Assembly (NCBI RefSeq): GCF_013409595.1
Contig: NZ_JACCBD010000001.1
Coordinates: 2,976,001-3,040,000 of the forward strand
DNA length: 64,000 nt
From: Leucobacter aridicollis
GTDB taxonomy: Bacteria; Actinomycetota; Actinomycetes; Actinomycetales; Microbacteriaceae
Direction: 5' to 3'
The first letter of the stretch is position 1; every line of letters begins with the position of its first letter. The translations under genes were made by a program, and so were the position numbers. Under the pieces are notes generated by a model that saw only the letters and a list, made by a program, of their open reading frames with translations, had not been told where the DNA came from and made no database searches. This document shows positions 1 through 64,000 of this stretch, one piece after another.

Positions 1-578
1 TCCGAGAACGCCCACCGCAGGAACACCTCCCGCCCGCGCTCCTGGTCCGCGCCCACGAGCCGATCCGCCACCGCCCAGAGCGCAGCAGCGCCGTGCGGCG
101 CGGCTGCGGCGAGCGCACGCAGGTCCATGATCGTATCCGCGAGCGGCCGGAACCCGCTGAGTGCGGTGACCTCACTGAGCGCGACGAGCAGCTCAGGCTT
201 GTGGTTCGGATCGCGGTAGTTGCGTACGGGCGAATCGATCGGCACGCCCGCCGCGTTCTCCGCTGCGAAGCCTGCCCGCGCCTGCGCCTCGTCAGGGTGC
301 GCCTGTAGCGACAGCGGCGCCCCGATCGCGAGCACCTTCAGCAGGAACGGCAGCGGGCCGCCGTTCACGCCATAGCGCTCGGGATCCTGCGAGATCAGCT
401 CGATCAGCGTGTGTGGCACCGGGGTTGCCTTCGCGACGCTCGCGGGGCTTCCCGGATGGTCGCCGAGCCAGAGTTCGGCCTGCGGTTCGCCGGTCGGCGC
501 GTGGCCGAGCATCGCCGGGAGTGCATCGGTTGAGCCCCACGCGTATGCGCGCGGAGTGTTCTCGATGAAGATCAGCAC
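1..578 (-). CDS. manA: Mannose-6-phosphate isomerase, class I (partial, C-terminus outside window)
   Basis: Cytosolic enzyme interconverting fructose-6-P and mannose-6-P, feeding GDP-mannose synthesis. Reading the minus strand gives an open frame with the type I PMI signatures: YAWGS near the N-terminus, AELWLGDHPGSPA, LPFLLKVLAI..PLSLQAHP (zinc-binding QAH region) and DPNHKPEL (metal and active-site region). About 192 residues are present; the family is about 390-420, so the C-terminal half lies beyond the window. GTG at 578 is chosen because it puts the YAWGS motif at the usual distance from the start and is preceded by GGGAG; an in-frame ATG at 611 is possible and would add 11 residues. 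It is divergent from the ligase-like gene at 619. The partner guanylyltransferase is at 58.5 kb. The family call is confident, the start less so. Confidence 0.88.
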   Translation of the reverse strand, partial: MLIFIENTPRAYAWGSTDALPAMLGHAPTGEPQAELWLGDHPGSPASVAKATPVPHTLIELISQDPERYGVNGGPLPFLLKVLAIGAPLSLQAHPDEAQARAGFAAENAAGVPIDSPVRNYRDPNHKPELLVALSEVTALSGFRPLADTIMDLRALAAAAPHGAAALWAVADRLVGADQERGREVFLRWAFS

Positions 579-605
579 AATGCTCCCAGCGGTATCCCGA
601 TGCTC

Positions 606-622
606 TACCATACCGGGTATGG
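606..622 (+). promoter_or_regulatory. -10-like hexamer and perfect 15-bp palindrome at start of ligase-like gene
   Basis: TACCAT at 606-611 lies 7 nt before the ATG at 619, as in other leaderless-looking genes here. It overlaps CCATACCGGGTATGG (608-622), a perfect 7+1+7 palindrome covering the start codon in the divergent manA/ligase interval. A repressor operator is possible but unproven. Confidence 0.4.
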
Positions 623-2004
623 CCAACAGCAAGACAAGACTCGGGGTGAGCGCGTACGCGATCGTCGTGTTTGTCTTCACGCTCGCCAGCAACGGCGTGC
701 GAAACCTGCTCGGCTGGCCCGGCTTCATCGCGGCTGCGATCGTGCTTGCGGCGGTCGGCGGAATCATGTTCCTGAAGATGCGGCCCGAGCGGTTCCGGTG
801 GTATCGGCTCCCCTCGCCGATCTACCTCTTTCTCGCGCTCGCGGCCTGCTCGATCCTGTGGTCGCAGTACCGGCTTGAGAGCGTGCTCGGCGTTGTCGCC
901 CAGCTGCTCACGACGCTCGTCGCCGTCGCGCTCGCGTTCATCCTGACCTGGCACGAGACCCTGCGAACGCTCGGCACCGCGCTGCGCTACGTGATCGGCC
1001 TGTCGCTCCTGTTCGAGCTGTGGGTGTCGCTGTTCGTGCAGCACCCAGTGCTCCCCTGGTGGATCGAGCTCACCGCCACGCAGGAGGAGAAGACCCCGAA
1101 GCTGCTCTATTGGAGCCGCGACCTGCTGTTCGACGGCGGCCCCATCCAGGGGCTCGTCGGCAGCTCGACGCTGTTCGGCTTCATCGGCCTCATCGGCCTC
1201 ATCATCTTCGCGATCCAGCTGCGCGCGCGCCTCATCACGCGGTTTGCCGGCTGGTTCTGGGTTGCGATGTCGCTCGCCACGCTCGCGCTCACGCGTTCGG
1301 CCACCGTGACCGTCGCGCTCGTCGCCGTCGTGATCGCGCTCGCGTTCGCGCTGTGGGCTCGCCGATCCGGACCCGTCGGGCGGCTCCCCGTCTACATCAC
1401 GGGCGCCGTCGTGCTCGCCGCGATCGCCGGCATCGCGCTCTTCGCCCGGTCGTGGGTGTTCTCGCTGCTCGGCAAGAGCAGCGACCTCACAGGCCGCGTC
1501 GACACCTGGGAGGGCGTCATCGCGCTCGCGCAGCAGCGCCCGTGGTTCGGGTGGGGCTGGATCAGCTACTGGGCGCCCTGGGTCGAGCCGTACAAGTCAC
1601 TCGACGTGCAGGGTGGCATCCCTGTCATGAGCGCCCACAACGCGTGGCTCGACGTCTGGCTGCAGCTCGGCATCGTCGGCCTCCTCCTCTTCGTGCCGCT
1701 CGTCGCCCTCACGCTCTGGCGCGTGTGGTTCCGCGCGGTCGACCAGCCGCGCCGCGGGTACGGCCCCCCGCTGCCGTACGCGACGAGCGCCCTGTGGCCG
1801 TTCCTCCTCATGGTCGCGCTCGTGGTGCAGTCGTTCGCAGAGAGCCGGATCCTGATCGAGAGCGGTTGGCTCCTGCTCATCATGCTCGCGGCGAAGAGCC
1901 GCTTCGATTTCGAGCTGCCATCGCTCGACGCGGAACCGCAGCGGATGCCGTGGCGCCAGGTTCCCATCCCGCGCGAGATCGCGCCGGCGACCACCGCGCG
2001 CTAG
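619..2004 (+). CDS. O-antigen ligase/polymerase-like (Wzy/WaaL) membrane protein
   Basis: A 461-residue polytopic protein with about ten hydrophobic segments and a large loop before the last helices. Region 340-400 holds the family-like pattern: DLTGRVDTWEGVIAL, RPWFGWGW, then SAHNAWLDVWLQLGIVG, matching Wzy_C/O-antigen ligase proteins where a conserved His and Arg in the periplasm-facing loop are needed for glycan transfer. In a monoderm it would polymerise or ligate undecaprenyl-linked glycans on the outer face of the membrane. ATG 619 is used because an upstream extension to 409 would run through the divergent manA gene. Downstream is a small unknown gene and then glfT2, fitting a glycopolymer role. 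Polymerase versus ligase cannot be decided from sequence. Confidence 0.75.
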   Translation: MANSKTRLGVSAYAIVVFVFTLASNGVRNLLGWPGFIAAAIVLAAVGGIMFLKMRPERFRWYRLPSPIYLFLALAACSILWSQYRLESVLGVVAQLLTTLVAVALAFILTWHETLRTLGTALRYVIGLSLLFELWVSLFVQHPVLPWWIELTATQEEKTPKLLYWSRDLLFDGGPIQGLVGSSTLFGFIGLIGLIIFAIQLRARLITRFAGWFWVAMSLATLALTRSATVTVALVAVVIALAFALWARRSGPVGRLPVYITGAVVLAAIAGIALFARSWVFSLLGKSSDLTGRVDTWEGVIALAQQRPWFGWGWISYWAPWVEPYKSLDVQGGIPVMSAHNAWLDVWLQLGIVGLLLFVPLVALTLWRVWFRAVDQPRRGYGPPLPYATSALWPFLLMVALVVQSFAESRILIESGWLLLIMLAAKSRFDFELPSLDAEPQRMPWRQVPIPREIAPATTAR

Positions 2005-2040
2005 CCACGTCTGACGCCAGGCGACTCCACGCGGGCTTGG

Positions 2041-2046
2041 TAGAAT
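2041..2046 (+). promoter_or_regulatory. -10 hexamer TAGAAT, leaderless start at 2053
   Basis: TAGAAT followed by six bases and then GTG. This spacing would put the transcription start on the start codon. No convincing -35 is visible. Confidence 0.5.
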
Positions 2047-2052
2047 TGCCCC

Positions 2053-2409
2053 GTGAACCTCACCTCAGAGCGCCTGCAGAAACTGCGGGACGACGCGCAC
2101 CTCGAACGCGAGACGATTCTCGAGTATCGGGTGCGCGGTGGGCAGGATCCCGCTGTCGCCTACGAAGAGGTTCCCGAGCTCGATGACTTCGTCGTTGCCG
2201 CGTTGCGCGATGAGCTGCTCGAGGATCGTGGCCAGCTCGCCGAGTACGGGCTCGCCCGCCTTGCCGCGCAGTCGTCGAGCGCCGACGCTGACACGCACCG
2301 CGCCAACGCTGACCGCGTCGAGTTTGAACTGCTGCGCGAAATTGCCGACTCGGTGCCCGAGCTCGCAGTCGCCGTCTGGCGCGCCGCCGGCAAGCTGAAC
2401 GTCGAGTAG
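2053..2409 (+). CDS. Small conserved-looking acidic protein of unknown function
   Basis: A 118-residue, strongly acidic, mostly alpha-helical protein with no signal peptide or membrane segment. It is rich in Glu/Asp/Arg/Leu, e.g. RLQKLRDDAHLERETILEYR and LRDELLEDRGQLAEYGLARL, suggesting helical bundles. I do not recognise a family. The GTG start is supported by TAGAAT ending 6 nt upstream, the same architecture as several clearly real genes here. It sits alone between the ligase-like gene and glfT2. An opposite-strand frame of similar length covers the same bases, but it has Cys/Gly/Val composition typical of an antisense shadow. The gene is probably real; function is unknown. Confidence 0.65.
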   Translation: MNLTSERLQKLRDDAHLERETILEYRVRGGQDPAVAYEEVPELDDFVVAALRDELLEDRGQLAEYGLARLAAQSSSADADTHRANADRVEFELLREIADSVPELAVAVWRAAGKLNVE

Positions 2410-2501
2410 CCTGCGCACAACGGGGTGTGTCGCCGGAGTGAACGTTCCACCCGTCGCGCCCCGAGTTCCGTAGGCTCTCAGCCGGTCGAATTCCGCGAGG
2501 A

Positions 2502-2507
2502 TAGAAT
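2502..2507 (+). promoter_or_regulatory. Possible -10 (TAGAAT) for glfT2
   Basis: TAGAAT lies about 40 nt before the ATG at 2549, which would give a short leader. No clear -35 or strong Shine-Dalgarno is visible, so this is tentative. Confidence 0.35.
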
Positions 2508-2548
2508 AAGCCGGTCAGTACCCTGATCCGGAAGTGAGACGCTCCTAG

Positions 2549-4450
2549 ATGCCGACAACGCTGCAGACCATCGTGTTCCCGGTGTCGCAGGACCCCGACG
2601 TCCTGCCGCTCTACGCCGACTCCGAGACTTGGACTAAGGTCGGCACCAGGCCGATCCGACTGAGCAACAACGCGAGCATCGATAACGTGCTCTCGCGCTC
2701 AAGCGCGCAGGTGCGTGCCGGCCAGCGCGTCTCGTTCGCGAGCTACTTCAACGCATTCCCGGCTGCATATTGGCAACGCTGGACCGTCGTCACGAGCGTC
2801 ACGCTCTCGCTGCGCACGACCGGCCGCGGCACGATCATCGTCTACCGGTCGAACGCGAACGGTGTGCCGCAGCGCGTCGCGTCACACCAGGTCTCGGGCT
2901 CCGAGTCGACCACTTTCGACCTCCCCCTCACCTCGTTCAGTGACGGCGGCTGGTACTGGTTCGACCTCATCGCGAGCACCGAGGACCTCGTGCTCGACGG
3001 CGGCGAGTGGTCGACCGCCGCAGAGCCGGTGCAGACCGGCAAGCTGAGCCTCGGCATGACCACGTACAACAAGCCCGACTACTGCGTCGCCACGCTCGCG
3101 AACATCGCCGAGAACCCGGCGCTCGTCGCGGGGATCGACCGGATCTTCCTCGTCGACCAGGGTACGCAGAAGGTGCGCGACGAAGCCGGCTTCGACGAGG
3201 TCGCGGCCGCGCTCGGCGAGCACCTGCAGATCATCGAGCAGGGCAACCTCGGAGGTTCGGGCGGGTTCTCCCGCTCCATGTCCGAGACGCTCGAGCGCGA
3301 GGACACCGACTTCCTGCTGCTGCTCGATGACGACATCGAGTTCGAGACCGAGAGCGCGCTGCGTGCGCTGCAGTTCGGCCGGTTCAGCCGCGAACCTGTC
3401 ATCGTGGGCGGCCACATGTTCGACCTGCTCGACAAGCCCGTCATGCACGCGTGGGCAGAGGTCGTGCGGCCCGACCCGTTCATGTGGGGGCCGTCGTTCG
3501 AGGAGCAGCACCGCCACGACTTCCGCAACCGCAACCTGCGCCAGACGAAGTGGATGCACGCGCGACTCGACTCCGACTACAACGGCTGGTGGATGTGCAT
3601 GATCCCGAAGCAGGTCATCGCCGAGATCGGGCTCGCGCTCCCCGTCTTCATCAAGTGGGACGACGCCGAGTACGGTCTGCGCGCAAAGGCAGCCGGCTAC
3701 CGCACGGTATCGCTGCCCGGCGTCGCCCTCTGGCACGTGTCCTGGCTCGATAAGGACGACTCACAGGACTGGCAGGCCTTCTTCCACACCCGCAACCGGC
3801 TCATCGCTGGCCTGCTGCACTCCGACAGGCCGAAGAGCGGGAAGCTGCTGCAGAACAGCGGCCGCCAGGACATCAAGAAGCTGCTGAACATGCAGTACTA
3901 CGCGACCCAGCTCGCGGTGGACGGCATGCGCGCCGTGCTCCGCGGCCCGGCGTCACTCCACGACGACATCTCGTGCGACATGCCTGCCGCCCGCGGGCGA
4001 GCGAAGGACTTCCCCGAGACTCGCGTGTACCGGCCCGGCGACCCCGAGACCCCCGTGTCGCTCGGTGGCCGCGCCCTGCCAGAGCTCGCTGAGAAGCCGA
4101 AGGGCCCGACCGGGATCCGGCTCGCCCTCTTCACGCTCAGGATGGTGCCCCAGCACTGGCGGCGGGCGACGGTGCCAGAGGGCGAGCAGCCGGGCCTCGA
4201 GTACGCGAAGCAGGGCGCGCACTGGTGGCAGATCCCGCACCATGCAAACGTCATCGTCGGCGCCGCCGACGGCAGCGGCAAGATGTGGTACCGCCACGAC
4301 CGCGCGAAGTTCCGCCGGCTCCTGCGCGAGTCCCGCAGCCTGAGCAAGCAGATCGAAAAGAACTGGGACGCGCTCTCGTCCGAGTACCGCGCGGCGCTGC
4401 CCCAGATGACCTCGGTCGAGGAGTGGCGCAAGACGTTCGAGGGGCGCTAG
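2549..4450 (+). CDS. glfT2: Galactofuranosyltransferase GlfT2-like
   Basis: A 633-residue GT2 enzyme that would extend galactan chains using UDP-galactofuranose on the cytoplasmic membrane face. The layout matches mycobacterial GlfT2: an N-terminal beta-rich domain (about 1-160), then a GT-A domain starting LSLGMTTYNKPDYC, the metal-binding LLLLDDDIE with DDD at 260-262, the catalytic-base region IKWDDAEYG (D371-D372) and ALWHVSW (H395), followed by a helical C-terminal region. Positions of DDD, Asp and His nearly coincide with those known in the M. tuberculosis enzyme. glf, which makes its donor, is convergent at 6173-7312. GlfT1-like enzymes are at 28.8 and 38.9 kb and a Wzm/Wzt exporter at 31.7 kb, so the whole galactan set is in the window. 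Confidence is high. Confidence 0.93.
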   Translation: MPTTLQTIVFPVSQDPDVLPLYADSETWTKVGTRPIRLSNNASIDNVLSRSSAQVRAGQRVSFASYFNAFPAAYWQRWTVVTSVTLSLRTTGRGTIIVYRSNANGVPQRVASHQVSGSESTTFDLPLTSFSDGGWYWFDLIASTEDLVLDGGEWSTAAEPVQTGKLSLGMTTYNKPDYCVATLANIAENPALVAGIDRIFLVDQGTQKVRDEAGFDEVAAALGEHLQIIEQGNLGGSGGFSRSMSETLEREDTDFLLLLDDDIEFETESALRALQFGRFSREPVIVGGHMFDLLDKPVMHAWAEVVRPDPFMWGPSFEEQHRHDFRNRNLRQTKWMHARLDSDYNGWWMCMIPKQVIAEIGLALPVFIKWDDAEYGLRAKAAGYRTVSLPGVALWHVSWLDKDDSQDWQAFFHTRNRLIAGLLHSDRPKSGKLLQNSGRQDIKKLLNMQYYATQLAVDGMRAVLRGPASLHDDISCDMPAARGRAKDFPETRVYRPGDPETPVSLGGRALPELAEKPKGPTGIRLALFTLRMVPQHWRRATVPEGEQPGLEYAKQGAHWWQIPHHANVIVGAADGSGKMWYRHDRAKFRRLLRESRSLSKQIEKNWDALSSEYRAALPQMTSVEEWRKTFEGR

Positions 4451-4558
4451 CACCTTCGCGCGTCTCTCTTGGCGCGTGCTAGTCTGCGTTGTTATCTTGG
4501 TTGGGACGCCCCGGCGTCCGGTTTAACCACGCAACGACGCGAAAGACGGTGACGCATC

Positions 4559-6088
4559 TTGACGGAACAGCTGCAGGACATACTCGACACCATCGGCGGG
4601 ATCATTTGGGGGCCGTTCGTCCTTATCCCGCTGCTCTTCCTCACCGGCTTGTACCTCACCGTACGGCTCGGCGGCATCCAGTTTCTGCGGCTTGGAGCCG
4701 CGCTGAACCTCGGCCTGCTGCGCCGCAAGGACCCCGGAGCGCAGGGCGATATCTCGCAGTTCCAGGCACTCACGACGGCCCTCGCGGCCACGGTCGGCAC
4801 GGGCAACATCGTCGGTGTCGCGACCGCGATCGGGATCGGTGGCCCCGGAGCCCTGTTCTGGATGTGGATCACTGGTCTGCTCGGCATGGCCTCGAAGTAC
4901 ACGGAGGCGTTCCTGGGCGTGCGCTTCCGCCAGGCGGACGCGAAGGGTGAGCGCAACGGCGGTCCACAGTACTACCTCGAGAAGGGCATTCGTGGGCCGC
5001 TCGGCAAGATCCTCGGCTGGTCGTTCACCGTCTTCGCGGTGTTCGCCTGCTTCGGCATCGGCAACCTCACCCAGTCGAACTCGATCGCGGCGAACGTCGA
5101 GCACAGCTTCAACGTTCCCGTCTGGGTCACCGGCCTGATCCTGACCGCGTTTGCCCTCGTCGTGCTCGTCGGCGGCATCAAGTCGATCGGCCGCGTTACC
5201 GCCGGCTTCGTGCCGATCATGATCGTGTTCTACGTCGTCGCCGCGCTCTACATTCTCGGCGCGAACATCGGGGAGGTGCCGGCGGCCCTCGCAACCATCT
5301 TCCACGACGCGTTCACCGGCACCGCGGCGGCCGGCGGGTTCGCCGGCTCAGTGTTCATCATCGCGGTGCAGTACGGCTTCGCGCGCGGCATCTTCTCGAA
5401 CGAGTCGGGCATGGGCTCGGCGGCGATCGCGGCCGCGGCCGCACAGACGAGCCACCCCGTACGGCAGGGCCTCGTGTCGATGACGCAGACCTTCATCGAC
5501 ACGATCATCGTCGTGACCATGACCGGCCTCGTCATCGTCACGACCGGCACCTACTCGCAGGTGGACCCCGCCACCAACGAGCAGCTCTCCCCCGCGCTCA
5601 TGACCGGTCAGGCGTTCTCACACGGATTGCCCGGCCAGTGGGGTCACTGGGTGGTGACGATTGGCCTCGTGATGTTCGCGTTCTCGACAATCCTCGGCTG
5701 GGCCTACTACGGTGAGCGCAACATCGTCCGCATCTTCGGCCGCAAAATCGCGATCCCGTTCCGCGTGCTGTTCTCGCTCATCGTGTTCGTCGGCGCGACC
5801 ACCCAGCTCGACATCGCGTGGTCGTTCTCGGACATGATGAACGGGCTCATGGCGATCCCGAACCTCATCGGCCTGCTGATCCTCTCGGGCCTCGTCGCCC
5901 GCGAGACGCGCGCCTACTTGAAATTCGACCCGAAGCTCAAGGCAACGCCCGAGGAGATCTCAGCGGCCCTCGCCGACGAGCCCGGATATCAGTCGTGGCG
6001 CGTGCGTGAGGCCGAGCTCGATCGCGAGGGCGGGAGGGCGCCGCAGACGCCCGCGACCCGCACCGTGCCGCTGCCTCCGGACGAGTAA
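4559..6088 (+). CDS. Alanine/glycine:cation symporter (AGCS family)
   Basis: A 509-residue integral membrane protein importing alanine or glycine with sodium. Family signatures are visible: GGIQFLRLGAALNL near residue 40, TALAATVGTGNIVGVATAI (the AGCS N-terminal motif) and GSVFIIAVQYGFARGIFSNE followed by GMGSAAIAAAAA, then about ten hydrophobic helices and a hydrophilic tail. Length is in the usual 440-540 range. The start is a TTG at 4559 preceded by a purine-rich GAAAGACGGTGA; no in-frame ATG fits the conserved N-terminus better. It is not obviously linked to glycan synthesis and looks like a core gene within the locus. Substrate among Ala, Gly or D-Ala is not predictable. Confidence 0.92.
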   Translation: MTEQLQDILDTIGGIIWGPFVLIPLLFLTGLYLTVRLGGIQFLRLGAALNLGLLRRKDPGAQGDISQFQALTTALAATVGTGNIVGVATAIGIGGPGALFWMWITGLLGMASKYTEAFLGVRFRQADAKGERNGGPQYYLEKGIRGPLGKILGWSFTVFAVFACFGIGNLTQSNSIAANVEHSFNVPVWVTGLILTAFALVVLVGGIKSIGRVTAGFVPIMIVFYVVAALYILGANIGEVPAALATIFHDAFTGTAAAGGFAGSVFIIAVQYGFARGIFSNESGMGSAAIAAAAAQTSHPVRQGLVSMTQTFIDTIIVVTMTGLVIVTTGTYSQVDPATNEQLSPALMTGQAFSHGLPGQWGHWVVTIGLVMFAFSTILGWAYYGERNIVRIFGRKIAIPFRVLFSLIVFVGATTQLDIAWSFSDMMNGLMAIPNLIGLLILSGLVARETRAYLKFDPKLKATPEEISAALADEPGYQSWRVREAELDREGGRAPQTPATRTVPLPPDE

Positions 6089-6098
6089 GCGGGACGGC

Positions 6099-6136
6099 GA
6101 ACGGCCGGCCTCAGCGAATGCTGAGACCGGCCGTTC
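6099..6136. terminator. Bidirectional hairpin terminator between symporter and glf
   Basis: A long stem with about 17 pairs, one mismatch and loop GAAT (6116-6119) lies in the convergent gap, followed on the plus strand by TGTGTTTGTC. Confidence 0.8.
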
Positions 6137-6172
6137 TGTGTTTGTCCGCCGCGCGGCGAGCCACGAGTCAGA

Positions 6173-7333
<1,161 letters not shown>

Positions 7334-7355
7334 TCAACGGGCCCCCCTGGACATG

Positions 7356-7389
7356 GCTGAAGCCAGCACCTGGCGGTGCTGGCTTCAGC
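7356..7389 (-). terminator. Hairpin terminator after the UDP-sugar dehydrogenase
   Basis: CTGAAGCCAGCACC (7357-7370) pairs perfectly with 7375-7388 around loop TGGC, plus one more pair. It starts 7 nt beyond the stop codon. No U tract follows, as is common in high-GC actinobacteria. Confidence 0.75.
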
Positions 7390-7395
7390 TGAGAC

Positions 7396-8691
7396 TTACG
7401 CGGATGCGCCGATCACGATCCTCGGCACGCCCTTCCAAGCCGCCGGATCGGTGAAGTTGCGGCCATCTGCAAAGAGCTTGATTCCTGGGAAGCTCGTGGG
7501 TCCCAGTTCGCGATACTCGGCATGATCCGCCTGCAAGATGGCAACGTCAACTGCGTCGCCGATCTTGTGAGGCATAAAGCCGAAAGCGGCAAGCTCATCA
7601 TCTGAGAAGACAGGGTCGTGCACAGTCACGACTGCTCCTCGCCGTGTCAGTTCCTCGACGGTTGGGAAGACGCCGGATACCGCCGTCTCCTTCACACCAC
7701 CGCGGTACGACGCCCCGAGCACGACCACACGCTGGCCGGCCAGCTCTCCAATGGTCTGCTCGACGCGGTCCACAACGTAGGTCGGCATCGTCGCGTTGTA
7801 GTTGCGCGCGGTGCGCACGATATCTGCATCGGGATCGGTTGAGAGGTACAGCCGGGGGTATACCGGGATACAGTGGCCTCCGACGGCGATTCCGGGCCGG
7901 TGAATGTGGCTAAACGGCTGCGAGTTGCAGGCCTCGATGACCTTGTAGACGTCAATACCGATAGTATCCGCGTACCGTGCGAACTGGTTAGCAAGCCCGA
8001 TGTTTACGTCGCGGTATGTTGTCTCCGCGAGCTTCGCCATCTCGGCTGCTTCAGCCGTGCCCATGTCCCAGACGCCGTTGGGCTGGCGCAGTTCCGGCCG
8101 GTCGTCAAACGTGAGAACCGACTCGTAAAACTCGATTGCCTTCTTCGTCCCGGCGTCGTTGAGCCCACCGACGAGCTTCGGGTATTTCTTCAGATCCTCG
8201 TAGACGCGGCCGGTGAGCACGCGCTCAGGAGAAAACACGAGGTGGAAGTCTTCACCCTCGGTCAGTCCAGAAACCTCTTCAATGAGTGGCTTCCAGCGGT
8301 TGCGCGTGGTGCCAACGGGGAGCGTCGTTTCGTACGAAATCAGCGTTCCAGGTGTGAGGTGCTCTGCGAGCGACGTGGTCGCAGCATCCATCCACTTGAA
8401 ATCAGGCTCCCAGGTCTCCTCGTCGACGAGCAACGGCACGACGAGGACGACCGCATCGGCTCCAGGGATCGCGTCAGCATAGTCCGTGGTCGCACGGAGC
8501 TTCCCAGCGGGCACCTGCTCGGCGAGCTTCTCCGCCAGGCCGGCTTCGCCCGGGAAAGGTTCAACGCCCGAGTTGATGACGTCGACGAGCGCCTGGTTGA
8601 CGTCAACGCCGACAACCTCGTGCCCCATCGATGCGAACTGGGTCGCGAGAGGAAGGCCAATTTTTCCGGTAGCTACGACTGCAATCTTCAC
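7396..8691 (-). CDS. UDP-glucose/UDP-N-acetylhexosamine 6-dehydrogenase family protein
   Basis: A 431-residue NAD-dependent nucleotide-sugar 6-dehydrogenase making a UDP-uronic acid. It shows the N-terminal Rossmann start IAVVATGKIGLPLA, FSPERVLTGRV, PKLVGG, NGVWDMGTAEAAEMAKLAE, the catalytic-cysteine motif GGHCIPVYP and a C-terminal domain with LGASYRGGVKE. The short, variant glycine loop and the FSPERV motif resemble the UDP-GlcNAc/UDP-ManNAc dehydrogenase branch (WbpA, WecC, TviB) more than UDP-glucose dehydrogenase, but the substrate is not certain. GTG 8691 is chosen because KIAVV is the usual N-terminus and TACAAT lies 6 nt upstream; a longer GTG start at 8709 is less likely. It could supply a uronic acid to the wall polymer together with the aminotransferase at 15.9 kb and the oxidoreductase at 33.8 kb. 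Confidence 0.88.
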   Translation of the reverse strand: MKIAVVATGKIGLPLATQFASMGHEVVGVDVNQALVDVINSGVEPFPGEAGLAEKLAEQVPAGKLRATTDYADAIPGADAVVLVVPLLVDEETWEPDFKWMDAATTSLAEHLTPGTLISYETTLPVGTTRNRWKPLIEEVSGLTEGEDFHLVFSPERVLTGRVYEDLKKYPKLVGGLNDAGTKKAIEFYESVLTFDDRPELRQPNGVWDMGTAEAAEMAKLAETTYRDVNIGLANQFARYADTIGIDVYKVIEACNSQPFSHIHRPGIAVGGHCIPVYPRLYLSTDPDADIVRTARNYNATMPTYVVDRVEQTIGELAGQRVVVLGASYRGGVKETAVSGVFPTVEELTRRGAVVTVHDPVFSDDELAAFGFMPHKIGDAVDVAILQADHAEYRELGPTSFPGIKLFADGRNFTDPAAWKGVPRIVIGASA

Positions 8692-8697
8692 GCGGCA

Positions 8698-8703
8698 ATT
8701 GTA
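8698..8703 (-). promoter_or_regulatory. -10 hexamer TACAAT, leaderless start at 8691
   Basis: TACAAT is followed by six bases and GTG 8691 on the minus strand. The upstream interval to the next gene (to 8866) holds no other recognisable feature. Confidence 0.5.
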
Positions 8704-8865
8704 TCTCACCAGCTCATGAGCCCCGTCGCAGCGTAGACCTCATTCGTTGGACGGCGGAATCTGGCGCTGCACGAGTTGCCCGTTGAGGGCGTACCCGCAC
8801 CCCGCGCCAATCTGGATCGGGCGAGCCGACGCTCAACACAGCGCCTGTCGCGGCTACCCGCGCGG

Positions 8866-10293
8866 TCAGTTCCTCGCGAAGCTTTGGAAGGAACCGACGG
8901 ACTCCGATTGCCACACACGTGCTTCAGGTGTGCTGTGCGGAGCGTCACCGGAGGCAATCCGGTTAGCAAATAGCGCAAGCGAACTGTCGTCGCTGATCCG
9001 GTCCGGAAACATCTTGGCCGACGAATAATGGTCGGCGAGGTCCGTTTCGATGACACCGATATGAACTCCGAACGCCAACGCCTCATAGAGCACGGTGCTC
9101 ACCATTCCGATCACCGCTTTGGAGTTCGAAATCGAACTGTTGACTTCCGACTGCACGTCGACCTCAACACCGTCATCCAGCAATGCGGCGTAGAGCTCGT
9201 TGACCGTGGCGCGCTCCGAGGGGTGAGGACGGAACACCACTTGCCAGTGGTCGGGCAGCTGACGCCGGAGCGACTGGGTCACAGAAATCAGGCGTTCGCG
9301 CTCCATGATGCTCGACACCACAAGCACCCTGGGTGGCCGTTTCTCATACGGCACTGCCACTCGGGCGGCTTCCTCAAGCGAGGGCTTGCCAACGGGAATC
9401 ACGCGCCCCGGAAAACGTACCTCCTCGCCCCAATATTCTCCAAAGGTCAACAACGTATCGGGCAAGCATGCCAGCAGCTCAGGGCGGCGCATGACAGCAC
9501 CAAAGTTGTATGCAGCATGGGAGGCGCCAATCCACCCATGCTGGAGCTCGGCGACTTCGATACCTCGCTCATGGGCGATGCGGATGAGGTTTGAACGGTC
9601 CCCATACGCCGCGGTCTGCATATAGATTCTGCGTGGGCGAGTCCTCTCCAGGAGTCCCCGAAACTCTCTGGCCACGTGTGGCAAACGGTTGACACGGTAG
9701 ACCACCTGGGTGTGCACTCGCGAGCGAAGCCGTTCCGAAAGCTGCCGCGAGAACGGGGCAAGCATGTCCGCCATGATGCTGTCGAACTGAGAAAGCTCTT
9801 TGGCCGCTAGCGGCTCGAGGCGCGTCCGCTGGTCAACCCGCCGCAACGCTCGCGAGAATGACCAGGTTCGAGCCACAAGGGGACGCTCAGACCTCGGCCC
9901 CCCATAGCGAAGCGGAGCGTCTTGCACGACTGCGGCTCGCTCGTCGAGCGCCGTTGCATACGAGTCGGTCAGCCAGTTCCCCACTCCTCCCAGAGTCTCC
10001 ACTCGCGTTGTGCCAGACACGATAAAAAGATGCTCAACGGGCTCTCTCAGACGGTCTGACGAGACGGGAGTGGGCACCATCCCGAGTGCATGCTGCACCA
10101 GTGCCTTCGGCCGCGACGGACGCTTCCTCGGAACGCTCGTGACGTTAAGGCCCTCTTCTGACAGCGCTCGCGCAAGCGGCCAACGCACGAGCGGCCAGAG
10201 AAGCGCATCAGTGCCCGGTACCGTCTCCAGCAGCAACTCCGAAGCTTCGTCCTCCACCTCTAGTAGCGCACGAACCGTCGGCGTGTCCTCCAT
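8866..10293 (-). CDS. Putative GT-B glycosyl/glycerophosphotransferase-like protein
   Basis: A 475-residue soluble protein whose C-terminal half looks like CDP-glycerol glycerophosphotransferase/capsule transferase enzymes: VAELQHGWIGASH (LQHG motif), RPPRVLVVSS, VVFRPHPSER (the RPHP motif) and SKAVIGMVSTVLYEALAFG (the G.S...EA nucleotide-binding motif). The N-terminal half is poorly conserved and hard to name. It probably transfers a sugar or polyol phosphate in the cytoplasm during surface-polymer synthesis. ATG 10293 is preferred over GTG 10299 because GGGGAAG sits 7 nt upstream. It follows the GT at 10370-11515 on the same strand with a gap of about 75 bases. The exact donor and acceptor are unknown. 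Confidence 0.7.
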   Translation of the reverse strand: MEDTPTVRALLEVEDEASELLLETVPGTDALLWPLVRWPLARALSEEGLNVTSVPRKRPSRPKALVQHALGMVPTPVSSDRLREPVEHLFIVSGTTRVETLGGVGNWLTDSYATALDERAAVVQDAPLRYGGPRSERPLVARTWSFSRALRRVDQRTRLEPLAAKELSQFDSIMADMLAPFSRQLSERLRSRVHTQVVYRVNRLPHVAREFRGLLERTRPRRIYMQTAAYGDRSNLIRIAHERGIEVAELQHGWIGASHAAYNFGAVMRRPELLACLPDTLLTFGEYWGEEVRFPGRVIPVGKPSLEEAARVAVPYEKRPPRVLVVSSIMERERLISVTQSLRRQLPDHWQVVFRPHPSERATVNELYAALLDDGVEVDVQSEVNSSISNSKAVIGMVSTVLYEALAFGVHIGVIETDLADHYSSAKMFPDRISDDSSLALFANRIASGDAPHSTPEARVWQSESVGSFQSFARN

Positions 10294-10369
10294 AGTCACT
10301 CTTCCCCTCTAATGTTTGACGCGGCCATCGGCAGTTTTTGAACCGAGATCAATGCCAGTGTCGCTCAGC

Positions 10370-11515
10370 TTAACGAGACAGCAATGCCTGCAGCGCGCGT
10401 TTGACGTCAGACACTTGAGCGGAGAAGCTGAGCGGCTCAGCGGCACGATCTGCTGCGTGCTTGAACGAGTCGAGCTTGTCTGCGTCGAGATCTCGCAGCG
10501 AATCCGCGAGATCCTTCGGATCAAAGCTGCGGCTCACCACGCCTAGTCCGTATTCCCGCAGCTCACGTACCATTTCCTCACTGGGTCCAATCGCTACCCC
10601 GATGCGAGCTTGCACGTAGTCAAAGAACTTATTTGGGAGCGTCAGTCTCGCATTCGTGTGCGTCGGCGGGATCCAGAACAGCCCAAGGTCGAAACTCGAC
10701 AGCGTCCGCGGCAACTCGCTCGGAGTAACTGGATCCCGGAACCGGATTCGATCGCAGCCTTCGGCAGCTCGTTGCAGCTCTCGAAGGTGAGCCCCTCCGT
10801 CACCGCCTGGCACCAAGAACAGATCGAGAGTGAACCTCGCTGGCAAGTCCTTCACAACCTGAATCATCGTCTCGAGTCCGCGGCCACCAATCGCAGCCCC
10901 ACTGTGCACGCACGCAATGGCATCGCCCTGAGACGGACGCACAGCGATGTCTTGAAACGGTCCTGCATTCGTCATGAGCAGCGGCTCTACCCCAAAGTGT
11001 TCACGGTACAGCTCTGCAATTCCACGCGACACCGTGGTAACTAGCGAAGCTCGGCGCAGGTAGGTACGACACAAATAGACCATGAACGGTGCCACGAGCA
11101 GCCGCCAGGACAATACGTGCGTTCGCTCTTCCGGCGCCCACTCGTGCAGGTCGGCCCAGACCGGGGAGCCGCCTGCCAGGCTGAAGGCGAGATCCAGCAC
11201 CCGCGCATCATTCGCAACGACGAGGTCCCAGTCCGATGCGACGTTCTCCCGCTGCTTCAGCACCCAACTCGCTGCCGGCGATGAGCATTCGCTCGCCGCA
11301 TGCATCCGCAGGGCCAACCTCAGCACGCCCACTGGGGTCTGCGGCAAAGTGGCAAGTCCATCAGGAACCCTGATATGCGCCGTCGCGAGTTTCGGCGCTT
11401 CTCCGAATCCAATCGTTGTGACCTCCCCCATCTCCGCGAGCAGGGCTATCTGCCGTAGAACTCTAGCGTCACGATGGATCGGCGTCAGCGAGATGCAGAG
11501 AATCTTCCTTGCCAT
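10370..11515 (-). CDS. GT4-like (GT-B) glycosyltransferase, paralogue of 13466-14638
   Basis: A 381-residue GT-B enzyme. N-terminal KILCISLTPIHRDARVLRQI and DLVVANDARVLDLAF, an HEWAPEE motif, SLVTTVSRGIAELY and the C-terminal LPNKFFDYVQARIGVAIGPS nucleotide-binding region are typical of GT4-like enzymes. The layout matches the gene at 13466-14638, which has HEYAPRQ, VAATSVGQGILDEY and LPNKFFDFVQARLGVITGPS. The two are clear paralogues and flank a flippase-type ABC exporter, pointing to successive steps on the same lipid-linked glycan. ATG 11515 is preceded by AGGAAGG. Specific sugar unknown. Confidence 0.83.
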   Translation of the reverse strand: MARKILCISLTPIHRDARVLRQIALLAEMGEVTTIGFGEAPKLATAHIRVPDGLATLPQTPVGVLRLALRMHAASECSSPAASWVLKQRENVASDWDLVVANDARVLDLAFSLAGGSPVWADLHEWAPEERTHVLSWRLLVAPFMVYLCRTYLRRASLVTTVSRGIAELYREHFGVEPLLMTNAGPFQDIAVRPSQGDAIACVHSGAAIGGRGLETMIQVVKDLPARFTLDLFLVPGGDGGAHLRELQRAAEGCDRIRFRDPVTPSELPRTLSSFDLGLFWIPPTHTNARLTLPNKFFDYVQARIGVAIGPSEEMVRELREYGLGVVSRSFDPKDLADSLRDLDADKLDSFKHAADRAAEPLSFSAQVSDVKRALQALLSR

Positions 11516-11639
11516 TCGGGTGGCCTTCCTACTTCATGTCCGACAGCCCATTGTTCCCTATCGCGGCAAGATGCCGCGCAGGCTTCGTTCACGGGTGCTC
11601 GCGTAAGATAATCGGGGCGGCTCCCTCCGGTGCGCCCGA

Positions 11640-11645
11640 TAGATT
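11640..11645 (+). promoter_or_regulatory. Possible -10 (TAGATT) for ABC exporter
   Basis: TAGATT lies 10 nt before GTG 11656. The divergent 140-nt region also has TAAGAT at about 11604-11609. Which one is used is unknown. Confidence 0.35.
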
Positions 11646-11655
11646 GGAAACACGC

Positions 11656-13437
11656 GTGAGAGACCTTTTTAAACTGTACCGTCGCGTACTGGGCACGCTC
11701 CCCGAGCAGGCCCGCCGGTTCTTAGGCTTCTACGCATCTGCGCTGGGAGTGCTTGCGGTTTTCGACGCTGCCGCTCTTGGTTTGCTTGCGGCAGTCATCG
11801 CCCCACTCAGCACTGGCTCACCCGTGGTACTGCCCGTACTCGGGGAGTTGAGCACAAAGGGAGTGGTGTGGGCGATCGTCCTGATCTGTGTGCTCATGAT
11901 GACCAAAGCCATCGTCTCCGTCATCCTGCTGCGCTGGGCTACCAAGGGCTTTGCCCAATACGAGCTGCAGCTTGGCGCGCGGCTCTTCCGGGGCTATCTT
12001 CGAGCACCCTGGGAGGAACGCCTTCGAAAGAACTCGACTGACCTCACGCGGCTCATCGACGGCAGCGTGGCCCAGACGATCAGTGGCTTCTTGCTTCCGG
12101 GTGCGACACTGATTGGCGAAGCTTCGAGCCTCATTGCGGTAATTCTGGTGCTCGCGATTGCACAGCCGCTCGTGGCCGTCATTACGCTCGTGTACCTTGG
12201 GGCGATCGGGATGGTGTTGTACTTCTGGATTGCCCGACACGCTCGCATCGCGGGAAAGGTAACACTCACCTACGCGCTCAAGAATTCACGCCTGATTACC
12301 GAGATGGTCGGCGCGCTCAAGGAGATCACGCTGCGCGGAAAATCGGACGAGGTGTCAGACTTCCTCTCGCAGAACCGAACCAAGACCACGCAGGCGCGAG
12401 CGAATGTCCAATTTCTTGGGCAAGTGCCGCGGTTCGTGTTGGATGCTGGCATTGTCGGCGGGTTCCTCATTGTTGGAGGCGCTTCGTTCCTCTTCGGAGG
12501 GGCTTCCTCAGCGCTCACAGCGGTCGCTCTCTTCGGGTTGGCTGGTTTCCGGATGGCGCCTTCCGTCATCCGGTTCCAAACGATCATGTCGCAAATGACA
12601 TCTACTTCGGCGCATGCCAAGCGTGTGCTTGAGGAGATCGAATCGGCTGAATCCGCTGCCATTCGCTCGATACCGCCCCAGACCGCTGAGTTCCCCAACG
12701 ACCCGCAGAGCATCGAAGTACGGAATATGAGTTTCCGCTACGGTGGAACTGATTCCAACGCACTTAGCGATATCAGTTTGAAGATCCCCTTTGGGCAAAC
12801 AGTCGCTTTTGTTGGCGAATCTGGTTCCGGCAAGAGCACGATGGTTGATATCTTGCTTGGCCTCCTCGCGCCCACCGAGGGCGACGTACTTGTTGACAAC
12901 AGTTCGATTGCCTCATTGCAGGGAGGGTGGCGCTCCCGCTTGGGCTACGTCCCGCAGGAGGTGTCAATTTTTGACGCGTCCATTGCGCAAAACGTCGCGC
13001 TCACCTGGCGCAACGATTACGACGAAGACAAAGTACGCGACTCACTCGATCGCGCTCAACTCCTTGGGCTTGTCGAGCGGCGCGAGGGGGGCATCTTTGG
13101 CGCCGTCGGCGAGCGGGGTCTGTCACTTTCCGGCGGACAGAAGCAACGCCTCGGCATTGCTCGAGCACTCTATACCGACCCGAAGGTCCTCGTTATGGAT
13201 GAGGCAACAAGTGCACTTGACGCGGAGACAGAGGCCGCAATCACGGGCGCAGTAAACGCGCTCAAGGGCGACACCACTTTGATCCTTGTCGCGCATCGAC
13301 TCTCCACCGTGCGCAACGCGGACCAGATCTTCTATCTCGAGCAAGGACGGCTTGTAGCGAGTGGTTCGTTTGATGACCTCGTTCGCAAGGTGAAGCGCTT
13401 CGAGAGGCAGGCTCGATTGTCGGGCCTCATTGATTGA
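11656..13437 (+). CDS. ABC exporter (fused permease-ATPase), lipid-linked glycan flippase-like
   Basis: A 593-residue half-transporter with an N-terminal membrane domain of six helices (about 1-310) and a C-terminal nucleotide-binding domain: Walker A GESGSGKST, LGYVPQEVSIFD (Q-loop region), signature LSGGQKQRLGIARAL, Walker B VLVMDEATSALD and the H-loop LVAHRLSTV. This is the exporter class that includes MsbA and the PglK oligosaccharide-lipid flippase. Lying between two paralogous glycosyltransferases, it may flip an undecaprenyl-linked glycan; drug or peptide export cannot be excluded. GTG 11656 is chosen because it fits the usual N-terminus (RDLFKLYRRV); an upstream extension would run into the divergent promoter region. 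Base composition is lower in GC than in the flanks. Confidence 0.85.
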   Translation: MRDLFKLYRRVLGTLPEQARRFLGFYASALGVLAVFDAAALGLLAAVIAPLSTGSPVVLPVLGELSTKGVVWAIVLICVLMMTKAIVSVILLRWATKGFAQYELQLGARLFRGYLRAPWEERLRKNSTDLTRLIDGSVAQTISGFLLPGATLIGEASSLIAVILVLAIAQPLVAVITLVYLGAIGMVLYFWIARHARIAGKVTLTYALKNSRLITEMVGALKEITLRGKSDEVSDFLSQNRTKTTQARANVQFLGQVPRFVLDAGIVGGFLIVGGASFLFGGASSALTAVALFGLAGFRMAPSVIRFQTIMSQMTSTSAHAKRVLEEIESAESAAIRSIPPQTAEFPNDPQSIEVRNMSFRYGGTDSNALSDISLKIPFGQTVAFVGESGSGKSTMVDILLGLLAPTEGDVLVDNSSIASLQGGWRSRLGYVPQEVSIFDASIAQNVALTWRNDYDEDKVRDSLDRAQLLGLVERREGGIFGAVGERGLSLSGGQKQRLGIARALYTDPKVLVMDEATSALDAETEAAITGAVNALKGDTTLILVAHRLSTVRNADQIFYLEQGRLVASGSFDDLVRKVKRFERQARLSGLID

Positions 13438-13465
13438 TCGTGACGCAAGAGAGTTGGATTCTGCT

Positions 13466-14638
13466 ATGAACACTTCCGCACCGCTCAGGGTATTGGTCCT
13501 TGCAGTGACTCCATTCATGACTGAGCCCCGAGGGATTAAGCAGGTCATGGAGCTTCGCAAGCACCATGACGTCACCACTGCAGGCATTGGCCCATCGCCG
13601 TTTCCGGATCTACCACACATTGAGTTCTCGAACCCTTCGGAGTCGAGTCCTGGACTGGTGTCGAAGCTTGCGACCGCTGCGAGGCATCTCTTCCGCATGC
13701 ATCGATCGGCTTTGCGGCACAACCCGTTGCTCGCCGAGGCGCATGCCAAGCTTGCCGGTGGCGAATGGGATATTGTCGTGTCCAACGATCTGCTCGGGGT
13801 TCCGCTCGCGAACAGAGTGAAGTCACGTTATGGCGTGGTTGCTGACCTCCACGAATACGCTCCCCGGCAGGGCGAGAACCGCATGATGTGGCGCCTGCTC
13901 ATCGCACCATACTTCGACTGGATCCTGCGCAAGGAGGTTGCTCCGAAGGTCGTCGCTGCCACCAGCGTCGGCCAGGGAATCCTCGACGAGTACGAACGGG
14001 TCTATGGTATTCGCGGTGATCTTGCTGTTAACGCCACACCCTGGCATGACCTCGAACCGCTCCCGGTAGCCTCCCCGATACGTCTCGTTCACAGTGGCCT
14101 CCCGGCCCCAGCCCGCAAGCTCGAAGTCATGATCGATGCCGTGCTTGCCACACACACCAACGTGACGCTCGACCTCTATCTCATGCAGAACAACAAGGCA
14201 TATCTAGAGGAGTTGAAGCAGCGCGCTGGCGGGGATCCTCGAATCACCTTCCGAGACCCAGTCACGTACACCGAACTCGTCACCACGCTGCACGGCTATG
14301 ATGTGGGGCTCAGCCTCATCGCCCCCACGACGTTCAACCTGGAGTGGTGCCTCCCCAACAAGTTCTTCGACTTTGTTCAGGCTCGTCTCGGCGTCATTAC
14401 CGGGCCATCGCCTGAAATGGTGCGCTACGTGAATGAATACGGATTCGGTGAGGCTACCGATGACTTTACGGCTGAGAGTCTCACTGCGGCATTGGACGGT
14501 TTGACACCAGAGAAGGTCTCGCTGTGGAAACAGCATTCCCATCTGCACGCCAATGAACTGTCAGGCGAACGCCAGGCTGTCGTGTGGAGTGAAGTCGTCG
14601 AACGCGTTGTCTCGGGCGCGGAGAAGAGGACCGACTAA
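13466..14638 (+). CDS. GT4-like (GT-B) glycosyltransferase, paralogue of 10370-11515
   Basis: A 390-residue GT-B enzyme starting 28 nt after the ABC exporter stop and probably cotranscribed with it. Motifs include LRVLVLAVTPFMTEPRGIKQ, DIVVSNDLLGVPLAN, VADLHEYAPRQGENRMMWRL, and the C-terminal GLSLIAPTTFNLEWCLPNKF with FDFVQARLGVITGPS. It shares this layout with the gene at 10370. The two probably add different sugars, or different linkages, to the same carrier lipid. ATG 13466 is used; a TTG at 13430 overlapping the exporter stop is an alternative giving 12 extra residues. The product ends 49 nt before the convergent GT at 14687. Confidence 0.82.
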   Translation: MNTSAPLRVLVLAVTPFMTEPRGIKQVMELRKHHDVTTAGIGPSPFPDLPHIEFSNPSESSPGLVSKLATAARHLFRMHRSALRHNPLLAEAHAKLAGGEWDIVVSNDLLGVPLANRVKSRYGVVADLHEYAPRQGENRMMWRLLIAPYFDWILRKEVAPKVVAATSVGQGILDEYERVYGIRGDLAVNATPWHDLEPLPVASPIRLVHSGLPAPARKLEVMIDAVLATHTNVTLDLYLMQNNKAYLEELKQRAGGDPRITFRDPVTYTELVTTLHGYDVGLSLIAPTTFNLEWCLPNKFFDFVQARLGVITGPSPEMVRYVNEYGFGEATDDFTAESLTAALDGLTPEKVSLWKQHSHLHANELSGERQAVVWSEVVERVVSGAEKRTD

Positions 14639-14686
14639 CTGAGGAACACGTGCCTCTCCCATGCCAGGGGCAAGGGACTCAGCCGC

Positions 14687-15919
14687 TTAGAGACGTGAGA
14701 TCTCAGCGACTGCGCGCGCGGCGACGCCCTCGAGGCTGACGCTGTGCATCGCCCAGCTACTCACCCGGGATCTCCGAGCGGCGTCGTGGGGCCGCTGGAG
14801 GGCGGCGAGCATTGCTTCCGCAACCTCTCCGGGTTCGAGCCCGACCGCAACCCCGATGGGGGCGCCGTCAACCTCCGTGCGCGCAAACGGTTGTCCAGGC
14901 CCAGTGCCCGCGTAGATCAATGGAGCGCCGCAGACGGCGGCGCTGTACAGCTTCGTTGGAAAAGCAAAATCGTATCCAGACCCCGGCCGCACGCTTGCTA
15001 GAGCCGCGACTGCCCCGTGCAGCACAGGCGCAAGCTCCGCCGGGCCCCGCACCGGCTCGAAACGCACCGCGTGAGAGACACCGTTGTCGTCTGCCAAAGC
15101 TTCAATCGCTTCGCGCTCGGAACCACCGCCGATGAACCGGAGTACGACGTCGGGCCGTTCTGCGAGAACCCGGGGCAGCGCACGCACAAACACGTCAGCT
15201 CCATGCCACTCCGACGCGGTGCCCGCGTACACGAATTCCGGGTGAGCGGGCGCATGAGCGGTACCGACGGCAACCCCGCGGACGAATTCGCGAGCGTTCA
15301 CTCCGTTGCCAATTGTTGCAACGTTCTCGGTCACTCCGAGCTCCGCGAGGCGCATGGTCACGCCATCCGACACAGACAGCACCAGCCGAGCGCCCTTCCA
15401 GGCAAACAGCTCGATACGGCGAACCACATCCAGCATCCAACTTGGGGCACCTGTTTGCGATGCGGCGTCAGACCAAATGTCGGCCGCATAGTACACATAC
15501 GGGGTGCGACGCACAGCCGCCGCCAGCCGCACAAAGAGGCCGGTCGTTGGAGGGGGCTCCGCGATGATGAGGTTCCGTTTCTTCCCGAAGAGAATACGGA
15601 AAAACAGCGGCACGTCAAAACTCAGGTACTGCACGTAGCCACGCACGTAGCCATTTCGGTCACGGAGCACCGGGAAACGCCTCACGCGGAACTTCTGAGG
15701 CTCGACGACGGTCGGGATCTCACCTGTTACGTTCGCCAGGGTGTGCTGGGATCCGTTTTTCCCGGCCGCCGCTGCGTTCACAATCTGGCGAGGGGGCTGC
15801 ACGGTGAGCACTGTCACGTCATCACCGCGTTCAGCTAGGGCCTCGGCGAGGGCTTGAAGCCGAAACGAAGCTGCGCTCGGCTCAGGATTGAAAATCCTGC
15901 TAGCTATCGCGATTCGCAC
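14687..15919 (-). CDS. Glycosyltransferase family 4 (WbuB-like)
   Basis: A 410-residue GT-B enzyme: MRIAIASRIFNPEPSAASFR, a SPA-type opening loop, LAEALAERGDDVTVLTVQPP, AADIWSDAASQTGA, GNGVNAREF, VYAGTASEWHGADVFVRAL and FPTKLYSAAVCGAPLIYAG near the C-terminal donor site. This matches GT4 proteins of the WbuB/fucosamine-transferase type, which act on the cytoplasmic side during O-antigen or capsule assembly. GTG 15919 starts 8 nt after the stop of the aminotransferase upstream, so the two form an operon and may make and transfer the same amino sugar. No good Shine-Dalgarno is visible. The substrate is an inference. Confidence 0.83.
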   Translation of the reverse strand: MRIAIASRIFNPEPSAASFRLQALAEALAERGDDVTVLTVQPPRQIVNAAAAGKNGSQHTLANVTGEIPTVVEPQKFRVRRFPVLRDRNGYVRGYVQYLSFDVPLFFRILFGKKRNLIIAEPPPTTGLFVRLAAAVRRTPYVYYAADIWSDAASQTGAPSWMLDVVRRIELFAWKGARLVLSVSDGVTMRLAELGVTENVATIGNGVNAREFVRGVAVGTAHAPAHPEFVYAGTASEWHGADVFVRALPRVLAERPDVVLRFIGGGSEREAIEALADDNGVSHAVRFEPVRGPAELAPVLHGAVAALASVRPGSGYDFAFPTKLYSAAVCGAPLIYAGTGPGQPFARTEVDGAPIGVAVGLEPGEVAEAMLAALQRPHDAARRSRVSSWAMHSVSLEGVAARAVAEISRL

Positions 15920-15927
15920 GACGTGGG

Positions 15928-17040
15928 TTACGCGCCCGCGCTCAGTACAGCGGTCACTCCGGCGATGACCCGGTCGAGGTCGGCCGCGGTCAGCGACGGG
16001 TGCACTGGCAGCGCGAGTACCTCTTTCGCCGCCCGCTCGGTCTCGGGAAGGTCGAGGCCCGGTGCATATTTCTCGAGCGAGGGGAGCCGGTGATTCGGAA
16101 TCGGGTAGTACACTCCGGACCCAACGTTGTGCTCCGCCTTGAGTGCTTCGCGCAGGCGGTCACGCTCTGTTGGGTCGACTCGAATCGTGTACTGGTGGTA
16201 GACGTGTACGGCCTCGGGTGCCACGTACGGCGTCGTGAGGCCCGCGACGCCGGCGAGACCGTCGTTGAGCACTGCGGCATTCGCCTGACGCTGCCGAGTC
16301 CACGCGTCGACCTTGGTGAGCTGCACCCGGCCGATTGCCGCGTGAATGTCGGTCATACGCATATTGAAGCCAACGATCTCATTTGCGTACTGGGTCTCCA
16401 TGCCCTGGTTTCGCAGCAGACGCATGTTTCGGGCAATTTCAGGCGTGGCGCACGTCACCATGCCGCCCTCCCCCGACGTCATGTTCTTGGTGGGGTAGAG
16501 CGAGAACATCGCAAAATCGCCGATGGAGCCGACGGAGCGCCCCGACCACGACGCACCGTGTGCTTGAGCCGCGTCCTCGTAAATGGCGAGGTTGTGCTTC
16601 TTCGCAATGTCCTCGATCTGGTCGACCAGGAAGGGATGTCCGTAGAGGTGTACAGGCATGATGCCCTTGGTGTTCGGCGTGATCGCGGCCTCGACAGCGA
16701 CAGGATCGAGGGTGAAAGTCTGGGGATCGATATCGGCGAAGACTGGGGTCGCGCCAGAAAGCGCCACCGAGTTGCCAGTTGCAGCGAACGTAAACGAAGG
16801 AACAATCACCTCATCGCCAGCACCGACCCCTGCGGCGAGCAGACCCAGATGCTGACCGCTCGTACCCGAATTCACGGCTACCGTCTCACGCCCCTGGACA
16901 AAGTGATCTGCGAACTCCGACTCAAACGCTGCAACCTCGGGCCCCTGGGCCACCATCCCGGAACGCAACACACGATCTACTGCTTCGCGTTCTTCGTCTC
17001 CGATGATTGGTTTTGCCGCAGGGATGAATTCAGCGCTCAT
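15928..17040 (-). CDS. DegT/DnrJ/EryC1/StrS-family sugar aminotransferase
   Basis: PLP enzyme aminating a nucleotide-linked keto-sugar. The 370-residue product has SGTSGQHLGLLAAG (phosphate-binding), DEVIVPSFTFAATGN, YEDAAQAHGA (PLP-binding Asp) and LYPTKNMTSGEGG, whose Lys185 would form the internal aldimine, then GFNMRMTDIHAAIG. It is distinct from PseC at 20.8 kb. Candidate partners are the Gfo/Idh oxidoreductase at 33.8 kb (GnnA/WbpB-type 3-keto sugar) or a 4-keto sugar from a dehydratase not in the window. It is followed after 8 nt by a GT4 gene. ATG 17040 has the perfect TATAAT 7 nt upstream. The exact product is unknown. Confidence 0.9.
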   Translation of the reverse strand: MSAEFIPAAKPIIGDEEREAVDRVLRSGMVAQGPEVAAFESEFADHFVQGRETVAVNSGTSGQHLGLLAAGVGAGDEVIVPSFTFAATGNSVALSGATPVFADIDPQTFTLDPVAVEAAITPNTKGIMPVHLYGHPFLVDQIEDIAKKHNLAIYEDAAQAHGASWSGRSVGSIGDFAMFSLYPTKNMTSGEGGMVTCATPEIARNMRLLRNQGMETQYANEIVGFNMRMTDIHAAIGRVQLTKVDAWTRQRQANAAVLNDGLAGVAGLTTPYVAPEAVHVYHQYTIRVDPTERDRLREALKAEHNVGSGVYYPIPNHRLPSLEKYAPGLDLPETERAAKEVLALPVHPSLTAADLDRVIAGVTAVLSAGA

Positions 17041-17047
17041 GGCGTCA

Positions 17048-17053
17048 ATTATA
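17048..17053 (-). promoter_or_regulatory. Consensus -10 TATAAT for aminotransferase operon (leaderless)
   Basis: On the minus strand TATAAT is followed by TGACGCC and ATG 17040. This perfect -10 lies in the 50-nt gap after the LGFP protein gene and would make the aminotransferase-GT pair an independent unit. Confidence 0.6.
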
Positions 17054-17090
17054 ACGGACCCGTCTCCTCGACGTCTCCGGCTGCCTTCTG

Positions 17091-19871
17091 TCAGTCTTGT
17101 TCGGCTGCTAGCCCCTCCGCAGCTGACGGCTCGGGCGGCGACACTTCGGTCGGCTCGGGCGGCAGACCTTCGGTCGGCTCGGGTGAGGGCTCCACCTCGG
17201 CCTTCGCTGCGCTCGACTTTGGAACAAACACCACGGGTGACGGCGGTGCCAGAACCGCGTTACCGTTCTGGAACGGCACAGCCTTCCCGCTGCCAACAGC
17301 GAACCCCGGACCAGCAGGCCACCCCCACGGACCCGTCGGACCACCAGACTTCTCATACGCCGACAAATACGCACTCGGGCTAAACGCCAACGGCTTGCCA
17401 TACGGGCCGTAGTACACCGTCTGACGAGCGAACACCTGATACGTGCCCTGACCATCAACGACGACAGTATCCTTCACCGGGAAGCCAGTGGCACCCTTCG
17501 GACCACCGCTCGCAACCCACTTATCGAAGGTCGCCGTCTGCATGAACGCAGCAACACCAGTGCTCGAGGAATACACCGCATTGCCCTTCTGGAACGGCAC
17601 AGCCTTCCCGCTGCCAACAGCGAACCCCGGACCAGCAGGCCACCCCCACGGACCCGTCGGACCACCAGACTTCTCATACGCCGACAAATACGCACTCGGG
17701 CTAAACGCCAACGGCTTGCCATACGGGCCGTAGTACACCGTCTGACGAGCGAACACCTGATACGTGCCCTGACCATCAACGACGACAGTATCCTTCACCG
17801 GGAAGCCAGTGGCACCCTTCGGACCACCGCTCGCAACCCACTTATCGAAGGTCGCCGTCTGCATGAACGCAGCAACACCAGTGCTCGAGGAATACACCGC
17901 ATTGCCCTTCTGGAACGGCACAGCCTTCCCGCTGCCAACAGCGAACCCCGGACCAGCAGGCCACCCCCACGGACCCGTCGGACCACCAGACTTCTCATAC
18001 GCCGACAAATACGCACTCGGGCTAAACGCCAACGGCTTGCCATACGGGCCGTAGTACACCGTCTGACGAGCGAACACCTGATACGTGCCCTGACCATCAA
18101 CGACGACAGTATCCTTCACCGGGAAGCCAGTGGCACCCTTCGGACCACCGCTCGCAACCCACTTATCGAAGGTCGCCGTCTGCATGAACGCAGCAACACC
18201 AGTGCTCGAGGAATACACCGCATTGCCCTTCTGGAACTTCATCGCGGCACCGCCGCTGACCGTGATGGCCGATACCGGCCATCCCCAGGTCTGCACCGTC
18301 GATTCAGACGACACAAACCGTTCAAAAATTCCGGCCGGAACGAAGACCTGTGCGCTTGCGGATGTCTGGACCATCCCGCCCTTCTCAGTGCGCCGATAGC
18401 TCTTACCTGCGAAGGGTGTCCGATCTGCGTTCGCGAGCCCGACAACGGGGTACCCGCCAAGCGCAGTCCAGGTCTTCAGCTCCGCGGCATCGAGCACCGC
18501 GGTTCCGTTCCTGGACACCATCAGTGTTCCCCCTTGGAAGAGCTGGGAAGCGGCAGTGCTGGAGTGAAGTGTGGCGTCCTTCGATGGAAATCCAAGCGGA
18601 CCCTTCTGCTCTCCACGCGCCTTCCAAGCGTTGAACACCAGCGTTGGCATGTATCTCATGACCACATTCTTGGGATCGTAGACCGTGGTCCCGTGCTGGA
18701 ACGAGGCGCGATAGTTCCCGTTCGCTGCAACGCCGGAGATCCCGCTCGCGAGGAATCCCCAGGAACCTGACGCTCCGCCCGCGGCGAGATAGGCGTCCAT
18801 CATCCAGCCACGAAGAATACCGAAACTCTTCCCGAGCAACTTGGACTCTGTAATGATTCCGTTCTCAAATTCCATCTGAAAACCGCCACCATTCTTAGTA
18901 ACGGTGACTCGTGCACCCAGCGGGTTCCCATAGTTGAAGCCGGAAGCAAGCGCTTGGTCGTATACCTGTCGAATCCCGGGCGACATTTGGTCGTCGATGA
19001 CCGTGGATCCAAACCAGGTGTTCCAGAGGATAAAGAAGTTGCGGTTGCCGTACGACGAACACGCATCGCCCGTTCCGGAGCCCGCCCGGAGCGCGGCCTG
19101 GTTCGGCTGATATGGCGTGTAAATGTACAGGGCAGCTGTGGCCCAGTTCTCGATGTACACGTTGGACCCACCGCACGACTGCTTCGGATGCCACTGGATG
19201 AAGTTCTTTTTCAGTGGTTTGTAGTTGTACGAGTCTGAGAATGCACGGTACACCTGGAGCTGCCACGCGGCTCGATACACTTGCTGAAAGAATCCGCCCT
19301 GTTTCGGGTCACATGCCGCTGTGCCGCCTGGCCCGCTGTCCGGACACGCGTATCCCATCGCCATGAAGTACTGATTCTCATTCGGCCACGGATCGGTAAT
19401 CAGGCTCTGCTCTTTCTCGAGCATCACGAGGAGGACGCGAGGGCTGATCCCACACGCGGCCCCCACCTTGGCGATAATCGCCGCGGCCTTCTCATTGGGA
19501 GCGCCAGTGTAGGCCTTGCAGTACGCATTCGCGGGGCGTGAAGCCGTCGTCACCGTATAGTCGCGCGTGCACTTCGACGCGAGCTTGGTTGGCCCGTTCC
19601 AGGTGACCGGTTTGCCAACCTCATAACCCGGACGCCCAAGCCAACACTCCGGCACGCGTTTATTCAAAAATGACTGCACTTCAGCAGTGGTCATCCCGGC
19701 CCCGTTATAGAAGAGCCCGTCGTCAACGATATTTCCGGCCTTGAAATCCATTGCACTCCACGCGTTGGCTGGAGTTACGCTTCCGGTCACCGTCAAGGAG
19801 GAGCCAGCGAGGATCACGCTGGCCGACAGCGCCGCCACAACGATCGCCCAAAACCGCTTTTTCGTCGCCAC
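17091..19871 (-). CDS. Secreted LGFP-repeat cell-wall protein
   Basis: A 926-residue exported protein. It has a signal peptide (KKRFWAIVVAALSASVIL to about residue 37, VTPANA/WS), then a conserved-looking N-terminal domain of about 250 residues with several cysteines and GISPRVLLVMLEKEQSLI, then LGFP-type repeats (GPLGFPSKD, GPKGATGFPVKD, GGPTGPWGWP). Residues about 547-868 are three identical 107-residue units. The tail is Pro/Glu-rich (PSPEPTEGLPPEPTE) without LPxTG. LGFP repeats occur in actinobacterial wall proteins and are thought to bind wall polysaccharide; the N-terminal domain may be lysozyme-like but I cannot name it. GTG 19871 follows AAGGTGA. Lying inside the galactan and glycan locus, it may bind the polymer made here. 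Confidence 0.88.
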   Translation of the reverse strand: MATKKRFWAIVVAALSASVILAGSSLTVTGSVTPANAWSAMDFKAGNIVDDGLFYNGAGMTTAEVQSFLNKRVPECWLGRPGYEVGKPVTWNGPTKLASKCTRDYTVTTASRPANAYCKAYTGAPNEKAAAIIAKVGAACGISPRVLLVMLEKEQSLITDPWPNENQYFMAMGYACPDSGPGGTAACDPKQGGFFQQVYRAAWQLQVYRAFSDSYNYKPLKKNFIQWHPKQSCGGSNVYIENWATAALYIYTPYQPNQAALRAGSGTGDACSSYGNRNFFILWNTWFGSTVIDDQMSPGIRQVYDQALASGFNYGNPLGARVTVTKNGGGFQMEFENGIITESKLLGKSFGILRGWMMDAYLAAGGASGSWGFLASGISGVAANGNYRASFQHGTTVYDPKNVVMRYMPTLVFNAWKARGEQKGPLGFPSKDATLHSSTAASQLFQGGTLMVSRNGTAVLDAAELKTWTALGGYPVVGLANADRTPFAGKSYRRTEKGGMVQTSASAQVFVPAGIFERFVSSESTVQTWGWPVSAITVSGGAAMKFQKGNAVYSSSTGVAAFMQTATFDKWVASGGPKGATGFPVKDTVVVDGQGTYQVFARQTVYYGPYGKPLAFSPSAYLSAYEKSGGPTGPWGWPAGPGFAVGSGKAVPFQKGNAVYSSSTGVAAFMQTATFDKWVASGGPKGATGFPVKDTVVVDGQGTYQVFARQTVYYGPYGKPLAFSPSAYLSAYEKSGGPTGPWGWPAGPGFAVGSGKAVPFQKGNAVYSSSTGVAAFMQTATFDKWVASGGPKGATGFPVKDTVVVDGQGTYQVFARQTVYYGPYGKPLAFSPSAYLSAYEKSGGPTGPWGWPAGPGFAVGSGKAVPFQNGNAVLAPPSPVVFVPKSSAAKAEVEPSPEPTEGLPPEPTEVSPPEPSAAEGLAAEQD
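17266..18228. repeat. Three perfect 321-bp tandem repeats inside the LGFP protein gene
   Basis: Units begin at 17266, 17587 and 17908, each 321 bp. I see no difference between the three copies over their length, and about 10 more matching bases follow to 18238. Each encodes 107 residues (two LGFP motifs). Such identity indicates recent duplication or gene conversion; copy number may vary between strains or be mis-assembled. Confidence 0.95.
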
Positions 19872-20002
19872 TCATTCACCTTCAACTAGAGATCGAACTT
19901 CCCGAATACAACCACTGTAGTTGAACGCTATTTTTGATGGCAACCTCGCCGTATTGGCGCACCGTTCCTCCCTTTGCGGGAGGCGTCACGTTGCCGCCGC
20001 TG

Positions 20003-20740
20003 CTATTTCTCCTCGACAAGCCCGACGTTGCGAGGAAGATCCGCTGCGGTTCGAGAAAGCGAGGGCTGCTGCGCGAGCAACTTCAGAACGTCGTCTTGGC
20101 CAAACTCCGGGTTCGACGCATACAACTGCTCGTAAACACGCTCCACGAAGACAAAGTCTTCGGGAACGTCAACCGTCCACCGGAGATCAGAGTGATCTGT
20201 GCCCTGTTGTACGTTCCAAGTCGTGAATTCCTCTGTTCGCCGATACATACCAAGGGTGACGTGCTCACGCTCGGAAGCCGTCAACGGAGAGTCCGCCAAG
20301 CGGGCGAACGCAGCAGGTGAGAATACCTCCACGTCGAGACCATGTGGAAAAGTCGGCACCAGCACATTCGATGTGTAGTCGGTCTTGTAGAGCAAATGCT
20401 CGTCGATGACACGATCGATGACGCCGGGGTCGGCAAGCGGGCAATCTGCAGTCAGGCGCACGACTTGATCAGGTTCGAACTCGGCGATGACCCGCGCAAA
20501 CCTGCCCAGAACGTCATCGAGCGGGCCGCGGCGAACCTCCCAGCCGTTTGTCGCAAGCAGCAGGGCGAGCTGGTCGTCTGATGCTTCTTCGGAAGTCGCC
20601 ACGACGAGCCGATCAATGTTTTTGCTGCGCGCGAGCCGCTCTAGCTGGCGCAGAATCATCTCCTTCCCAAGGAGCGGCTCGAGAACCTTCCTCGGGAAGC
20701 GCGACGAACTTGAACGTGCTTGCAGGATTCCAAGAATCAT
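20003..20740 (-). CDS. pseF: SpsF/PseF-type cytidylyltransferase (CMP-nonulosonate synthetase)
   Basis: A 245-residue nucleotidyltransferase that would activate a nonulosonic acid with CTP. Features: the N-terminal ILGILQARSSSSRFPRKVL (AR..S.R.P.K nucleotide-binding motif), RLVVATSEEASDD, VRLTADCPLADPGVID (metal-binding Asp), FPHGLDVEVFS and LRWTVDVPEDF. This is the spore-coat SpsF family, one member of which acts as PseF in pseudaminic acid loci. The position downstream of pseC and near pseI supports that role. ATG 20740 has AAAGGA upstream. It follows pseC by 79 nt on the same strand. CMP-pseudaminate as product is inferred from context. Confidence 0.82.
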   Translation of the reverse strand: MILGILQARSSSSRFPRKVLEPLLGKEMILRQLERLARSKNIDRLVVATSEEASDDQLALLLATNGWEVRRGPLDDVLGRFARVIAEFEPDQVVRLTADCPLADPGVIDRVIDEHLLYKTDYTSNVLVPTFPHGLDVEVFSPAAFARLADSPLTASEREHVTLGMYRRTEEFTTWNVQQGTDHSDLRWTVDVPEDFVFVERVYEQLYASNPEFGQDDVLKLLAQQPSLSRTAADLPRNVGLVEEK

Positions 20741-20819
20741 CGGTGCCTGTCCTTTATCTTTTCTTGGGGTTGAGCAACGCTGCTAGCCGTCGCCTACTTG
20801 TCGCTCTGCGCCACCTTGA

Positions 20820-21944
20820 CTACCTCATGGCAGTGAGGAGCGTATCGATAACATCATCGACCTGCGCATCGGAAAGCCCCGGGAAGATTGGCAGCGAGAG
20901 CTCTTCAGCGTAGAACGACTCAGCGTTCGGGCACATGCCCCGCTTGTAACCCTGCTCTGTGTAGACCGGGTGCCAATAGACGGGCATGTAGTTGACCTGC
21001 ACACCGATTCCCGCAGCGCGCATCTTGTCAAACACTTCCCGCCGGCGCCCGCCTTCCACACGGAGCGGGTACAGATGCCAGACAGGATCCACGTCGTCAC
21101 GCTGCGTCGGAATGCGTACACCGTCAACGTCACTCAGTGCAGCGTTGTATCTCGCTGTGATTTCCGCCCGACGCCGTTTGAAGGCTTCCAGGCGCTGCAA
21201 CTGCGACAGGCCGAGTGCGCTGGCGATATCGGGGAGTCTATAGTTCAGCCCGAACTCGTGGACCTCTTGGTGCCATGGTCCTTCGGTCGTGATCCTAAAC
21301 CGATCGGGATCACGCACGAGGCCGATGTAGTGGAACTCATGAGCACGCTGGGCTAAGACCGGGTCCTTCGCAACGAATGCTCCGCCCTCTCCTGTCGTCA
21401 GGTTCTTTGTCGGGAAAAACGAAAAGGTCGTCATGTCGGCCAGGTCTCCGACCGGCCGTCCACGATAGCTTCCCCCAATTGAGTGGGCGGCGTCGTCAAG
21501 GGTAAGCGCCCCTACGGAGTCGGCAAGTGACTGAAGCGCGTCGTAGTCGGCGGGGTGCCCAGCATAGTCGACCGCAGCAATCACCTTGGTCCGGTCGCTT
21601 AACTGAGCTGCGACCGCACTCGGATCGATGAGTCCGGTGTCCTCTTCAACATCTGCGAAGCGCACCCTGGCACCAAGCATTGACGCCGCGGCGGTGGTCG
21701 CGATGAAGGTCATGGGGGTTGCCACGACTTCATCCCCGGGGCCAATTCCCGCTGCGGCGTATGCCATATGCAGCGCAGCAGTCCCCGAGGTGGCGGTAAC
21801 CGCACGGTGTCCGCCAGAGAGACGCGATATCTCGGATTCGAGCGCAGCGACGGCGGGACCAGTCGTCAGCCAGTCACCACGAAGGATCTCTACAACCGCG
21901 GAGATGTCGTCCTCGGATATTGACTGCCTACCGTAGGGAAGCAT
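20820..21944 (-). CDS. pseC: UDP-4-amino-4,6-dideoxy-N-acetyl-altrosamine transaminase (PseC)
   Basis: PLP-dependent aminotransferase for the second step of pseudaminic acid synthesis. The 374-residue product begins LPYGRQSISEDDISAV, the usual PseC N-terminus, with GDWLTTGP, ATSGTAALHMAYAAAGIGPG, TLDDAAHSIGG, FSFFPTKNLTTGEGG (Lys180 as Schiff base) and a C-terminal NYMPVYWHPVY followed by GY, also PseC-like. ATG 21944 lies 2 nt after the pseB stop, so the two are translationally coupled. The longer upstream frame overlaps pseB and is not used. Confidence 0.93.
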   Translation of the reverse strand: MLPYGRQSISEDDISAVVEILRGDWLTTGPAVAALESEISRLSGGHRAVTATSGTAALHMAYAAAGIGPGDEVVATPMTFIATTAAASMLGARVRFADVEEDTGLIDPSAVAAQLSDRTKVIAAVDYAGHPADYDALQSLADSVGALTLDDAAHSIGGSYRGRPVGDLADMTTFSFFPTKNLTTGEGGAFVAKDPVLAQRAHEFHYIGLVRDPDRFRITTEGPWHQEVHEFGLNYRLPDIASALGLSQLQRLEAFKRRRAEITARYNAALSDVDGVRIPTQRDDVDPVWHLYPLRVEGGRRREVFDKMRAAGIGVQVNYMPVYWHPVYTEQGYKRGMCPNAESFYAEELSLPIFPGLSDAQVDDVIDTLLTAMR

Positions 21945-21946
21945 GC

Positions 21947-22936
21947 TTAGATTCCAGCCTGAATAATGTCGGCAATCTCCTGCTGGGTGAACCACTGATC
22001 GTTGAGATCCGAGCGGTACGCGAAGCCTTCAGCGACTGGAATCGCATCAGCAGGCGGCTCGTAACCCCACGTGGCAAGATCGGGTTGGATCACGAAGTAC
22101 TTCCCGCCCTGAATCGTCACCGCTCGACGCCCCTCCTCAGGGCTGATCATCTCCTCGTGCAGCTTCTCGCCGGGACGGAGCCCAACATCAACTAGCTCCG
22201 CGCCCGGAACCACTGCGTGGGCCAGATCAACGACTCGCATCGACGGAATGCGCGGGACTAGCAGCTCGCCGCCCTGCATCAGCTCGAAAGCGTCAACCAC
22301 CATCTGTACTGCGTCGGGCAGGGTGATGAAGAACCGGCTACAGCGCAGGTCCGTGATGGGCAGCGGCTGACCAGCAGCGCCCAGCTTCGCAAAGAATGGG
22401 ATGACGGAGCCCCGCGATCCCATCACGTTGCCGTAACGGACAACAGCGAACCTCGTGTCGTACGCCGCAGCGTAGTGGTTACCAGTAATAAAGAGTTTGT
22501 CGGCAGTCAACTTCGTCGCACCATATAGATTGATGGGGCTCGATGCCTTGTCTGTCGATAGCGCCACAACCTTCTTGACACCGGCGTCGATGGAAGCCTC
22601 GATAACGTTCTGACTTCCAATGATGTTTGTCTTTACGAATTCGAACGGATTGTATTCGGCGGTGTCCACCTGCTTGAGGGCTGCGGCGTGGACGACGTAG
22701 TCAACTTTGTGCAGAGCTCTCGCCAGCCGGCGCTCATCCCTGATATCGCCCAGGAACCACCGCAGTCGCGGATCATCGTTGAACTGCTGTCGCACCTCAT
22801 ACTGCTTGAGCTCATCCCGTGAGAACACAATGAGTCTGCGCGGATTCAAGTTGTCGAGAGCGTATCGGATGAAGGCCTTGCCGAAAGAACCAGTACCTCC
22901 GGTAATGAGGATCGTGGACCCCTCAAGTATCGACAC
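21947..22936 (-). CDS. pseB: UDP-N-acetylglucosamine 4,6-dehydratase (inverting), PseB
   Basis: Short-chain dehydrogenase-fold enzyme that removes water from UDP-GlcNAc and inverts C5, the first committed pseudaminic acid step. The 329-residue product shows ILITGGTGSFGKAF (NAD-binding), FSRDELKQYEVRQQF, ALKQVDTAEYNPFE, STDKASSPINLYGATK with Asp129, Lys130, Tyr138 and Lys142 matching the PseB active site, GNVMGSRGSV and RPGEKLHEEMIS. Length and motifs match PseB closely. GTG 22936 is preceded by GAGGAGAACAC. It is divergent from the pseG-pseH fusion with 120 nt between starts, and coupled to pseC downstream. Confidence 0.95.
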   Translation of the reverse strand: MSILEGSTILITGGTGSFGKAFIRYALDNLNPRRLIVFSRDELKQYEVRQQFNDDPRLRWFLGDIRDERRLARALHKVDYVVHAAALKQVDTAEYNPFEFVKTNIIGSQNVIEASIDAGVKKVVALSTDKASSPINLYGATKLTADKLFITGNHYAAAYDTRFAVVRYGNVMGSRGSVIPFFAKLGAAGQPLPITDLRCSRFFITLPDAVQMVVDAFELMQGGELLVPRIPSMRVVDLAHAVVPGAELVDVGLRPGEKLHEEMISPEEGRRAVTIQGGKYFVIQPDLATWGYEPPADAIPVAEGFAYRSDLNDQWFTQQEIADIIQAGI

Positions 22937-23056
22937 GTGTTCTCCTCATTCCTGCGCCAAGTCCGAGAGCTGGCGACATCCGTCGTAGTGCGTGCGAACT
23001 ATTCTATCGTTAGGGTACGCCCCTCAGCCGTAATGCTCCGCGCGAGAGGAAAATCA

Positions 23057-24595
23057 ATGGCAGCACACACTGCACTCATTCACTGCAACGCCGATTTAGA
23101 GCGCGGCATGGGGCATCTGATGCGGGCGTTGTGCCTAGCTGAAGAGGCCTCCTCGCGGGGGTGGAGTGTTGACATTGCCGGCCGGTTCGGTGACCGCGCG
23201 GTCGAGCACGTTGACGAGCTGTTTCCCGGACAGAGCCTCATCCAGCTCGATGCTTCCGAACCGCGCCGCGACCTGCAGCGTCTCCTCTCCGAACGATCTG
23301 TGGACGTACTCCACATCGACAGCTACGACACAGCCCTCGACGGGTTCTTCCCCGGCGCCACGTTGACGAGCAACATGCAGGACGGTCAGTTCGGGCGTCG
23401 CCCCGCGGATCTCCACGTGGACGGAAACCTCGACGCCGAGCTCCGCTACGTCCCCAGCGGTCAGGCGGATCTCGCCCTACTCGGAGCATCTGTTGTCCAG
23501 ATCCGAAAAACGATGCGCGCGATTTCTCACCGAGTGCGGCCGGAGGCGGAACTGCGCAAGCGCGTACTCGTCGTCCTTGGTGGAACAGATCCGTTCGATG
23601 TCACGCCACAGATTGTTGAGGGCCTGTTACAGCTCCCCAACGTCTCCCTCACGGTCATCTGCCGTCCTGAAGTGCAGCCCGCGCTCCGCCGGTCCCTCGG
23701 CGATTCCGCAGGCCGCGTCAACATTCTCTCGTTCACGAGCGACCTCCCACGCCTCGCCGACTCGATGGATGCCGTAGTGACTGCTGCAGGCACCTCAGTG
23801 TGGGACTTCGCCGCAGCCGGGATCCCCATGGGGATAGTCGCCGTCACCGAAAACCAGCTACCTGGCTACAGGTCATGCGAGGCTCACGGGATCGGCTTTC
23901 CGCTCGGAACCCCGCCATACGGTGACATTCCCAACAGACTCGAAGCTTTCGCAGACTTCCTGGATGACACCGCGCGTTTGAGCGAAAGCGCCGAGCTGGG
24001 AAGGACACTCATCGACGGGCGCGGGGCCTGGCGCGTCGTCTCGGCGTGGGAAGAGCTTCTTGCTGCCGGTGCCCACTCGGCTCGGGTGGAGGAGCCTGTG
24101 AAGCTCGCTGCTCGAGTCGCCAAGCTCTCCGACGCCGAGTTCCTCTTCGACTGGCGGAACGACCCTGTCACCAGGCAGGTATCGCGCTCCCAAGAACCAG
24201 TTACCTGGCCTGATCACCGTGCATGGCTAGAACGTGTTGTGGCTGACGAGAATCGCCGCTTACTCATAATTGAAAAGGCGGGCACACCGGTCGCGACCGT
24301 GCGTTGGGATCGCCGCGGGGTGACGTCGTGGGAGGCCTCAATCACGATCGCCCCGACGTCTCGGGGGCGCGGCATCGGCAAGGGTGCGCTGGCCGCAGGC
24401 GAAGATTGGCTCGTGAGCGCAGAACCCGTGCAACTCCTCGCGACGATCCACTCGTCGAATACTGCATCCCAGCGGCTTTTTCGAGGAGCGAAATACCTGC
24501 CGTACCTGCCTGCAGACAAGGACGGATTCGAGATGCGGTCCAAATGGAAGCTTCCCACCGAGGGCCACGCAGCCCTCGGCGACTCACCATCCTGA
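23057..24595 (+). CDS. pseG-pseH: PseG-PseH fusion: UDP-sugar hydrolase and N-acetyltransferase
   Basis: A 512-residue bifunctional enzyme. Residues about 1-340 are PseG-like: IHCNADLERGMGHLMRAL (catalytic-type His20), HIDSYD, GGTDPFDVT (175-183), AVVTAAGTSVWDFAAAGIPM and ENQLPGY, which release the sugar from UDP. Residues about 345-500 are a GNAT domain: LSDAEFLFDWRNDP, and the acetyl-CoA loop RGRGIGKGAL (436-445), as in PseH, which acetylates the 4-amino group. In many bacteria these are separate genes; here they form one chain. ATG 23057 is chosen because AGAGGA lies about 8 nt upstream; the frame extends 40 codons further but without a good site. It is tail-to-tail with pseI, 3 nt apart. 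Confidence 0.9.
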   Translation: MAAHTALIHCNADLERGMGHLMRALCLAEEASSRGWSVDIAGRFGDRAVEHVDELFPGQSLIQLDASEPRRDLQRLLSERSVDVLHIDSYDTALDGFFPGATLTSNMQDGQFGRRPADLHVDGNLDAELRYVPSGQADLALLGASVVQIRKTMRAISHRVRPEAELRKRVLVVLGGTDPFDVTPQIVEGLLQLPNVSLTVICRPEVQPALRRSLGDSAGRVNILSFTSDLPRLADSMDAVVTAAGTSVWDFAAAGIPMGIVAVTENQLPGYRSCEAHGIGFPLGTPPYGDIPNRLEAFADFLDDTARLSESAELGRTLIDGRGAWRVVSAWEELLAAGAHSARVEEPVKLAARVAKLSDAEFLFDWRNDPVTRQVSRSQEPVTWPDHRAWLERVVADENRRLLIIEKAGTPVATVRWDRRGVTSWEASITIAPTSRGRGIGKGALAAGEDWLVSAEPVQLLATIHSSNTASQRLFRGAKYLPYLPADKDGFEMRSKWKLPTEGHAALGDSPS

Positions 24596-24598
24596 ACC

Positions 24599-25660
24599 TT
24601 ACAAAAGGTCCCAGGTCAACGCTGTTCCTCGCGAAACGTCTTGCGAGAACGTCCGGCCGGCCACGAGGTCGAAGCTGTCGGCAGGCAGACCCCCGGCCGG
24701 ACGGATAGAGCGCACATTCTGGCTGGAGACTTGTTCGCCCGCTACGACATCGGTGACGACGTAGAGCGATCGCCGGAGTGCGAGGACCGCCCGCTCCTGC
24801 TCGGTGGGCCCGAACGCCACGCCGCTCTGAACCGCTACTCTGGCCTGCTCCGCCCCCGTCACAAGTGCAGCAAATTCAGCTGGCGTCAGAGAGAAGTCTG
24901 AGTCGACTCCCCCATCGGCACGGTCAAGCGTCAAATGCTTCTCGATGACCGTCGCGCCCAAAGCGGCTGCTGCGACGGCGACTCCAGTACCGAGCGTGTG
25001 ATCAGAAAGCCCGACGGGAACATCGAACGCTTCACGGAGCACTTGAATGTTGCCCAGCCGTGCTTCCTCCGGTTCGGCTGGGTATGCCGCAGTGCACGCC
25101 AACAGCACGAGTTCCTTGCACCCGGCATCACGCATCGCGGTCACCGCGGCATCAATTTCGGAGAGCGTTGCCATCCCCGTCGACACAACCACAGGCTTGC
25201 CTGTTCGGGCGACCTCGCGCAGGAGGGGAAGATCGACAATCTCCGCGGAAGCGGTTTTGTAGAGCTCGACGCCGAGATCTTCGAGGAACGCCACGGACGT
25301 TGGGTCAAAAGGGGTTGAGAATGGAATGAGGCCGTGAGACTTTGCGCGGCTGAAGATCTCTTTGTGCCATTCCCAGGGCGTATGCGCCTCTTGGTAAAGG
25401 GAGTACAGGTTTCGATCTCCCCACAGGCCGTGGTCTCCCCGCACGCGGAACGCTGGAGCGTCTGAATCGATCGTGAGCGTATCCGCGGTATAGGTCTGAA
25501 TCTTGAGCGCGTGTGCCCCGGTCGAACCGACAGCATCGACAATGTCAAGCGCTCTGTTCAGGTCGCCGTTGTGGTTACCCGACATCTCGGCGATCGTGAA
25601 GACTGGGTTGCCGTGCCCGATTACTGCGCTCGAGAGAGAAATATGCTGAGTTGCGCTCAT
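24599..25660 (-). CDS. pseI: Pseudaminic acid synthase (PseI/NeuB family)
   Basis: Condenses 6-deoxy-altrose diacetamido sugar with phosphoenolpyruvate to give pseudaminic acid. The 353-residue product has the NeuB-type TIM barrel: FTIAEMSGNHNGDLNRAL, ALKIQTYTADTLT (typical of PseI), IPFSTPFDPTSV, ELYKTASAEI, PVVVSTGMATLSEI, GLSDHTLG and EKHLTLDRADGGVDSDFSL, followed by a SAF domain (RSLYVVTDVVAGE, then VRSIRPAGGLP) at the C-terminus. PseI-type rather than sialate or legionaminate synthase is favoured by these motifs and the PseB/C/G/H neighbours. ATG 25660 sits 7 nt after TAATCT. The stop is 3 nt from that of pseG-pseH. Confidence 0.93.
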   Translation of the reverse strand: MSATQHISLSSAVIGHGNPVFTIAEMSGNHNGDLNRALDIVDAVGSTGAHALKIQTYTADTLTIDSDAPAFRVRGDHGLWGDRNLYSLYQEAHTPWEWHKEIFSRAKSHGLIPFSTPFDPTSVAFLEDLGVELYKTASAEIVDLPLLREVARTGKPVVVSTGMATLSEIDAAVTAMRDAGCKELVLLACTAAYPAEPEEARLGNIQVLREAFDVPVGLSDHTLGTGVAVAAAALGATVIEKHLTLDRADGGVDSDFSLTPAEFAALVTGAEQARVAVQSGVAFGPTEQERAVLALRRSLYVVTDVVAGEQVSSQNVRSIRPAGGLPADSFDLVAGRTFSQDVSRGTALTWDLL

Positions 25661-25667
25661 TTGGCCT

Positions 25668-25673
25668 AGATTA
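25668..25673 (-). promoter_or_regulatory. -10 hexamer TAATCT for pseI (leaderless)
   Basis: On the minus strand TAATCT is followed by seven bases and ATG 25660. Confidence 0.45.
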
Positions 25674-25737
25674 CCTCTATTTCTTCTGCCGAGGGGAGTA
25701 GGTGCGCTCGGGCGCTCCCGCTGAGGCATATTTCTGC

Positions 25738-25743
25738 CAGAAT
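25738..25743 (+). promoter_or_regulatory. -10-like CAGAAT for the GT2 gene at 25751
   Basis: CAGAAT is followed by AGGGGAT and ATG 25751. The AGGGG could instead act as Shine-Dalgarno if transcription starts further upstream. Confidence 0.4.
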
Positions 25744-25750
25744 AGGGGAT

Positions 25751-26455
25751 ATGATCCCCGCCTCTCCGAGTGGTAATTCGCGCTCCAGATCGAATAACGA
25801 TGTATGGGTCGTCATCCCTCTATTCAATGAGGCAACCGTTATTGCTTCGGTTATCAATGGACTGCTTCCAACGTTCCCGAATGTCGTGTGTATCGACGAC
25901 GGTTCCACGGATGGTTCCGGAGTGATTGCCGAAGTTGCAGGAGCACGTTTGGTGTCGCACCCAATCAACCTTGGTCAGGGTGCCGCGCTGCAAACCGGGT
26001 TTGAATTCGCCCTTGAACGGGACGCGCGTTTCGTTGTCACGTTCGACGCTGACGGCCAGCATCGCGTAGAAGACGCCGTCGCCATGGTTGAGCGCGCGAG
26101 AACAGAGGACGTTGCGATTGTCTTCGGCTCCCGGTTTTTGGATGACAGAACCAAGCCAGGTGTCCTCAAGAAGATCGTCCTCAAGACCGCGGTGTGGGTC
26201 ACAAACGTCACAACCCGAACAAAACTCACTGACGCCCACAACGGCTTGCGGGTCATTCGAGAAGATGCACTCCGGCAAATCAAGCTACGGCAAGACCGTA
26301 TGGCACACGGTACCGAGATTGTCGTTCAGCTTGGGCGGACCGGGCTCCCGTTTGTCGAGCAGCCCGTTGAAGTCCTGTACACGGACTATTCCAAGGCCAA
26401 GGGCCAATCCTTACTTAACTCCGTCAACATTCTCGTTGACCTTCTGATTCGGTAG
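25751..26455 (+). CDS. GT2 glycosyltransferase, polyprenyl-phosphate sugar synthase type (DPM1-like)
   Basis: A 234-residue GT-A enzyme with VWVVIPLFNEATVIASVI, VVCIDDGSTDGSG, NLGQGAALQTGFEFAL, VTFDADGQH (DxD metal site) and TDAHNGLRVIR. This resembles dolichol/polyprenol-phosphate mannosyl- or glucosyltransferases without the C-terminal membrane helices. It would charge a polyprenol phosphate with a sugar. The neighbour downstream is a DUF2304 membrane protein, a common partner that may tether it, and then a GT-C-like membrane protein that could use the product outside. It starts 90 nt from pseI in divergent orientation. Sugar specificity unknown. Confidence 0.87.
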   Translation: MIPASPSGNSRSRSNNDVWVVIPLFNEATVIASVINGLLPTFPNVVCIDDGSTDGSGVIAEVAGARLVSHPINLGQGAALQTGFEFALERDARFVVTFDADGQHRVEDAVAMVERARTEDVAIVFGSRFLDDRTKPGVLKKIVLKTAVWVTNVTTRTKLTDAHNGLRVIREDALRQIKLRQDRMAHGTEIVVQLGRTGLPFVEQPVEVLYTDYSKAKGQSLLNSVNILVDLLIR

Positions 26456-26460
26456 GCGAC

Positions 26461-26814
26461 ATGCTTTTCCAAGCGCTCCTCATTGCCCTTGTCATAATCA
26501 TTGCCGTATTTGCAGTCCGGAGTTTGCCGGGCGAGAAGTCATTGGCGGTCAAGCGCCTCATCGCGCTTCTGTTCGTCGCCGCCGCGATTCTAGCGATCCT
26601 GTTCCCCCAGTTGCTCTCCGCTGTTGCGAATTTCTTTGGAATCGGACGCGGCACCGACCTCCTGTTATACCTCTTTGTGGTTGCGGGACTCGTCTTCGCA
26701 GTTCTCACGATTCGGGCGAAAGCAAGGAGCGACGCTCGCGTCACCGAACTAGCTCGAGCCGTCGCACTCATGGAGGCTCGTCTCACTGAGCCGGAAGGCA
26801 CACCCCGCCCGTGA
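26461..26814 (+). CDS. DUF2304-like small membrane protein
   Basis: A 117-residue protein with three hydrophobic segments (LFQALLIALVIIIAVFAV; RLIALLFVAAAILAILF; DLLLYLFVVAGLVFAVL), then a cytoplasmic helical tail ending VTELARAVALMEARL. This layout and its place right after a DPM1-like GT2 gene fit DUF2304 proteins, which may anchor or regulate the transferase at the membrane. It starts 5 nt after the GT2 stop, and its stop overlaps the next gene by 4 nt, so the three are one operon. No catalytic motif is visible. Confidence 0.83.
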   Translation: MLFQALLIALVIIIAVFAVRSLPGEKSLAVKRLIALLFVAAAILAILFPQLLSAVANFFGIGRGTDLLLYLFVVAGLVFAVLTIRAKARSDARVTELARAVALMEARLTEPEGTPRP

Positions 26815-28763
26815 CCGAGTGGCTCTCTCTGCTGTTTCCGCTGGCCTGCTCGCTCGCGCTGGTCGCGGCCCTTGGACTCCCCGCAGCCCTTGCTCTCGGG
26901 GCCCGGGGGTTCACACTCGCATTACTCACAATCCCAGCTGCGTTCGCGGTCATCTCCGTTGCGAGCATCGCGCTCCCGCTCGCGGGCCTCACGTGGACCC
27001 CCGTGACAGTCTGTGCTTCCGGTGTCGGGCTCGCACTGCTGCTGCTCATCGTGCGTCGCTGGCTCGGTTCCCAGAACGAGCCGCGAAACCGTGCGGCCCG
27101 GTTCTGGCCTGTGTCCGCGGCGGCAGCCATCGGCGGCGCAGCAATCGCAGTGTCGCTCGTGCTCGGAATCAAGGGACCAAGCCACGTTTCACAGTCATAC
27201 GACGCGATTTTCCATCTCAACGCCGTCCGCTTCATCCTCGACACAGGATCCGCTTCGCCGTTTGATATGACGTTGGCCACCTCGCCGGACGCTGCGGTGT
27301 ACTACCCAACTCCTTGGCATGGCTTCGTCGCGCTCATCGTGCAACTATCTGGTGCTTCGATCCCGCTCGCCACAAACGCAGCGGTGTTCACAGTTGCCTG
27401 TGTTGTGTGGCCCATCGGCGTCGTCGCCCTCGGCCGCGCCGTCGCGGGGCCATCCATGCGCGTAACACTCGTGTCGGGAATACTCGCAGCGGCATTTCCG
27501 TCGTTTCCCCTTCTCCTCGTGCGGTACGGGGTGCTCTATCCCAACCTCCTCGCGACCGCGCTCATTCCGTTCGCCTTCGTCGCGCTCCTTGCTCTGATGA
27601 ACCTCGGACCGGCGAGGGCTTCATTTGTTGCGAGCAGTGGCACACGGATTGTGCTCTTTCTCGGGGCGCTCGGAGCAGCCTCAACAGCCCACCCCAACGC
27701 GTTCTTCGCGCTCGTAGTCGTCGGCCTCCCAGCTGTGTTCGTTGCCGCGTATCGCGGTTGGCGACGTCCTGGCCAAGAGCGGTTCGGGGCACGAGTGGCC
27801 ATCGCGCTGGGCCTGTTGGCATTATGCGGCGCGATCGGCTTCCTCTGGATGCGCGCCACAACTTCCGACAACGGATGGGAAGGAACTAAGAGTTTCCCTG
27901 CGGCCGTTTTGGACGCGTTCGGCTCGAGCCCGCGTCTCGAAGGGCACGCCTGGGTGCTTACAGTGCTCGTTGTGCTTGGCGCCATCATCGCTATCGGCCG
28001 ACGACATCACCGGTGGCTTATTGTCAGTTACGCCGCGCTGTTGCTGTTGTTTGGCGTAGCCAATGGCCTCCCCACGAGTGCTTTGCGGACCGCGCTCATT
28101 GGCCTGTGGTACAACGATGCCTGGCGGCTTGCAGCGATCCTGCCGCTCGCCGCTATTCCCCTTGCCGTCCTCGGACTCTCCACGCTCGCCGCCCTACTCC
28201 ATGTCGGATGGCTGCGCTGGCGCGCCCTGCTCGGCAAGGATCCCGCCAGCGGCCGAGCCGCCGCCGTTGGCGCCGCCGTGCTTCTAGCCCTCGCAGCCAC
28301 TCAGGGCTCCGGGATCTATGCCGCGGTCCAGGCCGTGAGTTCACGCTACGATCCCGTCGGCAATCCCATCCTCCTTTCCGAAGACGAGGAAGCATTGCTC
28401 AAGCGTTTGGACGAGCATGTCCCGGCCGACACCGTACTCGCGACGAACCCGTGGAACGGCGGCTCGCTTGCGTACGCGATTAGTGACCGAGAGGTTCTAG
28501 TCGCGCATACGGGAGGCTTGTTGGCCCCCGAGGTTGCGGAGCTGACTTCCAATCTCGCAGATGGTGGAGCCCGAGTCTGCGAACTCGCCGCAGATCTCAA
28601 TGTGGAGTTCGTCCTTGACTTCGGTGAACACTACGTGTTCCCGGGCACTCCTCGTGCTGAGCCCTTTGCTGGCATTAGCGGCGTCGAGGACAGCAGCATC
28701 CTTACGGAGGTCGACCGTGAGGGCGACGCCGTGCTCTTCGAAATCACCGGGTGCAGGAACTAG
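26811..28763 (+). CDS. Large polytopic membrane protein, DUF6541/GT-C-like
   Basis: A 650-residue membrane protein with about 13 hydrophobic segments. After three or four helices there is the loop GPSHVSQSYDAIFHLNAVRF with conserved-looking Asp and His, then YYPTPWHGFVAL. This resembles the first extracytoplasmic loop of GT-C transferases, where an acidic residue acts in catalysis. The C-terminal 150 residues form an extracellular domain (DTVLATNPWNGGSLAYAISD). It would transfer a sugar from a polyprenyl-phosphate donor to a wall glycan. GTG 26811 overlaps the DUF2304 stop (GTGA). GT-C activity is an inference from topology and the neighbouring GT2/DUF2304 pair. Confidence 0.75.
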   Translation: MTEWLSLLFPLACSLALVAALGLPAALALGARGFTLALLTIPAAFAVISVASIALPLAGLTWTPVTVCASGVGLALLLLIVRRWLGSQNEPRNRAARFWPVSAAAAIGGAAIAVSLVLGIKGPSHVSQSYDAIFHLNAVRFILDTGSASPFDMTLATSPDAAVYYPTPWHGFVALIVQLSGASIPLATNAAVFTVACVVWPIGVVALGRAVAGPSMRVTLVSGILAAAFPSFPLLLVRYGVLYPNLLATALIPFAFVALLALMNLGPARASFVASSGTRIVLFLGALGAASTAHPNAFFALVVVGLPAVFVAAYRGWRRPGQERFGARVAIALGLLALCGAIGFLWMRATTSDNGWEGTKSFPAAVLDAFGSSPRLEGHAWVLTVLVVLGAIIAIGRRHHRWLIVSYAALLLLFGVANGLPTSALRTALIGLWYNDAWRLAAILPLAAIPLAVLGLSTLAALLHVGWLRWRALLGKDPASGRAAAVGAAVLLALAATQGSGIYAAVQAVSSRYDPVGNPILLSEDEEALLKRLDEHVPADTVLATNPWNGGSLAYAISDREVLVAHTGGLLAPEVAELTSNLADGGARVCELAADLNVEFVLDFGEHYVFPGTPRAEPFAGISGVEDSSILTEVDREGDAVLFEITGCRN

Positions 28764-28813
28764 TTTTCAGGTAGCAACCGCCGCGCATCCACCGGTGATC
28801 CGCGGGCATCGCA

Positions 28814-29827
28814 CTACTGGTAGAGGGGATTGTCTGGAAAACGGGGCTGTGGGTTGAACTTCCGGGCCTCGTTCAGCGCACGACGCATGCGCTTGCGAAC
28901 CGGCTTCGACACCTCTCCCTCGCGCATCTCACGCAAGATCCGTCGGTAGTAGAGCGCATAGGGAATACGGCCCTCATTGCGGAGCCTGTAGGACGCCTGA
29001 TTTCGGGCGCCCTTCTCAAACTTCCACACGTTGGACTCGTCGATCATTCGGTAGTTCACGCCGGCATTCACTCCCATGTCATGGACGACAAGCGAATCCA
29101 ACGCAATAATCCCCGGACCGTAGTGGCGCGTCAGCCGCTTCGTGTACTCCTTGTCGTCAAACCAGATGAAGTACTCGCCGAGCGGCAGCCCGTGTTCCTC
29201 AATCGCCCACCGCGGGACAAGAACTGAGACGAAGGTGCACTCAGTGATGAGTAGCGACTTCCGGCCGTCGAGGTAGGCGCGCGGCCAATCCCAAGTGGTG
29301 ATCGGATTATTCATCTCGCAGAGGGAACCATCGATGAATTTGACGAGCGAACAGGCGAAGGGCACGTCGTAGCCGAGCGACTGTGACGACAGGTCTCGCT
29401 CGCGCAGCAAGATCTCGAGTGCCTCTGCTTCTGGGTAGCAATCATCATCCATGATCCAGACGTAGTCGGCGCCCAGATTGTACCCTCGTGCCATGCCGTG
29501 TTCGAAGCCGCCCGCCCCACCGAGGTTCTCGTCGAGATGCAGGATCTCAAGCTTGGGATTGTCGAGGCCCTCGAGGTACTCCCGGGTCCCGTCGGTTGAG
29601 TTGTTGTTTACCACGACAACCCAGTCGCACCCATAGCTCTGTGCAAGCACAGTCTCGAGCGTCTTCGGAAGCTTCGCGAGGCGGTTGTAGGTCACAATGA
29701 CCGCAGCAACGCGTCCCTGTACTGAAGCGACCTGTGGGTTCGTGACGATCGGTACAGGCCGAGTCTCGGGGCGCTTCTCGTCAAAGGATTCTGCCACTGC
29801 TGGCCTTTCTCGATTCGGATTGCTCAC
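28814..29827 (-). CDS. GT2 glycosyltransferase, GlfT1/rhamnosyltransferase-like
   Basis: A 337-residue GT-A enzyme: VAAVIVTYNRLAKLPKTLET, VVVVNNNSTDGTREYLE, LDENLGGAGGFEHGMARGY, ADYVWIMDDDCYPE (DDD metal motif) and YFIWFDDKEYTKRL. The NLGGAGGF plus DDD plus acidic WFDD patch is characteristic of galactofuranosyl-transferases of the GlfT1 group and close rhamnosyltransferases. With a Wzm/Wzt exporter at 31.7 kb, as in mycobacteria where GlfT1 sits beside the exporter, a galactan-priming role is likely. GTG 29827 is used though no good Shine-Dalgarno is seen; the first 40 residues are poorly conserved. The gene 38924-39904 has the same motifs. Confidence 0.82.
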   Translation of the reverse strand: MSNPNRERPAVAESFDEKRPETRPVPIVTNPQVASVQGRVAAVIVTYNRLAKLPKTLETVLAQSYGCDWVVVVNNNSTDGTREYLEGLDNPKLEILHLDENLGGAGGFEHGMARGYNLGADYVWIMDDDCYPEAEALEILLRERDLSSQSLGYDVPFACSLVKFIDGSLCEMNNPITTWDWPRAYLDGRKSLLITECTFVSVLVPRWAIEEHGLPLGEYFIWFDDKEYTKRLTRHYGPGIIALDSLVVHDMGVNAGVNYRMIDESNVWKFEKGARNQASYRLRNEGRIPYALYYRRILREMREGEVSKPVRKRMRRALNEARKFNPQPRFPDNPLYQ

Positions 29828-29845
29828 AAGGAGAAACCTGGGCTG

Positions 29846-30052
29846 TCAGTTGTTGGGCTGGTCTACGGCCTGCCCGGGGTAGCCCGGGGTGAGTCGCGTC
29901 TCGATGAGGTCGAGCATCTCGGCGACCCGAAGGCTATCGCGGCGAACCTCGTCGAGCTCTCGCTCAAGTTCATCCACGCGTACCGCCAGTTGGCGGCTTC
30001 GAAATAGCGTATTCAACACTCGCTGTGAAAAGCGCTGGCGCTCCTGCATCAT
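29846..30052 (-). CDS. Small coiled-coil protein, translationally coupled
   Basis: A 68-residue protein with a predicted coiled coil in the middle (LAVRVDELERELDEVRRDSL, then RVAEMLDLIETRL) and no membrane segment. I do not recognise it. It is supported as real by its position: its ATG 30052 overlaps the stop of the LicD-methyltransferase gene (ATGA) and it ends 18 nt before the downstream GT2. The heptad-like helix suggests a protein-protein role in this three-gene operon, perhaps linking the transferases. Confidence 0.6.
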   Translation of the reverse strand: MMQERQRFSQRVLNTLFRSRQLAVRVDELERELDEVRRDSLRVAEMLDLIETRLTPGYPGQAVDQPNN

Positions 30053-31596
30053 TGGTTCTCCTTGCCAGAATTACGGTTCTCGGAAAAGCGGACTCCGTAT
30101 GGTCGCCGATGTTGTTCTTCGGGGGACGCGGCAATCTCCGATATCTCCGCGTGCAGCCCGAAGTCTGCTGCACGATCTTGCAGCACCTCGGGCGGAATTG
30201 CCCAGTCTGTGGGGTTCTCATGCGGATCCGCACTCTCGATTTCGCCATAGAGCGTTGCAGCCGCGGTTCCGCCCGACCGGACGGCCATGCGGATGAGTCG
30301 CAGTGCATTCGGAATCGCGTGTGGGCCGAGGTGTTGAATGAGATGATTCGCGACGAGGTCGAAGGGACCCCTGATTTCAGCGTCCTGTGGCAGCGCTAGC
30401 GCAAGACTCCGATAGAGGTTCGTGTGAATCGTCGAAAAGCGCTCAGGACCGTGTGCCGCCGCAAGTTCAAGCGCATACGGCGAGTAGTCTGCCGCGATGA
30501 CCTGACGGTGCGGCCCACGGTCCCGCAATTGTGCCCCGAGCGCCCCAGCCCCTGCACCGAGGTCCACGAGCCACCCGCCGGTGAAATCGGACTCCTGAGA
30601 GAGAATCCAGTCAGCCCCGCTCTGCCACTGGCGGTCACTATCCGCCCCTTCAACACGGTAACGGTCATTCCAGAAGTCCCGTGAGTGGTGAAACGAGCCA
30701 AACCAATTGCGGAATCGTCGAACTGTGGGGAGTGGTGTTTCGAGCCGGTAGCCGGGAATCGGAGTGCGCCAATTCTCGTCGTAGTTGATGACGAGCCAGG
30801 CCTCGGGGTCGGCTGGTGCGGGGAATGACCGCCCTTGTATTTGCACGGTACCAAACGGGAGCATCTGCTCTTCGCGCATCTCACCGCGCACGTGGAACGG
30901 TTGGTTCATGTGGCCGTCGTCGGTGAAGAACGCCGTGAACACATCAACGTAGTAGTCGAGTTGCCCGTGCTCTCCCCGGAAGTAGAGCTGCATGTGGGTG
31001 GCGCTGTGGCGAACGAGTTCGTAGCCGAGAGCCTCAAGCTTGTGCCCCAGGGCGAAGCCCTCGGCGGCAACGTCCACGGGGTTCGTATGCGTGGAGAGAT
31101 ACGCGACGTCAGCGTCGTCGTCGTGCGGAAGCAGCGCACCGTCCCTGATGCCGCCGAGGAGGGTGCCGCCCACGACGAACGGACGCAATCCAAGCCCCTC
31201 GAGATGGGCAATGACCTCGGTGGTGCGGTCGAGGATTCGTCCCTGCACGCCCGTATTTCCGGCCTCAAGCGTCTTCCCCAGCCTGCCCCACTTATTGATG
31301 GCGAGCGGAACTCCGTCTGCATCGGTCACGCGCGGCTCGGAGGGGTCCTCCGTAAAACGCACCTCAACAGAGCCAAGTAGCCGCCCGGTCCCGGACTGCG
31401 AGAGACGGACATTCGTTCGGCCAACGAGATACGGCAGTAGTGGTGCCGGCCACGGATAGGACCGGTCCTGCGGAACGTTACCCGAGCTGAGATCAATCGA
31501 CCACACGCGATGATCTGCAAAACTGACGTCCACTGAAAGCACTCCTGCTTCGAGCGGCGGCAGCGTCACCCCAGCGGACGTAACCGCAAAAGACAT
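30049..31596 (-). CDS. LicD-like phosphotransferase fused to SAM-dependent methyltransferase
   Basis: A 515-residue two-domain protein. Residues about 100-300 resemble the LicD/fukutin nucleotidyltransferase-fold family: RPFVVGGTLLGGIRDGALLP, HDDDAD (158-163, metal-binding) and YYVDVF (Asp218). LicD proteins transfer phosphocholine or polyol phosphate to glycans. Residues about 335-500 form a class I methyltransferase (WLVDLGAGAGALGAQL at 343-357, then VIAADYSPYALELA). The first 100 residues are a beta-rich region of unknown role. Fusion suggests that a substituent is both transferred and methylated. ATG 31596 is preceded by TAGGGGG. Substrate unknown. Confidence 0.8.
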   Translation of the reverse strand: MSFAVTSAGVTLPPLEAGVLSVDVSFADHRVWSIDLSSGNVPQDRSYPWPAPLLPYLVGRTNVRLSQSGTGRLLGSVEVRFTEDPSEPRVTDADGVPLAINKWGRLGKTLEAGNTGVQGRILDRTTEVIAHLEGLGLRPFVVGGTLLGGIRDGALLPHDDDADVAYLSTHTNPVDVAAEGFALGHKLEALGYELVRHSATHMQLYFRGEHGQLDYYVDVFTAFFTDDGHMNQPFHVRGEMREEQMLPFGTVQIQGRSFPAPADPEAWLVINYDENWRTPIPGYRLETPLPTVRRFRNWFGSFHHSRDFWNDRYRVEGADSDRQWQSGADWILSQESDFTGGWLVDLGAGAGALGAQLRDRGPHRQVIAADYSPYALELAAAHGPERFSTIHTNLYRSLALALPQDAEIRGPFDLVANHLIQHLGPHAIPNALRLIRMAVRSGGTAAATLYGEIESADPHENPTDWAIPPEVLQDRAADFGLHAEISEIAASPEEQHRRPYGVRFSENRNSGKENQ

Positions 31597-31682
31597 GGAA
31601 CCCCCTACTCCGAGCTACTCACGACGAGTACCGCGCGACTTACATGGTAGTCCCCTTCATCAGGAGTGCAGCTATCGGCCGG

Positions 31683-31688
31683 TAGACT
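31683..31688 (+). promoter_or_regulatory. -10 hexamer TAGACT for wzm/wzt (leaderless)
   Basis: TAGACT is followed by seven bases and GTG 31696, in the divergent region with the LicD-fusion gene. It supports GTG 31696 over the upstream GTG 31666. Confidence 0.5.
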
Positions 31689-31695
31689 GGACTTT

Positions 31696-32562
31696 GTGAG
31701 CGCAAATGCGATTCTGAACGATCCAGACTTTACGAAACCGGGGACCGACAGCGGCCTCCTCGGTGTCTTCCGTCACAGGCATCTCCTGTCACTCCTCCTG
31801 AAGAAGGGCGTCGCCACCCGCTATCACGGGTCGGCGCTCGGCTGGGTGTGGTCATACATTCGACCGGCCGCACAGTTCATCATGTACTCGATCGTGGTCG
31901 GAATCCTCATGGGCGGCCGAGACGACATTACGTCGTTCCCCGTCTATCTTTTCACTGGGATCGTCGCGGTCAACCTGTTCAGCGAGACCCTCCGCAACAC
32001 GACGAGCGCGATCACTGACAACAAGTCGCTCGTCAAGAAGATTTACCTGCCCCGCGAACTCTTCCCGATAGCCGCGCTCGGCGTCGCCCTGATTCACTTT
32101 CTCCCCCAGGCGGCATTGCTATTGGCAGTCGTTCTACTGTTCGGCTGGACGTTCAGCTGGGTTGCCGTGCTTTCGTTTGTCGCCGGCGTGATCCTCATCC
32201 TCATCTTCTCACTCGGTCTCGGGCTGTTCTTCGGCGCCATCAATGTCGCCTATCGCGACGCCAAGAACTTTGTCGACCTCATCCTGATGTTCGCGACGTG
32301 GGCATCGCCCGTGCTCTACACGTGGAGCATGGTTGCGACGCATGCCCCGAACTGGCTCTATCAGATTTATATGGTGAATCCGATGACCGCCGCTGTGGAG
32401 CTTTTCCATACGGCATTCTGGGCCCCGATCGCACCGAACGACGCGCGTCCGCCGGAGATCATTCTTCACACACTTATTGCTGCCGGCATCGCAATCGCAA
32501 CGCTTGTGATCGGCCAGCTTACGTTTAGGAAATTGGAGGGCAGCTTTGCCCAGCATCTCTGA
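31696..32562 (+). CDS. wzm: ABC-2 type polysaccharide exporter permease (Wzm/TagG-like)
   Basis: A 288-residue membrane permease with six hydrophobic helices. The N-terminal amphipathic RHLLSLLLKKGVATRYHGSA followed by LGWVWSYIRPAAQFIMYSI is diagnostic of Wzm/TagG permeases. It exports undecaprenyl-linked polymer together with the ATPase encoded immediately downstream, whose TTG start overlaps this gene by 17 nt. In mycobacteria the homologue (Rv3783) exports galactan. The glf/glfT2/GlfT1-like set here supports the same cargo. GTG 31696 is chosen for the leaderless promoter and the usual N-terminal length. Confidence 0.93.
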   Translation: MSANAILNDPDFTKPGTDSGLLGVFRHRHLLSLLLKKGVATRYHGSALGWVWSYIRPAAQFIMYSIVVGILMGGRDDITSFPVYLFTGIVAVNLFSETLRNTTSAITDNKSLVKKIYLPRELFPIAALGVALIHFLPQAALLLAVVLLFGWTFSWVAVLSFVAGVILILIFSLGLGLFFGAINVAYRDAKNFVDLILMFATWASPVLYTWSMVATHAPNWLYQIYMVNPMTAAVELFHTAFWAPIAPNDARPPEIILHTLIAAGIAIATLVIGQLTFRKLEGSFAQHL

Positions 32563-33691
32563 CTCAGCGCCGCAGACGCCCCCAAAGAAGCCGGTCATCG
32601 TTTTCAACGACGTCAGCAAGACCTTCCGGATCAAGCATGCGCACTCGTTCAAGCAGGCGTTTATCTCGAAGATCAAGCGGAAAGAGCTTTCGACTGATTT
32701 TCACGCAGTGGACGGCGTGAGCTTCAAGGTGCCTGAGGGCCAATCGGTGGCCCTCATGGGCCGGAACGGCTCGGGCAAGTCGACTACCCTGAAGCTCCTT
32801 TCTGGCGTCATGGATCCCGACGCGGGTTGGATCCGCACTCGCGGCCGGATTGCCGGCCTCCTCGAGGTGGGCGCTGGCTTCCATCCCGATCTGACGGGTC
32901 GCGAGAACGTGTATTTGAATGCTGCAATCCTCGGAATGAGCAAGGAGGAGACCGACGCGCGCTTCGATGACATCCTTGAGTTCTCAGAGATCGGCGACTT
33001 CATCGATACCGAGGTAAAGCGCTACTCCTCGGGAATGTACGCGCGACTGGGGTTCTCCGTCGCGGTGCATACGGAGCTCGACACGCTGCTTGTCGACGAG
33101 GTGCTCTCGGTTGGTGATGCTGAGTTCCGTAAGAAGTGCGAGCAGCGCATGCTCGATCTCCAGGCGCAGGGCAAAACGATGTTCATCGTGAGCCACAACG
33201 CGAACCAGGTGCGAAAGCTCTGCACCCGCGGCATCGTGCTCGATCGCGGACGGGTTATCTACGATGGCCCGATCGACGAGGCAATCGTGCGGCTCCAATC
33301 CAACCCGGACTCGGTAGAGACCGCGTACCCGGTGTCAGGATCGATCTACGACGTGTACTCAGCGGACCCCGAAAGGTTTGGAGCTCCCACGGGTCCCGAA
33401 CAGGCAGTTGAGGGGCCAGAACCTGGCGTCTACCAAGAGTTCGAGTTTGGCGTGATCACGAGCTACGTTCCGCGGACGCGGGACGAACCCCTCACCATCG
33501 GGCTCGGCCGTGGGCACTTTCTCGCGATGTATATGAAGCACGGCGGCCCCTCCGGGCCGTGGGGGTTCATCCGTTCTCAGCCGACCGGTAGCCTCGAAGA
33601 TTTCGAGGAGCGGATCATGGAGTTCTCCAACGGCGTCGCACGTTTCACGCTCGACACGGGCATCCATTTCCACCCGCACGACGGCGGGTAG
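32546..33691 (+). CDS. wzt: ABC-2 polysaccharide exporter ATPase (Wzt/TagH-like) with C-terminal LGFP-like module
   Basis: A 381-residue ATPase powering polymer export. Residues 15-255 hold the nucleotide-binding domain: Walker A GRNGSGKST (72-80), GLLEVGAGFHPDLTGREN (typical Wzt gate-helix region), signature YSSGMYARLGF (160-170), Walker B TLLVDEVLSVGD and VSHN. The mycobacterial galactan ATPase ends near here at about 270 residues. This one continues about 110 residues, and 295-372 resemble LGFP repeats: VYQEFEFGVIT, then LAMYMKHGGPSGPWGF and MEFSNGVARF, very close to YEKSGGPTGPWGWP..VPFQKGNAVY of the wall protein at 17.1 kb. By analogy with the cargo-binding C-terminal domain of some Wzt proteins it may recognise the polymer. 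TTG 32546 has GGAGG upstream. Confidence 0.93.
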   Translation: MPSISDSAPQTPPKKPVIVFNDVSKTFRIKHAHSFKQAFISKIKRKELSTDFHAVDGVSFKVPEGQSVALMGRNGSGKSTTLKLLSGVMDPDAGWIRTRGRIAGLLEVGAGFHPDLTGRENVYLNAAILGMSKEETDARFDDILEFSEIGDFIDTEVKRYSSGMYARLGFSVAVHTELDTLLVDEVLSVGDAEFRKKCEQRMLDLQAQGKTMFIVSHNANQVRKLCTRGIVLDRGRVIYDGPIDEAIVRLQSNPDSVETAYPVSGSIYDVYSADPERFGAPTGPEQAVEGPEPGVYQEFEFGVITSYVPRTRDEPLTIGLGRGHFLAMYMKHGGPSGPWGFIRSQPTGSLEDFEERIMEFSNGVARFTLDTGIHFHPHDGG

Positions 33692-33781
33692 TCCGAAGCT
33701 TTCAACTTCCCCTCCCACACCCGCGCCAGCTCCCCTCCGATAGGCTTGCTGACGCACATACACCGACCCAAGGAGAACGCC

Positions 33782-34771
33782 ATGACGCTCCGCTTCGGCC
33801 TCATCGGCCTCGGAATGATGGGACGGCACCACGCTCGTGTCGCCCGCGAAGTCGAAGGCGTCGAGCTCGTCGCCGTTGCAGACGCAATGGGTGACCCGCA
33901 CGGCGTCGCCGGGAGCCTTCCGCTGTACGACTCCGTCGACGCGCTCATTGAGCACGGCGTCGACGCGGTCGTGGTCGCTGTCCCGACACAGTTTCACGAG
34001 GAAGTCGGACTGAAGCTCGCTGCGGCTGGCGTGCACGCGCTGATCGAGAAGCCTGTCGCGCACTCGCTCGAGGCGGGGACCCGCCTTGTCGAGGCGTTCG
34101 AGGCGAAGGATCTCGTGGGCGCTGTCGGTCATATCGAGCGCTTCAATCCCGCACTTGTGAGCCTCCGCAAGCGGCTCGAGAACGGTGATCTCGGTGAGGT
34201 CTACCAGATCCATACACGCCGCCAGGGCCCGTTCCCCGCGCGTATCGCCGACGTCGGCGTCATGAAGGACCTCGGCAGCCACGACGTTGACCTGACGGCG
34301 TGGCTCGCACGTTCCGACTACACGCAGGTCGCCGCGCAGACCGCGTTCCGGTCCGGCCGCGCCCACGAAGACATGGTGAGCATCTCTGCGAAGCTCGCGA
34401 ACGGGATCATCACCGACCACGTCGTGAACTGGCTCACGCCGTTCAAGGAACGCCTCACGCTCGTCACGGGCGAGCGCGGTTCGTTCATTGCTGACACGCT
34501 CACCGCCGACCTCACGTTCTACGAGAACGGCACGCACACCACGGAGTGGGAGGCTGTCACGTCGTTCCGCGGCGTGAGTGAAGGCACTGTCACCCGATTC
34601 CAGCTTGAGAAGCGCGAGCCGCTGAAGGCCGAGCACGAGGCGTTCCGCGACCGCATCCTCGGCACCGCGACCGAGATCGTCACGCTCCGTGAGGGCCTGC
34701 AGGTGTTGCGCGTCTGCGAGGCCGCTCTTGAGTCGGCACAGACCGGCGCGACCGTCGCCATCGCGGGCTAG
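33782..34771 (+). CDS. Gfo/Idh/MocA-family sugar oxidoreductase (GnnA/WbpB-like)
   Basis: A 329-residue NAD(P)-dependent dehydrogenase: RFGLIGLGMMGRHHARVARE (Rossmann), LIEKPVAHSLEAG (EKP motif, catalytic-type Lys), GHIERFNPAL and DLGSHDVDL (conserved His/Asp). GHIERFNP is typical of the UDP-GlcNAc/UDP-GlcNAcA 3-dehydrogenases (GnnA, WbpB, WlbA). The LpxA-like acyltransferase begins 3 nt downstream, so the pair is one unit; GnnA and LpxA also cooperate in making 3-amino GlcNAc derivatives in some Gram-negatives. ATG 33782 has AAGGAG upstream, giving a clear site. The product sugar is inferred. Confidence 0.86.
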   Translation: MTLRFGLIGLGMMGRHHARVAREVEGVELVAVADAMGDPHGVAGSLPLYDSVDALIEHGVDAVVVAVPTQFHEEVGLKLAAAGVHALIEKPVAHSLEAGTRLVEAFEAKDLVGAVGHIERFNPALVSLRKRLENGDLGEVYQIHTRRQGPFPARIADVGVMKDLGSHDVDLTAWLARSDYTQVAAQTAFRSGRAHEDMVSISAKLANGIITDHVVNWLTPFKERLTLVTGERGSFIADTLTADLTFYENGTHTTEWEAVTSFRGVSEGTVTRFQLEKREPLKAEHEAFRDRILGTATEIVTLREGLQVLRVCEAALESAQTGATVAIAG

Positions 34772-34774
34772 CTC

Positions 34775-35509
34775 GTGAGCGATTCGAAGATTAGCCCGCT
34801 CGCCTACGTCGGTCCAGGCGTTGTGCTTGGCGCGGATGTAACGATCGGCCCCGGCGCTGTGATCCTTGGCCCGTGCACGATCGGCGACAACGTGTGGATC
34901 GGCCCCGGCGCCCAGATCGGCGCACCGCCGGAAATGACCGACCAGCCGCAGAACGCTGCCTGGACTGGTGACCTCACCCACGCCGGCGTCCGTATTGGCG
35001 CTGGCGCCGTCATCCGGGAGGGCGCAGTGATCCACCAGGGAAGCTACCGCGAAACGACCGTCGGCGCGGGCTCTTGGATCCTCAACCGCGCGTACCTGGC
35101 GCACGACGTGTTGCTTGGCGCTGGCACCACCGTTTCGGCTGGGGTCTCTATCGGTGGCCACTGCGTCATCGGCGATCGGGTCAACATCGGGATGAACGCG
35201 AGCGTGCACCAGCGTCGCTTCATCGGGGCGGGCAGCATGATCGGCATGGGCACTCCCGTCGCGCGCGACGTGCCGCCGCACTCGAAGGCGTTTGGCGTGC
35301 CTGCCCGAGTGCGGGGCGTCAATACTGTCGGAATGTCCAGGCAGGGCATCCCCGCGGCAGAAATCGACTCCCTTGTCGCCGCGTACGCCTCGGGCGATCT
35401 CCTGCTCGCCGAGCTCGACCTGGCGCAGTTCAGCACGGGCCTCGCGGCGGATCTCGCTCAGTGGGTGGGTCGTGACGACCGGAACGTGATGACCGCCACC
35501 CTCAGGTAA
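34775..35509 (+). CDS. LpxA-like left-handed beta-helix acyltransferase
   Basis: A 244-residue hexapeptide-repeat enzyme: GPGVVLGADVTIGPGAVILG, CTIGDNVWIGPGAQIGAPPE, then IREGAVIHQGS, AYLAHDVLLG, SIGGHCVIGD, ASVHQRRFIG and DVPPHSKAFGVPARVRGVN plus VGMSRQGI, an arrangement typical of LpxA. His110, His129 and His145 match E. coli His125 (catalytic), His144 and His160, while the His122 position is Tyr107. Gram-positives lack lipid A, so it likely acylates or acetylates a UDP-amino sugar made with the upstream oxidoreductase. It is cotranscribed with that gene and ends at a strong hairpin. The acyl donor and sugar are unknown. Confidence 0.85.
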   Translation: MSDSKISPLAYVGPGVVLGADVTIGPGAVILGPCTIGDNVWIGPGAQIGAPPEMTDQPQNAAWTGDLTHAGVRIGAGAVIREGAVIHQGSYRETTVGAGSWILNRAYLAHDVLLGAGTTVSAGVSIGGHCVIGDRVNIGMNASVHQRRFIGAGSMIGMGTPVARDVPPHSKAFGVPARVRGVNTVGMSRQGIPAAEIDSLVAAYASGDLLLAELDLAQFSTGLAADLAQWVGRDDRNVMTATLR

Positions 35510-35512
35510 GTT

Positions 35513-35534
35513 CGCCGGGAACTTCGTCCCGGCG
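35513..35534. terminator. Hairpin terminator between LpxA-like gene and GT2
   Basis: CGCCGGGA (35513-35520) pairs perfectly with TCCCGGCG (35527-35534) around loop ACTTCG, in the convergent gap, so it can serve both genes. Confidence 0.75.
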
Positions 35535-35547
35535 CCCACACGGGAGG

Positions 35548-36390
35548 CTACTTGTCCCCGGGCAACCCTGAGCCGACGAATCGGCGGAAGAGGACTCGCT
35601 TGAGCGACGCCGGCATCAGCCGGTAGACGCCTTTGACGACAACGTTGCGCACGTACTGCGTGCGGGTGATGAACCCGATCCGCAGCATCTCGCGCTGCAG
35701 CCTCCACTCCGTCTTCGCTTCCTGCCAGCCCCCGCGGCGGGCGAAGGCGCCGGCGCCAACCCGATACCTCACGAGCGGCTCGGCGATGTTCTCGACCCGC
35801 GCGCCCGAGGCGATGAGCCGCACGCCGAGCCAGTAGTCTTCCATCTTTCCGAGCGGTTGGTAGCGGCCGACAGCGTCGAGTGCGGAGACCCGGTACATCA
35901 TCGTGGGATGGTTGAAGGGATTGTGGGTACGGGCGTGCTCGCGGATCCGATCTGCCCCGGTCGGGGGCACCCTGACGGCCGCGACGATGGCAGCGTCGCT
36001 CTCGAACTCGGCCATGCCGGTCCCGACAAGATCGGCCCCCTCGTTCATGATCGCCCACTGCTTGCGGAAGCGCTGAGGGTCTGAGACGTCGTCGGCGTCC
36101 ATGCGGGCAACCACCGGGTAGGCGCACGCGTCGAGACCCGCGTTGAGGGCGACGGTCAGGCCGCGGTTCTCCGGAAGCCGCACGATCCGGACGGGGATCG
36201 GGCTGTCGCGCTCGATGCGCGCGAGCTCGGCTTCCAATGGCGCTGGCACGGGCCCGTCCTGGACGATCACCGCTTCGGCGGGTCGCACCACCTGATCGTC
36301 AACGCTGCTCTCGTAGGCCAACCGTAGGAACGCGGGGGTGTCGCCGGCGTACACAGGCAGCAGGAGCGAGAATTCGGGGGCAGTCACCAT
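35548..36390 (-). CDS. GT2 glycosyltransferase (WcaA/beta-glycosyltransferase-like)
   Basis: A 280-residue GT-A enzyme: EFSLLLPVYAGDTPAFLRLA, AVIVQDGPVPAPLE, LPENRGLTVALNAGLDAC, VVARMDADDVSDPQRFRKQW (DxDD metal site) and GKMEDYWLGVRLIASG (catalytic ED/W region). It closely follows amylovoran/galactosyltransferase-type GT2 enzymes. It would add a sugar to the lipid-linked chain in the cytoplasm. ATG 36390 is used; GTG 36387 in the next codon is an alternative. It is convergent with the LpxA-like gene, and upstream lies the XRE regulator on the same strand after 69 nt. Specificity unknown. Confidence 0.85.
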   Translation of the reverse strand: MVTAPEFSLLLPVYAGDTPAFLRLAYESSVDDQVVRPAEAVIVQDGPVPAPLEAELARIERDSPIPVRIVRLPENRGLTVALNAGLDACAYPVVARMDADDVSDPQRFRKQWAIMNEGADLVGTGMAEFESDAAIVAAVRVPPTGADRIREHARTHNPFNHPTMMYRVSALDAVGRYQPLGKMEDYWLGVRLIASGARVENIAEPLVRYRVGAGAFARRGGWQEAKTEWRLQREMLRIGFITRTQYVRNVVVKGVYRLMPASLKRVLFRRFVGSGLPGDK

Positions 36391-36459
36391 AGCCTCACCA
36401 GCTTAGCCGGAGCAGCGCCGCCCCACCCCGCCCTCACGCCGCCGCGCCAACGCCGCCTG

Positions 36460-36960
36460 CTATTCGAGCGAGATGACGACGACGCCGCTCTCGCCGGTCT
36501 CGACGCGCATGACCTCCCCGACGAGCCCGCGCGCGATGTGGTCCATCAGTGCCTCCATGTCGATCTCGGAGGCCTCCGCAAGCCCGGGAATGCGGTCCCA
36601 GATCTGCGCCCCAAACCTCACGAGTCCGATCGGCACGGTGATCACTGTCGGCGTCTCCTTCTGCGGATCCTCAACCCGCACGACAACCTTGGTCGTCACA
36701 TGCGCGGAGGAGGCCGCCCGCGATCCGACGAGCGCGCCCGGTGTTCGTTTCAGCACCGCCGGATCGCCTTGGAGCAGTTCGTCGACGGTGCAATCAAGCG
36801 CCTCGGCGAGTGGCCGGAGCATTCCGACGTCTGGCATCGATTGTTCGGTCTCCCACTTCGAGACCGCTTGAGCGGACACCCCGAGCCTCGCGGCGAGACC
36901 TTCCTGTGTCCACCCGCGCTGACGTCGCGCCTCGGCGACGAACGATCCGATTCCGGCCAT
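36460..36960 (-). CDS. XRE-family transcriptional regulator with C-terminal extension
   Basis: A 166-residue DNA-binding protein. Residues about 5-65 form a helix-turn-helix: RRQRGWTQEGLAARLGVSAQ followed by AVSKWETEQSMPDVGMLRPL and LDCTVDELL, typical of XRE/Cro repressors. The remaining 100 residues are beta-rich (VTTKVVVRVEDP; TVITVPIGLVRFG) and end MRVETGESGVVVISLE; I do not recognise this part, though it resembles SHOCT-less anti-sigma-like beta domains only vaguely. ATG 36960 has GAGGAG upstream. It may control the neighbouring GT gene or be unrelated. Targets are unknown. Confidence 0.85.
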   Translation of the reverse strand: MAGIGSFVAEARRQRGWTQEGLAARLGVSAQAVSKWETEQSMPDVGMLRPLAEALDCTVDELLQGDPAVLKRTPGALVGSRAASSAHVTTKVVVRVEDPQKETPTVITVPIGLVRFGAQIWDRIPGLAEASEIDMEALMDHIARGLVGEVMRVETGESGVVVISLE

Positions 36961-37140
36961 GTTCCACTCCTCCGCTCGCACTCATCCTGCCTCTCGAGCG
37001 TATCGAGCAAACGAGGCAGAGCGCCTCGAGAGTCACGCGAACCGGCCAACCTGCCAGTTGCGCTCGCGTGCTGGAACAACCGCTGGTTGCGCCACAGCGG
37101 CGCCGTCCTAGCAACGGTTGGGCTCGCCCCGCCTCCGAAC

Positions 37141-37174
37141 GCCGCGGGCCGGGGCACAGACCCCGGCCCGCGGC
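37141..37174 (-). terminator. Strong hairpin terminator after SDR gene
   Basis: GCCGCGGGCCGGGG (37141-37154) pairs perfectly over 14 bp with 37161-37174 around loop CACAGA, 12 nt past the SDR stop on the minus strand. The rest of the 36961-37186 interval shows nothing else clear. Confidence 0.75.
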
Positions 37175-37186
37175 GCCCCAGTGCGC

Positions 37187-38191
37187 TTACTGGACCGACC
37201 AGCCGCCGTCAGACGTGAGGATCGCGCCGTTGATGTTCACGCCGTCGTCGCTCAGCAGGAAGGTGATCGACGCCGCGAGCTGTTCGGCGGTCGCGACCGA
37301 CGGGATCGCGTCTTGGAACGGCTTCAGGCGCGCGCTGCCGAACTCCGACACGTTTGCCGGGAAGGGGATACCGGTGGCAACGCCTCCAGGGGCGACGGCG
37401 TTGACGCGCAGGCCCTCGGTCGCGTACATGAATGCCGCGCTCTTGGTGAGGCCGATGACGCCGTGCTTGGACGCGGTGTAGGCGTTGCCCGAGGCGTTGC
37501 CGCGAATGCCGGCCTCCGACGAGATGTTCACGATCGAGCCGGCGCCAGCCGCGCGCATCGCAGGCACAACGGCCCGGGTGAGCTTGAAGACACCCGTGAG
37601 GTTGATGCCGATGACACGGTCCCAGATCTCATCGCTCGTCTCGTGAATCGGCGAGAAGTCGTCGTTCACGCCGGCGATGTTCGCGAGTCCGTCAATGCGG
37701 TCGCCAGCAGCCGCGAGGATCTTGTCGATGTCGTCCTGCTTGGTGACGTCACCGGCGACTGGGACGACGCTCCCCTCGGGCGCGCCCTCGGCAAGCTCAG
37801 CGAGCTTCTCGGCGGAGATGTCGACGGCGACCACCCGGCCGCCCTCGCGGACGATTCGCGAGGCGGTGGCGCGGCCGATTCCGCTCGCGGCGCCCGTAAC
37901 GATGACGGTCTTGCCGTCGAAGCGGCCGCCCGTGACGCGTTCACGCCATGCGCCCCTGTCGGTATCCTCGGGAAGTTCACCGCCGTTGACCGAACGCACG
38001 AGGTCGTTGACGACGGATTGGGGCATCTGTCCCTGGCTGAGCGCGACGAGTTGCTGGAGCGGCAGCGCGCGCACCGGGGTAAGCGAGTCGGCGTCGCCTC
38101 CGGACTGGGCGAGCATCGCGCGGATTGCCGCGCCGCCCTCCGGGTGATCGAGCCAGTCGCCGATGGTGCTGTTGGCGGTGAGTGTGGACAT
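37187..38191 (-). CDS. Short-chain dehydrogenase/reductase with N-terminal helical extension
   Basis: A 334-residue NAD(P)-dependent oxidoreductase. Residues about 86-334 are a classical SDR: KTVIVTGAASGIGRATASRI (TGxxxGIG), VDISAEKLAELA, IAGVNDD (NAG-like motif), NISSEAGIRGNASGNAYTAS (catalytic Ser and YxxxK with YTASK), and VNAVAPGGVATGI. Residues 1-85 are an unusual extension (TIGDWLDHPEGGAAIRAML; PLQQLVALSQGQMPQSVV), alpha-helical and not part of the SDR fold. ATG 38191 follows GAGGGAGG; frames upstream lie over the divergent TetR gene. Substrate is unknown; the divergent TetR may regulate it. Confidence 0.88.
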   Translation of the reverse strand: MSTLTANSTIGDWLDHPEGGAAIRAMLAQSGGDADSLTPVRALPLQQLVALSQGQMPQSVVNDLVRSVNGGELPEDTDRGAWRERVTGGRFDGKTVIVTGAASGIGRATASRIVREGGRVVAVDISAEKLAELAEGAPEGSVVPVAGDVTKQDDIDKILAAAGDRIDGLANIAGVNDDFSPIHETSDEIWDRVIGINLTGVFKLTRAVVPAMRAAGAGSIVNISSEAGIRGNASGNAYTASKHGVIGLTKSAAFMYATEGLRVNAVAPGGVATGIPFPANVSEFGSARLKPFQDAIPSVATAEQLAASITFLLSDDGVNINGAILTSDGGWSVQ

Positions 38192-38309
38192 GGGGCCTCC
38201 CTCGGTGGATGTCCCTGCCCTGCGCAAGGACGAGCACCTCCAGGCTACTCCAACACGTGTCGGAGACACAGGGCGTTCGTTCGCGGCGTACGAGTCGCGG
38301 TTTTCCTGC

Positions 38310-38315
38310 CAGAAT
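38310..38315 (+). promoter_or_regulatory. -10-like CAGAAT for tetR (leaderless)
   Basis: CAGAAT is followed by seven bases and ATG 38323. It lies in the 131-nt divergent region shared with the SDR gene. Confidence 0.45.
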
Positions 38316-38322
38316 CGACGGT

Positions 38323-38880
38323 ATGGATCCACGCGCGGCACACACTCAGACGCTTCTGCGCACGGCGATCGTGGCACTCGCGTCTGACCGGCCCATCACC
38401 GACATCACGGTGAAAGACATCATCGAGCTCGCGGGCGTGAACCGCTCGAGCTTCTACCAGCACTTCGAGAGCCGCGAGGAGCTCCTCGCGGCCGCGCTCG
38501 AGCACATCGAGACCGAGATGGCGCGCGCCGACGAGCCGGTGGTCATCACCGATCCCACTCGCCCGCCGGCGGAGCTCGTGCGCTTCATGCATCACTTCGC
38601 CGACCACGCTGGCCTCTATCGCGGCGTCTTCGGCCCGCACGGATCCGCGCTCGTCGTCGCGCGCGTGCGCGCCAGGATCCTCGCGCTCGTCCGCGCCGGG
38701 ATCCTCCTCTCGCCGGAGTATCGGCGCCTCACCGATCTTCCTGTCGACATCGAGGCCGCCGGCACCTCGGGGGCGCTGCTCGGCGTCATCGAGGCGTGGC
38801 TCGCCCAGGATCCGCTGCCGGCTCCAGAGACCGCCGCGAACTGGATGTGGAGCTTCCTCACGCGCATGCACTCCCAGTAG
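38323..38880 (+). CDS. TetR-family transcriptional regulator
   Basis: A 185-residue regulator. The N-terminal helix-turn-helix PITDITVKDIIELAGVNRSS followed by FYQHFESREELLAAALEH is the TetR signature; the rest is an alpha-helical ligand-binding domain (LVRFMHHFADHAGLYRGVFG) ending with NWMWSFLTRMHS. TetR proteins often repress a divergent enzyme gene, here the SDR at 37187-38191, in response to its substrate. The ATG 38323 choice is supported by CAGAAT 7 nt upstream; the longer frame reads back through the SDR promoter. Confidence 0.9.
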   Translation: MDPRAAHTQTLLRTAIVALASDRPITDITVKDIIELAGVNRSSFYQHFESREELLAAALEHIETEMARADEPVVITDPTRPPAELVRFMHHFADHAGLYRGVFGPHGSALVVARVRARILALVRAGILLSPEYRRLTDLPVDIEAAGTSGALLGVIEAWLAQDPLPAPETAANWMWSFLTRMHSQ

Positions 38881-38923
38881 GGGCGCGCACGCACTCCGCG
38901 CAGTGTCGCGCGGCGCGGCGGCG

Positions 38924-39904
38924 CTAGGAGCGGCGCTCGACCTTCTCGAGCCGCTCGATCTCGATCATCACGTCGACGGGGACGCCCGTGTCGCGCAGCA
39001 CGTCGCGCGTCGACCGGGGGTTGGTGCGCATGCCCTCGCGCCAACCGCGCTTCAGGCAGTCACGCAGCTGAGCGCGGTCGCTCGACGCTCGAAAGGTCCG
39101 GATCCAGCGGCGCACGCTCGCGCCAAAGTACAGGAACTTCTCCCAGCCGTAGAGCGCGTCGGAGCGGCGGAACACCCAGAGCTTGTTTCGCACCTCAAAG
39201 AAGAAGCGGGGGCCGGGGTCGGCGTCGCTCGAGCCGCGCTTCGCGGTCTTGTGGGTGACGACCGAGGCCGGCGTGTAAATGCCCCGGGCGCCGCGGAGCA
39301 GCCGTGCCGAGTACTCGAAGTCGTCGTTCCACAGGAAGTAGTCGGCGATCGGCAGCCCGAGCTCGCGCACGCGGGCGGCGCGCAGGAACGCGGAGACGAA
39401 CGAGATCGACCGGATCTCCATCCCGCCGGCAGCCGCGGCGCGGTCGCGCTCGGCCTGGCCGGCGCGGATCTTGGCCTTCGGCGTGTTCATCGGATGGTCC
39501 TCGCCGTCAGTCCAGACGACGCGCGAGCCCATCACGGCGAGATCGTCCCGGCCTGAAGCGCGGTAGCGCTCGTGCGTCTCGAGGGCGCCGGCGAGGGCGT
39601 CGGGCCCTGGGACAGTGTCGTCGTCCATCACCCAGACCCAGTCGGTCTCCTCATCGACGACGGCGGCGGCGATGCCGACGGCGAAGCCGCCCGCCCCGCC
39701 AGTGTTCTTGTCGAGCTTGATGAGCCGAGCGCACTCGCCCCACTCGGCGAGCCGTTCCTCGGCGAACTCGGTCGAGCCGTCGGTCGAGGCGTTGTCGACG
39801 ACAACGAGCCGGTCGACGGGTCGCGACTGCGCCGCGAGCGCGTCGAGCGCCTCCGCGAGCAATTCGCGTCGATTAAAGGCGACCAGTACTGCAGTGACCC
39901 GCAT
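38924..39904 (-). CDS. GT2 glycosyltransferase, GlfT1-like
   Basis: A 326-residue GT-A enzyme: VTAVLVAFNRRELLAEALDA, LVVVDNASTDGSTEFAEE, LDKNTGGAGGFAVGIAAAV, WVWVMDDDTVPGPDAL (DDD), YFLWNDDFEYSARLLRG (NDDFE catalytic base region) and VVTHKTAK. TGGAGGF plus DDD plus NDD and His patterns fit the galactofuranosyl/rhamnosyl GT2 group, like the gene at 28.8 kb. It may be the initiating GlfT1 of the galactan. ATG 39904 has AAAGGG five bases upstream. It is downstream of the LCP gene by 48 nt on the opposite end, and convergent with tetR. Confidence 0.82.
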   Translation of the reverse strand: MRVTAVLVAFNRRELLAEALDALAAQSRPVDRLVVVDNASTDGSTEFAEERLAEWGECARLIKLDKNTGGAGGFAVGIAAAVVDEETDWVWVMDDDTVPGPDALAGALETHERYRASGRDDLAVMGSRVVWTDGEDHPMNTPKAKIRAGQAERDRAAAAGGMEIRSISFVSAFLRAARVRELGLPIADYFLWNDDFEYSARLLRGARGIYTPASVVTHKTAKRGSSDADPGPRFFFEVRNKLWVFRRSDALYGWEKFLYFGASVRRWIRTFRASSDRAQLRDCLKRGWREGMRTNPRSTRDVLRDTGVPVDVMIEIERLEKVERRS

Positions 39905-39952
39905 GACCACCCTTTCGTTGCACGTGAAACCCGACCTAGTCTAGGGGATCGC

Positions 39953-41383
39953 TCACTGAGCGTCGCCCTCGGGCTGCGGGCTGGCCGCCGCGACGCCCTG
40001 CGCGACGAGGTCACGAATCACCGTGTAGTCGGGCGCCTCGGGGTCGACGGTGGGCGGTACCAGCTCGACGTTGACAATCTCGTGGCCGCGCGCCTTACCC
40101 GCGAGGTCGACAAATCGCCCAAGCATCGAGTCGGGAATGTCGGTCTTCACGAGCTGCGTTCCGGCCGCGGCGATCTCCTGGAACCGCAGCAGCACGTTCG
40201 TCGGGTTCATCTGGGCGAGGATCGCGGCCTGGAGGTCGCGCTGGCGCTGCATGCGGTCGTAGTCGCCGTTCGCCGAGCCGTACCGTGACCTGGCGAACCA
40301 CTGCGCGTAGTACCCGTTGAGGTGCTGCTCGCCCGGCTCGATCCACTCGTCGACGTTCACGAGCTCGCCCGAGTACTCGTCGATCCCGCCACCGATCGGG
40401 AGTCGCTCGGGGACGTTCACGGTGACCCCGCCGAGCGCGTCAATGATGTTCGAGAATGCGTCCATGTTCAGCAGCACGAAGAACTGCGGGTCGAGGCCCG
40501 TTGCGCCCTGCACCGCGTCCTTCGTCGCCTCGATGCCCGGCTCGGAGCCGCGCTTCGCCGCCTCCGGGTAGAGCCCCCCGTACATGTCGGGGAAGTCCTC
40601 GACCTCCGTATAGACGGCGTTGAGGTAGCAGGTCGTGTAGCAGCCGCCCCAGTCGCCGAACGAGTTGGGTGCGACGCCGAAGCCGTAGGGGTGGATCGCC
40701 GCCATCGGCGACTCCTCGGGGAACGGCATCTCGATGAGCTCGCGCGGCAGGCCGATGATCACGGACTGGCCCGTCTTCGCGTCGACGCTCACGAGCGAGA
40801 TCGAGTCGGGACGCATGCCCTCGCGGTCCGAGCCCGCGTCGGTGCCGAGGAGCAGGATGTTGTAGCGCCCGTCGATCGGGGCGACAGCCGGCGCTCCGAT
40901 GAAGATGCTCCCGATCGCGCCGCGACCGGAGTTGATGAGGGTCGCCGCCCAAGCGGCGCCCGCGACGGGAACGAGGGTGAGGATCACCGAGAGCATCGCA
41001 ACGGGCACCCGCCACTTCGGCTTCACCTTCACGAGCCGGGTGAGCCGGAGGGTATCGATGCCGAGCACGAGCCACATGACGCCGACCCCGACGATGAGCC
41101 ACTGGAGCACGAGCAGAAACAGGCCGTTGGTAAGCACTGACAGCGTCGCGGCGCGCGCGAACAGCAGCCCGAGGAGCGTGATCGCCGCGAACAGCAGCGC
41201 GCCGACGGTCACACCGATCCCGAACCGGCCGAGCCTCCGGTTGCCGGCGAGCAGCTGCGCGCTTCCGGGCAGCAGGAAGCCGAGCACCACGAGCCACCGC
41301 GCCCGCTTGGTCATGAGCGGCGGGGACGACAGATCCGGGGTGCGGATCGGCCGTTCTAGGTCATAGTCCAGGCTTGCGCTCAT
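39953..41383 (-). CDS. LCP (LytR-CpsA-Psr) family glycopolymer-peptidoglycan ligase
   Basis: A 476-residue membrane protein that attaches lipid-linked wall glycans to peptidoglycan outside the cell. Four to five N-terminal hydrophobic segments (about 28-155, more than the usual one) precede the LCP domain: YNILLLGTDAGSDREGMRPD, SISLVSVDAKTG, IIGLPRELIEMPF (R for phosphate binding), GGVTVNVPERLP and WFARSRYGSANGDYDRMQRQ, the characteristic R-x-R and D-x-x-R signature. ATG 41383 overlaps the galE stop (ATGA), so galE and LCP are coupled: UDP-Gal supply and galactan attachment in one operon. Confidence 0.93.
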   Translation of the reverse strand: MSASLDYDLERPIRTPDLSSPPLMTKRARWLVVLGFLLPGSAQLLAGNRRLGRFGIGVTVGALLFAAITLLGLLFARAATLSVLTNGLFLLVLQWLIVGVGVMWLVLGIDTLRLTRLVKVKPKWRVPVAMLSVILTLVPVAGAAWAATLINSGRGAIGSIFIGAPAVAPIDGRYNILLLGTDAGSDREGMRPDSISLVSVDAKTGQSVIIGLPRELIEMPFPEESPMAAIHPYGFGVAPNSFGDWGGCYTTCYLNAVYTEVEDFPDMYGGLYPEAAKRGSEPGIEATKDAVQGATGLDPQFFVLLNMDAFSNIIDALGGVTVNVPERLPIGGGIDEYSGELVNVDEWIEPGEQHLNGYYAQWFARSRYGSANGDYDRMQRQRDLQAAILAQMNPTNVLLRFQEIAAAGTQLVKTDIPDSMLGRFVDLAGKARGHEIVNVELVPPTVDPEAPDYTVIRDLVAQGVAAASPQPEGDAQ

Positions 41384-42393
41384 ACACCGTACCCGTCAGG
41401 GTTCGCAGACTGCCAGGCCCACGAATCCCTGCAGGCGTCGGCAAGCGAGCGGCGCGTCTGCCACTCAAGCTCGCGGTTCGCCTTTGCCGGGTTCGCAACC
41501 GTCTCAGCGACGTCACCGTCGCGACCGGGCACGACGACGTACGGGATCTCGCGGCCCGCGGCCTCGCCGAACGCGCGGACGACGTCGAGCACGCTCGATC
41601 CGGTGCCCGATCCCAGGTTGTAGGCCGTCACGCCGGCTGTCATCCGCTCAAGCGCGGCCACGTGCCCCTCGGCGAGGTCCATCACGTGAATGTAGTCGCG
41701 CACGCCCGTGCCATCGGGCGTCGGGTAGGTATCGCCAAACACGCTGAGCTTCTCCCGCTTGCCGACCGCGACCTGCGCGATGAATGGCATGAGGTTGTTC
41801 GGGATCCCCGAGGGATCCTCCCCGATGCGCCCCGAGGGGTGCGCGCCGACGGGGTTGAAGTAACGCAGCAGCACGGCCTCAAGCGCGGGCCACGAGACCT
41901 GCGCGTCGCGGATGATCTGCTCGATCATCGCCTTCGACCAGCCGTACGGGTTCGTCAGGCCGAGTCCCGCCGGGTGCTCCTCGTCCTGGGGAACGTACTG
42001 CGGGTCGCCGTACACCGTGGCGCTCGAGCTGAAGACGAGCCTGGCGATCCCGCGCTCGCGCATGAGATCAAGCAGGTTGAGCGTCGAGTCGATGTTGACG
42101 CGGTAGTAGCGCGTCGGCTGCGCCACCGACTCCCCCACGGCCTTGAGCCCGGCGAAGTGGACGACGGCGTCGACTTCGAGCCCATCGAACGCTGCCTCGG
42201 CCGCGGCGCGATCGGCCAGGTCGGCCTCGATCACTGGGATCTCCCGCCCCGTCAGCTCCTCGACCCGGCGCACCGCCTCGCGGCTACTGTTTGAGAAGTC
42301 GTCAAGCACGACGACATCGTGGCCGCGCTCGAGGAGCACAAGGGCAGTATGGGAGCCGATGTAGCCGGCCCCTCCGGTGAGCAGAACACGCAT
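41380..42393 (-). CDS. galE: UDP-glucose 4-epimerase
   Basis: Interconverts UDP-glucose and UDP-galactose, feeding Glf. The 337-residue product has MRVLLTGGAGYIGSHTALVL (NAD-binding), VHFAGLKAVGESV, FSSSATVYGDPQYVPQDEEH, NPYGWSKAMIEQIIRD (YxxxK), LRYFNPVGAHPSGRIGEDP and RDYIHVMDLAEGHVAAL, hallmarks of GalE. Length is standard. ATG 42393 is preceded by TAGCCT and six bases, so probably leaderless. It overlaps the LCP start by 4 nt. Its position with LCP fits a galactan polymer. Confidence 0.96.
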   Translation of the reverse strand: MRVLLTGGAGYIGSHTALVLLERGHDVVVLDDFSNSSREAVRRVEELTGREIPVIEADLADRAAAEAAFDGLEVDAVVHFAGLKAVGESVAQPTRYYRVNIDSTLNLLDLMRERGIARLVFSSSATVYGDPQYVPQDEEHPAGLGLTNPYGWSKAMIEQIIRDAQVSWPALEAVLLRYFNPVGAHPSGRIGEDPSGIPNNLMPFIAQVAVGKREKLSVFGDTYPTPDGTGVRDYIHVMDLAEGHVAALERMTAGVTAYNLGSGTGSSVLDVVRAFGEAAGREIPYVVVPGRDGDVAETVANPAKANRELEWQTRRSLADACRDSWAWQSANPDGYGV

Positions 42394-42399
42394 AGCAAG

Positions 42400-42405
42400 A
42401 GGCTA
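42400..42405 (-). promoter_or_regulatory. -10-like TAGCCT for galE-LCP (leaderless)
   Basis: On the minus strand TAGCCT is followed by six bases and ATG 42393. Confidence 0.45.
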
Positions 42406-42485
42406 CTTCACGTGATTGTGGAGAACCATGAGGCACTCCGTGAACTCTCAGGGCGCGCCGCACAGAAACTGCAATGACGGCCCCG

Positions 42486-42491
42486 TAGAAT
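42486..42491 (+). promoter_or_regulatory. -10 TAGAAT for the GT gene at 42536
   Basis: TAGAAT lies 44 nt before ATG 42536, which has CGGAGG 5 nt upstream; here a leadered transcript is expected. Confidence 0.45.
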
Positions 42492-42535
42492 GGCTCAAGG
42501 CCAACAGTAAGTGAAGACACGTTTCGGAGGTGGGC

Positions 42536-43669
42536 ATGGCGACTCTCAGCCTCATCGCCGAGCCCTTTCCCGATTGGGAAGCCCGCGTGCACTTCGCGGC
42601 AGCCGAGGATCTCGCGAACGCGCTCGCTGCGACAGCACCGCGCAGTTGCAGCGCACGTTTCCTGTCCGCCCGTGGGACGGTCCCGCCCGAGTTCAACTCG
42701 CCGCGGATCTCCTCGGAGCACCTGCCCATGGGCGCGAACGCGCTGCCCATCCTGTGGCAGTCGAGCACCACGGCTCGCCCGCTCGACGGGGAGATGACGC
42801 ACTCGGTGACCCCGATGATCCCGCTGCGCTCCCGCGCAGAGGACGACGGCACGCAGACAACAGTGACGGTCCCGAACGGGCTTGCCTGGGAGGCCCCCGA
42901 CCTGTTGACTCCGGCACAGGCTCGGCTCACCCGGTCGTTCGTGAAGCGGGCCGCGCGCTACGCAGACGTGCTCATCACGACCTCACACTCGACCGCGTCG
43001 CTGCTGCAGGAGCACTACGGGCACGACCTACCGGTGCAGGTCATCCCCCCGGTCGCGCCGTCCGCGTTTCTCGCGACCGACGAGTCCGCAGCGCGCCGCG
43101 AGCGCCTCGGCCTCCCCGAGCAGTACCTCGTGACGACGGCGAACCTTGACGACTACGGCAGGCTGCAGTGGGTGCTCGACGCCTACGAGTCCGACCCGTC
43201 GCTCCCGCATCTTGTCGTGATCTCCGGCCTCGACCCGGTGCTGCACGTGAAGGGCTCGCCGCAGCCCGGCGACGTCGTCGCCCAGCTGTCCGCGGCCATC
43301 CGTGAGCGCGTGACCGTCGTGCCAGTTGAAGATCTCTCCGATGTCGGGGCAGTTATCTCGGGGGCGACGATGCTCCTGCAGCCGCAGTCCTTCGCTGGCA
43401 CCGGCTACACGATCGCCGCGGCGCTCATGGCGGGCGTTCCGGTCCTGCACGCCGGCTCGACCGCGTTCGACGAGCAGGTGCTCGACGCCGGGATCGCCGA
43501 GCCGGAGGCACAGGGGTTCATCACAGCGCTGTCGCGGCTCTGTATCGCGAGCTCCGGCGACGGCACGAGCGAGCTCGAGCGGTTGACCGTTCACGCGGCA
43601 GACCGCGGTCGGAGCTACTCATGGAACTCGGTCGCGTGGCAGCTCTGGGAGACCCACGCCTTGATCTAG
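42536..43669 (+). CDS. GT4-like glycosyltransferase
   Basis: A 377-residue GT-B enzyme. N-terminal half: LSLIAEPFPDWEARVHFAAA, HSVTPMIPLR, VTVPNGLAWEAPDLLTPAQ, ADVLITTSHSTASLLQEHYG. C-terminal half: VQVIPPVAPSAFLATDE, TANLDDYGRLQWVLDAYE, VISGLDPVLHV and QPQSFAGTGYTIAAALMAGV, then PVLHAGSTAFDEQVLDAGIA. This resembles GT4 enzymes, although the second half EX7E-type motif is weak. It would add a sugar in the cytoplasm. ATG 42536 (not GTG 42530) is chosen because CGGAGG is 5 nt upstream. The preceding galE is divergent, with 142 nt between starts. Specificity unknown. Confidence 0.8.
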   Translation: MATLSLIAEPFPDWEARVHFAAAEDLANALAATAPRSCSARFLSARGTVPPEFNSPRISSEHLPMGANALPILWQSSTTARPLDGEMTHSVTPMIPLRSRAEDDGTQTTVTVPNGLAWEAPDLLTPAQARLTRSFVKRAARYADVLITTSHSTASLLQEHYGHDLPVQVIPPVAPSAFLATDESAARRERLGLPEQYLVTTANLDDYGRLQWVLDAYESDPSLPHLVVISGLDPVLHVKGSPQPGDVVAQLSAAIRERVTVVPVEDLSDVGAVISGATMLLQPQSFAGTGYTIAAALMAGVPVLHAGSTAFDEQVLDAGIAEPEAQGFITALSRLCIASSGDGTSELERLTVHAADRGRSYSWNSVAWQLWETHALI

Positions 43670-43674
43670 CTGAG

Positions 43675-43690
43675 ATCCGCGCGGGCGGAT
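43675..43690. terminator. Weak hairpin between GT and purE
   Basis: ATCCGC (43675-43680) pairs with GCGGAT (43685-43690) around GCGG in the convergent gap. Short and without a U tract. Confidence 0.3.
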
Positions 43691-43707
43691 TACGGCCCTG
43701 CCTGAGG

Positions 43708-44220
43708 CTATGCCGTGCCCGCGACCCGCGCCTGCAGCGCCGCGTTCTTCTCCGCGACCATGTCAGTAAGCCCCTGGGCGTACTCGTCGAGCGTGGCCCG
43801 CAGCGCGTCGTCGCTCGTCGCGAGGATGCGGGCGGCGAGGATGCCGGCGTTCTTCGCCCCGCCAATCGAGACGGTGGCGACGGGGATCCCGCCCGGCATC
43901 TGCACGATCGAGAGCAGCGAGTCCATCCCATCGAGCCGCGCGAGCGGCACCGGGACGCCGATGACGGGCAAAGATGTCATCGAGGCGACCATTCCGGGGA
44001 GATGGGCGGCGCCGCCGGCACCCGCGATGATGACGCGCACGCCGCGACCGGCGGCCTCACGGGCGTAGCTCACCATCTTGTCGGGCGTCCGGTGCGCGCT
44101 CACGACCTCAACCTCGTGGGAAATGCCGAACTCGCGAAGCATCAGCACCGCGTCTTCCATCACGCTGAAGTCTGAATCGGAGCCCATGATGACGCCGACG
44201 AGGGGTGCAGATTCGCTCAT
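43708..44220 (-). CDS. purE: 5-(carboxyamino)imidazole ribonucleotide mutase
   Basis: Purine biosynthesis; converts N5-CAIR to CAIR. The 170-residue product shows [35 protein letters not shown] (class I SAHRTP motif), [16 protein letters not shown] and [20 protein letters not shown], then [20 protein letters not shown] with [12 protein letters not shown], all PurE. ATG 44220 is used because MGSDSD lies 14 residues downstream as usual; the frame extends 7 codons upstream. It is downstream of purK by 36 nt, with a separate TACGAT -10. Confidence 0.96.
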
Positions 44221-44226
44221 GCCCCT

Positions 44227-44232
44227 ATCGTA
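44227..44232 (-). promoter_or_regulatory. -10 hexamer TACGAT for purE (leaderless)
   Basis: In the purK-purE gap the minus strand reads TACGAT, six bases, ATG 44220. purE may thus have its own promoter in addition to purK read-through. Confidence 0.4.
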
Positions 44233-44256
44233 CCGGGCCACCCGGCCCGCTTCCGT

Positions 44257-45420
44257 CTAGGCGAAGCCGTCAGCAGCGGCGCGCGCCTCGGCGAGCGCCG
44301 TGTCAAGCGAGTCGCCGACAACGGTGACGTGCCCGACCTTGCGACCGGGTCGCGGCAGCTTGCCGTAGCTGTGGATCTTCGCGGCGGGGTGAGCGGCGAG
44401 CACTGCCGGGTAGCGCACCGGCATCGGGCCTTCGGCTGGGCCGCCGAGCACGTTCACCATCACCGCGTACGGCGCGGCCATCGCCGGGTCCCCGAGCGGC
44501 AGATCGGTGACGGCGCGGAGGTGCTGCTCGAACTGGCTCGTGATCGATCCCTCGATTGAGAAGTGGCCCGAGTTGTGCGGGCGCATCGCGAGCTCATTCA
44601 CGAGCACGCGCCCGTCGCGCGTCTCGAACATCTCGACGGCGAGCACGCCGGTCGCGTCAACGCCCTCGGCGACGATCGCGCCGATGCGCGCAGCCTCGGC
44701 CGCGGTTTCGGGGTCGGAGACCGGGGCGGGCGCGAGCACGACGTCGCAGACGCCGTCGCGCTGAATCGTTTCGACGAGCGGCCACGCACGGGCCTCTCCT
44801 GAGGGCCGCCGCGCAATGAGCTGGGCGAGCTCGCGCGTGAAGTCGACGAGTTCCTCGGCGAGCAGGAACCCGCCGCGCGCGTCCTCGGCCAGCGCCGCGA
44901 ACCAGTCGCGTACTTCGTCGGCCTGCGACACGACACGCACGCCCTTGCCGTCGTAGCCGCCGCGGGCGGTCTTCACGACGGCGCGGCCGCCGTTCGCGTC
45001 GATGAAGGTCTGCAGCGCCGCCTCGTCGGCGACGGCGGCCCACGCGGGAATTGGCACGCCGAGCTCGGCGAGCTTCTCGCGCATCAGGATTTTGTCTTGC
45101 GCGTACTGCAGGGCGTGCGGGCGCGGGTGCACTGCGATGCCGCGGCGCTCGAGCTCGTTCAGGATCTCGTGCGGAACGTGCTCGTGGTCGAACGTGACAA
45201 CGTCAACGGTCTCCGCGAACGCGTAGACAGTCTCCGGGTCGCGATAGTCGCCGACCATGTCCGCTGCCCGCTGAGCGCTCATGCCCTCGGTCTCTGCGAG
45301 CACAGAGATGTCGAGGCCGAGGTGGATCGCCGGCGGCACCATCATTCGGGCGAGCTGGCCGCCGCCGATGACGCCTACACGGATTGAGGTCTTCGCAGCA
45401 GGTTCCTGGTTCTCGCTCAC
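44257..45420 (-). CDS. purK: N5-carboxyaminoimidazole ribonucleotide synthase
   Basis: ATP-grasp enzyme carboxylating AIR with bicarbonate. The 387-residue product shows VGVIGGGQLARMMVPPAIHL, VVTFDHEHVPHEILNELERR, HPRPHALQYAQDKILMREKL, VVKTARGGYDGKGVRVV (ATP-grasp loop), ARRPSGEARAWPLVETIQRD and VNELAMRPHNSGHFSIEGS (E..PR-like HNSGH motif), all PurK. GTG 45420 is chosen because CAGAAT lies 6 nt upstream and VGVIGGG is near the N-terminus. It precedes purE on the same strand. Confidence 0.96.
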   Translation of the reverse strand: MSENQEPAAKTSIRVGVIGGGQLARMMVPPAIHLGLDISVLAETEGMSAQRAADMVGDYRDPETVYAFAETVDVVTFDHEHVPHEILNELERRGIAVHPRPHALQYAQDKILMREKLAELGVPIPAWAAVADEAALQTFIDANGGRAVVKTARGGYDGKGVRVVSQADEVRDWFAALAEDARGGFLLAEELVDFTRELAQLIARRPSGEARAWPLVETIQRDGVCDVVLAPAPVSDPETAAEAARIGAIVAEGVDATGVLAVEMFETRDGRVLVNELAMRPHNSGHFSIEGSITSQFEQHLRAVTDLPLGDPAMAAPYAVMVNVLGGPAEGPMPVRYPAVLAAHPAAKIHSYGKLPRPGRKVGHVTVVGDSLDTALAEARAAADGFA

Positions 45421-45426
45421 CCCACC

Positions 45427-45432
45427 ATTCTG
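45427..45432 (-). promoter_or_regulatory. -10 hexamer CAGAAT for purK (leaderless)
   Basis: On the minus strand CAGAAT is followed by six bases and GTG 45420. Confidence 0.45.
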
Positions 45433-45462
45433 CCGCATCCGCGCTGGGCGCGGAGCCACCCG

Positions 45463-46413
45463 CTACTCGAATAGCCGGAACGCGTCGCTTGGCTCCGCCG
45501 CCTCCGGCGTTCCGAGCTTGGAGTCCAGGCCGGTCGCGATCCAGGAGGAGGTCAGCAAGAGGGCCCGGCAGATGAAGTTGAACCACAACAGCAGGCCGAC
45601 GAAAATGGCGAACGGCGCGAGCAGCGGGTTGCTCGTCGCTCCGCCAAGCAGTGCGGTGCCCAACAGCTTGAGTCCGAAGAGCGCGGCGGCGCCGACCATG
45701 CAGCCCGTCACGAGGTTCCACCAGCCGATCCGCACCTCGGCGAGGTACCGATGGATTGCGACGAGCACGAGCACGTCAAACACGTACATCGCGCCGTAGC
45801 GCACGACGGTGCCGACCCCGCCGAAGAACCAGTTGTCGGAGCTCACACCGAGCCACGAGAGCAGCAGGTCGGTGAGGTTCGAGCTCACGAGCACGAGCGC
45901 CGCGGAGACGATGATCGCGAGGAAGAAGCCGACGGCGAGCGCGAAGTCGCGCACCTTCAGCAGGATGGCGTTGCGGTACTCCTTCACCTCGAGGCCGAAG
46001 ATAATCCGGATCGAGCGACGCGTGCCGGTGAACCAGTTGATCGCGACCCATACGAGAGAGAGGCCTGCGACGAGCGTCGTCCAGTCGAGCGCTCGGGTCT
46101 CCAGCAACGTTTGCACGGGCACCGCGGCATCGGCGCCGCCCTCGCCAAGCAGCCCAGGCACGAAGATGTTGATCTGTTCGATGATCGTCGCGAGCAGCTC
46201 CGGCTGGCCCCGGAGCACGATACCGAAGACGCTGAACCCGACGACGAGCCCGGCGAACACGGCGAACAGCGCCTGGTAGCTCATCCCGCCGGAGAGGACG
46301 CTGCCTCCGACGTCGGTGAAGTGGGAGAACGTTCGATACGGTCGGGTCCGTTGGACGCGTTGCCAGAGGCTCATCCCGCGGGCAATGACACCTGGCTGCG
46401 GGGTTGCATTCAT
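45463..46413 (-). CDS. YihY/virulence factor BrkB-family membrane protein
   Basis: A 316-residue polytopic membrane protein with about six hydrophobic segments. RPYRTFSHFTDVGGSVLSGG followed by MSYQALFAVFAGLVVGFSVF, IFGLEVKEYRNAILLKVRDF and RIGWWNLVTGCMVGAAALFG plus LLWFNFICRALLLTSSWIAT match the YihY/BrkB family (formerly mis-called RNase BN). Function is not established; a transport or envelope role is likely. ATG 46413 follows TACACT with 7 nt between. It is downstream of the large LPETG gene, separated by a hairpin terminator, and precedes purK by 42 nt. Confidence 0.92.
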   Translation of the reverse strand: MNATPQPGVIARGMSLWQRVQRTRPYRTFSHFTDVGGSVLSGGMSYQALFAVFAGLVVGFSVFGIVLRGQPELLATIIEQINIFVPGLLGEGGADAAVPVQTLLETRALDWTTLVAGLSLVWVAINWFTGTRRSIRIIFGLEVKEYRNAILLKVRDFALAVGFFLAIIVSAALVLVSSNLTDLLLSWLGVSSDNWFFGGVGTVVRYGAMYVFDVLVLVAIHRYLAEVRIGWWNLVTGCMVGAAALFGLKLLGTALLGGATSNPLLAPFAIFVGLLLWFNFICRALLLTSSWIATGLDSKLGTPEAAEPSDAFRLFE

Positions 46414-46420
46414 GTGAGCG

Positions 46421-46426
46421 AGTGTA
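46421..46426 (-). promoter_or_regulatory. -10 hexamer TACACT for yihY (leaderless)
   Basis: On the minus strand TACACT is followed by seven bases and ATG 46413. The upstream terminator hairpin begins 2 nt away, over any -35. Confidence 0.45.
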
Positions 46427-46428
46427 GC

Positions 46429-46461
46429 GCGGGCGGGAACACGTTGCGTGTCCCCGCCCGC
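46429..46461 (-). terminator. Hairpin terminator after LPETG surface protein gene
   Basis: 46429-46443 pairs with 46447-46461 (15 positions, one mismatch) around loop TTG, beginning 12 nt past the stop. Confidence 0.7.
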
Positions 46462-46473
46462 GCGTCATCCGAG

Positions 46474-49400
46474 CTACACCGATTCTCGCGCGGCGCGCTT
46501 GGCTCGAGCGGTGCCCACGAGTGCGGCCCCCGCCCCGATAACCATCGCCAGTGCTGCCAGAGCGATGAACGCCGCGAGCCCCGCGCTGCCGGTCTCTGGC
46601 AGCTTCGGTGGCGCCGGGGTCACCGGCGGCGTCGGGTCGACGGGAGGCGTGGGATCAACCGGCGGCTCCGGATCGACCGGCGGCTCGGGCTCCACCGGGG
46701 TGTAGCCGTTCACGAACTGGACGCGCGTGGGCGACGCCTCGGCACGCTCACGGATCTGCACCTCAGCTCGCGAGCCGTCCGCGGTGGGGAACACGCCGTC
46801 GCCGACGTCGATCGCTCGCACGTTCTCCCCGAAAGCGCCGAGCGCTCCGGCCTCGGTCACCGAGCAGTTGGCACCAACCGGGATACCCTCGACGGTGACA
46901 GCGCCGTCGCGCGGCACCCAGACCCGCGCCTGGTCGCCCAGGTCGAGCGCGACCCGCTCGGGCCCGCCCGCGCCACCACTCGGCACGGTGCAGGCGAGGT
47001 CGATCGCGAAGCGCTCTGGCGCGCGGTCTGCGCCGAGCCCCGTGACAACCTTGCCGATCTCAAGCGTTCCCGTCTTCACGGTGACGCCGGCACGTTGCGG
47101 AGCGGCGGGGAGGTTCACCCGCACCCCGTTGGTGCCCCACCCGACGACGCCGTGCTGATTCCACGCGAACTGCGGTTCGGTGAACTGCTCGAGCGTCGGC
47201 TGGAGCGCGGCCTCAGACCCGCCAACGACCCGGTTGACAGTTTCGAATTCGACAAGCACTGTCTCACCAGGCTGCAGCGGCGTCTCGGTCATGTCGACCG
47301 CGATGCGCAGCCCGGCTACCTCAGCCGGGTCGCCCGAGAAGCCCTCAACCGGCGTCCACTCGTTCGCCGGGTTGGCCTCGGTATCGGCGCACTCGGGGTC
47401 GTTCCCCCAGAGCGACGTACCGGGCGTACTGCCGACGCAGGCGGTGGGGTTCGTCGTGACCTCGGTGGTGTAGCTCGCGCCTGCGGGCAACCCCGTCACT
47501 CGGATGTTCGACAGGTCGGCGAGCACCGGCGCAAACGTGCTGCCGCGCGTGCCGCCACCGGCGAGCATCGCGTCGCCCGGGGCGCTGAGCATGTCGACGA
47601 TCGTCATCCGCGACAGCGCGTTCGTTCCCGAGTTGATGTTCTCAAGCTTCCAGGAGTCGGTCGCACCAACGGCGGTGTAGGACGCGCAGGGGCTGCGCGT
47701 GTAGTCGGAGCCGACGGGCAGGTAAGCGCCCGGAGCGCACTCCGTTCCCGCGGCGGTGTCGAGGGCGCCGGTCACGAGTTGGTCGCCGAGCGTCGGAACG
47801 GACTCGCCGCTGACGGTTTTCCGAGCGCCAACGACGGTGCCCACCCGCGGCTGCACGTAGTTCGTGTTCGAGCAGCTGTTCGGGGAGTCGCTCGCCGTCG
47901 GCGCCTGACCGTGGTCGGTCGGCTGCTCGCACACCGCGAGCGGCACGCCGGTCTCGACGGTGACCTCGTTAACGGCTCGAGTGCCTGCGGTGAGCGGCTC
48001 CATGATGAGCCCGAGCGCGATCTCCACCTTCTCGCCGGGCTGCATCCGCGCGTTCGCGCCCCAGTCGAAGACGAGGTTGCGCCCGTCGTCGGAGAGCGTC
48101 ACCGTCGGCGCGGCGTCCAGGCCGCTCAGGCCGTTGGGGCCTGGCGTGCTCGTCACGGTCGGCGCGAGGCCGTCCCATGAGAGCGTGTCGGGCAGTGCGT
48201 CGGTCACCTGCGTGATCGGGAGGAGGCTCGAACCAACGTTCGTGAAGACGAGCTTCCACGGCGCGCTCGCGAGGGCCTCGACCTGGTGGGTGGACGTGTC
48301 GTTCGGCGCGCGCTTCTCGACACGCAGCCCGTTCTCGCCAGGCGAGAACCTGACGTCGTCGACGTCGTCCGCATCGGCCTCGCCGAACGTGGTGTTCGTC
48401 GCGGTCACGGTCGCGCGGTTCTTCACGCTGTCGGACCTCCAGTTCACCTCCGCCCCGGGGCGCAGCTTGACCGAGAACGACAGCTTGGTGCTGCCCCAAG
48501 AGGCGTTCCACGACTGCGCGCCGGCCGGGAAGACCGCGCCGTCTGCGCGGTCAAACACGACGGCGGCGCCACGCACCTCGCTGAGGTCGCCGGCGAAGTC
48601 GGCGTAGTTCACCCACTCGTCGCCGACGCGTACTTGCAGCCGCACGCGGTCAGCGCCGGTCGGCATGGTGGGGGTGTCGAACGAGACGAGCTGGAAGCGC
48701 TCCCAGAAAGCTGGCGTCGCGTCCTGAATGTTCAGCGTGTTGATGGGAGCCGTCGACCCGCGCGGATCGGCGGTGAGCTCCACCCGCACTGTGGCGCCGG
48801 GGTCGCTCTCGTACACGGTGTCGTTCGTCTGATCGGGGTGCACGACGGAGACTGACTTCTGCAGGCCGACCGCAACCGCCGCCTGAACGAGCGCGACGTT
48901 CGCGTCGTCCCGCTTGGTCGGCTGCGCCTCGGGGGCTACGACTGCGTCCCAGCCGCGCACGACCGCCTCGTTCGGCACGTCAACGACGCTGCCGAGCTCG
49001 CCACCGCGCACCGCCTTGCCCGAGAGCCGCTCGGTCTCCCTGAGCTGCACGTCGAGGCGCATCACGAGGTCGTCTCCGACCCCGATGCGGTTGCCGTTCG
49101 TCGCGGGGTCTGTCCCCGAGTAGGTCGCCGCGATCCCGATCGCGTTCGGGAGCTGGGCGAGGAACTCGGCGTCGCCGTCGAGCACCTGCTGCAGCGTCCA
49201 CACAGAAGTTGTTCCTGCCGGCGTCCCGTCGTAGAGCCAGAGCTCAACGGTGCTTTCTGCGGTATCGATCGCCGCGGGAAGCGTTCCGAAGCTCACCCCG
49301 GTCAGCGTGAATTCGTTGAAGTGGTTGCCCGCCTGCGATGCGGCCTCCGCCTCGAAGTCGCGCCCTGTGAAGGGGCTCGCGTCGATGTCGAGGTCGTCCG

Positions 49401-52400
49401 TTGCGGCGGTGTTCGCTGTATCCGTGACCCTGATCTTTCCGAGGCGCATGCCGCCGTGGGATTCGGCGGGGGCCGTCGACGAGTTCCGTGCGGTGAGCGT
49501 GAACCGCGCGCGCGGGTAGTCCGCCTGGGCAACCTCGCCGGGGTTCGGCGCCACCATCTTGACGTTCTTCGACGCGTCGCCCTCGGGCAGCGGCTGCACG
49601 CGCTTCGTGAGGGTCACGTTCGTCGCGCCGTCGAGGATCTGGATCGTATCATTCGCACGCTCCGACACCGGCTGACCGGTCTCGGGGACGGCCGTGACGC
49701 TAAAGACGTTGTCGACGCACCCGTCGCCGCCGCCATCGCAGTTGAACGAGGTGTCCGCCTCCTTCACCCACTTCACGGATCCATCGGCCGTGCGGGCACG
49801 GTCGCGCAGCTGCCAATCGAGCAGGTACTCGCGGATCTCGCCGGAGGTGCTCACGCCGGTCCCGGGCGCGGGCGCGGTGAGATCAGGATCGGCGCCCGCG
49901 TGCGCGGCCTCGCGCGCCTCGCGGTTCTCGCCGAGCACGAGGCGGACGCCGAGCGTTGTCGCGCGTTCGTCGGCGGTGAGTGTGTAGCCGACGAAGCCCT
50001 TCTCGTTCATCCAGCCGGCGCCAGGCGCGGAGACGGTGAGCCACTCGCTCCCGTTCCACAGCTCGACCGCCGTGACCGCGTCCCAGCGCAGCATCGCGTC
50101 GCGCGCGACGCCGCCATCAGTTCCGGCGAAGTGGATCGGCCGGATGCGGGTCAGGTCGAACGCTTCGAATACCGTGCCGGCGCCCGACGCTGTCGGCGCC
50201 GCGGGGTCCTGCAACCGCACTGTCGGGTAGGTGCCGTCGGTGAGCGCCCACGACTGGGTCGTGACTGTCCTCGCGCCCGACTGCGACGTGAGCGAGCCGT
50301 GACCCCACTCCTTCTCCGCCCAGAGCGCGCCGTTTACGCCCGGTCCCGTGCCGGGCCGAGGCCGCACGCTCACGTTCACCTTGCTCGAATCGGTGCCCGT
50401 CACGACGCGGTCGTCGAGCTTGCCCTCGGCGGCAACCGTCGCGACATTCTCGTACTTGACCGGATGCGCAAAGTCGGTCGCCGTCGGCGCCTGCGTATCG
50501 CTGCGAAGCGTCTGCCGCGCCGTGAAGGAGATGTTCGGCTTCACGAGCGTCGTCTGTGAGAATCCCTCGGCATTCGTGTACACGAACCGGATGCCCGTCG
50601 CGCCCGCAGGAATATTGATCGGGGTCGACTCGTCGGGGTTTTTCGCGAGCGTCTGCCACGTGCCCTCCGCGTCCTGGTAGCGGATCGTCAGGTCGGCCTG
50701 CGTGATCGGGTCGCCGCTGTTCGCCGGGCGCGTGATCGGCGGAAGAATCTGCTTCGCGTCGAATGCGTCCCAGAAGGTGCCGTCGCCCGTGAGTGCGTCC
50801 TCGACAACGATCTCGGTCGGCTTCGTGCGCCCGCCCTCGGTCTTCACCTCGGTGTCGAGCTGCACGACGACGTCCTGGCCCGCGGCGACGACGGCTGGGC
50901 CGACGCGCTTCGTGATCTTCGTGTCGATGCGCGGCGCGACGTAGCCGACCGTCGCACTGTCGGTCGCGGTCTGGGGTTCGAGCCCGTCGCGCTCCCCCGT
51001 CACGGCGATGACGTTCTTCAGGTTCGCCGTCTGCTTGCCGGGCGCGACGAACGACTCGGCCGAGCTCGACCCGAGTTCGTAGCGGATCTCGCTCGATGCG
51101 CCGGGCGCGATCGCGCCGGTGAACGTGAGCTCGAAGCCGGCAACGGTCTTGCCAGCTGCAGGCGCCGGCAGCGCTGCCCCCGCGTCGAGGCGGACGCGCT
51201 GGGTGGAACCGTCGGCGTACGTCCAGGTGAGTGTCGCGCCCGTCGCGCCCGCCGGCCACGCCGCAGCAGCGTCGGCCGTCGCGAAGCCCTCGAAGCGCAG
51301 GTCGTCTCCGAAGAATGCCTCGTGCGATCCGGCCGCGGGTTCGGCGATGGTCAGCGAACCGAGCTCAGTGCTCGCGGGTGCGTCACGGTTGATCGCACGC
51401 AGCACGACGCCGACGGTGTCGCCCGCGGTGATGCCGGTGAGCTGGCCGGTCTCTGCACCATCGGGCAGCGAGAAGAAGCGCTTCTGCGCGTCGACCCCGA
51501 TCACTTGGGGCGTGACGGCGAACGGCGCTTCGGCGTCCTTCGACACCGGCTCCTGACCGTCGACCACGACGGTCGCACGGACGTCGTTCGTGAGCTCGAA
51601 GCCTCCCGCGAGCTCGGCGCCCGTGGTGCGGTGCTCAGCGCGCTGCGCCACCGCGAACTGCTGCGACGCGACCGTGCCCGGCGGGATCGATCCCGCATAG
51701 CTCAGTCGCACTCCGGCGATGTCAGCGTTCGGGATCGCCGCGTCCCAGGCCACCCAGTTCCAGGCGCCGTCGGCGCACCGGTACACCTCGGCGGTCGCCG
51801 ACGTGACGCCGTCAGGAAGGTTCGTGGTGGGGTCTACCGGAGCAGTGAAGCCGGCGAAGTCGACGGAATTGAAGGGGTTCCCGGCCGGCAGCTCGGTCGC
51901 ACCATCCGGCGCGAGCTCGGGTGCTGCGGGGTCCTGCAACCGCAGCTGCGTCGCGTGCACGTTGGACGCTTGAGTTCCGCGAATCTCGAGTGTGGACTGC
52001 GCGCCCGGCTGGTAGGCCTGCGCATTCGGAGTCCAGGACTTCTCGGGGCTAACGTCGATCCTGATCGGGTTATCGACCGCGATCACCGCGCTGTCGGCAG
52101 CTTGGAGCTCCTTCGCCCCCGCCTTCGCCGTGAAGGTCGCTGTGTTTGTGAGATCGCGGCGGAGGAGCGGGTCGTCGGCGGCGAGGCCCTCCGGGACCGT
52201 GAGGGTGTACTCGAGCACGCCGGTGTCTCTCGTCGACATGCCGAGCCCATCTGGGTTCGTCGCCCCGGTCTGCACCGGACGTTCGACTCCCACGCTGATC
52301 GTCCGTTCCGCCGGGGTCTGCCCGACGGTTCCGGCGACCGGTCCGTCAGGCGCCTGGCCGTCGGTGATGCCCGGCAGCGCGAGCGTGACGCCTGACGTGC

Positions 52401-52761
52401 TGCCGCCAACGAGCGCGGTGAGGCCGCTGAGCTGCCATCCCGCGAACTCCTCGGGGAGCACATCGGTAACCCGCACCGGCGCGTCCGCGTCGGCGTCGTT
52501 GACCCGGAACTCGACCCAGTACGTCACCGAATCGCCGGGCCGCAGATCTCGCACGGCGTCGACGTACTCGCCGTCGCCCTGCTTGATCTTCTTCGCCAAC
52601 ATGATTGACGCGCCCTCGCTCGCGACCGCCGGAACGGCGCCACTACTTGCGACGACTGCTGTGCCGACGAGCAGGGCGGTCAGCCCGCCCGCGAGCACCT
52701 TCGCCAGCGCGCGTCGCGCCTGTTGCCTGGCGCGACGCACCCCGAATGTCCCCAAATTCAT
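46474..52761 (-). CDS. Giant LPETG-anchored surface protein (isopeptide/DUF11-like repeat adhesin)
   Basis: A 2095-residue exported, sortase-anchored protein. A signal peptide spans about 1-46 (ALAKVLAGGLTALLVGTAVV, then VASSGAVPAVAS). About 1900 residues of tandem beta-sandwich domains follow, with recurrent LRPGDSVTYWVEFRVNDADA / VRVTDVLPEEFAGW-type motifs as in DUF11 and related surface domains. A DUF5979-like domain (IGKVVTGLGADRAPERFAID, then CSVTEAGALGAFGENVRAID) leads to a Pro-rich wall spanner (PEPPVDPEPPVDPTPPVDP), LPETG (2054-2058), a hydrophobic helix and a basic tail. No sortase gene is in the window. ATG 52761 follows AAGGGGAG; the long frame upstream is not used. Likely an adhesin or structural surface polymer. 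The divergent sigma factor may control it. Confidence 0.9.
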   Translation of the reverse strand: MNLGTFGVRRARQQARRALAKVLAGGLTALLVGTAVVASSGAVPAVASEGASIMLAKKIKQGDGEYVDAVRDLRPGDSVTYWVEFRVNDADADAPVRVTDVLPEEFAGWQLSGLTALVGGSTSGVTLALPGITDGQAPDGPVAGTVGQTPAERTISVGVERPVQTGATNPDGLGMSTRDTGVLEYTLTVPEGLAADDPLLRRDLTNTATFTAKAGAKELQAADSAVIAVDNPIRIDVSPEKSWTPNAQAYQPGAQSTLEIRGTQASNVHATQLRLQDPAAPELAPDGATELPAGNPFNSVDFAGFTAPVDPTTNLPDGVTSATAEVYRCADGAWNWVAWDAAIPNADIAGVRLSYAGSIPPGTVASQQFAVAQRAEHRTTGAELAGGFELTNDVRATVVVDGQEPVSKDAEAPFAVTPQVIGVDAQKRFFSLPDGAETGQLTGITAGDTVGVVLRAINRDAPASTELGSLTIAEPAAGSHEAFFGDDLRFEGFATADAAAAWPAGATGATLTWTYADGSTQRVRLDAGAALPAPAAGKTVAGFELTFTGAIAPGASSEIRYELGSSSAESFVAPGKQTANLKNVIAVTGERDGLEPQTATDSATVGYVAPRIDTKITKRVGPAVVAAGQDVVVQLDTEVKTEGGRTKPTEIVVEDALTGDGTFWDAFDAKQILPPITRPANSGDPITQADLTIRYQDAEGTWQTLAKNPDESTPINIPAGATGIRFVYTNAEGFSQTTLVKPNISFTARQTLRSDTQAPTATDFAHPVKYENVATVAAEGKLDDRVVTGTDSSKVNVSVRPRPGTGPGVNGALWAEKEWGHGSLTSQSGARTVTTQSWALTDGTYPTVRLQDPAAPTASGAGTVFEAFDLTRIRPIHFAGTDGGVARDAMLRWDAVTAVELWNGSEWLTVSAPGAGWMNEKGFVGYTLTADERATTLGVRLVLGENREAREAAHAGADPDLTAPAPGTGVSTSGEIREYLLDWQLRDRARTADGSVKWVKEADTSFNCDGGGDGCVDNVFSVTAVPETGQPVSERANDTIQILDGATNVTLTKRVQPLPEGDASKNVKMVAPNPGEVAQADYPRARFTLTARNSSTAPAESHGGMRLGKIRVTDTANTAATDDLDIDASPFTGRDFEAEAASQAGNHFNEFTLTGVSFGTLPAAIDTAESTVELWLYDGTPAGTTSVWTLQQVLDGDAEFLAQLPNAIGIAATYSGTDPATNGNRIGVGDDLVMRLDVQLRETERLSGKAVRGGELGSVVDVPNEAVVRGWDAVVAPEAQPTKRDDANVALVQAAVAVGLQKSVSVVHPDQTNDTVYESDPGATVRVELTADPRGSTAPINTLNIQDATPAFWERFQLVSFDTPTMPTGADRVRLQVRVGDEWVNYADFAGDLSEVRGAAVVFDRADGAVFPAGAQSWNASWGSTKLSFSVKLRPGAEVNWRSDSVKNRATVTATNTTFGEADADDVDDVRFSPGENGLRVEKRAPNDTSTHQVEALASAPWKLVFTNVGSSLLPITQVTDALPDTLSWDGLAPTVTSTPGPNGLSGLDAAPTVTLSDDGRNLVFDWGANARMQPGEKVEIALGLIMEPLTAGTRAVNEVTVETGVPLAVCEQPTDHGQAPTASDSPNSCSNTNYVQPRVGTVVGARKTVSGESVPTLGDQLVTGALDTAAGTECAPGAYLPVGSDYTRSPCASYTAVGATDSWKLENINSGTNALSRMTIVDMLSAPGDAMLAGGGTRGSTFAPVLADLSNIRVTGLPAGASYTTEVTTNPTACVGSTPGTSLWGNDPECADTEANPANEWTPVEGFSGDPAEVAGLRIAVDMTETPLQPGETVLVEFETVNRVVGGSEAALQPTLEQFTEPQFAWNQHGVVGWGTNGVRVNLPAAPQRAGVTVKTGTLEIGKVVTGLGADRAPERFAIDLACTVPSGGAGGPERVALDLGDQARVWVPRDGAVTVEGIPVGANCSVTEAGALGAFGENVRAIDVGDGVFPTADGSRAEVQIRERAEASPTRVQFVNGYTPVEPEPPVDPEPPVDPTPPVDPTPPVTPAPPKLPETGSAGLAAFIALAALAMVIGAGAALVGTARAKRAARESV

Positions 52762-52781
52762 GCGTATTCTCCCCTTGTCCA

Positions 52782-52801
52782 CCGTGTGTCCCCACACACG
52801 G
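52782..52801 (-). promoter_or_regulatory. Short leader hairpin near the LPETG gene start
   Basis: CCGTGTGT (52782-52789) pairs with ACACACGG (52794-52801) around CCCC, 20 nt upstream of ATG 52761 and just before its Shine-Dalgarno. On the transcript it would fold next to the ribosome site. Confidence 0.5.
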
Positions 52802-52806
52802 AAAGA

Positions 52807-52859
52807 CCCGGCTCCTGGCACTCGGATGCTCCTTGGGGGGATTCCTGACAGGAGCCGGG
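52807..52859. promoter_or_regulatory. 11-bp perfect inverted repeat in the LPETG/sigma intergenic region
   Basis: CCCGGCTCCTG (52807-52817) and CAGGAGCCGGG (52849-52859) are exact inverted copies 31 nt apart, in the 295-nt divergent region. It could be a leader hairpin of the surface-protein mRNA or an operator. The rest of 52860-53056 shows no clear sigma-70 promoter. Confidence 0.5.
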
Positions 52860-53056
52860 CATCTAGTAACACGGCGAATCGGCCGAATCGTGACGCTCGG
52901 ATGAAAAATAGTTGTTCGCGGCTCCAGAAACTCGCGGATTCCCAGCATCGTGATGGATACTGTCTGCGGGGATTCACACGCGCACTCGGTTTGGGAGACC
53001 GGATGCGCTGCACTCACGCGCGTTGGCGCGTTACGGGTGCGTAAGAGGGGGACTAC

Positions 53057-54816
<1,760 letters not shown>

Positions 54817-54835
54817 TAGTTGCGGGTGGCCGCAG

Positions 54836-55603
54836 TTAAACAGTCACACCGGTGCGGATCGCGGCCTTAACCTCGGCGATCGCCTTGGTGACCTGGATCC
54901 CCCGCGGGCACGCCTCCGAGCAATTGAAGGTGGTGCGGCAGCGCCACACGCCTTCCTTGTCGTTGAGGATGTCCAGGCGGACCTGCGCGTTATCGTCGCG
55001 CGAGTCGAAGATGAAGCGGTGCGCGTTCACGATCGCCGCGGGGCCGAAGTACTGGCCGTCGGTCCAGAACACGGGGCACGACGTGGTGCACGCTGCGCAC
55101 AGGATGCACTTCGTGGTGTCGTCGAAACGCTCGCGCGAAGCGATGTCCTGGATGCGCTCCTTACCGGGCTCGGCAGGGGTGTTCGCGACGAGGAACGGCT
55201 GCACCTCGCGGAACGACGCGAAGAAGGGCTCCATGTCGACGATGAGGTCCTTCTCGAGCGGCAGGCCCTTGATCGCCTCAACGTAGATCGGCTTCGTGAC
55301 GTCGAGATCCTTCACGAGCGTCTTGCAGGCGAGGCGGTTGCGGCCATTGATGCGCATCGCATCCGAGCCACAAATGCCGTGCGCGCAGGAGCGACGGAAC
55401 GACAGGGTGCCGTCGACGTCCCACTTGATCTTGTGGAGCGCATCGAGAATACGGTCCGTCGGATACATCTCGACGTCGAAGTCTTCCCAGTACGCGTCGC
55501 GGCCCGATTCCGGGTCAAAGCGGCGGATGAGGAGCGTGACGTTGAACGGCTTGATTTCTTCCACGGCGTTCTGGCCGGGTGCCTCAGTCGTGACAGCACT
55601 CAT
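54836..55603 (-). CDS. sdhB: Succinate dehydrogenase iron-sulfur subunit
   Basis: Membrane-peripheral electron-transfer subunit of complex II. The 255-residue product has the 2Fe-2S ligands (CAHGICGSDAMRINGRNRLA followed by CKTL), the 4Fe-4S CILCAACTTSCPVFW and the 3Fe-4S CRTTFNCSEACPRGI, with the usual cysteines. Length is standard. ATG 55603 is 3 nt after the sdhA stop, so the two are coupled. It is the last gene of sdhC-D-A-B and ends at a strong terminator shared with the convergent sigma-fusion gene. Confidence 0.98.
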   Translation of the reverse strand: MSAVTTEAPGQNAVEEIKPFNVTLLIRRFDPESGRDAYWEDFDVEMYPTDRILDALHKIKWDVDGTLSFRRSCAHGICGSDAMRINGRNRLACKTLVKDLDVTKPIYVEAIKGLPLEKDLIVDMEPFFASFREVQPFLVANTPAEPGKERIQDIASRERFDDTTKCILCAACTTSCPVFWTDGQYFGPAAIVNAHRFIFDSRDDNAQVRLDILNDKEGVWRCRTTFNCSEACPRGIQVTKAIAEVKAAIRTGVTV

Positions 55604-55606
55604 GGT

Positions 55607-57439
55607 TTAGTACTTCCTCTCCAGCGGCGGGTAACGCAACTCGCCCTGCTCGTCCTTCACCACGGTGACCGGCTTCCAATCCAGGCGGATGTGGTCCTCG
55701 GGGTTCGCCGAATGCGGGTTGCCCGTCAGGTAGGCCATCGTGTGCTTCATGTAGTTCTCATCATCGCGATCCGGGTAATCGTCGCGCATGTGCCCGCCGC
55801 GGCTCTCCTTACGGTTACGCGCCGTGTAGGTGAGCACCTCTGCGAGATCAAGGAGGAACCCGAGCTCGATCGCCTCGAGCAGGTCCGTGTTGTAGCGCAT
55901 GCCGCGATCCTGCACGCCGACGTTCTGGTAGCGCAGGCGAAGATCGTGGATCACGCCGAGCACCTCGGTGAGCGAGTCCTCGGTGCGGAACACCTGTGCA
56001 CCGCGGTCCATGGCCTCCTGTAGCTCGCGACGGATGTCCGCGACGCGCTCGGTACCGGTGCCGGTGCGGAAGCCCTCAACGAGCTCGCGGATCTCCTTGG
56101 CAGGATCAGCCGGCAGGTCAACGAACGATGCCGTCTGCGCGTAGTCCGCAGCGGCGTTGCCCGAGCGCTTGCCGAACACGTTGATGTCGAGCAGCGAGTT
56201 CGTGCCCAGACGGTTCGAGCCGTGCACCGACACGCACGCGCACTCGCCGGCAGCGTAGAGGCCGGGAACGACGGTGTCGTTGTCCATGAGCACCTCGGCG
56301 TCGACGTTCGTCGGGATGCCGCCCATAGCGTAGTGCGCCGTCGGGAAGACGGGGACGGGCTCGACGACCGGATCGACGCCGAGGTAGGTACGCGCGAACT
56401 CGGTGATGTCCGGGAGCTTCGTCTCGAGCACCTCGGCGCCCAGGTGGGTGCAGTCGAGGTACACGTAGTCCTTGTTCGGGCCGGCGCCGCGGCCGTCGAG
56501 CACTTCCTGCACCATCGAGCGGGCGACGATGTCGCGCGGCGCGAGATCCTTAATCGTCGGTGCGTAGCGCTCCATGAAGCGCTCGCCGCTCGCGTTACGC
56601 AGGATCGCGCCCTCACCACGTGCGCCCTCGGTGAGGAGGATGCCGAGGCCGGCAAGGCCGGTCGGGTGGAACTGGTAGAACTCCATGTCCTCGAGCGGCA
56701 GGCCCTTACGCCAGATGATGCCGACGCCGTCACCGGTGAGGGTGTGCGCGTTCGACGTCGTCTTGAAGATCTTGCCGAACCCGCCGGTCGCGAACACGAT
56801 CGACTTCGCCTGGAAGACGTGCAGCTGGCCGGTCGCGAGCTCGTAGGCGACAACGCCCGCGGGCTTGCGGTCCTTGCCCTCGCCGGTCATCACGAGGTCG
56901 AGCACGTAGAACTCGTTGTAGAAGTTGATGCCGAGCTTGACGCAGTTCTGGAACAGCGTCTGCAGAATCATGTGGCCGGTGCGGTCAGCGGCGTAGCAGG
57001 CACGGCGAACCGCGGCCTTACCGTGATCGCGTGTGTGCCCGCCGAAGCGGCGCTGGTCGATCTTGCCGTCCGCCGTACGGTTGAAGGGAAGGCCCATGTT
57101 CTCGAGGTCGATGACCGCGTCGATGGCTTCCTTCGCGAGGATCTCAGCCGCGTCCTGGTCGACGAGGTAATCGCCGCCCTTGACAGTGTCAAAGGTGTGC
57201 CACTCCCAGTTGTCTTCCTCAACGTTGGCGAGCGCGGCCGCCATGCCACCCTGGGCAGCACCGGTGTGCGAACGCGTCGGGTAGAGCTTCGAGATGACGG
57301 CGGTTTTCGCCTTCGGCCCGGCCTCGATCGCGGCGCGCATGCCCGCACCGCCAGCTCCGACGATAACTACGTCGAACTGGTGATAGGTCACGCCGTCCTT
57401 CACGGTGACGTCTTCGCCCTCATGAGTGTTCGTGGTCAC
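55607..57439 (-). CDS. sdhA: Succinate dehydrogenase flavoprotein subunit
   Basis: Catalytic subunit oxidising succinate to fumarate with covalent FAD. The 610-residue product has [40 protein letters not shown] (SHT with the flavinylated His), [39 protein letters not shown] and [20 protein letters not shown], and ends [20 protein letters not shown] plus LDWKPV. Length is standard for SdhA. GTG 57439 is used with AGGAA upstream; internal GTG codons a few residues later are less likely. It lies between sdhD and sdhB on the same strand. Confidence 0.98.
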
Positions 57440-57486
57440 TGGATTCCTAACTTTTCCGAATTCTGTACGTCTCGTTGCAGGGCCGG

Positions 57487-57930
57487 TTACTGGGCCGAGC
57501 AGAAGGAGGCTACGAGCGCGGGATCAGCCCCGGCCGGGCACGGATCGAACGTGAAGATCACGAGCGTGCCGAGGAGGATGAGGAGTGCAGCGGACAGCCA
57601 CACGAGCGTGCGGAGCACCTTGTTCAGGCGCGGGCGAACGACGTAGTCGTTGACGATCGTGCGCATGCCGTTTGCACCGTGGATGAGCGCCAGCCACAGG
57701 AGCAGCAGGTCCCAGACCTTCCAGAACGGGTTCGCGAGCTTGCCGCCAACGAAGCCGAAGTCGATTGCGCTGATGCCGTCGCCGATCATCAGGTTCGAGA
57801 AGAGGTGTCCGAACACGAGCACGACGAGCAGAACGCCCGACACGCGCATGTAGATCCAGCCCCACTTCTCCCAGTTGGTGTTCTTCTTCGCAGGGGTCTT
57901 CGCGCGGGGCGCGTCAATTGTCATAGCCAT
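57487..57930 (-). CDS. sdhD: Succinate dehydrogenase membrane anchor subunit
   Basis: A 147-residue membrane anchor with three hydrophobic helices. [20 protein letters not shown] followed by [12 protein letters not shown] carries the conserved heme-ligand-type His; [20 protein letters not shown] contains the H-G-x-N-G-x-R motif of SdhD, and [20 protein letters not shown] is the last helix. It binds quinone and heme with SdhC. It lies 19 nt after the sdhC stop and 47 nt before sdhA. ATG 57930 is used. Confidence 0.94.
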
Positions 57931-57949
57931 GATTATTCTCCGCCCTCGC

Positions 57950-58366
57950 TTAGTGGCTGAACACGTTCATCAGGTGGCGCGGCAGGAAGCCGGCCATCGT
58001 CACTGCCCACATCGCGATGACAACCCAGAACATCACCTTGTGGTACTTGGCGCCCTTGCTCCAGTAGTCAACGAGGATGATGCGCAGGCCGTTGAACGCG
58101 TGGAACACGATCGCTGCGACAAGCGCCGACTCGCCAAGGCCCATGATCGGGGTCTTGTACGCGCTCATGACCGCGTTGTACGCCTCGGGGCTCACGCGGA
58201 TGAGTGCGGTGTCGAGCACATGCACGAGCAGGAAGAAGAAGATCGCAACACCGGTGATGCGGTGCAGGACCCAGGACCACATGCCCTCGTTGCCGCGGTA
58301 GAGCGTACCGCCGCGTTGGGTTTTCTTCTTCGCCGCTGGAGCGGCTTCAGCGGGTAGGGCTGACAC
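57950..58366 (-). CDS. sdhC: Succinate dehydrogenase cytochrome b556 subunit
   Basis: A 138-residue membrane subunit with three helices. TLYRGNEGMWSWVLHRITGV (SdhC signature, HRxTG), FFFLLVHVLDTALIRVSPEA, FHAFNGLRIILVDYW (heme/quinone region) and FWVVIAMWAVTMAGFLP match cytochrome b556. GTG 58366 has AAGGAGG upstream. It is the first gene of the sdhCDAB operon and divergent from the mannose-1-phosphate guanylyltransferase gene. Confidence 0.95.
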   Translation of the reverse strand: MSALPAEAAPAAKKKTQRGGTLYRGNEGMWSWVLHRITGVAIFFFLLVHVLDTALIRVSPEAYNAVMSAYKTPIMGLGESALVAAIVFHAFNGLRIILVDYWSKGAKYHKVMFWVVIAMWAVTMAGFLPRHLMNVFSH

Positions 58367-58465
58367 GAGCTTCCTCCTTGGTCGTCACGCTGCAAAGTCC
58401 AGATTCTTTGAGGAAGCGCCCGATATGCGGGCACGCCACATTGCTGAGAATTCTCTGCGACTTCC

Positions 58466-58471
58466 ATTATG
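58466..58471 (-). promoter_or_regulatory. Possible -10 CATAAT for sdhCDAB
   Basis: CATAAT on the minus strand lies about 100 nt before GTG 58366. A TTCGAG at about 18 nt further upstream is a poor -35. Tentative. Confidence 0.35.
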
Positions 58472-58540
58472 GCACTCTCTCGGGGTGTCTCGAACACCTC
58501 GGCGCGCGTCGGGGATACACGATCCCCAACGGGCGGTGAT

Positions 58541-58546
58541 TAGGCT
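58541..58546 (+). promoter_or_regulatory. -10-like TAGGCT for manC (leaderless)
   Basis: TAGGCT is followed by six bases and ATG 58553. Confidence 0.45.
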
Positions 58547-58552
58547 GGCATC

Positions 58553-59674
58553 ATGACCTCTCCAAACCCCGCGCTCGACAGGCTCACCTGCGTCATCCCT
58601 GCAGGCGGAGTCGGCTCGCGCCTGTGGCCGCTTTCCCGCGCAAACGCGCCAAAGTTCCTCCTCGACCTGACAGGCGCGGGCGACTCGCTGCTGTCCGCGA
58701 CGTGGTCTCGGCTGGCCCCGCTCGCGCCCCCCGAGCGGATGATGGTCGTCACCGGAAACGCGCACCGCGAATCGGTGATCGCACAGCTTCCCGACATCCT
58801 CCCCGAGAATCTCGTGACGGAGAGCGAGCCGAAGGACTCGTCCGCTGCGATCGGCCTTGCGGCCGCGATCCTCGAGCTGCGCGATCCTGACGCGATCCTC
58901 GGCTCGTTTGCAGCCGATCACGTGATCCGGGGTGACGTGCTGTTTCGGCGCGCGGTCGCGACTGCTGTGCGCGCCGCGGACCAGGGATACATCGCGACGA
59001 TCGGTATCCACCCGACGCACGCGGCGACCGGCTTCGGCTACATCTCCTGCGGCGAGGCACGCACCGACCTGTCGCCGTTCGACCTCTACGACGTCACCGA
59101 GTTCGTCGAGAAGCCGGACTCCGCGACGGCCGAGGGGTATCTCAAGGCTGGCGGCTACCTGTGGAACGCCGGCATGTTCATTGCGAAGGCGTCCGTACTG
59201 CTTGAACAGATGGCACTCTCGGAGCCCGAGCTCGTCGACGCCTTGCGCGAGATCGCAGCGTCGTGGGGCAAAAAGCGCGGCGCGGAGGTGCGCGAACGCC
59301 TCTGGCCGACCCTGCCGAAGATCGCCATCGACTACTCCGTCGCCGAGCCAGCCGCCGCGGCAGGCAAGATGGTCTGCGTCGCCGCCCACTTCGAGTGGGA
59401 CGACGTCGGAGACTTCGCCTCGGTCGCGAACCTCCTGACCCGCGGCCGGCCGTCCGACCTCGCCGTGCTCGGTGACGGCGCCCAGGTGCTGTCGGACGCG
59501 TCGAGCGGCATCGTTGTCTCAGAGAGCGACCGCCTCGTCGCGCTCGTCGGGATGGAAGACGTCGTCGTCGTCGACACAGCGGACGTGCTGCTCGTGACGA
59601 CAAAGGATCGTGCACAGGACGTGAAGCGCCTCGTCGAGCGGATGAAGGTCTCAGGCGGCGGCCACCTGCTCTAG
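58553..59674 (+). CDS. manC: Mannose-1-phosphate guanylyltransferase
   Basis: Makes GDP-mannose from mannose-1-P and GTP. The 373-residue product has CVIPAGGVGSRLWPLSRANA followed by PKFLLDLTG (the nucleotide-binding GGxGxRLWPLSR...PK motif), ENLVTESEPKDSSAAIGLAA, GSFAADHVI, ATGFGYISCGE, VTEFVEKPDSATA and WNAGMFI. The C-terminal isomerase domain of bifunctional ManC is absent; the isomerase is a separate gene at the start of the window. It is divergent from sdhC and ends at a hairpin. GDP-mannose would feed glycans of this locus and protein or lipid mannosylation elsewhere. Confidence 0.95.
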   Translation: MTSPNPALDRLTCVIPAGGVGSRLWPLSRANAPKFLLDLTGAGDSLLSATWSRLAPLAPPERMMVVTGNAHRESVIAQLPDILPENLVTESEPKDSSAAIGLAAAILELRDPDAILGSFAADHVIRGDVLFRRAVATAVRAADQGYIATIGIHPTHAATGFGYISCGEARTDLSPFDLYDVTEFVEKPDSATAEGYLKAGGYLWNAGMFIAKASVLLEQMALSEPELVDALREIAASWGKKRGAEVRERLWPTLPKIAIDYSVAEPAAAAGKMVCVAAHFEWDDVGDFASVANLLTRGRPSDLAVLGDGAQVLSDASSGIVVSESDRLVALVGMEDVVVVDTADVLLVTTKDRAQDVKRLVERMKVSGGGHLL

Positions 59675-59697
59675 GGCAGGCGCCCTCCACCTGCCCT
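59673..59697 (+). terminator. Hairpin terminator at the end of manC
   Basis: AGGGCAGG (59673-59680) pairs with CCTGCCCT (59690-59697), followed by CCTCTTTCC. It overlaps the stop codon by two bases. The remaining stretch up to aspS (59698-59877) shows no further feature. Confidence 0.65.
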
Positions 59698-59877
59698 CCT
59701 CTTTCCACGTGGCCCTCCCCCTACCCCTCGCCGCAGAGCCCCTTCCTCGCAGAATGACCCGATTCCAGCAGTAGGAATGGGGTGCTCGTGCAGGGTTGGG
59801 GCTGTTCCGCGACCGACCGGTCAGGCGGCGCGCGGCCCCGATAGAACGGTGCACGCAGCACCCCCGCGGCGACCGAG

Positions 59878-59883
59878 TAGACT
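59878..59883 (+). promoter_or_regulatory. -10 hexamer TAGACT for aspS (leaderless)
   Basis: TAGACT is followed by six bases and GTG 59890. No convincing -35 seen. Confidence 0.5.
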
Positions 59884-59889
59884 GTCGGG

Positions 59890-61233
59890 GTGACTGAGCG
59901 TGTATTGATTAAGGACCTGGCCGCACGCGTTGACGGCCCCGTACGCGTATCCGGCTGGGTTGAGAAGGTACGCGACCAGCGGTACGTGCAGTTTGTCGTG
60001 CTCCGCGACGAGTCGGGCGCAGTGCAGCTCGTCAATGGCGGCGTGCTTCGCGAGCCCGACCCCGAGAACCCGCGCTCCGACATCCTCGTGCCCCGCACGA
60101 CCACGATCTCCGAACTCACACACGGCACCTTCGTGACCGTCGAGGGTGAGCTGCAGCACAACGAGCGCGTCAAGCTCGGCGGCGTCGAGATTCAGATCGA
60201 GACCATCGAGGTCGTCACGAAGGCGCTGCCCGACAACCCTGTCGCCGACGACTCGAACATCGACGTTCGCCTTGACTGGCGATTCCTCGACCTCCGCCGC
60301 CCCGAGCAGAACCTCGTGTTCCGCGTGCAGACGACGTTCCTGCATGCGCTGCGCAATGTCTGGGTTGAGCGCGGCTTCATCGAGATCCAGACCCCGAAGC
60401 TCATGGCGTCGGCGTCGGAGTCTCGCGCTGAGCTCTTCGAGGTCGAGTACTTCGAGGGCAAGGCGTTCCTCGCGCAGAGCCCGCAGTTCTTCAAGCAGAT
60501 GGCGCAGGCTGCCGGCTTCGGCGGCATCTTCGAGGTCGGCCCAGCGTTCCGCGCCGACCACTCGTTCACCTCGCGCCACGCAACCGAGTTCACCTCGATC
60601 GACACCGAGCTCAGCTGGATCGACTCCCATGAGGACGTCATGGAGATCCATGAGGAGCTCATCGTTGCGGGCCTCACCGCGGTCAAGGAGAAGCACGGCG
60701 AAGAGATCCAGAAGCTCTTCAACGTCGATCTGCAGGTTCCCTCACGCCCGTTCCCGCGTATCCCCCTCGCCGAGGCGAAGGAGATCGTGAAGGCTCGCGG
60801 CTACGAGATTCCCCGCGCCGACGCCGACATGGACCCCGAGGGCGAGCGCCAGATCGCCGCTCACGTCAAGGAAGAGTTCGGCTCGGACTTCGTGTTCGTC
60901 ACGGACTACGACGTCTCGATCCGCCCGTTCTACCACATGCGCAGCGAAGAGAACCCCGAGCTCACCAAGAGCTACGATCTCATCTACCGCGGCACCGAGA
61001 TCTCGACGGGCGCGCAGCGCGAGCACCGCATCGAGGTGCTCGAGGCGCAGGCCCGCGACAAGGGGATGGACCCGGCGGAGCTCGGCTTCTACCTCGACTT
61101 CTTCCGCTACGGCATGCCCGCACACGGCGGGTTCGGCATGGGCCTGAACCGCGTGCTCATGCTCATGCTCGAGCAGCCGTCGATCCGCGAGACGACGTAC
61201 CTGTTCCGCGGACCGAACCGCCTGCTTCCGTAG
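59890..61233 (+). CDS. aspS: Aspartyl-tRNA synthetase, archaeal-type (possibly non-discriminating)
   Basis: A 447-residue class IIb synthetase. An N-terminal OB-fold anticodon domain (VRVSGWVEKVRDQRYVQFVV) is followed by motif 2 region (FEVGPAFRADHSFTSRHATE with FTSIDTELSWID), and motif 3 HGGFGMGLNRVLMLML. It lacks the GAD insertion of bacterial AspRS (about 590 residues) and has the length and motifs of archaeal-type AspRS2. Such enzymes often charge both tRNA-Asp and tRNA-Asn, then requiring GatCAB amidotransferase. GTG 59890 is supported by TAGACT 6 nt upstream. It ends at a strong hairpin. Discrimination cannot be decided from sequence alone. Confidence 0.94.
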   Translation: MTERVLIKDLAARVDGPVRVSGWVEKVRDQRYVQFVVLRDESGAVQLVNGGVLREPDPENPRSDILVPRTTTISELTHGTFVTVEGELQHNERVKLGGVEIQIETIEVVTKALPDNPVADDSNIDVRLDWRFLDLRRPEQNLVFRVQTTFLHALRNVWVERGFIEIQTPKLMASASESRAELFEVEYFEGKAFLAQSPQFFKQMAQAAGFGGIFEVGPAFRADHSFTSRHATEFTSIDTELSWIDSHEDVMEIHEELIVAGLTAVKEKHGEEIQKLFNVDLQVPSRPFPRIPLAEAKEIVKARGYEIPRADADMDPEGERQIAAHVKEEFGSDFVFVTDYDVSIRPFYHMRSEENPELTKSYDLIYRGTEISTGAQREHRIEVLEAQARDKGMDPAELGFYLDFFRYGMPAHGGFGMGLNRVLMLMLEQPSIRETTYLFRGPNRLLP

Positions 61234-61259
61234 GCGATACCGAGCGGTAGCACCCCTGT

Positions 61260-61293
61260 TGAGGCCCCCATGCGCTACGCGCTGGGGGCCTCA
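61260..61293. terminator. Strong hairpin terminator after aspS, overlapping the end of the convergent gene
   Basis: TGAGGCCCCCA (61260-61270) pairs perfectly with 61283-61293. The right arm lies inside the last codons of the minus-strand gene ending at 61275, so it may end both transcripts. Confidence 0.75.
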
Positions 61294-61811
61294 CTCAGTG
61301 TGCAGGTCGGGTTCGCGCCGGCGAGGCCCATGGTTGCGGTGGCGACGAGCCACGAGGATCGCCACCCGCCCGGACCGATGAAGCGGACAGCGACGGTGGA
61401 GGTGCCACCGAGCAGCCCCCCGAGGAGTCCGCCGCTCGCGACCGTCGAGTAGGCGGCCGGCGTCCCGGTGGTCGACACGTTGCCGAGCAGCGCGGAGGTG
61501 AGCGGCAGGAGGAGCCCGCCCGTCGAGTAGCCGAACTCGGCCTGGGCGAGCGTGTAGCCGGTCGCGGTGGCTGGCGCCCGCCAGTTCACGGTGACTGTGG
61601 GCGACAACCCGAGCGGTCCGGGCGTCGTGACGCACGCCGCCGTGCTGACCGGCGTGGGCACTTTCAGTGCGGTGAAGACCCCGCGCGCCGCCTCAACATC
61701 CGCCCACGCTGCCTCGGTCTCGTTTGCGCCAGGGGCGAGCCCGAGCAACAGGGCCAGTGGCAGCGCCGCCGCGAGCGCTCGGCGGAGGCCGGTCCGGGGC
61801 CGCGGTCTCAC
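61275..61811 (-). CDS. SipW-substrate-like secreted protein (TasA/pilin-like)
   Basis: A 178-residue exported protein. The signal peptide is of the SipW-dependent type: RRALAAALPLALLLGLAPGA, then NETEAAWADVEAARGVFTAL, where the short A-W-x-D/T motif after the hydrophobic core is typical. The rest is beta-rich (TVTVNWRAPATATGYTLAQA) with a fibronectin-like feel. GTG 61811 overlaps the stop of the SipW-like peptidase gene (GTGA), so the two are coupled. It is probably a minor surface-fibre subunit processed by that peptidase. The last codons overlap the aspS terminator. Confidence 0.78.
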   Translation of the reverse strand: MRPRPRTGLRRALAAALPLALLLGLAPGANETEAAWADVEAARGVFTALKVPTPVSTAACVTTPGPLGLSPTVTVNWRAPATATGYTLAQAEFGYSTGGLLLPLTSALLGNVSTTGTPAAYSTVASGGLLGGLLGGTSTVAVRFIGPGGWRSSWLVATATMGLAGANPTCTLSEAPSA

Positions 61812-63046
61812 CGTTCAAACCTCCGTTGCCGCAGCGCGGCCACGCCTGAGGCTGTCGCAGCGGCGGCGAGACCGAGCGCGACCGCGCCGCCCGCGAGCAG
61901 CCACGCGGGCGGCGCCCCGCCGGTCTCCGGCAGCGCCGTCAGCGGCCCGGGCTCGGCGGTGACGACCTCGCTGCCGCCTGCCGCGCGGAGGGTGAGCGTG
62001 ACCGTCCCGGCCGCGACCCGCGGAACCGTGGCCGCGATGAGGAACCACCGCTCGCTGTCGTTCGGGAGCACGGTGACGAGGCGCGGTGCGGCAACGGGGT
62101 CGATCGTGCCGTCGCCAGAGACCTGCGTCTCAGTGCCGGGGCACTCGCCGGCCAGCCACTCGGTGTCGCACTCGCGGACGTCGAGCCGAAGCCCCAGCGA
62201 GGCCGCCCCGGCGGCGTCGAGGGTGACCGACACTTCGCCGGGATCGGGCGAGTGCACCCGCACCCCCACCTGCCACAGCACCGGCACTGCCGGCCGCATC
62301 GTTCGCATCGCGACAGGATCGCCGATCGAGGTCAGCGTGATGTTGTTCCCCGCCGAAACGGCCCGCACCGCTGTCTCGCGGGGGTCGGGATCCAGCCCCG
62401 CTGCGAGGGCAGGAGCAGCGCCGAGCGGCCCGGCCGCGCCTCCGAGAGCGAGCGCTGCGGTGACGATGGCGACGCTCGCCACCGGAGCGGCGTGCCGCGG
62501 GCCCGACCGTTCGTCTTCGGGCTCGGTGGCCGACGCGCCACTCCCCCGCCCATCCCGTGGCTTCGGCCAGAAGGCCCACGTGACGAGTATCGCGGTTGCG
62601 ACAGTCAGGAGCCCGAGGACCGCGGGGTTCGAGAACCAGACGATGAGCCGCGCGAGGTGCGGGATGGAGAACACGACGAGGCGCGCGGAGTTGAGGGTGT
62701 ACGGCGCCGGATCATCCGTCTCGTTTGCGTCGCCTCGCATGGTGATCATCCGGGTTGCGCCCGTCCCCTCGACGCTTGTCACGCGGTGCGTCACCGGGAG
62801 CTGCCCCGGACGGTCGACGGTGAGCACGTCCCCCACGCGAATTTCGCTCGCCGGGATCTCGCGAACGAGCGCGGCGGAGCCGGCCGGGATTGTGGGCGAC
62901 ATCGACCCGGTCTTGAACATGATGATCGAGACGTTCATGAGCGTCCCGAGCAGCACGAGCAGCACGCAGAGCGCCCCGCCAAGCGCCGCGACGTTCAGCA
63001 GCGCGTTCGCTGCGACGCCGCGGACGCGCCGCCCGTTTCTCGTCAT
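61808..63046 (-). CDS. SipW-like signal peptidase I with C-terminal LPETG surface module
   Basis: A 412-residue membrane enzyme. After a first helix (about 13-42) the S26B signature follows: FKTGSMSPTIPAGSAALV with Ser48 as nucleophile, VLTVDRPGQLPVTHRV with His87 in place of the Lys of ordinary bacterial Lep, and MRGDANETDDPAPY (Asp region). This Ser-His arrangement is that of SipW and eukaryotic ER peptidases. A second helix (about 142-160) is followed by an extracellular beta-rich domain and an ending ALPETGG (LPETG at 372-376), a hydrophobic helix and RQRRFER, a sortase-type signal. Fusion of a peptidase to such a tail is unusual. ATG 63046. Its substrates are probably the neighbours on both sides. 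Confidence 0.88.
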   Translation of the reverse strand: MTRNGRRVRGVAANALLNVAALGGALCVLLVLLGTLMNVSIIMFKTGSMSPTIPAGSAALVREIPASEIRVGDVLTVDRPGQLPVTHRVTSVEGTGATRMITMRGDANETDDPAPYTLNSARLVVFSIPHLARLIVWFSNPAVLGLLTVATAILVTWAFWPKPRDGRGSGASATEPEDERSGPRHAAPVASVAIVTAALALGGAAGPLGAAPALAAGLDPDPRETAVRAVSAGNNITLTSIGDPVAMRTMRPAVPVLWQVGVRVHSPDPGEVSVTLDAAGAASLGLRLDVRECDTEWLAGECPGTETQVSGDGTIDPVAAPRLVTVLPNDSERWFLIAATVPRVAAGTVTLTLRAAGGSEVVTAEPGPLTALPETGGAPPAWLLAGGAVALGLAAAATASGVAALRQRRFER

Positions 63047-63104
63047 CCTGTGCCTGGTTCCTTTCCGCCTGCCGGCGCTCGCCCTCCTGGATCAGCCCCG
63101 TCGG

Positions 63105-63743
63105 CTAGCTCGTCGAGGTTCCCGTGAATGTCCAGGTCGCGGTCGCGTTCAGGCCCTGGGCCGCGTTGGGGGTGCCGTCGGGCAGGGTCACCGCGAAGCA
63201 GTAGGTCACTGGTGCGCCCGCGGCCGCCGCCAGCGCCTGCGTGTTGCCCGCTGCGGTCGAGAGCGCGCTGTCAGCGGCTACGACGACCGTCCCGGACGCG
63301 TAAGTTGCCGACGTGCACTGGCTCCCGGCGGGTACGGTGCGCACCCCGTACCTCAGGTACGCGCCGAGCCCGGTACCGGTGACCGTCGCGCCGCCGAGGG
63401 CGACGCTGCCGGGCACTGTGGTGTCGGCGGTCGTTCGCACGACGAATCGTGCGTACGTTGTCGTGCCCGGCGACATCGCGGTTGGCGAGATCGCGAACGA
63501 GAGCGCCGCGGGCGAAGCTGCCGGATGGTCGGCGAACGCCGTCGCATCCGTGGACCCCTGGATCCCGAACTTACTCGCGGCAAAGGTGCCCTGGGCGGTC
63601 TCGGTGTCGGTCCAGGCCGCGAGCGTCATGCTCCCGCCCACCCCGAGGACGAGCGCGCCAGCAAGGAGCGCACGCACTTTGGTGAATGTGCCGGTCGTGT
63701 CTCGTCCTCTCCGATGCGACCGCCGGCCGTCTCGCAGAGCCAT
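63105..63743 (-). CDS. SipW-dependent TasA/pilin-like surface protein
   Basis: A 212-residue exported protein. The typical SipW-type signal is present: TKVRALLAGALVLGVGGSMT, then LAAWTDTETAQGTFAASKFG. After cleavage the product is beta-rich (MSPGTTTYARFVVRTTADTT), with Cys in QCTSATYASGTVVV and VTYCFAVTLPDGTPN. It resembles the partial product just upstream and may assemble into a fibre. ATG 63743 lies 5 nt after the upstream gene stop; the basic first 20 residues fit a long n-region. Followed by the SipW-like gene after 58 nt. Confidence 0.82.
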   Translation of the reverse strand: MALRDGRRSHRRGRDTTGTFTKVRALLAGALVLGVGGSMTLAAWTDTETAQGTFAASKFGIQGSTDATAFADHPAASPAALSFAISPTAMSPGTTTYARFVVRTTADTTVPGSVALGGATVTGTGLGAYLRYGVRTVPAGSQCTSATYASGTVVVAADSALSTAAGNTQALAAAAGAPVTYCFAVTLPDGTPNAAQGLNATATWTFTGTSTS

Positions 63744-63748
63744 GAGCG

Positions 63749-64000
63749 CTAGAGTGTCGCGCCAGACTCAGCGCTGAACGTCCAGGTGATCGACCCGTCC
63801 GCGCCCTGTGCAAGCGTGTCGTCCGCGACGACCCGGAAGCACAGGAATGCCGGTGCCGCGAGCGACGTGAGCTCGAACGTGGCCCCGTTAGCGTTGGTGC
63901 CCGCCGCGAAGGTGGTAGCGTCGCAGGTCGTGCTCGTCGTGTACACGTAGCTCGCGGTGGTGCCCGGAATCGCGTCGCTCACGTCCTGCGCGACGGTCAC
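63749..64000 (-). CDS. Second TasA/pilin-like protein (partial, N-terminus outside window)
   Basis: Only 83 C-terminal residues are present. TTCDATTFAAGTNANGATFE, then LCFRVVADDTLAQGADGSIT and WTFSAESG align with the end of the protein at 63105 (QCTSATYASGTVVV; YCFAVTLPDGTPN...ATWTFTG), so the two are paralogues with two Cys in the same places. The start and signal peptide are beyond the window. It belongs to the same operon as the SipW-like peptidase. Confidence 0.75.
   Translation of the reverse strand: MTVAQDVSDAIPGTTASYVYTTSTTCDATTFAAGTNANGATFELTSLAAPAFLCFRVVADDTLAQGADGSITWTFSAESGATL

Follow-up and report, generated by a model that had tools for sequence, protein, structure and literature searches.

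The locus analyzed here raises the question of what a domain from a family described as wall-binding is doing at the C-terminus of an exporter ATPase. The window, by which we mean the whole 64,000-nucleotide stretch of the Leucobacter aridicollis genome (G000) under study, encodes such a protein, and a first-pass annotation had proposed that its tail is an LGFP-like module that reads the galactan end inside the cell, while the same fold binds the finished polymer outside. To our knowledge, how Gram-positive exporters choose their wall polymer and time its export is little understood. The LGFP tail is a small, separable domain of known fold; if the proposal is true, a domain described as binding the wall would sit in the cytoplasm.

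The protein is best explained as the ATPase half of a Wzm-Wzt wall-polymer exporter: its ORF (32546-33691, + strand; 381 aa) starts with a TTG codon and overlaps by 17 bases the end of the gene for its partner, a Wzm-type permease (31666..32562, + strand; ABC2_membrane, 1e-16); residues 1-250 (32546..33295, + strand) form the nucleotide-binding domain according to the Pfam match (ABC_tran over residues 56-186, E 2e-19), the motif positions (Walker A at residues 72-80, signature YSSGM at 160-164) and the predicted structure; and a Foldseek search with the ATPase returns A. aeolicus WzmWzt as the best matches, with TagH lower in the list. The ABC motifs, the Wzm partner and the fold of a Wzt-type polysaccharide-exporter ATPase are all present. 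A linker of ten residues (251-260; 33296..33325, + strand), variable among relatives in a 32-sequence alignment and modeled with a mean pLDDT of 59, joins the ATPase to the tail, and the placement of the two relative to each other is uncertain in the whole-protein model (pTM 0.58).

The tail consists of two predicted LGFP units: unit 1 (residues 261-323; 33326..33514, + strand; helices then strands) is delimited by Pfam LGFP and the tail model, and unit 2 (residues 324-378; 33515..33679, + strand; helix then strands) by the tail model and alignment. The module had been placed at residues 295-372; LGFP sequence does lie there, but the two units together span 261-378. The motifs on which that assignment relied sit where they had been reported, VYQEF at residues 295-299, MKHGGPSGPWGF at 330-341 and MEFSNGVA at 358-365 of Wzt, against TYQVF at 596, 703 and 810, EKSGGPTGPWGW at 626, 733 and 840 and VPFQKGNA at 651 and 758 of an LGFP wall protein encoded in the same window; the stretch GGPSGPWGF also falls within unit 2 of the Wzt tail.

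Taken alone, the window tail has a marginal Pfam score. Against LGFP (PF08310, gathering cut-off 22 bits) the whole protein scores 18.0 bits (E 0.0037) and residues 261-381 alone 19.9 bits, both below the cut-off, and residues 259-381 alone score 22.1 bits (E 2e-4), barely above it; a six-frame Pfam search (E 0.001) of the genome did not list the tail among its LGFP matches, and the same search gave no LGFP match at all in six tailed genomes (G208, G302, G309, G315, G317 and G324). Such scores could point to an artefact, whether from a chance hit or from an error in the reading frame, but that reading is refuted by the orthologues, a shuffle control and a confident fold, and we give it practically no credence: there are 34 tailed proteins in 33 genomes, and each of the 32 tails scanned has an LGFP match with an E-value no worse than 0.01, the best being 6e-10; a profile of wall-protein LGFP pairs scores the Wzt tail at 62.7 bits, when none of 1000 shuffled tails exceeds 5.9 bits; and the tail modeled alone reaches a pLDDT of 95.3 and a pTM of 0.88. 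With plain Pfam LGFP, several orthologue tails score 25-38 bits and others are unmatched, and the six-frame genome search gave tails of 37.7 bits (G330) and 35.1 bits (G316).

Structure comparison leads to the same family. A Wzt tail profile searched against the PDB hits mycoloyltransferase A of C. glutamicum (MytA, PS1) in two entries (1e-8 and 5e-7), with the following entry at 0.2, and Foldseek with the tail model finds 6swz/6sx4 (MytA) at E 3e-4 with TM 0.63-0.67 as the sole matches below 0.001 (next E 0.06). The model shows two rounds of helix plus strands, in agreement with the description of LGFP units as helix plus strands in the portion of PMC11299179 available to us. Wzt_C (PF14524) was not matched in the window Wzt by Pfam, and the same library detects it in the Wzts of locus L036 and genome G320. 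The tail is thus LGFP as judged both by sequence and by predicted fold, with its homologues settling an identity that its own score leaves marginal, and the Wzt tails as a group are, by their profile matches, divergent members of the family. The profile and structure checks that the first-pass annotation called for therefore bear out its central claim of an LGFP-like module on a Wzt-type ATPase.

The tail should be cytoplasmic, because no membrane segment follows the ATPase: no 19-residue stretch after residue 245 of the window Wzt exceeds a hydropathy of 0.42, which led us to reject a transmembrane or extracellular tail, and the maximum over all 32 tails is 0.93. The intracellular position assumed by the annotation is consistent with this hydropathy profile.

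Tailed Wzts are a recurrent feature of the genus. Among 54 Leucobacter genomes, 52 have a Wzt match (E 1e-40) and 33 carry a window-type tailed Wzt, in 34 proteins as G316 has two; the annotation had suggested such a survey, which also uncovered a second tailed lineage. In G316 (L091, 6.0-15.5 kb), Wzm and LGFP-tailed Wzt occur twice in tandem; a LicD-methyltransferase gene and a GlfT1-like gene separate the copies, and an LGFP wall gene follows downstream. On the tree the ATPases of the two copies are neighbors, and their tails are visibly different. The second Wzt type, found in G308 and G319, is 43-46% identical to the window's over the matched part and has a clear LGFP tail (44-51 bits). 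The ATPases closest to it occur in 51 of 299 family genomes and 25 of 85 genera (E 1e-80), with alignments that stop at the end of the ATPase or shortly beyond it; from those 51 genomes 30 loci were read, and the 28 usable Microbacteriaceae sequences measure 234-259 residues and end soon after the ATPase. The ATPase tree groups the second type with these 28 sequences and away from the window's group (split support 1.0), and all 34 window-type tails fall in a clade with support 0.85; the alignment between tails of the two types is confined to the first unit (probability 87.8%, E 3e-6). As separate ATPase lineages bear LGFP tails, tails were acquired, whether anew or by transfer from one Wzt to another, on at least two occasions. 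They have also been lost or replaced, since of the 18 Leucobacter sequences that lack a tail 14 are nested inside the clade of the 34 tailed Wzts; examples are the syntenic Wzts of G327 and G345, which have no tail, second exporters that lack one, and the LRR_5 tail of a second Wzt in G341.

Other Wzts carry other domains at the same place: Wzt_C in G320, also a Leucobacter (40.2 bits vs. cut-off 30.4), and in L036 from the Microbacteriaceae. Wzt_C in G338, guessed from the sequence, was rejected as Pfam gave no match. In G341 a second Wzt (L114:9098-10351, - strand), belonging to the untailed-paralogue group, has a BspA-type leucine-rich-repeat tail (LRR_5, 1e-24). The window's own genome encodes a second Wzm-Wzt exporter in a separate locus (L116; G000:C1:288068-288775, - strand), whose 249-aa Wzt has a 68% identical ATPase and no tail, so that the tail distinguishes two exporters of one cell. 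In a relative, locus L112 contains a sugar transferase (Bac_transf) from the same cluster.

No tailed Wzt was recognized outside Leucobacter among the matches fetched in profile searches of family, order and class genomes. The window tail matched 8 of 299 family genomes (1e-4), seven of the genus and G106 (a 967-aa frame); tail profile A1 matched the window and otherwise frames assessed solely by their length (641-1089 aa) among 396 order genomes (1e-10), and eight others among 394 class genomes (1e-6); and the second-type tail profile A3 matched 81 of 396 order genomes (1e-5). ABC motifs were found in 0 of 40 LGFP ORFs checked from 37 loci of the class A1 and order A3 matches, and rare fusions may exist elsewhere.

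Within the genus the tail is under purifying selection yet changes faster than the ATPase: mean identity over 496 pairs is 77% for the ATPase vs. 42% for the tail, and dN/dS of the tail is 0.09-0.33 in the 7 of 11 close pairs whose synonymous sites in the tail are unsaturated. This is as a specificity domain would evolve.

We propose, by analogy and as a rather probable reading, that the LGFP pair is a cytoplasmic cargo-recognition domain. Cargo recognition suggests itself because the tail occupies, in line with the annotation's remark that some Wzts carry a C-terminal cargo-recognition domain, the position of the Gram-negative Wzt sugar-binding domain, which in the accessible parts of PMC9445017 and PMC11231755 is described as recognizing the chain cap (a chemically marked end) and losing it on ATP binding; MytA LGFP units, according to the part of PMC11299179 at hand, interact with peptidoglycan-arabinogalactan. 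The tail would catch the lipid-linked polymer in the cytoplasm, probably at or near its growing end, bring it to the channel mouth and release it once the two ATPase halves close on ATP, and export would be limited in this manner to the right or finished polymer. The untailed syntenic Wzts, the two units vs. five in MytA and the want of a conserved terminator count against cargo recognition. One strand of the fold, moreover, reads I-T in 29 of 32 tails vs. I-Y-W in the MytA alignment, so the MytA ligand may not carry over to the tails.

The window encodes a GlfT2-type galactofuranosyltransferase (2549..4450, + strand; Glft2_N 2e-34, GlfT2_domain3 1e-30), a UDP-galactopyranose mutase (Glf; 6173..7312, - strand; TIGR00031, 349 bits vs. 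cut-off 304), two GlfT1-like transferases that score under the GlfT1 cut-off, and a sugar-nucleotide enzyme set; the genes at 20003-25729 resemble what we take to be a pseudaminic acid synthesis set. GlfT2 is found in 32 of 54 Leucobacter genomes, and a hand tally gives 27 genomes with both tail and GlfT2, 6 with the tail only, 5 with GlfT2 only and 16 with neither, an association with a Fisher p of 4e-5 that ignores ancestry. G308 and G319 are counted as tail-less in this table on account of their second-lineage tail (counted as tailed, the cells are 27, 8, 5 and 14), and some of the genomes are incomplete; the missing GlfT2 of G305 may be an assembly gap, as its relative G304 has GlfT2.

That the tail reads galactofuranan specifically is nevertheless improbable. 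The GlfT2 and Glf genes of the window, the association just given and the reported contact of MytA LGFP with arabinogalactan-peptidoglycan (PMC11299179, in the part available) speak for it, against which stand six tailed genomes without a GlfT2 match, among them the two with the tails most similar to the window's (G324, 69% identity; G313, 59%), five GlfT2 genomes without a tail, including the syntenic G327 and G345, and an exporter far under the galactan-exporter cut-offs (Wzt, 158 bits vs. 400 for NCBIfam NF050108; Wzm, a weak 53.8 bits vs. 380 for galactan_ABC_perm). The best NCBIfam matches of the Wzt are instead TagH models, with NF010065 at 185 bits vs. a cut-off of 538. Because there are tailed genomes without a GlfT2 match and tailed loci with TagF-like genes, galactan is only a candidate cargo, as far as gene content indicates; the cargo named by the first-pass annotation is not supported in that form, its "galactan end" being a guess where the data reach only as far as a wall polymer or its end.

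TagF-like CDP-glycerol glycerophosphotransferase fusions, with membership assigned by clustering and one member per cluster tested by Pfam, were rejected as tail-specific partners, as 15 of the 32 tailed loci fetched contain them and so do 6 of the 18 untailed loci; a gene of the window suspected to be TagF-like (8866-10299) has no Pfam match. A pyruvyl transferase cluster occurs in five tailed loci. A LicD-like and methyltransferase fusion, divergent from Wzm (30049..31596, - strand; Methyltransf_25 4.5e-9; LicD 22.7 vs. cut-off 22.6 bits), is a candidate chain-end modifier; LicD-methyltransferase genes lie close to six of the 33 tailed loci (L076, L078, L079, L091, L104 and the window) as well as to 2 of 18 untailed ones (L109 and L118), and the fusion, which looked like a WbdD analogue, was rejected as a general tail partner on those counts. 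Across the 33 tailed loci we found no terminator enzyme that accompanies the tail consistently.

The tail could alternatively be a docking module for a biosynthetic enzyme, e.g. GlfT2 or a TagF-like polymerase, that couples synthesis to export with no sugar contact. The available portion of PMC10951656 proposes for mycobacteria that a GlfT2-exporter contact sets galactan length, and the tendency of tail and GlfT2 to co-occur (with the p-value above, blind to ancestry) fits such a role, as does the departure of the tails from the I-Y-W of MytA; since the GlfT2 match is missing from 6 of 33 tailed genomes, the transferases around tailed Wzts vary by species and the function described for LGFP is wall binding (PMC11299179, as far as accessible), we consider docking unlikely. 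Quite unlikely is a structural or regulatory appendix, such as a dimer contact or an ATPase brake, kept by history and conferring no cargo specificity: purifying selection on the tail, the second tailed lineage and the occurrence of Wzt_C or LRR_5 at the same place in other Wzts argue against it, even though tail-less relatives with an up to 76% identical ATPase exist, the untailed sequences within the tailed clade imply that the tail can be lost, and the tails vary greatly.

As the annotation had noted, the fold of the tail is also present at the same locus on a 926-aa LGFP protein (17091..19871, - strand), which has eight LGFP stretches (3e-31) and, by its hydrophobic N-terminus (19-residue hydropathy 2.1), is probably secreted. 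It contains three similar LGFP blocks at a spacing of 107 residues (TYQVF at 596, 703 and 810). Its first LGFP pair (residues 300-404; 18660..18974, - strand; tail profile 88.7 bits, E 7e-25) is the nearest relative that we found for the Wzt tail in this genome; with the tail profile run on the wall protein, this pair scores 82.7 bits vs. 31-33 bits for the later units (next best 32.7). In the window and in 17 of the 32 tailed loci fetched, the tail profile detects an LGFP wall protein within the stretch, compared to 5 of 18 untailed loci, and the wall-protein gene is directly downstream of the tailed Wzt in L091, L100 and L103.

We rejected a locus-by-locus co-evolution of the Wzt tail and the wall pair, as the tests, made on the 18 of 33 tailed loci with a wall-protein match, were not significant: own-locus tail-wall identity was not above cross-locus identity (0.300 vs. 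0.297, p 0.33), and the correlation of tail and wall distances (0.39, p 8e-4) fell to 0.14 (p 0.077) given the ATPase. The window's own wall pair ranks 8th of 18 for its tail, pairs from seven other loci being closer; in L091, L100 and L103, with the two genes side by side, the own pair ranks 1, 1 and 3, respectively, and in L092 it ranks 3. The best tail-profile score of the wall protein is 23-101 bits in the 18 tailed loci vs. 13-36 bits in 7 others (Mann-Whitney p 4e-4, a test that ignores ancestry), where the tail-likeness profile was built from the tails themselves and the comparison loci include L126 and L127 (second-lineage tail), L118 (cut by the stretch end) and L122 (a tailed Wzt close by in the genome). 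We tentatively suggest, as an idea more doubtful than cargo recognition as such, that the LGFP fold might serve on both sides of the membrane, the exporter pair certifying the wall polymer inside and the first wall-protein pair gripping the same polymer outside; the tail might then be a Gram-positive cargo-recognition domain of an origin independent of the Wzt_C jelly-roll.

LGFP and Wzt are each known; the pairing appears undescribed, as the annotation had supposed, in that none of 5.39 million open-access papers searched has both words. In the part of the cited work available to us (PMC9445017 and PMC11231755), the Wzt recognition domains described are Gram-negative jelly-rolls. Like the Wzts with Wzt_C (PF14524) of E. 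coli O8/O9a and A. aeolicus, the window protein belongs to a Wzm-Wzt exporter and has an extra cytoplasmic domain right after the ATPase for which a pre-export cargo check is proposed; unlike them, it has a tail of LGFP fold and not a jelly-roll, comes from a Gram-positive genus and is accompanied by no conserved chain terminator that we could find. By this analogy it most likely works like a Gram-negative sugar-binding Wzt, without belonging to the Wzt_C family. The LGFP domain of C. glutamicum MytA (PS1; 6swz, 6sx4) has the same fold by sequence profile and Foldseek; MytA, however, carries five units on a wall enzyme, whereas the window protein carries two on an ATPase, with I-T for I-Y-W in the 29 tails noted above. 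The mycobacterial galactan Wzm-Wzt (NF050108, NF050109) is likewise an ABC exporter, and the window shares galactofuranosyltransferase genes with that system, yet the mycobacterial Wzt is tail-less and short, as had been stated (the NCBIfam model is 244 aa and M. abscessus chains are 259-262 aa), and the window proteins lie far under both equivalog cut-offs. The teichoic acid exporter TagGH/TarGH is akin to the window's in that TagH models are the best NCBIfam match and TagF-like genes accompany nearly half of the tailed loci; the window ATPase stays under the TagH cut-off, and the C-terminal part of TagH appears to differ from the LGFP tail described here.
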